From: Alphaproteobacteria bacterium
GTDB lineage: Bacteria; Pseudomonadota; Alphaproteobacteria; UBA7985; JAUIBT01
Direction of reading: 5' to 3'
Length of the DNA: 34,107 nucleotides
Assembly (NCBI GenBank): GCA_030428565.1
Contig: JAUIDR010000037.1
Location: 1-34,107, forward strand
The notes under the pieces: generated by a model
What the model saw: only the letters and a program-made list of their open reading frames with translations
Told to the model about the DNA's origin: nothing
The model's database searches: none
Part shown: piece after piece, positions 1 through 34,107 of the stretch
Numbering within the stretch: the first letter of the stretch is position 1
How the letters are laid out: every line of letters starts with the position of its first letter
Translations under genes and position numbers: made by a program

Positions 1-733
1 GCAGGTCGGCGCGCTTGGAGCCGCGCAATTGACCCGTGACCAGATGCCCGGCGACCGGGCCTTCTTGGTGCCAAGCGACTTTCTGCCATTCGCGGCTGTC
101 GGGCGATAGGTCAGAGAACTCTTCATCAATGGCGCGTGCATCCCACTGGGGCGCCTCAACCTGGTTTGTTGCCGGGTCCAGCGCGCCATCGCTCGCGCAG
201 AAGCCGTCCTGCCCGTCCCCTGCGTTCGATCCGTAAAACGGGTCTTGTCCGGTTAGGTGCTGTTCTGCCGCCGTGTCGAACTGGTTTGCATCGAACTGGT
301 TTGCATCGAACTGGGCCGCGTCCTGTGGCTCAGGATAGCTCAAGGGGTCGACGCTGGACTGATAGGCCCGGTCTTCCGCTCCATGGTTGGCGGTATCCTG
401 CCAAGCGTAGCCATCTTCTTGCAGCGCGGGCGCATCGAACGGATTGCCCTCTGCTGATTGCGCCGCTCGATCAGCGCCGGGGCCGCGATCGGCATGGCCC
501 CAGCCGCCGCCGATTTCGCTCTGGTGCAGCGCATTTTCTCCCGCTGGCACAACGGGGCTTGCCTGCCGTGTCTCAGCCTGGGCAGCAGGCAGAGCGCTAA
601 ACGGACGAGCGTCCTGGCTCGCCAGCGAAGAGCGATATTGCGGTCCTCGCATGCGCTGGGCCAAATCGGACAGGCTGGTAATGGGTTGGTCTGAAAAGTC
701 TTTGTTCAAATGATTTGGGTCAAATTCGTTCAT
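1..733 (-). CDS. SPOR-domain-like protein, N-terminal part, runs off the left edge
   Basis: An open frame begins at ATG 733-731, overlapping the argS stop codon by one base (TAATG), and stays open for 244 codons to the window edge without a stop. The visible protein starts MNEFDPNHLNKDF. It is acidic, rich in Asp, Gln, Ala and Pro, poor in Lys, and looks disordered. No membrane segment or catalytic motif appears before the edge. It contains a short FDANQ tandem repeat (15-bp DNA repeat). In many alphaproteobacteria the gene directly after argS encodes an inner-membrane protein with a C-terminal peptidoglycan-binding SPOR domain and a long disordered N-terminal half. The name rests on that synteny alone; the SPOR domain would lie outside the window. 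The reading frame is well supported, the function is not. Confidence 0.7.
   Translation of the reverse strand, partial: MNEFDPNHLNKDFSDQPITSLSDLAQRMRGPQYRSSLASQDARPFSALPAAQAETRQASPVVPAGENALHQSEIGGGWGHADRGPGADRAAQSAEGNPFDAPALQEDGYAWQDTANHGAEDRAYQSSVDPLSYPEPQDAAQFDANQFDANQFDTAAEQHLTGQDPFYGSNAGDGQDGFCASDGALDPATNQVEAPQWDARAIDEEFSDLSPDSREWQKVAWHQEGPVAGHLVTGQLRGSKRADL
276..315 (-). repeat. 15-bp in-frame tandem repeat (FDANQ)
   Basis: Two exact copies of TCGAACTGGTTTGCA (276-290 and 291-305) are followed by a 10-base partial copy. The unit length is a multiple of three, so copy-number change would add or remove five residues (FDANQ) from the disordered part of the gene after argS without breaking its frame. 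Confidence 0.85.
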
Positions 734-2466
734 TACATAACCTCTTGCGGTACTACCCCCATGACATCGAAACCCGACAAAATGATGTTGGAGGTGGCAC
801 GCAAAAGCGCCAATCTCGCGACCGAAAGCTCGGCGTCGTCTTCTTGCAAGAATCGCAATGTGACATCACCGTGACCCGCCGACCACAGAGCGTTGAAGGC
901 CGCCGCTAGCTCCTGAAGATAGAAGGCGACGCGGTGGGGCTCGGCATTCAGGGCTGCGGTCTCGACGGTCTGCGGCCATTGGCTCAACAGGTTCATGACC
1001 GCCAGCTCTTCGGCGCTGGACAAGCGCTGAACCGCGGCGCTGGCCAGGGCGCTGGCACCCAGATCCCGGCCTTCGAACATTTCCTCTGCCTTGCGGAAGA
1101 CCGAGTTAATCCGCGCGTAGGCATAATTGATCGCCCAGACGGGATTGTCCTTACTGGCTTCTAAAACCTTAGCGTAATCAATGTCTAAGGGCATATCCGA
1201 GCGGCGGGTCAAAATAACAAACCGCAGCACGTTTGAGCCGATTTCGTCCAAGACATCGCGCAAAGTAATGAAGTTACCCGAACGCTTGGACATCTTGACC
1301 AGCTCGCCGTCGCGATAGAGCTTGACCAAGTTACAGGTCAAAACGGTCAGATCACCTGCACCCTGGGTCATGGCTTTGACCGACGCCCGCAATCGCTTGA
1401 CATAGCCCGCATGATCGACGCCAAAAACGTTGATCATTTTGGCAAAGCCGCGCTGATACTTGTCGTAGTGGTAGGCGATATCGTTGGCAAAATAGGTCCA
1501 AGAGCCGTCCGACTTTTGAATGGGGCGGTCCACATCATCGCCAAAATCTGAGCTCTTGAACAAGAGCTGTTCGCGCGCTTCCCAGTCTTCCGGCTTTTGC
1601 CCTTTGGGTGGCTCCAGAACGCCGCGATACATCAGCCCCATATCGCTGAGCGCGGCCACGGCTTCGCTGACCTTGTCGGCCGCGACCAAGGCGGCTTCAG
1701 AGGTGAAGTGCTGTTTGATGCCCATTTGCCCCAAGGTCTCTTTAATCATGGCCAGCATCTCGCCCAGGGCATAGTCGCGCACCGCAGGCAGCCAGCCAGC
1801 TTCATCAGCCGTCAGCCACTTAGCACCATCGCGCGCCTTGAGGCCCTGGCCGACAGCAACCAAATAGTCGCCAGGATAAAGACCCTCGGGAATTGTCACG
1901 GCTTCGCCAAAGGCCTCGCGATAACGCAAATAGGCCGAACGAGCCAGCGTATCGACCTGCCCGCCCGCGTCATTAATGTAGTATTCGCGGGTCACGTCAT
2001 AGCCGACCTTCTCGCACAGCCTGGCCATGACATCGCCAATCACCGCACCGCGAGCGTGCGCGAGGTGCAGCGGGCCGGTGGGATTGGCCGAAACGTATTC
2101 GACGTTCAGCTTTTCGCCGCCCGCAATCTGGCTGTCGCCGAAGTCCTTTGCCTGCTCCAAAATGCGTTGAATTTGCTGGGCCCAGAAGTCGCCGCCAAGC
2201 CGTAGGTTCAAGAAGCCCGGACCCGCGACTTCTGCTGAGGTAATGCCTTCTATTGATTGGATCGGGGCAACCAGTGCCTCGGCCAGGTCACGCGGCTTCA
2301 TACCCGCCGCCTTGGCTAGAACCATCGCAGCGTTGCAGGCCAAATCGCCGTGCTTTGGATCGCGCGGCAGCTCCACCACCACACGGTCGAAGGTCTGGCC
2401 CTTCAGGGCCTCGACTTGGTCTAGTTGCTGGAGGATTTGCTCGCGGAAATGGCGGAAGTGGTTCAT
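733..2466 (-). CDS. argS: Arginyl-tRNA synthetase
   Basis: This class I aminoacyl-tRNA synthetase charges tRNA-Arg with arginine in the cytoplasm. Its 577 residues match the family. An N-terminal Arg-tRNA synthetase domain occupies about residues 1-90. The HIGH-type signature lies in PTGPLHLAHARGA, with HLAH at 134-137. The second signature KMSKRSG is at 391-397, after the typical GVDHAGYVKR segment. The last ~120 residues form the helical DALR anticodon-binding domain. The first signature has Ala where the third position is usually Gly. The start at ATG 2466 gives MNHFRHFREQ, normal for the family. It follows dgt on the same strand after a 212-bp gap, and its stop overlaps the start of the next gene, suggesting translational coupling. 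Confidence 0.97.
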   Translation of the reverse strand: MNHFRHFREQILQQLDQVEALKGQTFDRVVVELPRDPKHGDLACNAAMVLAKAAGMKPRDLAEALVAPIQSIEGITSAEVAGPGFLNLRLGGDFWAQQIQRILEQAKDFGDSQIAGGEKLNVEYVSANPTGPLHLAHARGAVIGDVMARLCEKVGYDVTREYYINDAGGQVDTLARSAYLRYREAFGEAVTIPEGLYPGDYLVAVGQGLKARDGAKWLTADEAGWLPAVRDYALGEMLAMIKETLGQMGIKQHFTSEAALVAADKVSEAVAALSDMGLMYRGVLEPPKGQKPEDWEAREQLLFKSSDFGDDVDRPIQKSDGSWTYFANDIAYHYDKYQRGFAKMINVFGVDHAGYVKRLRASVKAMTQGAGDLTVLTCNLVKLYRDGELVKMSKRSGNFITLRDVLDEIGSNVLRFVILTRRSDMPLDIDYAKVLEASKDNPVWAINYAYARINSVFRKAEEMFEGRDLGASALASAAVQRLSSAEELAVMNLLSQWPQTVETAALNAEPHRVAFYLQELAAAFNALWSAGHGDVTLRFLQEDDAELSVARLALLRATSNIILSGFDVMGVVPQEVM

Positions 2467-2678
2467 GGCTATCGGCTATATTTACGATTTGAGGAAGATC
2501 GGCGGCACGAGGTTGATGCTTGGCGAATTCAAAACTAGCGCACCATTTAAGCGCAAACCCGCAGGCCGGACCATATACTAGGCGCTTTGCGGCGCAGCGC
2601 AACCGCGAACTGCCAGCGGTGCGAACGGGCGAGACGCCAGGCAGCCGCGCCCAGGCTTAAAAATTCAGGCTTAAACAT

Positions 2679-3983
2679 TCAGACATTAAACATGCTGTAG
2701 GTGTCAAACAGGGCGGAGTGCTCTTTGACCGCCAGCGAGTCCGTCATGCCAGCAATATAATCGACGATTAGGCGGGTAAGCTGACCGTCAGCGCTGGCCA
2801 AGGCTTGCGCGCGCCAGGGCTCGGGCAGGCTCTCTGGGTGGTCGTGGTAGTAGTCGAACAACTCGCGCACCACCCGCATAGCCTTGACCCGCATACGATT
2901 GACCTGAAAGTGGCGATAGAGATTGTCGAACAAGAAACGACGAAGGCGCTGGATCGCTTCCTGCATGGGCTCAGAAAAGCCAATGACCGGACCGCCCGCG
3001 CAGCGGACACCCGCGACGCTCAGCTCGCTTAGAGCCTCAAGGCGGGCCTGACTGGTCGCCAGCACATCCTTGACCATGGCATCAATGGTGCGTCGCAAGA
3101 CCTCGTGGCGGCGCTGTTCGGGGCTAGCCGAGGCGTGCAGGCGCTCGACCCGTGTGATGGTCTCGTCCAACAGCGGCAGGTGTCGAAAATCTTCCAAGGC
3201 CAGCAAGCCAACCCGAACCCCATCGTCGATATCGTGGTTGTTGTAGGCGATATCATCGGACAGGGCCGCGACCTGCGCTTCAGCGCTGGCATAGCCGTGC
3301 GGTTGCAAATCCCAAGCCGCCTGCTCGGCAGCGATCGACTCTGGCAGCGCTCCCAACAGCGGACCATTGTGTTTGGTGATGCCCTCCAGCGTATCCCAGG
3401 TCAGGTTGAGTCCCTGGAAATCGGCGTAGTGTTGTTCGAGCTGGGTGACAATGCGGATGGCCTGATCGTTGTGATCGAAAGCGCCAAAGCCGCGCGATTG
3501 CAAACAATCCGACAGCGCGTCCTCACCCGCGTGCCCGAAAGGCGTATGCCCCAAATCATGGGCAAGCGCGACCGCCTCGGCCAAGTCTTCGTCCAAGCGC
3601 AGCGCCACAGAAATTGAACGCGCGATTTGCGCCACCTCCAGCGAATGGGTCAGTCGCGTGCGATAATTATCGCCTTCGTGGGCGACAAAGACCTGGGTTT
3701 TGTGCTGCAACTTGCGGAAGGCCGACGAGTGAATGATGCGATCACGATCGCGTTGAAACTCTGAACGAACACTCTCGGTGTTGGTCTCAAAACGGCGCAC
3801 GGGATTGTTACTGGGGAAGCAGGCATAGGGCGCCAGTCCCAAGCGCTGACCGCGCCGTTGCACGGTCTGCGACATGGCTTGAGGCGTCGAAAATCCTTGC
3901 GAATCAACCGCCCGATCTGAATCAATCGACCGCAGGCCGGTTCTGACGGACGACTTCGGGGCTTGATTTCCTGGGGCGCTCAT
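2679..3983 (-). CDS. dgt: Deoxyguanosinetriphosphate triphosphohydrolase-like protein (type 2)
   Basis: This HD-domain phosphohydrolase is expected to cleave dNTPs to deoxynucleosides and tripolyphosphate, influencing dNTP pools. Metal-binding residues are visible: H113 in RLTHSLEVAQ and HDLGHTPFGH at 142-151, followed by the conserved SDDIAYNNHD region. RDRIIHSSAFRKLQHKTQVF (80-99) is a family hallmark. Homologues usually begin close to the LAPYACFPSN segment at residue 50. The chosen ATG at 3983 therefore gives an unusual N-terminal extension of about 37 residues rich in Ser, Gln and Asp. An internal ATG at 3875 (M37) would give the standard length. The 3983 start has an AAGG about 10 nt upstream, and nothing comparable precedes 3875. 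It is divergent from erpA and upstream of argS. Confidence 0.95.
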   Translation of the reverse strand: MSAPGNQAPKSSVRTGLRSIDSDRAVDSQGFSTPQAMSQTVQRRGQRLGLAPYACFPSNNPVRRFETNTESVRSEFQRDRDRIIHSSAFRKLQHKTQVFVAHEGDNYRTRLTHSLEVAQIARSISVALRLDEDLAEAVALAHDLGHTPFGHAGEDALSDCLQSRGFGAFDHNDQAIRIVTQLEQHYADFQGLNLTWDTLEGITKHNGPLLGALPESIAAEQAAWDLQPHGYASAEAQVAALSDDIAYNNHDIDDGVRVGLLALEDFRHLPLLDETITRVERLHASASPEQRRHEVLRRTIDAMVKDVLATSQARLEALSELSVAGVRCAGGPVIGFSEPMQEAIQRLRRFLFDNLYRHFQVNRMRVKAMRVVRELFDYYHDHPESLPEPWRAQALASADGQLTRLIVDYIAGMTDSLAVKEHSALFDTYSMFNV

Positions 3984-4123
3984 TAAATCTATACCTTTAC
4001 AACACGACCGCTTGGCCGGGGGCGATCAGGGCTTGCCAACCTCTGGCCTCTGCCCTACCCCTTGACCTAGCACAATGAGCGATTGCCCGCGCAAATGTTT
4101 TGCTGATTTGGCGTCGCGACTGG

Positions 4124-4498
4124 ATGTCTATTATGGATGATTTAACGCTGAACGGCGATATTGCTGGCCTTGAGATTAACTTGAGCGCGGCGGCGGCGGC
4201 TCAAGTTGCCAAGCTCTGCGAAAAAGAAAACCGCGACAAGCAGATCCTGCGAGTCATGGTTGAGGGCGGCGGCTGTTCGGGCTTCCAGTACAAGTTTGAG
4301 CTGGTCGACGCGCCTGAAACCGATGACGCGATATTCGAGACCGATGGCGTCCAGCTGGTGGTCGATCCGGTGTCGGTCCCGCTGTTGGCCGGCTCCACAG
4401 TGGACTATGTCGTCAGCCTGGTCGGATCGTCTTTCCAGATCGACAATCCCAACGCGGCCTCGTCTTGTGGCTGCGGCACCTCGTTTTCAATCGGATAA
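4124..4498 (+). CDS. erpA: A-type iron-sulfur cluster carrier (ErpA/IscA family)
   Basis: This small HesB/IscA-fold protein hands Fe-S clusters to apoproteins in the cytoplasm. The three cluster ligands of the family are present: C51 in GGGCSGFQY, and C115 and C117 in SSCGCGTSF near the C-terminus. From ATG 4124 it has 124 residues. ATG 4133 is equally possible, with GGA 8 nt upstream, and gives 121 residues. An upstream TTG at 4100 would add only unconserved residues. The alphaproteobacterial gene at this place, between dgt and xthA, is commonly annotated erpA, but the sequence alone does not separate ErpA from IscA. The xthA start follows the stop after three bases, so the two are probably co-transcribed. 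Confidence 0.93.
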   Translation: MSIMDDLTLNGDIAGLEINLSAAAAAQVAKLCEKENRDKQILRVMVEGGGCSGFQYKFELVDAPETDDAIFETDGVQLVVDPVSVPLLAGSTVDYVVSLVGSSFQIDNPNAASSCGCGTSFSIG

Positions 4499-4501
4499 GG
4501 C

Positions 4502-5293
4502 ATGAGCGAGACCGCCAATAGCCTCAGCATCGCCAGCTGGAACGTCAATTCTGTACGCGCGCGCCTTGCAAATGTCACCGACTGGTTGACCAGCGCAGCG
4601 CCGGACGTGGTATGCTTGCAAGAAATCAAAGCCACTGAGGAGACCTTCCCCTACGAAGCCATCGAAAAAGCAGGCTATCGCGCCCACATCGTTGGGCAAA
4701 AGTCCTACAATGGCGTCGCCTTGCTCGCTAAAGAGCCACTCGACATCCGCTTGACCGCGCTTCCTGGCGATCCAGACGACCCGCAGGCGCGCTACATCGA
4801 GGCTGAACTGGGCGATTACATTATTGCCTGCCTCTATTTGCCCAACGGCAACCCCATGGGCAGCGAAAAATACAGCTATAAACACGCCTGGATGCGCCGT
4901 TTGGCTGCGCGCATGGCGGACGTTCTAAAAGAAGAGCGCCCAGCGGTCTTTGCAGGCGATTATAATATTATTCCCGAAGACAGGGATTGCTATGATCCCA
5001 GCGCTTGGCGCGATGATGCCCTCTTCTCATTGGCCAGCCGCCAAGAATTCCAAGCTCTGCTCAATTTGGGCTATTACGATGCGCTGCGCAGCCTGACCCA
5101 TCAAGCGCATCTCTACACCTATTGGGACTACACCGGCGGTGCCTATGCGAAGGATAACGGCATCCGCATCGACCATCTGCTGTTGTCACCGCAGGCCACG
5201 GACCGCTTGATCGACTGCCAAATTGATCGCGAGCCGCGCGGGCGAGAAAAGGCTCCGGATCACACCCCTATCGTCGCGCGATTGGAGCGCTGA
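4502..5293 (+). CDS. xthA: Exodeoxyribonuclease III (AP endonuclease family)
   Basis: A 263-residue exonuclease/endonuclease/phosphatase-fold enzyme expected to cut DNA at abasic sites and degrade 3' ends during base-excision repair. Active-site residues line up with E. coli ExoIII: N14 (SWNVNS), E41 (LQEIK), Y112, D153 and N155 (AGDYNI), D224 (IRIDHL), and the D253-H254 pair in APDHTPI. Length and start are normal. It starts three bases after the erpA stop, whose AAGG region may serve as part of its ribosome site, and ends four bases before the rhomboid gene. This erpA-xthA-rhomboid run reads as one operon. Confidence 0.97.
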   Translation: MSETANSLSIASWNVNSVRARLANVTDWLTSAAPDVVCLQEIKATEETFPYEAIEKAGYRAHIVGQKSYNGVALLAKEPLDIRLTALPGDPDDPQARYIEAELGDYIIACLYLPNGNPMGSEKYSYKHAWMRRLAARMADVLKEERPAVFAGDYNIIPEDRDCYDPSAWRDDALFSLASRQEFQALLNLGYYDALRSLTHQAHLYTYWDYTGGAYAKDNGIRIDHLLLSPQATDRLIDCQIDREPRGREKAPDHTPIVARLER

Positions 5294-5297
5294 GCCC

Positions 5298-6398
5298 ATG
5301 CTGCCGATTGGCGACAACAACCCAACAAAGCACATCATCAAGCCCTACGTCACCTATGGTTTGATGATCGCGTGCATCGGCATTTATGTGCTGGAAATCG
5401 CGTTGGGAACCCGCTTTAGCCAGCAAAACATCTACAATTTTGCGGTCTACCCGGCGCTGTTCACCAACCAGGCAACCGCACCTGTCGGCGAGGTATTTCC
5501 CTACTTGCGCCTGGTCAGCTACCAGTTTTTGCATGGGGATTTTTGGCACCTGGCGGGCAACATGCTGGCGCTGTGGGTCGTGGGCGACAATGTTGAAGAC
5601 GCGCTTGGCCACACCCGCTATCTGGCCTTCTATCTGCTTGGCGGCATCGTTGCCGCACTGGGGCAGGTCTATTTCGCTGGCGCGCCCTTTACCCCCATGA
5701 TTGGAGCGTCAGGCTCGATCTCTGCGCTGTTTGCCGCCTACCTTATGATGCACCCATTTGCGCGCTTTATCCTGCTGTTCTTCTTTTTTCCGATTACCGT
5801 GCCAGCCATCGCGTTTTTCGGGATTTGGTTTGCCCAGCAAATCTTTGGACTGATAGGCCCGGCCACTTCTAACATTGCCTTTTGGGCCCACCTGGGCGGA
5901 TTTGCAGCGGGTTTCATTCTGGCCCCGCTGATGAAGTATCGCAACGTCCCTTTGGACCCTATGTTTGCCTGGGCGGACTTTTGGCACCGCACACCCACGC
6001 AACGACGCTGGCAGCAGCAGCGCCGCCGCGCCAACAAAGCCGCGCGTATTGCTGAGCGCGCCAACAACGTGCACCGGCTCAACACCGCCAAGCGCGCACC
6101 ATTGAGCCCAGAAGATGCTGACTTCAAAGCGGATTTTAGAGCCTATTTGGACTCGTTAATGAGCCGCCAGGAATTCGAAGCTAAATGGGGTGATGGCTCT
6201 TTGACCCAAGGCCGCCCAACGCGAACCGCCAGCAGCGGTCCCCACCCCTGGGGAGCCCCCGAAGCCCAAGCGGATCAAGCCGAAAAGGCAGAAGGCGGCC
6301 AAGAGCCAGAGGACAGCCAAGAGCCAGAGGACAGCCAAGAGCCAGCAAAACCCCACCGCCGACGCTCGGTCATGCCGTCTAGCCGTCGTAAGGACTGA
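5298..6398 (+). CDS. Rhomboid-family intramembrane serine protease
   Basis: The protein from ATG 5298 has 366 residues; GGAG lies about 10 nt upstream, inside the end of xthA. About six hydrophobic segments fill residues 15-215. The catalytic serine is S138 in MIGASGSISA (GxSx motif) and the catalytic histidine is H198 in AHLGGFAAGF. The HLAGNML segment at 84-90 supplies the conserved His and Asn of the oxyanion region. These features indicate an active inner-membrane protease that cleaves transmembrane substrates. After about residue 220 comes a basic stretch (QRRWQQQRRRANKAARIAE) and then a Pro/Glu/Gln-rich tail with an EPEDSQ repeat, both presumably cytoplasmic. The substrate cannot be predicted. 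Confidence 0.92.
   Translation: MLPIGDNNPTKHIIKPYVTYGLMIACIGIYVLEIALGTRFSQQNIYNFAVYPALFTNQATAPVGEVFPYLRLVSYQFLHGDFWHLAGNMLALWVVGDNVEDALGHTRYLAFYLLGGIVAALGQVYFAGAPFTPMIGASGSISALFAAYLMMHPFARFILLFFFFPITVPAIAFFGIWFAQQIFGLIGPATSNIAFWAHLGGFAAGFILAPLMKYRNVPLDPMFAWADFWHRTPTQRRWQQQRRRANKAARIAERANNVHRLNTAKRAPLSPEDADFKADFRAYLDSLMSRQEFEAKWGDGSLTQGRPTRTASSGPHPWGAPEAQADQAEKAEGGQEPEDSQEPEDSQEPAKPHRRRSVMPSSRRKD
6298..6345 (+). repeat. 18-bp in-frame tandem repeat (EPEDSQ) in the rhomboid tail
   Basis: Two exact copies of an 18-bp unit (6298-6315, 6316-6333) are followed by a 12-base partial copy. They encode repeated EPEDSQ in the hydrophilic C-terminal tail and lie outside the catalytic membrane domain. 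Confidence 0.85.
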
Positions 6399-6413
6399 CG
6401 CCGCCGCGCGCGG

Positions 6414-7316
6414 CTAGATGTGCCCACCCCAACGCAAGAGGCCATAAATCAGCGGAAATATGGCTATCGCCATGACCGTAGAGCTGAGCACCATGGCCGC
6501 GACATCGACCGCACGCCGCTTGTGACGATCCGCCATCATGTAAGAAAGCACCGCGACCGGCATGCCGGCTTGAATGACAAAAGCACCGTACAGCGGGTCG
6601 GGCAGCCCCAAGGCTTCAGCGACGGCAAAGCCCACCAGGCTGCCCAGCCCCACGCGCAGCGCTGATAGCCCCAAGATAAGCCCCGAAGAACGGGGCACAA
6701 AGCTCGCCAAGCTTGAGCCCAAGGCCATCAACATCAAGGGCACTACCAAAGCGCCGATCATTTTGCAGAACTCCAGGACAGCGGCGGGCAAGGGCCAGCC
6801 CAAGGCTTTTAGCGCCACCGCTACGACAAAGGTCACGAACATGGAGTTTTGTGCCAAACGGCGCAGCGAAAAGCTGCCCGACGTTACAGGCACACCAAGC
6901 AAGGCATGAAAGGCCATAATGGCATTGGAAAAAATGAGGCCATAGACCAACCCGGCGTCGCCCAGGGCGAAAAACACCAGCGGCAGCCCCAGATTGCCGG
7001 TGTTGGGGAACAAAAGTGCCTGCAAAAAATCGCGATAACGCAGGCCCAGCAGCGACAACAGCGGCAACACCACCGCCGCGACCAGGGCCACCATCAAACA
7101 GGCCGCGCCGACCACCTGCCCTACTGTTGCCAAGGTAAGGCTGGGCGCGGCGAAAGCAGACAAGATCAAACAGGGCGCAGCGACATTCAACGCCAACGTA
7201 CCGACGAAGGCGCGGTCAAAATCACCGCGCCATTTTTGCCAAACAAAGCCGATGCTGGCGGTAGCGACAACCGGCGTCAAAATGTTGGCGACGGCTGCCA
7301 AGAAGGTCAAAATCAT
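6414..7316 (-). CDS. AEC-family permease (auxin efflux carrier-like)
   Basis: A 300-residue, very hydrophobic protein with about ten membrane segments in two halves, typical of the AEC (PF03547) family of secondary transporters. The start MILTFLAAVANILTPVVATA and the central segment LLFPNTGNLGLPLVFFALGD, with its conserved Asn-Gly-Pro pattern, are characteristic. Bacterial AEC members move small organic anions such as malate or malonate, or other metabolites. The substrate is not predictable here. Its stop lies 15 bp from the convergent rhomboid stop, with no obvious terminator between them. Upstream is a divergently transcribed aldolase gene that might act on a transported oxo-acid, but a functional link is only a guess. 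Confidence 0.9.
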   Translation of the reverse strand: MILTFLAAVANILTPVVATASIGFVWQKWRGDFDRAFVGTLALNVAAPCLILSAFAAPSLTLATVGQVVGAACLMVALVAAVVLPLLSLLGLRYRDFLQALLFPNTGNLGLPLVFFALGDAGLVYGLIFSNAIMAFHALLGVPVTSGSFSLRRLAQNSMFVTFVVAVALKALGWPLPAAVLEFCKMIGALVVPLMLMALGSSLASFVPRSSGLILGLSALRVGLGSLVGFAVAEALGLPDPLYGAFVIQAGMPVAVLSYMMADRHKRRAVDVAAMVLSSTVMAIAIFPLIYGLLRWGGHI

Positions 7317-7722
7317 CGCAAAGGGCCTAATGAGCTGCGGGTAAAGGAGCGGTGAAGCGCCGTTCTTGCGCTGTTAGGGAACAGGGTCAAGTAGGCAACC
7401 GGGCTGCACGCGCCTTTTCCTGGTCGTGGAAAAGAAAATTTGAACCGCTGGATGCGCATAGTAAGCCAGCGGGCCCAGCCGCCGCTGCCCGTCTTAGCTA
7501 GCATCGAACAATTCGCGGTTTGGTAGGCGCTGCGGCTTGCCCCGCCCCCGACCTTGGCCTAAAGTTCGCCCCTGCAATCTGCCCCTTCGCACGTCTTGAG
7601 TTCGATTGCGTTTTTTCGACAAACGCTGACGCACGATGTTTTCGTTCTGCTCCCTTTGCGGCGAGCTGCGAGCGCGCGGGTATTGCTCGAGCCTATAACC
7701 CAAGCCATTCACGGAGATCACG
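7317..7722. other. Intergenic region between divergent AEC permease and aldolase genes
   Basis: 406 bp with no convincing gene. It must carry divergent promoters for both neighbours, but I could not pick out a clean sigma-70 pair or operator. Short open frames here are arginine-rich with no recognisable start signals or family motifs. Confidence 0.6.
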
Positions 7723-8508
7723 GTGGTTTCAAACTCTCTTCAAAGCCTCTGGCAATCGGGCCAAAGCGCCCTCAACGCCTGGGTCTCTCTGCCCAGCGCT
7801 TTTTCAGCGGAGATCGCCACCCACACCGGTTTTGACGCCGTGACCATCGACCTGCAGCATGGCCTTGCCGATATCAGCCAATTGCCGACGCTTCTAGCGG
7901 GCATCAAAGCTCAAGGCGTCACCCCCGTTGTCCGTGTCCCTTGGTTGGAAGCCGGTGACATCATGCGCTGTTTGGACATTGGCGCGCTGGGCATCATCTG
8001 CCCCATGATCAACACGCCCGAGCAAGCCCAAGAGTTCGCCTCCTATGCGCTTTATCCGCCTGAAGGCGTGCGCTCGAACGGGCCGATCCGCGCCTCGTTG
8101 GTCTGCGACGGCGACTATGGCAATCAGGCAAACGGTATGATTACCCGCTTTGCCATGTTAGAGACCAGAGAGGCCATCGCCAATGCCGAAGCCATCTTAT
8201 CGACCCCCGGCATTGACGCCTATTACTTGGGCCCATCGGACTTGGCCCGATCCTATGGTTACCCGGCCAAGCTGGATCACCAAGACGGCGAGCTCTACGA
8301 CATCATTGCCTCGACTATGGAGCTGGCGCACAGCTTGGGCAAGCGCGCGGGCATTCACTGCGGCACAGTCGAATACGCGCAGAAAATGCGTGATTTGGGC
8401 TACGATTTCGTGACCGGCTGGGCCGACGGTGTCGCGCTGAAGAACACCGCGAGCCAGACCGTGGCCAGCTTCCGCCAGAGCCAAGCTGGCGAGGCATCAG
8501 CCTACTAA
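7723..8508 (+). CDS. HpcH/HpaI-family aldolase (4-hydroxy-2-oxoheptanedioate aldolase-like)
   Basis: This 261-residue class II TIM-barrel aldolase family cleaves or forms 4-hydroxy-2-oxo acids using a divalent metal and pyruvate. By comparison with E. coli HpaI, active-site residues are visible: H46 (IDLQHGLAD), R71 (VVRVPW), the metal ligands E147 (MLETREA) and D173 (YLGPSDLA), and the segment RSNGPIRAS. The start is GTG 7723, supported by GGAG at 7713-7716. No in-frame ATG fits the family's N-terminus. No other 4-hydroxyphenylacetate or aromatic catabolism genes are nearby, so its physiological substrate is open. Confidence 0.92.
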   Translation: MVSNSLQSLWQSGQSALNAWVSLPSAFSAEIATHTGFDAVTIDLQHGLADISQLPTLLAGIKAQGVTPVVRVPWLEAGDIMRCLDIGALGIICPMINTPEQAQEFASYALYPPEGVRSNGPIRASLVCDGDYGNQANGMITRFAMLETREAIANAEAILSTPGIDAYYLGPSDLARSYGYPAKLDHQDGELYDIIASTMELAHSLGKRAGIHCGTVEYAQKMRDLGYDFVTGWADGVALKNTASQTVASFRQSQAGEASAY

Positions 8509-8526
8509 AGAGCTAGACTTCGCCGC

Positions 8527-8564
8527 GCGGCGGGTGACTTGGGGGCAGATCCTAAGCCCGCCGC
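8527..8564. terminator. GC-rich inverted repeat between convergent genes
   Basis: Arms GCGGCGGG (8527-8534) and CCCGCCGC (8557-8564) could form an 8-bp stem with a 22-nt loop. It sits between the ends of the aldolase and YhaN-like genes. No T tract follows on either strand, so this is at best a weak or factor-assisted terminator. Confidence 0.3.
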
Positions 8565-8573
8565 CCGTTAGGC

Positions 8574-11500
8574 CTAGCGAGACTCGGCGTCACCCGGCGT
8601 CAGGTCCAACACCTCGTAACTGTCTTTGTCGAGCTGGCGCGCAGCTAGGTCCAACAAATGGCGGTGATGCGTGAAATATATGACCTGCTGGCGCTCGCGG
8701 CGCTCTGCCAGCACCGAAAGCGCCCGCGCCGCGCGAGTGTCGTCATACTGCACCAACAGATCGTCGCAAATCAGAGGCAGAACGCCCGCCGCTGTGCGGA
8801 GCTGTTCCAGGCCGTATTGATCCAAGGCTGCCAGGCGCAAGCTCAAAAATAGCTGGTCTTTGGTGCCCTCACTCAACGCGCCCAACTCCTTGTCGTCGCC
8901 TAGGTGATCGCTTGTCCAAAAGTGCGGCTGGCTGTCGTCGCCGCGCCGTTGATCGACCTGTTGATAGGCACCAGCGGTCAGCTGAGAAAAGGTGCGCGAC
9001 GCGGCGGTCAACAGATCATCTTGTTGCTGTTCTAAAAAGCGATTGAGGCTCCGCCGCAACACCCGCGCTTGCAGTCCAAGGTCCAAGTATTGGGCAGCCG
9101 CTTGGCGCAACGCCTCAAGCTTGGCCGCTCGCTCAAATCGCAGATCCCGCGCGCCGCCTGACTCCTTGAGCGTCTTGAGCGCCTGACGCTCGACCCCTTC
9201 GGCAGTATGCGCCGCGCGCAAGGCCTCATCTTGTTCCTGATAGCGCTGGCTAAGGCCCTGTCGCGCGCCCTCCAATGCCTCGCCATCTTGCCATCGTTCC
9301 AGCACCCCGAGAGCATCGAGCGCGCGGCTTTGCTCCTCGATGCGGGCCTCTAGCTGACTGGCCTCGCGCAAAGCGCCCAGCTCGCTCCAAGATTGAGCCA
9401 GCAAGTTAGAGCGTTGTTCGGCTTGTTGGTGTTGAAGGTTCTTCTGATTGCCAAGGTCGCGCTGGGCGCGTTCGATCGCCATTTGCAGGCGCGCTCGCTG
9501 GTCGCGCGCTTTAGTCTCCTGTGCGAAGGCTTCGTGCAACAGCGCCACGGCGTCGGCGGGTTCCAAGCCCACTCCGATATTGAGCCCAGCAGCTGTGTCA
9601 GCCAAGGCGCGCAAATCATCGGCCTGCGCGGCAACGCGCTGTTGATACCCCTGCCAATTGATGCGCGCCGCTTCTGCTTGTTTCAAATCACGCAATGCCT
9701 GCGCGCGCTGCTTGAGCCATGCCCGCAGGCCGCCGGTTGCCGCCGCCCCCGCATAGCCCAATGCCTCGGCTCGCTTCTCCAATTCTAGCCAATGTCGCTC
9801 TTGCGCTTGCCAAGCGCTAAGTTGCTGTTGCCAAGCGCGCCAGGTGGGATCAAAAGCCTGTACCGCCGCCAACAAAGTTAAGCATTGATCCAAGGCTCTG
9901 GCGCTATCCGACCGATCGAGTTCGGGCAGGCTGTCTTCCAGTGCCACGCCTATTTCTGTGAGCAACTCGGCCTCGTTGCGCGTCAAGGTCTGGCGGCGCT
10001 TTTCACTGGCCGCCACCTGTAGCTGCGCGCGGCTCTGACGGTCCAAGGCGGCTTGCCATGCGCCCGCTTGGCGCTCAGAGCGCGCATAGGCGTCCGCGCT
10101 GCGATCCGCTTCGATCTGCGCCACTTCGAACTGGCGCTGCAAGGCAGGCTGGTTCAAGTCGCGCTTCAAGTCATCCCAAAGCTGGTCGCGTTGGCGGCGC
10201 GCCTCAGCCAGGGCCTGGCCATCCAAGCCCGCGCCTTGATCCTTGAGCTGCTGGCACGCGATCTCGGCCTCCTCTAGAGCCCGCTGCGCAGCCTTGGCTT
10301 GGGTGGCGATTTCGACCGCCTCTTGAGCGTAAAGTGCGCGTTGTTGCTGCCAGGATGCCAGCCGCTCGGCTAGTCCCAATGCCGGGTTCAGCAAGGTTTC
10401 AATCTGCGATCCCTGCAAGACCCGCAGGCCCGCTGGCAACTCGGGTTGCTCGGGCTTGTCTGGCAGATTGCTAGTTGCCTCCAAGGCTTCTTGCAGACGC
10501 GAGAGCGCCGCTTCTTGGCTGCGCAAGTGCTCGGCTTCGGCGGGCGCAATCTCCTCCGATTGGGCTTGCTGCGGCCTTGCATCCAGCAGCGCGCGCCAAT
10601 CGCTCAACTTTTGCGACAGACCGGCCAACCCCTGACCGTCGGCTTGCTGGCGTTCTTGATGCAGCGCCCAGAGCCCGTCATTCAAGCTGAGCTTTTGCTG
10701 TTCTTGTAACAAAGCTTGCAAGGCAGATTCTTGTTGTTTGATTTCACCGGCCAGAGCCGAGAGTTGTCGATCCAAAGCCTCGACCTTGTTCAGGTCATCC
10801 CGGCTCAACACGGGCAGGCCCGGATAATCGGACTGCAAGGCGGCCAAGGCATCACGCAGATCCTGCAGCTTGGCACTTGCCTCCAGCCGTCTTGCGTCGC
10901 GTGACAGCACCTCTTGCTCAGTTTTGGTCTGACGGCGCGCGCGCTCCAGGTCCGCCGCGGCCGCCCTTGCGTCCTCATAGGCGCGTTCTTGAGCGCTCCA
11001 AGCCTGCCCGCTGAGCGCTTGCTCGCGGATTTTGTCATCCAAGTCCGCCAGCTCTTTGCGCAAGGTCGCGATGGTCTGGTTCTTGCCCCGCTCTTTGAAA
11101 AGCGCCTCTGCCTCGCTTTCAAGGCGCTTGCACTGCTGTTCGATCTGTTCTCCCAGCAGGGCCGCACCCAGGGCTTGGCCCGCGTTGGCATCACTCGCCA
11201 AGACCCGTTCGGCCTGTCGACGCAGGCGCTCGCCGTCGAGGGCAAACAGCTCCATGAATAGTGCGCGCTGGCCTTTGGAGGGCAACCAGTCGTCTGCGCC
11301 CAGCTTTTTACGATCGAGTATCCCGGTGTGGGACCTCTGGATTTCGGCTATGTCCTCGTCGGCGCCCTTGGAAGATAGCCAGCCCGTAACCTTCAGCTTC
11401 GACTTGCTCCAGGCCTTCTCATAACTGACCGCGGTTCGCTGATCCATTAGCCCGAACAAAAAGGCCTCAAGCGCAAAGAGCGCGGTCGATTTGCCGGCTT

Positions 11501-11609
11501 CATTGGGACCATAGACCAGACTGAGCTTGCCGGGCTTGGCGAAATTCAGCAGTTTATCTTCAAAGTGGCCGTAGGCATGCAAGCGCAGCGCATGAATGTG
11601 CATAGTCAC
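8574..11609 (-). CDS. yhaN: YhaN-like AAA ATPase (SbcC/Rad50-type DNA repair protein)
   Basis: A 1011-residue SMC/Rad50-like ATPase. The N-terminal ATP-binding half carries Walker A GPNEAGKS (34-41) in VYGPNEAGKSTALFALEAF. The middle, about residues 180-860, is Gln/Ala/Arg/Glu-rich coiled coil. The C-terminal half has an ABC-type signature, LSEGTKDQL (about 912), and Walker B LPLICDDLLV (about 944), followed by the H-loop-like FTHHRHL. This split-ATPase design and the adjoining YhaO-like nuclease match the Bacillus YhaN/YhaO pair and resemble SbcC/SbcD, so a role in DNA end or structure processing is likely. The GTG start at 11609 overlaps the yhaO stop (GTGA). ATG 11603 gives the family-like N-terminus MHIHALRLHAYGHF and may be the true start, with GGAGG 10 nt upstream. 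Confidence 0.9.
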   Translation of the reverse strand: MTMHIHALRLHAYGHFEDKLLNFAKPGKLSLVYGPNEAGKSTALFALEAFLFGLMDQRTAVSYEKAWSKSKLKVTGWLSSKGADEDIAEIQRSHTGILDRKKLGADDWLPSKGQRALFMELFALDGERLRRQAERVLASDANAGQALGAALLGEQIEQQCKRLESEAEALFKERGKNQTIATLRKELADLDDKIREQALSGQAWSAQERAYEDARAAAADLERARRQTKTEQEVLSRDARRLEASAKLQDLRDALAALQSDYPGLPVLSRDDLNKVEALDRQLSALAGEIKQQESALQALLQEQQKLSLNDGLWALHQERQQADGQGLAGLSQKLSDWRALLDARPQQAQSEEIAPAEAEHLRSQEAALSRLQEALEATSNLPDKPEQPELPAGLRVLQGSQIETLLNPALGLAERLASWQQQRALYAQEAVEIATQAKAAQRALEEAEIACQQLKDQGAGLDGQALAEARRQRDQLWDDLKRDLNQPALQRQFEVAQIEADRSADAYARSERQAGAWQAALDRQSRAQLQVAASEKRRQTLTRNEAELLTEIGVALEDSLPELDRSDSARALDQCLTLLAAVQAFDPTWRAWQQQLSAWQAQERHWLELEKRAEALGYAGAAATGGLRAWLKQRAQALRDLKQAEAARINWQGYQQRVAAQADDLRALADTAAGLNIGVGLEPADAVALLHEAFAQETKARDQRARLQMAIERAQRDLGNQKNLQHQQAEQRSNLLAQSWSELGALREASQLEARIEEQSRALDALGVLERWQDGEALEGARQGLSQRYQEQDEALRAAHTAEGVERQALKTLKESGGARDLRFERAAKLEALRQAAAQYLDLGLQARVLRRSLNRFLEQQQDDLLTAASRTFSQLTAGAYQQVDQRRGDDSQPHFWTSDHLGDDKELGALSEGTKDQLFLSLRLAALDQYGLEQLRTAAGVLPLICDDLLVQYDDTRAARALSVLAERRERQQVIYFTHHRHLLDLAARQLDKDSYEVLDLTPGDAESR

Positions 11610-12829
11610 TCGTCCTCCGGCGCGCCGATACGGCCATAGCTAAGAGCCTGCGACAGGACAGTGGCAGGGTCTTGGTCGCCCAGCGCCTCACCGATTTTAG
11701 TGAGCGTGATCTCCTGCCCCAATGCGCCCAAAGATCGGGCCAACGGTTCGCTCAATTCTTGCAGAGATTGGCTCAGGTCGTCAGCGCCGACCAAAGCCGC
11801 CATAGCCCGCAAACTCTCGTCTACATCCAGTTCAACCGCTTGGTCGCGCGCCTGGAGTCGCACGGCCTCTATCAAGACCCGCCCGTCTAGAGCGCCGTCG
11901 AATAGGCTCTGGAATTGATCCATGACAGCGTAGCGCTGCGCGTATAGCTGCGGCTCGACCTGATTGAGCTGGAGGCGACAGGCATAGCGCTGCGAACGCC
12001 CCTCGTTAATCAGCGTCTCCAATTTGCGGCGAATGAGGCGTTCCAGGTCACTGTCAGATACCAGGCCGCGCGCGTCGATTGCCAACCGCGTCCATTCAAT
12101 GTTGGAGGTCTGGAAAAAGCGGCCTTGGGGCGCTTGGCCGGGGCTTATCTCCACGAGGTAAGCGCCCTTGACCCCTGTCTCGTCGATCGCACGGCCTTGT
12201 GGCATACCCGGATTGACAATCAAACAAGCGTCCTGGCGAAACTCCTTGAAGACGTGCGCATGACCCAGCGCCCAATAGTCATAGCCCTTGGCGAAGAGAT
12301 CGGCGGGAGTACAAGGTGCGTAGGGGCCACTGGGCTCCAAGGCAGTGTGCAAAAGCCCCAAATTGAGCGCGCCCGCCACCGCTGGCGGATAATCCGATAT
12401 CTTGAAACCGGCTTCATCTTCCTGGGCGTAGGACCAGCCGTGAACCGCGACCTGGTGCCCGCCCATTTGGAGCAACTCGCTCTGAGGCTGACCCGGCAAG
12501 AAGGCGTGGACATTGGCTGGCAGCAGACCGCCGATGGCTCGGTTGGCCGCGTCATGATTGCCCTTGATGAGAAAGACAGGAATAGCAGCCTCGGCCAGAC
12601 GCTGCATTTGCTGATTGAAAAAGACCAAGGGGGCGCTGTCCTGCAGGTCACGATCATAAAGATCGCCAGCGATGAGCAAACAATGAACCTCTTGCTCTAA
12701 ACAGGTATCAACAATACTGATTAAGGCCTGCCGCGAGGCCTCGCGAAACGGCACCGCGTGGCTCGCCACCCCGGCTGGGGGGCTATCCAAGTGCAAATCG
12801 GCGCAATGGACGAAGCGAAGCGGGGTCAT
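11606..12829 (-). CDS. yhaO: YhaO-like DNA repair exonuclease (calcineurin-like phosphoesterase)
   Basis: A 407-residue SbcD/Mre11-type metallophosphoesterase. The metal-binding motifs appear in order: CADLHLDSP (D11, H13), LIAGDLYDRD, IKGNHDAANR, and a later GHAHVF. The length is close to Bacillus YhaO. It is expected to act as a two-metal DNA nuclease with the ATPase encoded immediately downstream. Its ATG at 12829 overlaps the pxpC stop by four bases (ATGA), and its stop overlaps the yhaN start, so translation of pxpC, yhaO and yhaN appears coupled. The C-terminal third, after the phosphoesterase domain, is where SbcD-like proteins carry DNA- and partner-binding regions. Confidence 0.92.
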   Translation of the reverse strand: MTPLRFVHCADLHLDSPPAGVASHAVPFREASRQALISIVDTCLEQEVHCLLIAGDLYDRDLQDSAPLVFFNQQMQRLAEAAIPVFLIKGNHDAANRAIGGLLPANVHAFLPGQPQSELLQMGGHQVAVHGWSYAQEDEAGFKISDYPPAVAGALNLGLLHTALEPSGPYAPCTPADLFAKGYDYWALGHAHVFKEFRQDACLIVNPGMPQGRAIDETGVKGAYLVEISPGQAPQGRFFQTSNIEWTRLAIDARGLVSDSDLERLIRRKLETLINEGRSQRYACRLQLNQVEPQLYAQRYAVMDQFQSLFDGALDGRVLIEAVRLQARDQAVELDVDESLRAMAALVGADDLSQSLQELSEPLARSLGALGQEITLTKIGEALGDQDPATVLSQALSYGRIGAPEDE

Positions 12830-13821
12830 GTTCCGCTCACCACGCCGCTGATAAGATTGGCGGAAAGCAGGCTTGTATTACTCATGTCCAAACGCAGCGG
12901 TAGATCAGCACAGAGACGGTCCAAGGCCTGCGTTTCAGCCAAGACTGCCGCTTGCGCTTCTTCGACGCTGACCCAGCTAAACCGAAGGCGGGTGCCAGGC
13001 AGGCTCTGAACGAAGCGCGGCAAGTCACAACTGACGACGGTTGCGATCTTGGTATATCCGCCGGTTGTCTGGCGCTCGGCTAGCAAAATGATCGGCTGGC
13101 CGTTGGCAGGCACCTGAACGCTGCCCATGGCGATGCCGTCCGATGCGATATCCGCACTAACTTTGTGCTGTAGTGCCGGGCCTTCTAGACGGTAGCCCAT
13201 GCGGTCACACAAGCTGGTCAGTTGATAAGGCTGACTGACCAGGGTTTCAAGAGCGGCGGGATCAAAGTCCTGATCCTGCGGCCCCGCCACCAAGCGGATT
13301 GGCTTATCGTTCACCAACAAGGCGCGATCCGGCTCAATGTAGCGCAACGGCCGCCCCTGCTCACCGGCTGGGCGCAACGCCAAACGATCACCTGCGGCGA
13401 GCAAACGACCCTTATGGCCCCCCAAACCGGCGCGAATGTGGGTTGCTTGCGAACCCAACCAGACCGGCGCATCCAGTGGCTCAGCGAACGCCAGGTAGCC
13501 GATGGCATGGCCGCGCAACGGGCCAATCTGCAGGGTCTCTCGGGGTTTTAGCGTCAGTGTCTGAAAGGCCGCGTGCCCGGAACTGGGTTGTGCTTGTCCC
13601 GCCACAGCCAGCGTCACCGGATGATCAAGTGCCCGTAAGCTCGGCCCCATGCCCCAAAACTCGATGACGGCTTGGCTGAGCGGCGCGCCCACCAGCGCGT
13701 TGGCGATCTGCGCGAGCCGTGTGTCCATGACGCCGGACGGGCCGATACCTTGCGCCTGGTGCCCCCAGCGGCCCCGGTCTTGAATGCTGGTGAGCGGTCC
13801 AGGTTCGATGATTTCGATCAT
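12826..13821 (-). CDS. pxpC: 5-oxoprolinase subunit C (KipA / biotin-dependent carboxyltransferase-like)
   Basis: The 331 residues cover the KipA/AHS2 domain (carboxyltransferase subdomain C/D type). The N-terminal signature GPLTSIQDRGRWGHQAQGIG leads into PSGVMDTRLAQIAN, the best conserved part of the family. Further on come the SDGIAMGSVQVPANGQPIIL block and QTTGGYTKIATV. PxpC works with PxpB and PxpA as the ATP-dependent bacterial 5-oxoprolinase that opens pyroglutamate to glutamate. The ATG at 13821 overlaps the pxpB stop (ATGA), and the stop overlaps yhaO. PxpA (LamB/YcsF family) is not encoded in this window, so either it lies elsewhere or the pair acts on something else. Confidence 0.93.
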   Translation of the reverse strand: MIEIIEPGPLTSIQDRGRWGHQAQGIGPSGVMDTRLAQIANALVGAPLSQAVIEFWGMGPSLRALDHPVTLAVAGQAQPSSGHAAFQTLTLKPRETLQIGPLRGHAIGYLAFAEPLDAPVWLGSQATHIRAGLGGHKGRLLAAGDRLALRPAGEQGRPLRYIEPDRALLVNDKPIRLVAGPQDQDFDPAALETLVSQPYQLTSLCDRMGYRLEGPALQHKVSADIASDGIAMGSVQVPANGQPIILLAERQTTGGYTKIATVVSCDLPRFVQSLPGTRLRFSWVSVEEAQAAVLAETQALDRLCADLPLRLDMSNTSLLSANLISGVVSGT

Positions 13822-14570
13822 GCTGCCGCCGCTCCTGCATGCCCGTCCAGTACTTGGTAGCCGCGCGGATCGGCAAGCAAGGCCTCATAGTCGTCGCGCG
13901 AAATGGCTTGAAAGCGGATGAAATCGCCTGGCGCCAAAAGGCAAGGAGCGGCATCATTCGATGGATCAAACAAGGGCAAAGGGCAGCGGCCCAAAACGTG
14001 CCAACCGCCCGGTGATTGCTTAGGGTAAATGACCCCCATAGTGCTGGCAATGGCAACCGATCCGGCGGGCACCACCGCACGCGGCGATGCACGACGTGGC
14101 AGACTTAGATCTGGATCGAGGCCGCCCAAATAGGGCGCGCCTGGCATGAAGCCCAACATATAGACCTTAAAATGGGAGGCCTGATGCTTGGCCAGCACCG
14201 CGTCAGTGCTGAGCCCTTTGGCCTCGGCGACCGACGTCAGGTCCAATGCAAATTCGTCATCGTAGCAGACCGGTAGACAAAGGTGACGCCCACCATCATC
14301 GCCTTGATGAGCGCCCAGGGCCGCCAGCTCACCCTCAATCAAGGTGCAGAGCGCTGCATAGCTTAGCTGGCTTGAGTCGTAATAGATCAGCAAGGCGCGC
14401 AAACTGGGAACCAAGTCACGCAGCCAAGTTGGCGCTTGTTTCTGCAGATCTTGATACAAGGCCATAACGCGCGCATTCGCCTCAGCGTCTAACGCCATAT
14501 CCGCCGCCTGACCAAAGGTCAAAAGCAGGGCTTGATCACCGGCCGGATGAAAGCTGTAGGGCTGTTGCAT
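13818..14570 (-). CDS. pxpB: 5-oxoprolinase subunit B (KipI/AHS1 family)
   Basis: A 250-residue KipI-type protein. It begins with FHPAGDQALLLTFG, the family's opening strand. It contains the hallmark MLGFMPGAPYLGGLDPDLSL, then PRAVVPAGSVAIA and the SPGGWHVLGRCPLPLFD segment. It should pair with PxpC in a complex that uses ATP to hydrolyse 5-oxoproline. The ATG start at 14570 is the first gene of the four-gene minus-strand run, and the 272-bp gap upstream would hold the operon promoter. Bacillus KipI also inhibits a sporulation kinase, a role not expected here. Confidence 0.93.
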   Translation of the reverse strand: MQQPYSFHPAGDQALLLTFGQAADMALDAEANARVMALYQDLQKQAPTWLRDLVPSLRALLIYYDSSQLSYAALCTLIEGELAALGAHQGDDGGRHLCLPVCYDDEFALDLTSVAEAKGLSTDAVLAKHQASHFKVYMLGFMPGAPYLGGLDPDLSLPRRASPRAVVPAGSVAIASTMGVIYPKQSPGGWHVLGRCPLPLFDPSNDAAPCLLAPGDFIRFQAISRDDYEALLADPRGYQVLDGHAGAAAA

Positions 14571-14842
14571 AGCGTCAGCCTAGGCAGACACCATAGCGCT
14601 TGCAAGCCTACACCGCACAGCGCCTCACAAGAAAATTGCCGCTGCAGAAAAGGGGGCTAGTTGACCAGGCCTGCGCCAAAATTCCACATCACATTTCCGC
14701 CTTATCTGCGCGCAAAATAAAACTTCAGGTTGCAATTTGCGTGCAAATGGCATTAAACAAGCAGCTCCTGCGGCCCCTGCCTCGCCGCGCGAGCGCGCGC
14801 GTCTTGGCTCTTCATTTCAACCCCCGCAGCCCTTGCGATTTT
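14571..14842. promoter_or_regulatory. Divergent promoter region between pxpB and the FAD protein gene
   Basis: 272 bp separate two divergently transcribed units and should hold both promoters. A short dyad, TTGCA (14730-14734) and TGCAA (14742-14746), lies about 100 bp before the FAD gene start and could be a regulator site. I could not assign reliable -35/-10 hexamers. The plus frame is open back to about 14600, but that stretch does not resemble protein of the family. Confidence 0.35.
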
Positions 14843-16672
14843 ATGTATTCTTTGGATTACGAGGCAGATGTTACGGTCATTGGCGGGTCGGCGGTCGGCC
14901 TAGCCACCGGCTACGCCCTGGCTCGCGCCGGGCTGCGCGTTTGCATACTGGATCGCCAGGGCCCCGGCCAGCCCCACCCCAACACCCCGCCCGAGCCGAT
15001 CGGCGATATAGCCATTCGCTTCCTAGCCAGCTTGGGCTTGGATTTTTCCCTGTCCAACGGCGAGCGCATCAAATCCTACCAGTTCAAGAATCGACAAGAA
15101 GAGATCTTGCTGGATTTGACCTTGAACGAGCGCCAAGCAGAAGCGCACCAACAGGTCATGATCTCGGCCAACGAGTTACGCGACGCTTTGATCGAACGCA
15201 TCAAGGGCAATCCGCGCATCACCTTACGCGCGGGGCATGCAGCCTATGACCTGCAACTCGATGAAGAATGGGCGTTTGCACTAGGTGAGACCTATGACCA
15301 GCGCCAATTCTACGTGCGCAGCCTGTTTGTGGTGGATTGCGATGCGAGCTTGTCGCTGGTCAATCAGACCATAAACGCGCCGGTCAAGGCCCTGCGCCGC
15401 CCGCGCACTTGGCTGTCAATCTTGCTGGAAGCCCCTAGCCCATCGCTGCGCTGCCAAGTTAGCTATTTTGAAAACCGCCCGCTGATCCGCGTTCCGCTGG
15501 GCTCAAAATATCAGCGCTGGACGCTGGCCGCCGTTTCTGGCGATCAACGCGAAATGCTGTCATCGAAAGGCTTCATCCTGCGTTTGTTGGAACAAGTGGC
15601 CGGTATCAAGGGCAGCGCTATTCGGGGCGTCTCGCTGCAAGACTACCCCATGACCATGCGCGAGAAGCTGTGGGAGCACCGCACCGCCCTGATCGGTGCG
15701 CCGTCGATCCACTATAGCGATGACCAAAGCTGGTTGGGTGATTCAGCGTTGGACACCGGTTTGGGAGACGCCGCCGCGCTGATCTGGCCCTTGGCTGGCA
15801 TCTTTACGGGCGGCCTGACGATCAATGCACTCAGGGTCTGGGAACAAAAGCGACTTTCACACCGCACCACCCGCGCCGAGCGTCACCGCAAAGCCGCCGA
15901 CATGCTGTTTCGCCAGCCAGGCGGCGCAACCTTGGGCAAAGTCGCCGAGGCGACCAACCGCATCAGCCGCCTATTGCCCATCAAGAGCGCCAAAAAGACC
16001 GGTATCGCAGGGCCGAGTGAAGCGGACCTTCGCCGCCTAGTCACCGAGCCCAACTTCTTGCGCGCTGGGCCGTTACTATTCAACGCCGGCAACACGGGCA
16101 TGCCCATTCCCACCGCGCGCATCGTCGCCGCTCTGGATGAAAACGGGCAAATTGTGCCCGACTTGGAGAGCTTCAACGCCTACCCCATCCAGTCCGGCCG
16201 CCTCGATAAGGTGCTGCCGCTGGGCTATGTCATCATGACCTTGGGCTATGACCCCGAGCAAATCTTGCCCGAAGAAGCCGTCGAATTCTGGAAGGCACTC
16301 AATGTCACCATGTTGCGTATCAACCCGCAGTCGATCGGCGCACGCCCCAAATCGGTCTGCGATGCAGACGGTCGCCTAGCCGAGTGGATTCGATTTGGCC
16401 AGCCGCAGAACCGCCAGGACTATTCCATGGTTCTCGTCACACCCGAGCGCTATTGCGCGGCCTTGTTCAGCCCCGCCCAGTCCTTTGCCCTGATCGAGCT
16501 ATTTTGCCGAGCCTACGGCCTTAATGTGCCCGACTTTGTCGGCGATACTCCCAAGATCTCGGTCATGCCTCTGGTCGATGAGCCCGAGGATGACAAACCA
16601 ACCTTGTGGAAAAAGATACGAACCTATGCGGAAAAGCACGCCCCGACGCAATTTGGTCGCAAAAGCTCTTAG
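14843..16672 (+). CDS. FAD-dependent monooxygenase-like protein (phenol hydroxylase/MhpA type, divergent)
   Basis: From ATG 14843 the protein has 609 residues. It opens with a Rossmann FAD-binding motif, VTVIGGSAVGLATGYALARA (GGSAVG at 14-19), and an acidic residue, D37, at the end of strand two. The middle has LFVVDCDASLSLVNQ (162-175), matching the DG-motif region of PF01494 hydroxylases. The third motif region reads ALIGAPSIHY (282-291) followed by DTGLGDAAALIWPLAG, in place of the usual GDAAH...NxGxxDA; the key Asp of GD is Ala. The last ~180 residues (from about FNAGNTGMPIP to VLVTPERYCAALF) resemble the thioredoxin-like C-terminal domain of MhpA and phenol hydroxylase. The chosen start fits the family but lacks a clear ribosome site. 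Substrate unknown; activity uncertain. Confidence 0.75.
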   Translation: MYSLDYEADVTVIGGSAVGLATGYALARAGLRVCILDRQGPGQPHPNTPPEPIGDIAIRFLASLGLDFSLSNGERIKSYQFKNRQEEILLDLTLNERQAEAHQQVMISANELRDALIERIKGNPRITLRAGHAAYDLQLDEEWAFALGETYDQRQFYVRSLFVVDCDASLSLVNQTINAPVKALRRPRTWLSILLEAPSPSLRCQVSYFENRPLIRVPLGSKYQRWTLAAVSGDQREMLSSKGFILRLLEQVAGIKGSAIRGVSLQDYPMTMREKLWEHRTALIGAPSIHYSDDQSWLGDSALDTGLGDAAALIWPLAGIFTGGLTINALRVWEQKRLSHRTTRAERHRKAADMLFRQPGGATLGKVAEATNRISRLLPIKSAKKTGIAGPSEADLRRLVTEPNFLRAGPLLFNAGNTGMPIPTARIVAALDENGQIVPDLESFNAYPIQSGRLDKVLPLGYVIMTLGYDPEQILPEEAVEFWKALNVTMLRINPQSIGARPKSVCDADGRLAEWIRFGQPQNRQDYSMVLVTPERYCAALFSPAQSFALIELFCRAYGLNVPDFVGDTPKISVMPLVDEPEDDKPTLWKKIRTYAEKHAPTQFGRKSS

Positions 16673-16726
16673 GAGCGAGGCGCGACTGAAACCCAAAGTC
16701 ATTCCCTCTAAGACACTCTATTCAAG

Positions 16727-16761
16727 AAAAGGCCGCTCAAGCAAATTGGAGCGGCCTTTTT
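16727..16761 (+). terminator. Rho-independent terminator
   Basis: AAAAGGCCGCTC and GAGCGGCCTTTTT form a perfect stem (8 GC-rich pairs extended by A-T pairs) around a 10-nt loop, followed by T residues. It lies 55 bp after the FAD protein gene and ends that transcript before the nucleosidase promoter. Confidence 0.9.
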
Positions 16762-16873
16762 CGTTTGCCACAGCCACTTTTATCTCCGTGTCGCTCACCA
16801 AGCATTGCGCAGCTGTGAGAGCGCCGTCTCCCGACATGCCTTAGCCAAGACCTGTGTTGCGACCAAGGTGGCC

Positions 16874-16901
16874 TTGGCAAGTGAGCCCCATAGTCTATAA
16901 C
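16874..16901 (+). promoter_or_regulatory. Sigma-70-like promoter for nucleosidase-apt
   Basis: TTGGCA (16874-16879) and TATAAC (16896-16901) each match five of six consensus bases and are separated by 16 bp. The predicted start of transcription near 16908 is about 30 bp before the nucleosidase ATG. It comes just after the upstream terminator, as expected for a new transcription unit. Confidence 0.5.
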
Positions 16902-16939
16902 CAGCGCTGGCCCACCTAGCACGGAGTTCCAACATCGCC

Positions 16940-17539
16940 ATGCCCCGCCCTTTGATCGTCATCGCTCTGGAACAAGAAGCCGATGTCATCGCCGACACCT
17001 TTGATGTGGTGATAACCGGCGTTGGCAAGGTCAATGCCACTCTTGCTCTGACCGCCGCGCTAGAGGCACGCCGCGCGCAAGACCCAAACGCTCTGCCGCC
17101 CTATGTGCTAAACATCGGATCCTGCGGCGGCCATAAGGTGCCTTTGCATCAGATTTTGCCTGTCAGCCAGTTCTTCCAAGCCGACATGGACGTTAGCCCG
17201 CTGGGTCTGGCAGTCGGACAGACCCCGTTTGAGGACGGCCCCGCCGAACTCTTTCCCAGCTTCGACCTGAGCCAAACCGCTATATCCGAGGGCCTAAACG
17301 ACGCCCTGCCCTGTTTTACCGCCGACCGTTTCACGACCCAATCGCCGGTCGATCACGCTTGCCTGTTCGACATGGAGGCCTACGCCCTAGCCAAGGTCTG
17401 CCGCCACTACGCTCTGCCCTTTGCTGCGCTGAAATACGTCACTGATGGCGCCGATGAAGCGGCCGCGAACCACTGGCAAGATAACTTGGCCTCGTGTAAA
17501 GCTGGGCTGACCCACTTGCTCAAGGAGCTGGACGCATGA
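16940..17539 (+). CDS. 5'-methylthioadenosine/S-adenosylhomocysteine nucleosidase-like protein (PNP/UDP family)
   Basis: A 199-residue nucleoside phosphorylase-fold protein, shorter than the ~230 residues of E. coli MTAN. The residues that act in MTA/SAH nucleosidase have counterparts: E11 in VIALEQEAD (E12 in MTAN), the M145-E146 pair in FDMEAYALA, and D169 in VTDGAD. It would split an adenine nucleoside into adenine and a sugar. The overlapping downstream gene encodes adenine phosphoribosyltransferase, which would convert the adenine to AMP, so the pair makes a compact salvage route. Exact substrate (MTA, SAH or another nucleoside) cannot be fixed from sequence. GGAG lies about 14 nt before the ATG, a wide spacing. 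Confidence 0.8.
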   Translation: MPRPLIVIALEQEADVIADTFDVVITGVGKVNATLALTAALEARRAQDPNALPPYVLNIGSCGGHKVPLHQILPVSQFFQADMDVSPLGLAVGQTPFEDGPAELFPSFDLSQTAISEGLNDALPCFTADRFTTQSPVDHACLFDMEAYALAKVCRHYALPFAALKYVTDGADEAAANHWQDNLASCKAGLTHLLKELDA

Positions 17540-18036
17540 GCCAGGATTTTTCGCAGTTACTCACCTCGATCCCCGACTTTCCGCAACCGGGCGTGACCTT
17601 TAAGGATATCTCGCCGCTGTTGCTGCAATCCTTCCCGCAGTTCATTGACGCCATGTCGGAGCGAGTCCTGGACTGGTCCCAGATTGACGCGGTTGCCGGC
17701 ATCGAAGCACGTGGCTTTCCCTTCGCTTCAGCCTTGGCCTACAAGCACAACAAGGGCTTTGTCATGCTCCGCAAGGTTGGCAAGCTGCCTCCGCCGACCG
17801 TGCGCGCCTCATACAAGCTGGAATATGGCGAGGCGACCTTGGAGGCCAAGGCGGGCGAAGGTCGCTTATTGATCGTTGATGACGTGTTGGCGACAGGTGG
17901 CACCATGTGTGCGGCATTCGACTTGACTCGCAAGGCGGGCTATGAGCCCATGTCGTCCATCTCTGCCCTGCGCCTGAGTTTCCTTAATCCAGTGCTTCCC
18001 GAGCAGGCGGCCCACGATTGGATTTTGGACCTCTAA
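17536..18036 (+). CDS. apt: Adenine phosphoribosyltransferase
   Basis: A type I phosphoribosyltransferase of 166 residues that makes AMP from adenine and PRPP. The PRPP-binding signature LLIVDDVLATGGTM occupies 111-124. The Apt-specific GIEARGFPFASALAY segment (55-69) and the flexible-loop KLPPPTVRASYKLEYG region (83-98) are both intact. The N-terminal IPDFPQPGVTFKDISPLL is a clear family marker. Its ATG overlaps the nucleosidase stop (ATGA), implying coupled translation. A strong hairpin follows the stop codon. Confidence 0.97.
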   Translation: MSQDFSQLLTSIPDFPQPGVTFKDISPLLLQSFPQFIDAMSERVLDWSQIDAVAGIEARGFPFASALAYKHNKGFVMLRKVGKLPPPTVRASYKLEYGEATLEAKAGEGRLLIVDDVLATGGTMCAAFDLTRKAGYEPMSSISALRLSFLNPVLPEQAAHDWILDL

Positions 18037-18043
18037 AACCGCT

Positions 18044-18066
18044 GCGGCTGCGTTCGACGTAGCCGC
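18044..18066 (+). other. RNA hairpin between apt and the EamA permease gene
   Basis: GCGGCTGCG (18044-18052) and CGTAGCCGC (18058-18066) pair over nine positions with one G-T pair and a five-base TTCGA loop. No T tract follows, so it is not a classical terminator. It may stabilise the apt message or partly terminate transcription before the permease gene 37 bp further on. Confidence 0.4.
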
Positions 18067-18102
18067 CCTGCTTCGCGCTGGGCCCAACTCTAGGGAGGCC
18101 GC

Positions 18103-19119
18103 ATGCGCTGGCAGGAAAATCAAACCATTGCTGTCAGCCTGTTTGCCCTGGCCATGACCGGCATCGCCCTGAACGACACCTTGATCAAGCTCATGGCGCC
18201 GTCGATTGGACTGCCGCAAATCATGGTGATCCGATCATTCGTTGCAGCGGTGGTGTTCCTTAGCATTTTCCACGTTCGCCGTGACTTGGCCCACTTAGAC
18301 CGGATGGGGTGGCTCGCTTTGAGCCTGCGCGGCATCATGCTCGTGCTCGCCATGAGCCTCTACTTTACCTCGCTGATCATGCTGCCAATCGCCAACGCCA
18401 TGGCGCTGTTCTTCACCGCGCCGCTGTTCATTACCCTGGGCTCGGTGGTCTTGTTCAAAGAACAATTGACCATCTACCGCATTCTGGCGCTGGTGATGGG
18501 GATGATTGGCACTTGGCTAACGCTGCCCAGTTTTGAGCTGGGCGTCAGTTTGGGAGCAGGTTTAGCGCTGGCGTCAGCCGTCTGCTACGCCACGTTCCAG
18601 CTTTTGACGCGCGGCTTTCGCGACTTGGGCTCGACCCTGGCCATGTCCACCGTGCAGACCCTGGCCTATTGCTTGGTTTCGGGCGTTTGGTTGGCCATTA
18701 CAACGTTGGGTTCGTTCTCGCTGGCCGATAGCGAGCTGCTCGGCTTCTTATTGCGCGGCTGGGTTTGGCCGAATTGGAACCAAGCGGGCATGATCGCCAT
18801 TGGCACGATTGCCATGCTGTTTTTATCGGTCGCAGCGCCGCATGCTTACCGCCAGGTTGAAGCCTCAGCCATGGCGCCCTTTGAGTTCAGCACCATCGGT
18901 GCGGGCATCATCTTCGGCATTTTGATACTGGGCGAATGGCCAGACGCCTACGCCTACACCGGGGCCGCCTTGATCGTCGGCGCGGGCCTCTTGATGGTTC
19001 AGCGCGCCCAGGTCCGCCAAATGGAAGCCAACGAAGCACAGAGCAGCCACACGGCGGAAAGCGCGCCGCAAGACGCGCCGGGCGTAGCCACAAAACCTGC
19101 GATCGACGAGACCGCCTGA
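18103..19119 (+). CDS. EamA-family (DMT superfamily) permease
   Basis: A 338-residue inner-membrane protein with about ten hydrophobic segments in two EamA repeats. The first repeat includes IALNDTLIKLMAPSIG and the LPIANAMALFFTAPLFITLG block; the second includes YRQVEASAMAPFEFSTIGAG and ends around ALIVGAGLLMVQRAQ. This family exports or imports small metabolites such as amino acids, nucleotide precursors or methylated amines. A GGAGG 9 bp upstream supports ATG 18103. The last 40 residues form a hydrophilic tail. Its stop overlaps the next gene by one base (TGATG), tying it to the DUF3445 protein. The substrate is unknown. Confidence 0.93.
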   Translation: MRWQENQTIAVSLFALAMTGIALNDTLIKLMAPSIGLPQIMVIRSFVAAVVFLSIFHVRRDLAHLDRMGWLALSLRGIMLVLAMSLYFTSLIMLPIANAMALFFTAPLFITLGSVVLFKEQLTIYRILALVMGMIGTWLTLPSFELGVSLGAGLALASAVCYATFQLLTRGFRDLGSTLAMSTVQTLAYCLVSGVWLAITTLGSFSLADSELLGFLLRGWVWPNWNQAGMIAIGTIAMLFLSVAAPHAYRQVEASAMAPFEFSTIGAGIIFGILILGEWPDAYAYTGAALIVGAGLLMVQRAQVRQMEANEAQSSHTAESAPQDAPGVATKPAIDETA

Positions 19120-19946
19120 TGACGCCTCAAGACCAACCCGTCTACGCCGGTCACGCAAAGCCCTTTAGCTTTGCGCTGGAGCCCTTGTCATTGGAAGACT
19201 GGATCGTCACCGACAGCCAACGCGACGCCCAGCTTGCCGAAAAACAGCGCCTTTTCGACCGCGATCAAGCGGCGGTGTTTTATGAAACCCCCGGCGCGCT
19301 ATCGGCCTGTCTTGAGCTGGAGGCTCTGTTGTCTGAGCTGGGCGCTACGACACACGACGACGATGATAGCGTCCACCCCTTGTGGCGCTGCGCCCGTCAG
19401 GTGCAAGAAGACCTATTGATCTTGCAAGAACAAGCGCCGCAAGAATGGCACCTAACCGCGGCTTCGCTCAGCTTTCCGTCAAAATGGCGCTTGCAGGACA
19501 AGGCGGGCAAGCGTTTGGATGCGATCCATGCGCCGGTTCCTGGCTTTGGTCCTGGCGCGCGCAATGCAAGCATGATGGCGCGCATGTTCACCAAGATGCA
19601 GCCCGATAAGCCTATGCTGCGGCATAACTGGACGCTGGACAGCCAAGCCCAGCTTTACCGCCCAGATGGCGCGCCGCTATCGGGGCCCGCGGCCGAGCCG
19701 CTGCGCCTGGTTCGCGTCGAGCGTCAGACCCTGGTAAAACTGCCGCGCAGCCGCGCCATCGTCTTTGGCATTCATATCTATCTGGACCCGCTAGAAGCCC
19801 TAGCCGACCAACCGGTGATCGTCCAACAGGTCATCGAGCAGCTGCGCAAGCTCACGCCAGATCAAGCCCTGTATAAGTGCTTTGCTTGCGGCGTTGATCC
19901 GGCAATCCAGCAACTCGAATGCCTTCTAGCCTCGCAATCGACTTAG
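19119..19946 (+). CDS. DUF3445 / heme-dependent oxidative N-demethylase (HODM) catalytic-subunit-like protein
   Basis: From ATG 19119 (TGATG overlap with the permease) the protein has 275 residues. Family features include HPLWRCARQVQEDLLILQ, then LSFPSKWRLQDKAGKRLDAI followed by HAPVPGF, and the C-terminal LRLVRVERQTLVKLPRSRAI with FGIHIYLDPLEAL. These match DUF3445, the family of the heme-dependent subunit of HODM, which removes methyl groups from secondary amines such as dimethylamine. Genes for the HODM reductase, ferredoxin and tetrahydrofolate-binding subunits are not seen here. The protein may work alone, borrow partners, or have a different substrate. The open frame reaches further upstream, inside the permease gene, but the region before 19119 is a shadow. 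Confidence 0.8.
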   Translation: MTPQDQPVYAGHAKPFSFALEPLSLEDWIVTDSQRDAQLAEKQRLFDRDQAAVFYETPGALSACLELEALLSELGATTHDDDDSVHPLWRCARQVQEDLLILQEQAPQEWHLTAASLSFPSKWRLQDKAGKRLDAIHAPVPGFGPGARNASMMARMFTKMQPDKPMLRHNWTLDSQAQLYRPDGAPLSGPAAEPLRLVRVERQTLVKLPRSRAIVFGIHIYLDPLEALADQPVIVQQVIEQLRKLTPDQALYKCFACGVDPAIQQLECLLASQST

Positions 19947-19977
19947 CCTCGCAATCGACTTAGCCTCCCATCGACTC
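19928..19977 (+). repeat. 17-bp tandem repeat, three copies, over the DUF3445 stop codon
   Basis: AGCCTCGCAATCGACTT occurs exactly at 19928-19944 and 19945-19961, followed by a 16-bp diverged copy to 19977. The TAG stop (19944-19946) spans the junction of the first two copies. The unit length is not a multiple of three. Confidence 0.9.
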
Positions 19978-20024
19978 AGCGAAAACCGCGAGCCATGGCC
20001 GCCCATGGCGTGTCTGAACGTGCC

Positions 20025-22808
20025 CTAGAATTCCACTTGAAACGAGTCCGGCGGACGCACGGTGACGTCCGGCTCGCTTGGCTCCAAGGAAGCAAAGATT
20101 GCATCGCGCAGCCGCTGCTGACGCTCTGGCGAGGTGATCTTGCCGCCTAAAGGATCAACCACATAGAAGGCATCGCTAAAGCGCGTTCCAAAGGACGCGA
20201 TTTTGGCGTTTTGGATCGACAAGCCCTCCTGGCTGATCTCAAAGGCGATGCGATACAAGACCCCGGTTCGATCGTGGCCTGAGACTTCGATCAGTGTCTG
20301 GCTGGCCGAGGCCCGGTTATCGAACGTGACCTGGGTCGGAATGGCGAAGACCTCCATGCGCCGATCACGCCATGCGGGTTCGTTCTGCTTCAACTCTTCT
20401 GCGATATCGACCTTTGTCTCCAGAACACGGCGAACACTCGCCTCGGCGGCTTGCTGTTCGTTGCGGGTCAAGCGCCCCTCGCTGCCCGCCTTTCGGACCC
20501 AGAAAGTATCCAGCGCCATACCGTTGTTTAGCGTGTGCGCCCGGCCTTGTTCGATGGAAAGTCTGCGCAGCGACATCGCGCCCGCCAGGGTCGCAAACAC
20601 GCCTGCATGACCGGGTGTGTAGACGGTCGCGACGGTCAAATCACGTTCCTCGTCATAGCGCCAGTCAAAGGCCAACAAAGCGTCGGGATCGCGCGCCAAA
20701 AGCTTGGCGTGGGCCGCCAGGTTGGGCGGGCGGTAGGAGAGCCAATAGGCCTCGTGGCCAAGGTCAAAATAGTGGTCCAATTGCTCGTCGCTCAATTTGT
20801 TGCCCACCAAGCGGCGCACTTCTTTTAGCCGGGTATCTTTGCGCTCGGCGCGCACTTCTTTGTGCTCCTTGCCCTCCAACAAATCCGCCGTGTGCCGGAA
20901 AGCGTGGCGTTGCAGCGCGGCTTTCCACGCGGTATAGCGCCCTGGCCCTACCGCCATGACATCGGCGACCGTCAGGATATTGAGCAACCGCAGGCGTTCC
21001 AAACTGCCGACCGTCTCGGCCAAATGGCGGATGGTGGCCGGGTCTTCCAAATCGCGCTTTTGGCTGGCGTCCGACAGGGTGAGATGCTCACGCACCAGGA
21101 AGGCGACCGTCTCGGTCTGGTCCGCGCTCATGCCAAAGCGTGGACAAAGCTGCTCGGCAATTTGGGCGCCCAGGATGGAATGATCTTGCCCCCGCCCCTT
21201 AGCGATATCGTGCAAAAACATGGCGACGTAGAGCGCGCGACGCTCTTTGATTTTGTGGATTATTTCACTGGAGAGCGGGGCCTCATCCTCAAGATTTCCG
21301 CTCTCAATTTGGTGCAAGAAATCCACCGCAAAGATGCTGTGCTCATCGACAGTATAGTGATGATAGCGATCAAATTGCATCATGCCCGTGACCCGCTCGA
21401 AATCGGGCACGAAACGCCCTAGAACGCCGCTCTCACTCATACGAGTTAAGATGCGACGCGGGCTCTCTGATTTGGCGGTCAAAATCTCTAAGAACAAAGC
21501 ATTAGCTTTGGCATCGTTGCGCAACCGGTCGTCGATAAGGTTTAGTTTTTGCGCCAGCAGCCGCATGGTGGCGGGTTGCACTTCGCGCTGAGAGCGCTGA
21601 GCCACCTGGAAAATGCGGATCATATCGCGTGGCTTTTGGTCGAAAGCATCCTTGCTGGCGACCGCCACTCGATTGGCCACCAATTGAAACCCGTCCAGGG
21701 TCTGGCCGCGCTGGTGCTGACGCTTGAAAGGCCAAAGCTTTTCGAACCACGGTTGGCGGTCCGCGCGCTCGTCCAAATCGGCGAGCAGCCAATTTGACAA
21801 AATGCCAATGTTCTTGGCCGTCAAAAAATAGTGGCGCATGAAGCGCTCAACAGCCATCACGCCCTCGACCTCGTCATCGCGAAATCCCAAGCGCTGAGCA
21901 ATGGCTTGCTGCTTGTCGAAGGTCAATTTTTCTTCGGCGCGGCCTGCGGCCATATGCAAGTGAAAACGCAGCGTCCATAGGAAGTTTTCGCCGCGCTCCA
22001 AGGTCGCTCTCTGGCCTTCGTCCAAGACGCCCTTTGTCTGCAAATCGCGGATCGTATCAATGCCGTGAGCCTCGCGCGCGATCCACATGAGGCTCTGAAG
22101 GTCGCGAAAGCCGCCCTTACCCTCTTTGATGTCCGGCTCCAGGGCATAACGCGCGTTGCCCGCCCTCTTATACCGCTGCTTTCGTTCAGCCAATTTCGCA
22201 GCGATGAAATCCTTGGCGTCCGATTTGCGCAGCTTGGCAAAGCGCGCCATTAGCTCTTCGAATAGCGGTTTTGAACCAACCACCAAGCGCGCATCCGCCT
22301 GTGCGGTTCGGATCGTCCAATCCGCGCGACATTGCTCGATGGTCTGGCCGGGGGTGCGGATAGTGTGCCCGACCTTGAATTTAAAATCCCACAAGAAATA
22401 GAGAATGAAGTTGATCGCTTCGTTCAGCGTGGCATCGACATCAGCGGGCACCAAGAACAGCAGATCGATATCCGAATAAGGCGCCATGAGTGCGCGACCA
22501 TAGCCCCCAACCGCGACCAGTGCTACTTGCTCCAACTCGGCCTCGGGGGCGCAGATCAGCGCCAAAGCATGCAGGCGGCGCAAGAGCCCGTCGGTGATTT
22601 CAGCCAACTGAGCCGCCGCATCGGCGCCCCATTGCGCGCCTTCGTCAAAAGGCTGCATGACCTGGCGGCGAGCGTCCTGCAAGCTGGCGCTGTAGATTTC
22701 GAACAGGGCCTGGCGTGCTTTAGGGTCCGGCAATTGTTCGGCTAGTTTCGTTAGTCGCTCGGTGTCTGGCTCGATTTCGGCCAGGCAACGATCAAACAGG
22801 CTTGTCAT
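20025..22808 (-). CDS. glnD: Bifunctional uridylyltransferase/uridylyl-removing enzyme GlnD
   Basis: A 927-residue nitrogen sensor that uridylylates PII proteins when glutamine is low and removes UMP when it is high. The nucleotidyltransferase motif VGGYGRALMAPYSDIDLLFL spans 100-119, with catalytic D113 and D115. An HD domain follows the middle region, seen as MFLHDIAKGRGQDHS near residue 550, and performs the removal reaction. Two C-terminal ACT domains start at VATVYTPGHAGVFATLAGAM and LIEVSGHDRTGVLYRIAFEI and sense glutamine. Length and domain order are complete. It converges on the DUF3445 gene, with 78 bp between the stops, and has a 12-bp tandem repeat shortly upstream of its start. 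Confidence 0.98.
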   Translation of the reverse strand: MTSLFDRCLAEIEPDTERLTKLAEQLPDPKARQALFEIYSASLQDARRQVMQPFDEGAQWGADAAAQLAEITDGLLRRLHALALICAPEAELEQVALVAVGGYGRALMAPYSDIDLLFLVPADVDATLNEAINFILYFLWDFKFKVGHTIRTPGQTIEQCRADWTIRTAQADARLVVGSKPLFEELMARFAKLRKSDAKDFIAAKLAERKQRYKRAGNARYALEPDIKEGKGGFRDLQSLMWIAREAHGIDTIRDLQTKGVLDEGQRATLERGENFLWTLRFHLHMAAGRAEEKLTFDKQQAIAQRLGFRDDEVEGVMAVERFMRHYFLTAKNIGILSNWLLADLDERADRQPWFEKLWPFKRQHQRGQTLDGFQLVANRVAVASKDAFDQKPRDMIRIFQVAQRSQREVQPATMRLLAQKLNLIDDRLRNDAKANALFLEILTAKSESPRRILTRMSESGVLGRFVPDFERVTGMMQFDRYHHYTVDEHSIFAVDFLHQIESGNLEDEAPLSSEIIHKIKERRALYVAMFLHDIAKGRGQDHSILGAQIAEQLCPRFGMSADQTETVAFLVREHLTLSDASQKRDLEDPATIRHLAETVGSLERLRLLNILTVADVMAVGPGRYTAWKAALQRHAFRHTADLLEGKEHKEVRAERKDTRLKEVRRLVGNKLSDEQLDHYFDLGHEAYWLSYRPPNLAAHAKLLARDPDALLAFDWRYDEERDLTVATVYTPGHAGVFATLAGAMSLRRLSIEQGRAHTLNNGMALDTFWVRKAGSEGRLTRNEQQAAEASVRRVLETKVDIAEELKQNEPAWRDRRMEVFAIPTQVTFDNRASASQTLIEVSGHDRTGVLYRIAFEISQEGLSIQNAKIASFGTRFSDAFYVVDPLGGKITSPERQQRLRDAIFASLEPSEPDVTVRPPDSFQVEF

Positions 22809-22829
22809 AACTAGGGGCTGTGTCCAATG

Positions 22830-22865
22830 GGTTGGTTTTCCGGTTAGTTTTCCGGTTAGTTTTCC
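22830..22865. repeat. 12-bp tandem repeat, three copies, upstream of glnD
   Basis: GGTTAGTTTTCC occurs exactly at 22842-22853 and 22854-22865, and once with a single mismatch at 22830-22841. The array lies 22-57 bp before the glnD start codon, in its likely leader or promoter. Confidence 0.85.
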
Positions 22866-22963
22866 GGCAACTTAGAACATGGTGCTGCACTTGGAAAGCG
22901 TGCCCTCAAACAGCGCCCTGAGTCTTGCGATTTTTGTAGGTGGCATAAAAACAAAAAGGCCAA

Positions 22964-22995
22964 ACAAAAAGGGCAGCCCTTAAGGCCGCCCCTTT
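22964..22995 (-). terminator. Rho-independent terminator after the coiled-coil gene
   Basis: On the minus strand AAAGGGGCGGCC and GGGCTGCCCTTT form an 11-bp stem with one bulged G, followed by a run of five T. It starts about 30 bp after the stop codon of the 1032-residue coiled-coil gene and separates it from glnD. Confidence 0.8.
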
Positions 22996-23025
22996 GCGTG
23001 TCCATGCAACGGTCTTGCGCCGTGC

Positions 23026-26000
23026 TTAGGCTGCGCGCGTGCCCTGGCTGAGCGCATCACGCAAATAGAGGTAGAGCTTGCCCACATCGGCGGTCAGGAC
23101 CGTGGTGTGCATCAAGCGGCTGGAATCGGCGTCCAGGGCCAAGCGCAGCAAGCGTTCGCAGGCGGTCATAAAGGCGTCGGCGCTGGCGCGGAACTCCTTG
23201 TCGCTTGCGTACTTGTTGCGAATGGCGCCATCGGCGTCGCCGCGCATACCCAGCAGGCGGCGCACGGATACGCTGCGATCACCCGAATTGATGGCCTGCA
23301 ACACCTTGTTGGGCAATTGGCCCTGCAAGATTGTATCGACGTCGATCGCCGCGTCTTGCAGCTTGGCCACCAGCTCTGAAGCCGTCCGCAAGAAGGATGA
23401 CTTTTGGCCCTCATTGAGCGCATCTATCAGATGCTGCGCCCGTGCTTGCGCCTCTTCCGATTGGGCAGAGAGCTTAGCAGACTGCTGGTCAGCGACCGCC
23501 GCCATGTTTTCAAGCGTGGTGTTGAGGTCGGCGACCTGTGCGCTGACTTCTGACAGAGAGGCCCCCATGTTTTCACGGGTGGCCGACCAACGCTCGAAGG
23601 TCTCCTTGCTCAGGTGATCCAAGCGCAGCAGATCATCTTCGGCTTCATTGCTGACGTCCACGGCGAACTTGTGCGCGGTCTCCAGGTGGCTGGTCGCGAC
23701 CTGAGCCAGCGTGCGCAGGCGGTCTTCGACATGATCAACCACTTTACCGGTCTGATCGGTCGATTCAGCCAGCATTGCCGCGCGTTCTTCGATGGCGCGG
23801 GTCAGCTCACCACCTGTCGCGTGGAAGCTGGAAAGTAGCGACTGCAACTGATTGACCTGCGTCTGCACCGTCTCGGCCTGGCTGTCCAAGTTGTCGCCAA
23901 CACGATCGACTTGCTCATCAACCGCGGTAACACGGCGCTCGATCCGGCCCGCCATCTCTTCTAGCTCTTGAATGATCGAGCGAATTTGCTGACGCTGCGC
24001 CCCATAGGACTCGCCGGTCTGCTTAAGAACCGACAGCGCTTCTTGGGCACTGGTGGCCATGCGCTCTGCCAACTCTGGCACCTCGCGGCCTTGGGCGATC
24101 AATTTAGAAATCGCGGTATCGCTGGCTTCAGACATATCGACGGCGAAGCTGTTCAACAGGCGGCGCATATCTTCGGCGACCTTGTCGATGCCCTCGCGCA
24201 TGCCAGCCTCGGTGCGGGCTACCGATTCTTCGGTGATGCGCGCACGCTCCTCAACAGTATCGAACAGATTGACCAGACGGGCAGAGACGCGCTCGGCTGC
24301 ACGGTCCGCCAGGTGTTCGCTCTGACGCGCGGCAACTTCGGTCTGCTGCTCGACGGCGTGGCTGACGCGATAAGCCGACTGCGAGACCTCGCTTTCGAAT
24401 TCGCTTAAGGCCTGTTCGGCGGCGCCCAACACCTGATCGGTCGCGTTGCGCAGCTTGTGGAACCAGGCATCGGCTGCTGCGTCAATCGCTTGCTGATTGA
24501 CCTGATCGACTTGCTGCAAAGTACGGCGCAGTGTTTCAATTTCACCACCAACGGCGTGCATCTTCTCGCCAATCATGGCGATGACTTCACCCATCTGCGA
24601 TTCGATTTGGCCGGCCATATCCTCGGTCAGCCCGCTCAAATGCTGATCCAGCTGCTTGCGGCGCTTGTCGAAGCCCATCAGGCGCAGATCCATGGCTTTG
24701 GTGGCCTCTTGGGTGTGGGTCATCAAGCTGGCGCCCACGTAATCGCTCTGCTCGCGCAGGCCGCCCATTCGCTGTTCGAGGCCCAGGATGATCTCTTCGC
24801 TAGACTGTGCAATGCTATGGGTCATGCGCTCTGCCATGCTCGCCAAAGCTTCTTCCAAGCGGCTGGCGTCGTACTCGGCGCCTGAGAAGCTCTCGCGCAC
24901 ATTGGCCGAGATACGCTCTAAGCGGCCGTTCAACTCGTGCATCATCTGAGCAGCCAAGTCGTTTTGACGATCAAAGACCGACTGCATCATGCCGCGCGCT
25001 GACTGGCTGGTCTGGCCCAGCAGATTAGCGGCTTTTTGTGATTCAGCGATCAGCCCTTGCAGGTCTTTAGCAATGCCCTTGGCCGCGCCTTTGGATAGTT
25101 CATCCAGCATGCCAGCCAGTTGGTCCAACTGCTGGGCCTGCTGTGCGAAGGTCTGCTGCATCGACTGGCTGCGCTCTGCCATGGCTGAGGCGGTGTCAAC
25201 AGCGGCGTGCAAGTGGCGGCTCAAGCCATCCTCCAACTCGGCCGACTTCTTGGCGGCGGTGGCGCCCAGCTTTTCGATGGAGTCGATTTGCTTGGGCAAG
25301 TTCGCACCCAGGTGCGCGAGTTGCTGATTGGTGTGACTGACCACTGCGCCCAGCTCTTGGCTGTGGTAGGACACCGCCTGCTTGGTCTCAGCAGACAGAG
25401 CCTGTGCGGCTTCAAAGCCCTCAGCGGCCTCGTCCAACTGGGTCTCTAGGCTCTGGATCAGGCTGGCCATCTCACCGGCGCTCTTTTGAATGCGCTCTTC
25501 GACCAACTTGATGGGATCTGCTAAACGGTCGATGACCTCGCTGCTGGCTTCGCGGCTTTTCTCGGTCGCCGCCTCCAAACTCGTCAACAGTTCGTCGGCG
25601 CTTTTCTTGTTGCTCTCCAAGGCTTTAGCTTGATTAGCAAGGCCTTGGCTCAGCTTGTCGTTCTGCGCGTCCAGGCTGCCGCCCAGGGCTTCGACCTTGG
25701 CACGACCGGCGTCGATGTCACCGTTCATCTTGGTCAAGGTCTCGGCCAGGGACTTGCACGACGCTTCAAAGCCCTTGGCTTCGCTGCGGAACGCTTTGGT
25801 GATGGCTTTGATGTGATTGTCGGTATTTTCCGGCAGCAATTGCACGCGCTTGAGCGCATCAATCTGCTGGCTCAAGGTTTCGAACTGCTCTTGCGACACG
25901 CCCCCATCGGCAGCGACGACCGCGCTCGAGCGGCCCTTGGTCAGGCTGCGCAAGGCCATTAGTGGCAGCGCAAAGCCGACGATGACCATGCAGATTTCAG

Positions 26001-26124
26001 GCAAGCTGGCCTGAAGCAAGGTCGCGGCCGCTCCTGAAAACAAGGCGTAGCTGAAGAAAAAGGCGGTCCAAGTCAAAGATAAAAAGACTCCGACCATGGG
26101 CGAAATACGCAACCCCTTAGCCAT
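23026..26124 (-). CDS. Large membrane-anchored coiled-coil protein of unknown function
   Basis: The 1032-residue product begins with two hydrophobic segments (about 11-31 and 42-60, the second containing MVIVGFALPLMALRS), so it is probably anchored in the inner membrane. From about 80 to 950 it is an almost unbroken run of Ala/Glu/Gln/Lys/Ser heptad-like sequence, predicted coiled coil of the apolipoprotein/kinesin-like type often reported for such proteins. The last ~100 residues, from about LQGQLPNKVLQAINSG, look more compact and may be globular. I recognise no enzymatic motif. The design of two N-terminal helices and a very long coiled coil recalls the polar marker TipN of Caulobacter, but I see no specific sequence match. 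A terminator follows it. The reading frame is secure; the function is unknown. Confidence 0.88.
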   Translation of the reverse strand: MAKGLRISPMVGVFLSLTWTAFFFSYALFSGAAATLLQASLPEICMVIVGFALPLMALRSLTKGRSSAVVAADGGVSQEQFETLSQQIDALKRVQLLPENTDNHIKAITKAFRSEAKGFEASCKSLAETLTKMNGDIDAGRAKVEALGGSLDAQNDKLSQGLANQAKALESNKKSADELLTSLEAATEKSREASSEVIDRLADPIKLVEERIQKSAGEMASLIQSLETQLDEAAEGFEAAQALSAETKQAVSYHSQELGAVVSHTNQQLAHLGANLPKQIDSIEKLGATAAKKSAELEDGLSRHLHAAVDTASAMAERSQSMQQTFAQQAQQLDQLAGMLDELSKGAAKGIAKDLQGLIAESQKAANLLGQTSQSARGMMQSVFDRQNDLAAQMMHELNGRLERISANVRESFSGAEYDASRLEEALASMAERMTHSIAQSSEEIILGLEQRMGGLREQSDYVGASLMTHTQEATKAMDLRLMGFDKRRKQLDQHLSGLTEDMAGQIESQMGEVIAMIGEKMHAVGGEIETLRRTLQQVDQVNQQAIDAAADAWFHKLRNATDQVLGAAEQALSEFESEVSQSAYRVSHAVEQQTEVAARQSEHLADRAAERVSARLVNLFDTVEERARITEESVARTEAGMREGIDKVAEDMRRLLNSFAVDMSEASDTAISKLIAQGREVPELAERMATSAQEALSVLKQTGESYGAQRQQIRSIIQELEEMAGRIERRVTAVDEQVDRVGDNLDSQAETVQTQVNQLQSLLSSFHATGGELTRAIEERAAMLAESTDQTGKVVDHVEDRLRTLAQVATSHLETAHKFAVDVSNEAEDDLLRLDHLSKETFERWSATRENMGASLSEVSAQVADLNTTLENMAAVADQQSAKLSAQSEEAQARAQHLIDALNEGQKSSFLRTASELVAKLQDAAIDVDTILQGQLPNKVLQAINSGDRSVSVRRLLGMRGDADGAIRNKYASDKEFRASADAFMTACERLLRLALDADSSRLMHTTVLTADVGKLYLYLRDALSQGTRAA

Positions 26125-26220
26125 AATAGCTCTTCCGTCAAATGGGGCTCGCCGCTCGGAACCAAAAATGCTGGTTCACCGCTGAGCTGCTTGGCAAGCC
26201 TGTTCAAAAAAATCCGTAAT

Positions 26221-26243
26221 GTGAGCGATAAAAATTCGCCCAC
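26221..26243. other. Inverted repeat upstream of the coiled-coil gene
   Basis: GTGAGCGA (26221-26228) and TCGCCCAC (26236-26243) match as inverted arms at seven of eight positions around an AT-rich 7-bp centre. It is about 100 bp before the coiled-coil gene start, beside a possible minus-strand -10 (TATAAA, 26247-26252) with a weak TTGCAG -35 at 26271-26276. It could be an operator. Confidence 0.3.
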
Positions 26244-26285
26244 TTATTTATAATTACCGACAGTGCTAGCCTGCAATTGTGGATA

Positions 26286-26311
26286 AAATTTGATGGCGCA
26301 GCCACAAATTT
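26286..26311. other. Inverted repeat/hairpin upstream of the nuclease gene
   Basis: AAATTTG and TGG (26286-26296, one A unpaired) pair with CCA and CAAATTT (26302-26311) around a five-base loop, giving ten pairs. It lies about 84 bp before the SNase-like gene, between two divergent genes. It could act as an operator or a 5' leader hairpin. Confidence 0.4.
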
Positions 26312-26394
26312 CCGTTTACGGGGTGCGACTCGTCACACTTAGGCCAATATGTTCGATCAATGTTCGCTAAATTCTTATTTTAGTGTCAATAGTT

Positions 26395-26934
26395 ATGTTC
26401 TTACTCCGCCGCCTTTTATTCGGCCTCGTTTTCTCGCTTTTCTGGCGCATGTTCTGGGGCATTTTTGGCGGTCGCCTGGGGCTGTTACTGGCACTATCAC
26501 TGGGCGGGCTCACCGCCTTTACCGACATTCCCAGCCGGATCTTTGCTGAAGTCGCGACCGCGCGCGTGCCGCAAGACGTCTATGTGGCCAGCGTTTCACG
26601 CATCGTGGATGGTGATACATTTGATGTGCGCCCACTCAGCGGCTGGAGCCCCTTCGCGCGACGCCTTCGCATCGCAGGTATTGATACGCCGGAAAAATAT
26701 GGCGCCACCGCCTGTCCAAGGCGCGCCGCCGCGGCGGCGCAAGCGCTGAACCAGGTCCTAGCCGCCTCGGACTACCTTGTCGAGGTGCGGATCCAAGAGC
26801 GGATCGGAAAGCGATGGCTGGCCGACGCGCGCACTTTGGATGGGCGCTCCATCACCTCAATTATGCTGACCAACGGGCACGCGCGGGTCTATTTTCCGGG
26901 CGCCAGCAAGACCCCTTGGCCGAATTGCTTTTAG
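26395..26934 (+). CDS. Membrane-anchored thermonuclease (SNase)-like protein
   Basis: From ATG 26395 the protein has 179 residues. A very hydrophobic N-terminus (about 5-42) looks like one or two membrane segments or a signal anchor. It is followed by a staphylococcal nuclease-like OB fold. Visible equivalents of the active site are D72 and D74 in IVDGDTFDV, R92 in RLRIAGIDTPE, D97 and E100. R139 or R140 in RIGKRWLADA is the likely third catalytic residue. A CP pair (107-108) follows, as in many bacterial members. It would place a Ca-dependent nuclease on the outer face of the inner membrane. A GTG 12 bp upstream is an alternative start; neither has a good ribosome site. It ends 14 bp from the convergent ggt stop. 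Confidence 0.8.
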   Translation: MFLLRRLLFGLVFSLFWRMFWGIFGGRLGLLLALSLGGLTAFTDIPSRIFAEVATARVPQDVYVASVSRIVDGDTFDVRPLSGWSPFARRLRIAGIDTPEKYGATACPRRAAAAAQALNQVLAASDYLVEVRIQERIGKRWLADARTLDGRSITSIMLTNGHARVYFPGASKTPWPNCF

Positions 26935-26948
26935 CCGCTAGATCGCCG

Positions 26949-28541
26949 CTAAAGCCCGACAGCTTGACCGTCCTTGCGCGGATCTGAACCAGCAATCAGG
27001 CTGCCGCGCTCGTGGTCAATCGCGATGACTTGGCCGCCACCTATGGCCAACTCGACCTCATCCAGCTCATGGCCAATGTCGCTCAGCGCCTTGCGGGCCG
27101 ACTCTGGAATGCCGCGCTCAATTTCGACCGCGCCGCTGGCCGCCGCCATAAGACGGGGCAGATCCAAAGCTGCCTGCGGGTCCAGGCCGAAATCAAACAT
27201 GTTGGTCAGGACGTGCATATGGCCCAGCGGTTGATAGTGCCCGCCCATGACGCCATAGCAATGGGTGACGCGCTTGCCCTGGCTCACCATGCCTGGAATG
27301 ATGGTGTGCATAGGCCGCTTGCCGCCCTCTAGAGCATTGATATGGCCAGGCTGCAAGGTGAAGGATTGGCCGCGATTTTGGAAATTCACCCCGGTCTTGG
27401 GGCAAATCAGACCCGAGCCAAATGCGCTGAAGGTCGAATTGATAAGGCTGACGGCGTTACGTTGTTCATCGACGACCGAGATGTAGACCGTATCCTTATG
27501 CTGGGTGTAGCCGGGGTCGATGACCGGCAGCGGCTCGCTGGCATGAAAGTCCTCGATTTTCGCGCGACACTCGGCGGCGTAGTCTTTTGACAACAACCAC
27601 TCGAGCGGCAGTTCGGTCTGCTGTCCCAAATAGCGATCGCGGGTCGCGTAGGCCCAGCGCGCAGCTTCAATCTCGCGATGTAGGCGCACCGGCGACAGCG
27701 GCTCTAGCCCCTCATTCTCAAAGCCTTCCATGATATTAAGCATGATGAGCGCGACCATCCCTTGCCCATTTGGGGGGATCTGCCAGACCTGGCGGCCGTT
27801 GTAATCGCTCGCGATAGGCTGGACCCACTCGGCCTCGGCCTTGGCGAAGTCCTCAGCGCTGTGCAGGCCGCCGCGTTCGCGTAGGAAGTCAACCATGCTA
27901 TCGGCCAAAGGCCCTTCATAGAACGCGCGCGCACCTTGGCTAGCAATGGTCTCCAGCGTCTTGCCCAACTCTGGGTGGCGCACGCGGCTGCCGATGTGGG
28001 GCGCCTCATCGGCAACCAACAACATCGCCGCCGCGATCGGGTCTTCGCGCAAAAAAGCGACCTGGGTCTGCCAATCCAGGTTCACGCGGTCAGCAACGAT
28101 GTAGCCGTCATGCGCGTAGTGGATCGCTGGCTGTAAACAACGGGCAAGGCTCCAAGTCCCGTGTTCTTCCAACAATCGCTGCCACGCGTCGATAGCGCCG
28201 GGCACGGTCACAGCATGGGGGGAACGCCGCGGAATGTGGGTCATGCCCTGATCCAGCAAAGACTGCGCGTCCGCCGCCATGGGCGCTCGGCCCGAACCGT
28301 TGAGGCCCAGAACCGGCGTTTGCCCCTTTAGGGCCACCAGCGCAAAGCAGTCGCCGCCGATGCCGGTCGACTGTGGCTCGACAACCGCCTGCACGGCACA
28401 AGCCGTGATGGCTGCATCCACAGCATTGCCACCTTCGTTGAGGACTTGCAGGGCCGCTGAACTCGACAAGGGGTGCGAGGTCGATACAGCCGCTTTGGTC
28501 GCGTAGAGTGCGGAGCGCCCCGGACTGTGAAAATCGCGCAT
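26949..28541 (-). CDS. Gamma-glutamyltransferase-family protein (YwrD-like, cytoplasmic)
   Basis: A 530-residue Ntn-hydrolase of the GGT family, made as one chain that cleaves itself before a catalytic threonine. That residue is probably T351 in HKDTVYISVVDEQRNAVSL. Other markers are GGNAVDAAITA, EPQSTGIGGDCFALV and INSTFSAFGSGL. There is no signal peptide, unlike periplasmic GGT, so it most resembles the YwrD-like branch, whose members act on gamma-glutamyl compounds or related amides. The ATG at 28541 has AAGGGGAA about nine bases upstream and starts at the conserved region. The frame is open 23 codons further, but that part lacks family similarity. With pxpB/pxpC elsewhere in the window, it could feed glutathione or gamma-glutamyl turnover. 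Confidence 0.9.
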   Translation of the reverse strand: MRDFHSPGRSALYATKAAVSTSHPLSSSAALQVLNEGGNAVDAAITACAVQAVVEPQSTGIGGDCFALVALKGQTPVLGLNGSGRAPMAADAQSLLDQGMTHIPRRSPHAVTVPGAIDAWQRLLEEHGTWSLARCLQPAIHYAHDGYIVADRVNLDWQTQVAFLREDPIAAAMLLVADEAPHIGSRVRHPELGKTLETIASQGARAFYEGPLADSMVDFLRERGGLHSAEDFAKAEAEWVQPIASDYNGRQVWQIPPNGQGMVALIMLNIMEGFENEGLEPLSPVRLHREIEAARWAYATRDRYLGQQTELPLEWLLSKDYAAECRAKIEDFHASEPLPVIDPGYTQHKDTVYISVVDEQRNAVSLINSTFSAFGSGLICPKTGVNFQNRGQSFTLQPGHINALEGGKRPMHTIIPGMVSQGKRVTHCYGVMGGHYQPLGHMHVLTNMFDFGLDPQAALDLPRLMAAASGAVEIERGIPESARKALSDIGHELDEVELAIGGGQVIAIDHERGSLIAGSDPRKDGQAVGL

Positions 28542-29077
28542 GAATCTGTTCCCCTTGATGTTTGCATAGGTAATCGGGCGGTAGCGGCCGCAAGGATTTT
28601 GAGGCACCACAAATTTCGTCCAGCTCTAGCCGGGCTTATAGGCCAGTGAAGCGACCAGGCCAAGGCAGCGACGTGCCGCCATGCGAAAACGCGGGCACCT
28701 CATCGATATCGGGCCTTGGGGCGATACCTAGAGCGCCGGGCGCTGGTGTAGCAACAGCCCATCCGCACTAGCTGTCTGAAACTGACGCAAGTCCTTGCTC
28801 GCTCGTGTGGCCACTTGTTTGCGGCTTGCGCTAGGTCGACGACTATGAGCAAGGTTTAGCAATTAAAAACAAGGCAGTAGAGCGAGCGCTTGGCTGCGAT
28901 GCTCCGGCCACTTGCTGCGGACCAGGCCAAACCGCGCGTAACATTCAACGCCTTCATTACGTATTGCTCGCAATAAGAAGCCCAAGCGCGCTTCAAGCGG
29001 CTCGGGCTTTAAGATCTGGCAGGGGGCGTTGTGGGGCGTCCGCAGCTGTCCTCGCCTGCAATCGCTAACGCTGTTGG
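28542..29077. other. Intergenic region between ggt-like and lipoprotein genes
   Basis: 536 bp with no supported gene. The right part holds a hairpin that probably ends the lipoprotein transcript; the left part must carry the ggt-like promoter. A long minus-strand frame from 29627 to 28863 crosses it, but it is an out-of-frame shadow of the lipoprotein gene. A near-repeat containing GGCCACTTG occurs twice. Confidence 0.55.
28978..29009 (-). terminator. Hairpin terminator after the lipoprotein gene
   Basis: On the minus strand AAGCCCGAGC and GCTTGGGCTT form a ten-pair stem with one G-T pair, which is a mismatch if read on the plus strand. The inner loop can also pair. CTTATT follows, a weak T tract. 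It is about 70 bp past the stop of the lipoprotein gene. Confidence 0.5.
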
Positions 29078-30127
29078 CTATTGCTTGTAGAAGGGTTGCG
29101 CGACCGGCAATCCCTCCGCTGAGCGCGGCCAAGGGGGAACGGGCGTCGCCGGTGCTTGGCTTTGTTGCAGGACCGGCGCGACAGGCGCGCTGGCGGGGCT
29201 GCTTTGCGGTATGGGCGAGAACTGCGTATCCGCCGGGAAGCCTGCCGGTGTCACGGGTACAGCGCCGACACCGCCCAAGGCTTGCCCTGGCAAGCCCTGA
29301 ACAGCGGGCCCCATGGCCGGCGGGCTGGCAAGGCTTGGGATGATCGGTGCGGAGGCGGTTTTGGGCGCGTTCGGCATGTGTGCCTCTAGACCGACGATCG
29401 GCGAACCGCCCTCGAATGGATACGGGACCGCGTACCAGCGCCCTTCTAGGCCTTCGGCGTTGCGGTCGCCTGGCTTTGCATCGCCGATAAAGGTGTAGAG
29501 CGGCTGATCCTTGACCGCCCATTGATGGTAGCCTTCCGGGCGCAGCGCGTGGCCGTATTCGTGGTAGGTCGGCGCGTTGGGCTGGACCAGATAAGGCTGA
29601 AAGCGCAGGTTGCAGGCATCGACACAACGCGGCGTATTTCGCAGGTCGCCGCTGAACGTGTAAAGCGTCATGCCAGTGGTCGTGACCAGCAGGTTATGGA
29701 AATGCGTCACCGCCCTGCCCGTCTCAGCGCGAAAGCGCGGCGGTGCGGCCAGCGATCCGTTCATGGCGAGAAACTGAGCGTCCCCGGCTGCAGCAGTCTG
29801 GTTACTGCTATTCAGCGCAGCATGAGCCGCTCCGCCAGGCTGCCCGGACCCAGCGGCCAGCGCCATCGTCTCGGCCGTGGTATCGCTCTGACCTTTGAGT
29901 TTGGCGCGATAGCCACGCGAAGCTGTTGCCTCGGCCCCTTCTTGCAAGCGCCAATCAGAAGCACGCAGCTTTTCAATCACAGCCGCGCCTTCAGGGCTAC
30001 GCTTAAAGTGCTTGCCGAAATTTTTCGCTATTGCGGTCTCGGCCAGTGGGTTTGATAATGTGACGCCCGAATTTTGGCATCCGACGAGTAAAATGCTTGA
30101 TGCGAGAAGCAGCGCGATCGAGCGCAT
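29078..30127 (-). CDS. Lipoprotein with PF03640-type secreted repeats
   Basis: A 349-residue protein with a lipoprotein signal: hydrophobic residues 4-15 end in the lipobox LVGC, with C17 as the lipid-modified residue and Gln at +2. The middle resembles the paired secreted repeats of unknown function (PF03640, COG4315). The first reads TTTGMTLYTFSGDLRNTPRC with a CVDAC pair. The second reads QWAVKDQPLYTFIGDAKPGD followed by NAEGLEGRWYAV. These repeats are common in periplasmic or secreted lipoproteins of proteobacteria, and no enzyme activity is established. The last ~90 residues are Pro/Ala-rich and look disordered. GGGA about 9 nt upstream supports ATG 30127. It is monocistronic, with a hairpin downstream. 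Confidence 0.85.
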   Translation of the reverse strand: MRSIALLLASSILLVGCQNSGVTLSNPLAETAIAKNFGKHFKRSPEGAAVIEKLRASDWRLQEGAEATASRGYRAKLKGQSDTTAETMALAAGSGQPGGAAHAALNSSNQTAAAGDAQFLAMNGSLAAPPRFRAETGRAVTHFHNLLVTTTGMTLYTFSGDLRNTPRCVDACNLRFQPYLVQPNAPTYHEYGHALRPEGYHQWAVKDQPLYTFIGDAKPGDRNAEGLEGRWYAVPYPFEGGSPIVGLEAHMPNAPKTASAPIIPSLASPPAMGPAVQGLPGQALGGVGAVPVTPAGFPADTQFSPIPQSSPASAPVAPVLQQSQAPATPVPPWPRSAEGLPVAQPFYKQ

Positions 30128-30429
30128 GGCGATTTCCCAATGTCATCTTTGAAATGCCATAACTCTACCTCAAGTAGCGCGCGAAATCAAACCACAATCG
30201 TATTTGCCCAAAAACTGCCTTATTGGCCTTTTTCGGCGGTCCAGGGAGACGCCTGGCCCCGCTCGCCTCTGCGCCTGCAACCGTCGCGCGGCAAGTCATG
30301 CCGCCAGTAGCGCGATCAGGCGCGCCAATGAGGCCCGCGCTGATTTCGCCCTATAGCACGGCCCAAGCCCGGCCTAAGTTCGCGCTGCGGTGGAGCCAGG
30401 CCCTGGCAGCGCTCTAGATGCTGGCGCCC
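30128..30429. other. Intergenic region between lipoprotein and alpha-glucosidase genes
   Basis: 302 bp with no convincing gene, terminator or operator. It holds the lipoprotein gene's promoter region and the end of the glucosidase transcript. A plus-strand frame starting with TTG (30223-30417) has no family features. Confidence 0.5.
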
Positions 30430-31998
30430 CTAGCCTGCCTCGATGAAGGCCGCGCCGTAGGGAGCCACGCTTTGCCCTTCGACCGTCACGGCGGTGTTCG
30501 TGAAATTAAACGCGCAGATCAGCGTCTGCTTGGCACAGCTGCGCTTAAAGACCAGCACATCTTCGGGGCTATCCAACAGCGCAAAGTCACCTTCCAGCAA
30601 AGCTGGTTGCTGTTTGCGCCAGGCCAGGTGTTCTTTCGTGCGCTCAAAGACCGAGCCCTGACGCCCAACCTGGGTATCAGCGGCCTTGGCTTGGTGGCGA
30701 CCATTGATCGGCAGCCAAGGCTTACCGCTAGAAAAGCCACCGTTATCAGCGGTCGATTGCCAAGCCATCGGCGTTCGGCATGTGTCCCTTCCCATAAAGG
30801 CCGGATAAAACTCAATGCCCCAAGGGTCTTGCAGATCCTCGCGCGCCAATTGATCGCTGTCTTCGAACCCCAACTCTTCGCCCTGGTAGATACAATTTGA
30901 GCTGAACAGAGCCGTCTGCATTTGTGTCAGCATGACCTGCAAATCGGCTTGATCTTCCATCGCGACTTTGTTGGCGCGCGCCATGCGGGAGACCGAGCGC
31001 GGCACGTCATGGTTCGATAAGGCAAAGGTCAGGCGCTGGCTGGCGCCAAAATGGCGGTGTGCCTGACCTAGCGCCTCGCCCATTTCCTCGGGCGTCAGAC
31101 CGTGCCAGCTCAAAAGGCCAAAGTTGTAGGTCGCGTGCAATCGGCCCGGCTGCGTGAAGGTATCAGAGACAGCCATATAGTCTTCACCGTGGACTTCGCC
31201 CATTAAAAAGCGGTCGCCGTAGGTGTCAGCCAGCGCGCGCAGGCGCTGCGTGAAGTTCTGGATCGCGGGCTGGTTGAGCTGCCCGGTGTCATGACGCTGA
31301 CGGAAGAAGGGCTGCTTATCTTGGGGCATGTCGCCCAAAACGAAATCTTCAACCGGCAAATTGTCGATCAACTCCCGATCGCCTTTCAAGGTATGGATTG
31401 CATCAAGGCGGAAGCCATCGACACCCTTGTCAAACCAAAAGCGCGCTACGTCCAACATCGCCTCCACAACCTCGGGATTGGCGTAGTTAAGGTTGGGCTG
31501 CTCTTTTAGGAAATTGTGCAGATAGTATTGCTGGCGACGGGGCTCCCACGACCAGGCCTGACCACCAAAGAATGACAACCAGTTGGTCGGTGCGGTGCCG
31601 TCGGGCTTGGGATCGACCCAAACGAACCAATCGGCTTTGGGATTGTCGCGCGACTGGCTGCTCTCTTGGAACCACTCATGCTGGTCCGAACAATGCGCGG
31701 CCACCACATCAATCATCAGTTTGAGGCCGCGTTCGTGACACCCTTCCAACAGATCATCGAAATCGGCCATGGTGCCATAATCAGGGTGAATGGCCCGGTA
31801 GTCCGACACATCGTAGCCGAAATCTTTTTGCGGCGAGGCAAAAAACGGCGAGACCCAAACCGCATCAGCGCCCAGATCGGCAATGTAATCCAGCTTGGCC
31901 GTAATGCCCGGCAAATCGCCTAGACCATCGCCGTTACTGTCGTTAAACGAACGCGGGTAAACTTGATAAATCAGAGCGTTGTGCCACCAAGCCGTCAT
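30430..31998 (-). CDS. GH13 alpha-glucosidase
   Basis: From ATG 31998 the protein has 522 residues and starts TAWWHNALIYQVYPRSFNDS after Met, standard for oligo-1,6-/alpha-1,4-glucosidases. A TTG 12 bp upstream is not needed. GH13 conserved regions appear in order: DVVAAHCSDQHEWF, GFRLDAIHTL with the nucleophile Asp, MGEVHGED with the acid/base Glu, and LSNHDVPRS with the stabilising Asp. There is no signal peptide, so it hydrolyses imported maltose-, isomaltose- or sucrose-type sugars in the cytoplasm. No transporter genes accompany it. Two operator-like palindromes and a matching promoter lie just upstream, pointing to repression by a LacI-family regulator encoded outside the window. Confidence 0.95.
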   Translation of the reverse strand: MTAWWHNALIYQVYPRSFNDSNGDGLGDLPGITAKLDYIADLGADAVWVSPFFASPQKDFGYDVSDYRAIHPDYGTMADFDDLLEGCHERGLKLMIDVVAAHCSDQHEWFQESSQSRDNPKADWFVWVDPKPDGTAPTNWLSFFGGQAWSWEPRRQQYYLHNFLKEQPNLNYANPEVVEAMLDVARFWFDKGVDGFRLDAIHTLKGDRELIDNLPVEDFVLGDMPQDKQPFFRQRHDTGQLNQPAIQNFTQRLRALADTYGDRFLMGEVHGEDYMAVSDTFTQPGRLHATYNFGLLSWHGLTPEEMGEALGQAHRHFGASQRLTFALSNHDVPRSVSRMARANKVAMEDQADLQVMLTQMQTALFSSNCIYQGEELGFEDSDQLAREDLQDPWGIEFYPAFMGRDTCRTPMAWQSTADNGGFSSGKPWLPINGRHQAKAADTQVGRQGSVFERTKEHLAWRKQQPALLEGDFALLDSPEDVLVFKRSCAKQTLICAFNFTNTAVTVEGQSVAPYGAAFIEAG

Positions 31999-32031
31999 GG
32001 TATGTCTCAATGAAATTGGGTTGGACGCCCC

Positions 32032-32049
32032 TTTTATAGCGCTTTGAAG
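32032..32049 (-). promoter_or_regulatory. Imperfect LacI-type operator at the glucosidase promoter
   Basis: The sequence matches the palindrome upstream (32144-32161) at 15 of 18 positions: the GCGC centre and six of seven bases of one arm are kept. The deviations in the other arm create the putative -10 TATAAA on the minus strand. It lies 34-51 bp before the start codon, an ideal place for repression. Confidence 0.55.
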
Positions 32050-32059
32050 GCGCCGTAAA
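32032..32059 (-). promoter_or_regulatory. Putative promoter of the alpha-glucosidase gene
   Basis: On the minus strand TATAAA (32037-32032) is preceded after 16 bp by TTTACG (32059-32054). Transcription would begin near 32025, leaving a leader of about 27 nt before ATG 31998. The imperfect operator covers the -10. Confidence 0.4.
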
Positions 32060-32143
32060 TGCCTTTACAGACAAAGAAGAACATCTTCATTGATAATTGC
32101 TATTTTTCAGATGGTTAATATCGCAATTTTGTTCGCATCGGAT

Positions 32144-32161
32144 TTTCAAAGCGCTTTGAAA
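32144..32161. promoter_or_regulatory. Perfect 18-bp LacI-family-type operator palindrome
   Basis: TTTCAAAGCGCTTTGAAA is a perfect palindrome with the CG-centred GCGC core usual for LacI-family sugar regulators. It is 146 bp before the alpha-glucosidase start and 88 bp after the mgtE stop, so it almost certainly serves the glucosidase gene. Confidence 0.7.
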
Positions 32162-32249
32162 TACATTTAGAACGATCAGCCCCCCTAAAGAGTCGCCGCT
32201 TAAAAAGCTGCACCTCGATTGGTGAAAAACCCAGGGGCCGAAAGGTGGC

Positions 32250-33677
32250 CTATAGCAAAAAGGCCGACGCCAGGCCCAAGAAAGCCAAGAACCCGATCAC
32301 GTCGGTCACGGTCGTAAGGAAGACCCCCGAAGCGTTGGCGGGATCGATGTGCAGCCGCTCGAGCGCTAACGGAATCAGGGTTCCGCTGAAGGCCGCGATC
32401 AAAAGATTGGCAATCATGGCAGTCGCGATGACCAACGAGAGCCCAAGATCCTGCTTCCACGCATAAGTAAAGCCCGCCGCAATGACGGCAAAGGCCAGGC
32501 CGTTGATCGTACCGACCGTCAGCTCCTTTAATAAGAAGCGCCATTGCGTCGCGTTGGTAATATCTTTGGTTGCCAGCGCGCGCACCACCACGGTTAGGGT
32601 CTGAGTGCCCGCGTTGCCCCCCATCGAGGCCACGATAGGCATCAAGACTGCCAGCGCGACCAGCGACTGGATGGAGGCTTCGAATAGAGCGATTACGCCG
32701 GAAGCCAGCACCGCCGTGCCCAAGTTGACCAAAAGCCAAGCAAAGCGCGTGCGCGCGGTATTGAGCGAGCTTGCGAACACGTCGCTATCACCCGATAGAC
32801 CCGCCAATTTCAACATATCGTCTTCGGCTTCTTCGTCGATAACGTCGATAACGTCGTCGGCGGTCACGATACCGATCAACCGGCCGGTCTCGCCATCGAC
32901 GACCGGGGCCGTCATCAAGGAGTACTTGCGGAACTGGTAGGCCAATTCTTCCTGGTCTTCGTCCGGTTCGTAGGTCTGAAAAACCACCTCGCAGATATCG
33001 CAAAGCTTGCGGTCACGCCGCTCACGCAACAAGCGCGCCAGCGGCAGCTTGCCAGTTGGCTGAAACGCGCTGTCGGTCAAATAGAGATCATAGAAGTCGT
33101 CCGGCAGATTGGCCGAAGCGCGCATATAGTCAATGGCTTGGCCGACGCTCCAGGACTGAGGCAGCGCCACAAACTCGCGCGCCATCAAACGACCGACCGA
33201 GTATTCGGGGAAGGTCAAAGATTTGATGAGACGGCGGCGCTCGGCCAGCGGAATTGCCGCCAAGATTTGCTCTTTTTCCTCGTCCTCCAGATCCTCGATC
33301 ATGTCGATCTGGTCGTCTGAATCCAGCTCGATTAGTGCCCGAGCCACCCGCTGCGGAGGCAACTGAGGCAACAGCTCCTGACGGACCGATTCTTCAAGCT
33401 CGGTAAGGATGTCGGAATGAATGTAGCTGGGCTGTGTCAAAAAGAGCGACAGGCGCTCGTCCCGGCTCAAGTACTCCAAGGAATCGGCAATATCCGCAGG
33501 GTGTAGCCCGCTGCGGATCGCTGTTAACGCGGCCGCATCGCCAGATTTGATCGCCGCCCGCAACTCGGGAATTATCAGTTCGGCAGGCGCTTGTCCGATG
33601 GGAGCCAGGACCGCATTTTGAGAATCTAGGATGACCGCATCATGGGACTCTGGGTTCAAGTTGGGGTTCGTTTCCAT
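32250..33677 (-). CDS. mgtE: Magnesium transporter MgtE
   Basis: A 475-residue MgtE-family Mg2+ channel of the inner membrane. The N-terminal superhelical domain (about 30-145; LHPADIADSLEYLSRDERL) and a pair of CBS domains (about 150-270; TAPVVDGETGRLIGIVTADD) form the cytoplasmic Mg2+ sensor. An acidic connector (VIDEEAEDDMLKLAG) follows, then five membrane helices. These include the conserved PIVASMGGNAGTQTLTVVVR segment and end with VTDVIGFLAFLGLAS. An unusually strong ribosome site (GGGAGGGGAA, minus strand) lies just before ATG 33677. It appears monocistronic; no clear Mg2+ riboswitch was recognised upstream. Confidence 0.97.
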   Translation of the reverse strand: METNPNLNPESHDAVILDSQNAVLAPIGQAPAELIIPELRAAIKSGDAAALTAIRSGLHPADIADSLEYLSRDERLSLFLTQPSYIHSDILTELEESVRQELLPQLPPQRVARALIELDSDDQIDMIEDLEDEEKEQILAAIPLAERRRLIKSLTFPEYSVGRLMAREFVALPQSWSVGQAIDYMRASANLPDDFYDLYLTDSAFQPTGKLPLARLLRERRDRKLCDICEVVFQTYEPDEDQEELAYQFRKYSLMTAPVVDGETGRLIGIVTADDVIDVIDEEAEDDMLKLAGLSGDSDVFASSLNTARTRFAWLLVNLGTAVLASGVIALFEASIQSLVALAVLMPIVASMGGNAGTQTLTVVVRALATKDITNATQWRFLLKELTVGTINGLAFAVIAAGFTYAWKQDLGLSLVIATAMIANLLIAAFSGTLIPLALERLHIDPANASGVFLTTVTDVIGFLAFLGLASAFLL

Positions 33678-33991
33678 CGCTTTTCCCCTCCCTTTGTCCG
33701 AACCTTGCGCTTGGCGGATTTTGCGCCCATCAACGCTAGTAGCGGTGTTATCAATCTGCGATTAGAGCCTGTTGGCACGCCAGCGTTGCCCCGATCGCCC
33801 TGGATGGATCTGCCCTGATGGATCTGCCAATTCCCCAACAAAGGTCCATCCGTTAGTCGCAGGCGCGATTATGGCTTATCAATCAGGCCGTTGCTAGCTT
33901 TTGCAGCCCCCATCTGTCAAGACTCGCAAGGGTCGCAGCATGCGCCGCCAAAAGGGCCCTTTGGGCTGGCGCCCGCGCTCCTATACCGCCG
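33678..33991. other. Intergenic region upstream of mgtE
   Basis: 314 bp without a supported gene. It should include the mgtE promoter. A short near-duplication of TGGATCTGCC occurs around 33803-33830, and a long inverted repeat is listed separately. Confidence 0.5.
33942..33972. repeat. Long near-perfect inverted repeat (hairpin or cruciform)
   Basis: A 31-bp interrupted palindrome centred on AAAGGGCCCTTT (33951-33962). Outer arms GCGCC/GGCGC and GCC/GGC also pair, with one bulged base and one mismatch. It lies about 20 bp beyond the stop of the transposase-like fragment. No T run adjoins it on the minus strand. Confidence 0.55.
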
Positions 33992-34107
33992 TCACTCCAA
34001 AATCCGGAAGCTACCGTGTGACATAATGCGGAAGTTGTCCGACACCTTGTCGCGAAACGTTCTCCATTTGCTCGGAAGAGTTTCGCGAAAGAACGTCAAA
34101 ATTGCAT
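33992..34107 (-). pseudogene. C-terminal end of a transposase-like protein (possibly IS630 type), cut by the right edge
   Basis: A minus-strand frame enters from the right edge and runs 37 codons to a TGA at 33994-33992. It reads TFFRETLPSKWRTFRDKVSD, then NFRIMSHGSFRILE. This resembles, from memory, the closing residues of IS630-like transposases, which often end in a WxxFRDxVxDNFR pattern. The stretch looks more AT-rich than its neighbours. With only the last residues visible, it is unknown whether the gene is intact, so the pseudogene label is provisional. Terminal inverted repeats and target duplications cannot be checked here. Confidence 0.4.

Follow-up and report, generated by a model that had tools for sequence, protein, structure and literature searches.

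A genus-wide pxpBC–yhaON operon candidate in a small order of Alphaproteobacteria

The ATP-dependent 5-oxoprolinase is encoded by pxpABC genes that are described, for example, as pxpBCA in Escherichia coli and as pxpTABC in Corynebacterium glutamicum (PMC13274462), and the enzyme prevents 5-oxoproline build-up in Bacillus subtilis (PMC13274462). The yhaONM/SbcE cluster of Bacillus, in which SbcE is YhaN, is a putative double-strand break repair cluster that responds to peroxide, and its yhaO and yhaN are listed with the H2O2-induced genes of the LexA/SOS group (PMC3896406). Given this peroxide/SOS response and the role of 5-oxoprolinase in B. subtilis, a stress link between the two systems is imaginable. 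Both systems are represented in an alphaproteobacterial window (the whole stretch of DNA that was analysed, 34,107 nucleotides), where pxpB, pxpC, yhaO and yhaN follow one another on the minus strand. The pxpBC–yhaON arrangement is a real, tightly packed operon candidate that extends throughout a genus; a sister family has it in looser form, and it is ordinary in kind.

The four proteins are assigned as follows. PxpB (13818–14570, minus strand; 250 amino acids) is 5-oxoprolinase subunit B with a CT_C_D domain. It matches PF02682 (8e-64) and TIGR00370 (147.2 bits against a cut-off of 145.55) and is 47% identical to E. coli PxpB over 126 amino acids. PxpC (12826–13821, minus strand; 331 amino acids) is subunit C with a CT_A_B domain. 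It matches PF02626 (1e-71) and, above its cut-off, TIGR00724, shares 36% identity with E. coli PxpC and reaches 193 bits with the narrower PxpC equivalog NF045499, below the cut-off of 500. The C-terminus of PxpC is intact and carries an LISGVV motif common to its relatives, and the genome contains a single PxpC copy. YhaO (11606–12829, minus strand; 407 amino acids) is an SbcD/Mre11-like metallophosphoesterase that retains all Mre11-type metal motifs (DLH, GDLYD, GNHD, LLH and GHAH) and is matched by SbcD models only below their cut-offs; its counterpart in the relative G002 has a longer N-terminus. YhaN (8574–11603, minus strand), encoded in tandem with yhaO, is an SbcE-like SMC-type ATPase of 1009 amino acids when read from a conserved ATG at 11603. 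Its AAA_27 head domain matches PF13514 (1.5e-36), and its Walker A (GPNEAGKST), signature (LSEGTKDQ) and Walker B (LPLICD) motifs are present. A CxxC zinc hook, which is a canonical feature of SbcC, does not occur in the 1009 residues, and its absence is expected of the YhaN/SbcE type rather than of SbcC. By PF13514 profile matches, the genome has one clear YhaN-type ATPase; two other matches span only about 30 of the model's 206 positions, and one of the two, at 22.3 bits, is just over the cut-off. The gene identities that had been assigned from the letters alone agree with these family matches, and each corresponds to an open reading frame at the coordinates given here. Purifying selection appears to act on all four genes: between congeners, pN/pS is well below 1, with synonymous sites near saturation. 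The fastest-changing of the four is yhaN (8574–11603), which shows 53–63% identity between congeners versus 84–94% for the flanking genes.

The genes are packed with almost no space between them. The pxpB stop and the pxpC start overlap in an ATGA at 13818–13821 (minus strand), which is conserved in three congeneric species and in G004, a genome of the sister family. The pxpC stop and the yhaO start overlap in a second ATGA at 12826–12829 (minus strand), which is conserved in the three congeners. The sequence-only reading had described 4-nt overlaps at all three junctions, and these two hold. The third, at 11606–11609, depends on a GTG start that is found in the window only and that would lengthen YhaN to 1011 amino acids. 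In both congeners, yhaN starts at an ATG and the gap after the end of yhaO is 2 or 3 nt; in the window, the first position of the AAA_27 match coincides exactly with the ATG at 11603. Given these two observations, the third overlap is likely not real, and the yhaO/yhaN junction is likely a 2-nt gap (11604–11605, minus strand). Among 178 same-strand neighbours in 335 kb of this genome, a 4-nt overlap is also the commonest spacing, with 17 cases, and thus carries no special message. The same window contains a further 4-nt overlap of the ATGA type at 17536–17539, between a nucleoside phosphorylase-like gene (16940–17539) and an open reading frame of 166 amino acids.

A promoter-like sequence, CTTGCA-N17-CTAGGC, lies directly before the pxpB ATG (14578–14606, minus strand) at the same position in all three congeners, and its function is putative. 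The three species share CTTG-N20-TAGGC at −36 to −8 of pxpB, and among the four upstream regions scanned, no other promoter-like site keeps one position across the three species. The end of the −10-like element lies 7 nt ahead of the pxpB ATG, and the transcript may thus have almost no leader. A sigma-70 consensus scan returned no site against 1.4 expected, a result that carries little weight in alphaproteobacteria. The best Shine-Dalgarno match of yhaO extends to only 3 of 6 positions, and those of pxpC and yhaN to 4 to 6 of 6. Such a weak yhaO site fits translation of yhaO by ribosomes that terminate at pxpC. Given the two overlaps kept in three species, the lack of intergenic space, the fixed promoter-like site before pxpB only and the weak yhaO Shine-Dalgarno match, a single message with coupled translation is plausible for pxpB-pxpC-yhaO-yhaN. 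Alternatively, the order of the genes may be a positional accident in which yhaON is expressed separately from its own promoter inside pxpC, with no operon in practice. Promoter-like matches are indeed scattered over the 3' end of pxpC, and the consensus predicts alphaproteobacterial promoters poorly. However, none of these matches occupies a conserved position in the three congeners, the yhaO ribosome site is weak as expected if yhaO relies on pxpC translation, and the pxpC/yhaO overlap is conserved in three species. We consider separate expression unlikely.

Upstream of pxpB lies a divergent gene for an FAD-dependent monooxygenase (14864–16672), a distant relative of 3-(3-hydroxyphenyl)propionate hydroxylase models. 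The monooxygenase is 94% identical in the relative G001, a degree of conservation far above that of the pxp and yha genes beside it. Between this gene and pxpB, a block at 14711–14748, ATTTGCACGCAAATTGCAACCTGAAGTTTTATTTTGCG (minus strand), is well conserved in G001 and partly conserved in G002, and it may be a site at which a regulator of the monooxygenase gene or of pxpB acts.

The pxpA gene, which encodes the third subunit, is located elsewhere. The sole PxpA (LamB/YcsF) copy of the window's genome is on another contig (C68), and PxpA is likewise single and on a separate contig from pxpBC in both congeners. The pxpA locus has an adjoining acyltransferase gene and a nearby permease gene, with the same nearest neighbours in the congeners. 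The clustering of pxpA, pxpB and pxpC, which is usual and not essential, is thus not found in the three genus members. Since PxpA, PxpB and PxpC are all encoded, the 5-oxoprolinase is complete but split over two places, with two of its three subunits coming from pxpBC, and it is predicted from the sequence to be an ordinary ATP-dependent enzyme.

The distribution of the gene order was followed through 11 genomes of the order and through the class Alphaproteobacteria. The four genes, their order and their flanks are all shared by the two congeners, and the whole neighbourhood is syntenic in the genus. Strict adjacency of pxpBC and yhaON occurs in this one genus only. In the sister-family genome G004, a divergent pxpA is followed by pxpB-pxpC-MFS-AI2E-yhaO-yhaN, all running one way, and this is the only one of the order genomes compared in which pxpA adjoins pxpB. 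A second sister-family genome, G006, has MFS-AI2E-yhaO-yhaN running up to the contig end. The window's genus contains no orthologues of the sister family's MFS and AI-2E genes, only paralogues of 23–25% identity. The loci of the two families also differ in their flanks, and their YhaO proteins are approximately 40% identical. In another family of the order (f2), PxpC and PxpA are lacking and YhaO was not found either.

Outside the order, a full YhaO and a stand-alone PxpC occur together in seven of 385 class genomes sampled (G025, G045, G092, G206, G347, G355 and G387), and in none of the seven are pxp and yhaO linked, the genes being on separate contigs or 60 kb or more from each other. No pxp gene is found beside yhaO in 18 class loci, and none is adjacent in 80 YhaO loci across phyla; in one of the 80 (Heyndrickxia, Bacillota), a PxpB reading frame lies approximately 9.4 kb away with other genes between. 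Adjacency in unrelated lineages, as expected of a conserved functional operon, was thus not observed in these loci. The sequence-only reading had proposed a survey of gene order and held that confinement to this genome or a few relatives would tell against the association, and the survey gives essentially that outcome: strict adjacency in one genus, a loose form in the sister family, and neither linkage in the seven genomes nor adjacency in the 80 loci. Two other arrangements were considered and set aside. An AI-2E transporter gene with yhaON as a conserved module is confined to the sister family, with no AI-2E homologue in the 80 and 18 other loci, and a phage-borne unit is unsupported, as viral contigs gave no close YhaO relative.

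The linkage in both families suggests an ancestral juxtaposition, and pxpBC and yhaON probably lay close together by the time of the order's ancestor. Could the two pairs instead have joined independently in the two families, a convergence that would suggest selection? YhaO trees do not group the window's family, which sits on a long branch, with the sister family, and two genes separate the pairs in the latter. However, an AU test on the 47-row YhaO tree does not reject a single clade of the two (p-AU 0.283), and the YhaO tree is weak because of long branches. Moreover, both families belong to one order, and the four genes do not differ between them in relative order or orientation. Independent joining therefore appears highly unlikely, and ancestral juxtaposition is retained here. 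Its persistence was compared with a local baseline of reciprocal best hits between approximately 0.34 Mb of this genome and 1.23 Mb of G004. Seventeen of 38 other close co-directional neighbours (approximately 45%) are also kept within 6 kb, and all close co-directional neighbours give 22 of 43, including five of five from the pxp-yha locus; these figures are a lower bound since only part of G004 was read. Retention near the local baseline needs no special selection, although joint retention in two families with different flanks could also reflect selection for co-expression.

In G004 (L024, 13923–15203), a ChaC gene and an HhH-GPD glycosylase gene lie right after yhaN and convergent to it. 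Proteins of the ChaC family convert glutathione to 5-oxoproline. ChaC was considered as a conserved neighbour and rejected, since it is absent from the window's locus and the copies of this genome are on other contigs.

Do the two pairs form a functional stress unit? Such a unit would co-regulate 5-oxoproline clearance, as part of glutathione/gamma-glutamyl turnover, with DNA break processing, both being needed under oxidative damage. The H2O2-induced SOS genes of Bacillus, the ChaC and glycosylase genes of G004, the retention of the linkage in two families and the E. coli locus, in which nei comes after pxpBCA and ybgI, whose annotation is radiation resistance protein, comes before it, are all consistent with it. 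However, the association is restricted to one order and its retention is near the local baseline; pxpA is outside the unit; and ChaC is not at the locus of the window's genome and also occurs in genomes that lack pxp. A functional stress unit is quite unlikely on this evidence, and the earlier proposal that the operon joins glutathione by-product removal to DNA repair finds no support in so phylogenetically narrow an association without ChaC at the locus. We give still less credence to the stronger statement that, in this order, 5-oxoproline clearance and YhaO/YhaN DNA processing would be one regulated response to oxidative glutathione loss kept by selection for co-expression. Should the stress unit prove real, glutathione turnover and the processing of DNA breaks would be linked.

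We propose, as the reading that is fairly probable, that pxpBC–yhaON forms a composite operon specific to this lineage, that its two pairs are functionally unrelated and that yhaON was drawn onto the pxpB promoter. The two pairs would have come into tandem in an ancestor of the order. This genus may then have lost the MFS and AI-2E genes or never have received them, or the sister family may have gained them. After that, pxpC and yhaO would have settled into the ATGA junction, with yhaO starting at the pxpC stop. The yhaON genes most likely depend on the putative promoter before pxpB for transcription and on ribosomes finishing pxpC for translation, and the two pairs most likely keep their separate usual jobs, the conversion of 5-oxoproline to glutamate and the processing of DNA ends or structures. 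On this view, the locus adds to the lineage-specific operons that combine unrelated gene pairs, here with a looser gene order preserved in a sister family, and it cautions against inferring a common function from tight overlap and a shared message.

Compared with the pxpABC systems of E. coli and C. glutamicum (PMC13274462), the locus has the same PxpB and PxpC families, co-directional genes with overlapping ends and a PxpA in the genome, but pxpA is on another contig, the unit has no transporter and yhaON follows. With the Bacillus yhaONM/SbcE cluster, the locus shares a gene for a YhaO phosphoesterase and, directly after it, one for a YhaN-type ATPase, whereas here no yhaM is seen, pxpBC precede and the pair has no space for an upstream region of its own. 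In the E. coli pxpBCA-nei locus, too, 5-oxoprolinase genes have a DNA-repair gene as their neighbour. The E. coli repair gene, nei, encodes a glycosylase (endonuclease VIII), which differs in kind from the nuclease-ATPase pair found here, and this difference suggests that pxp-repair neighbourhoods arise more than once.
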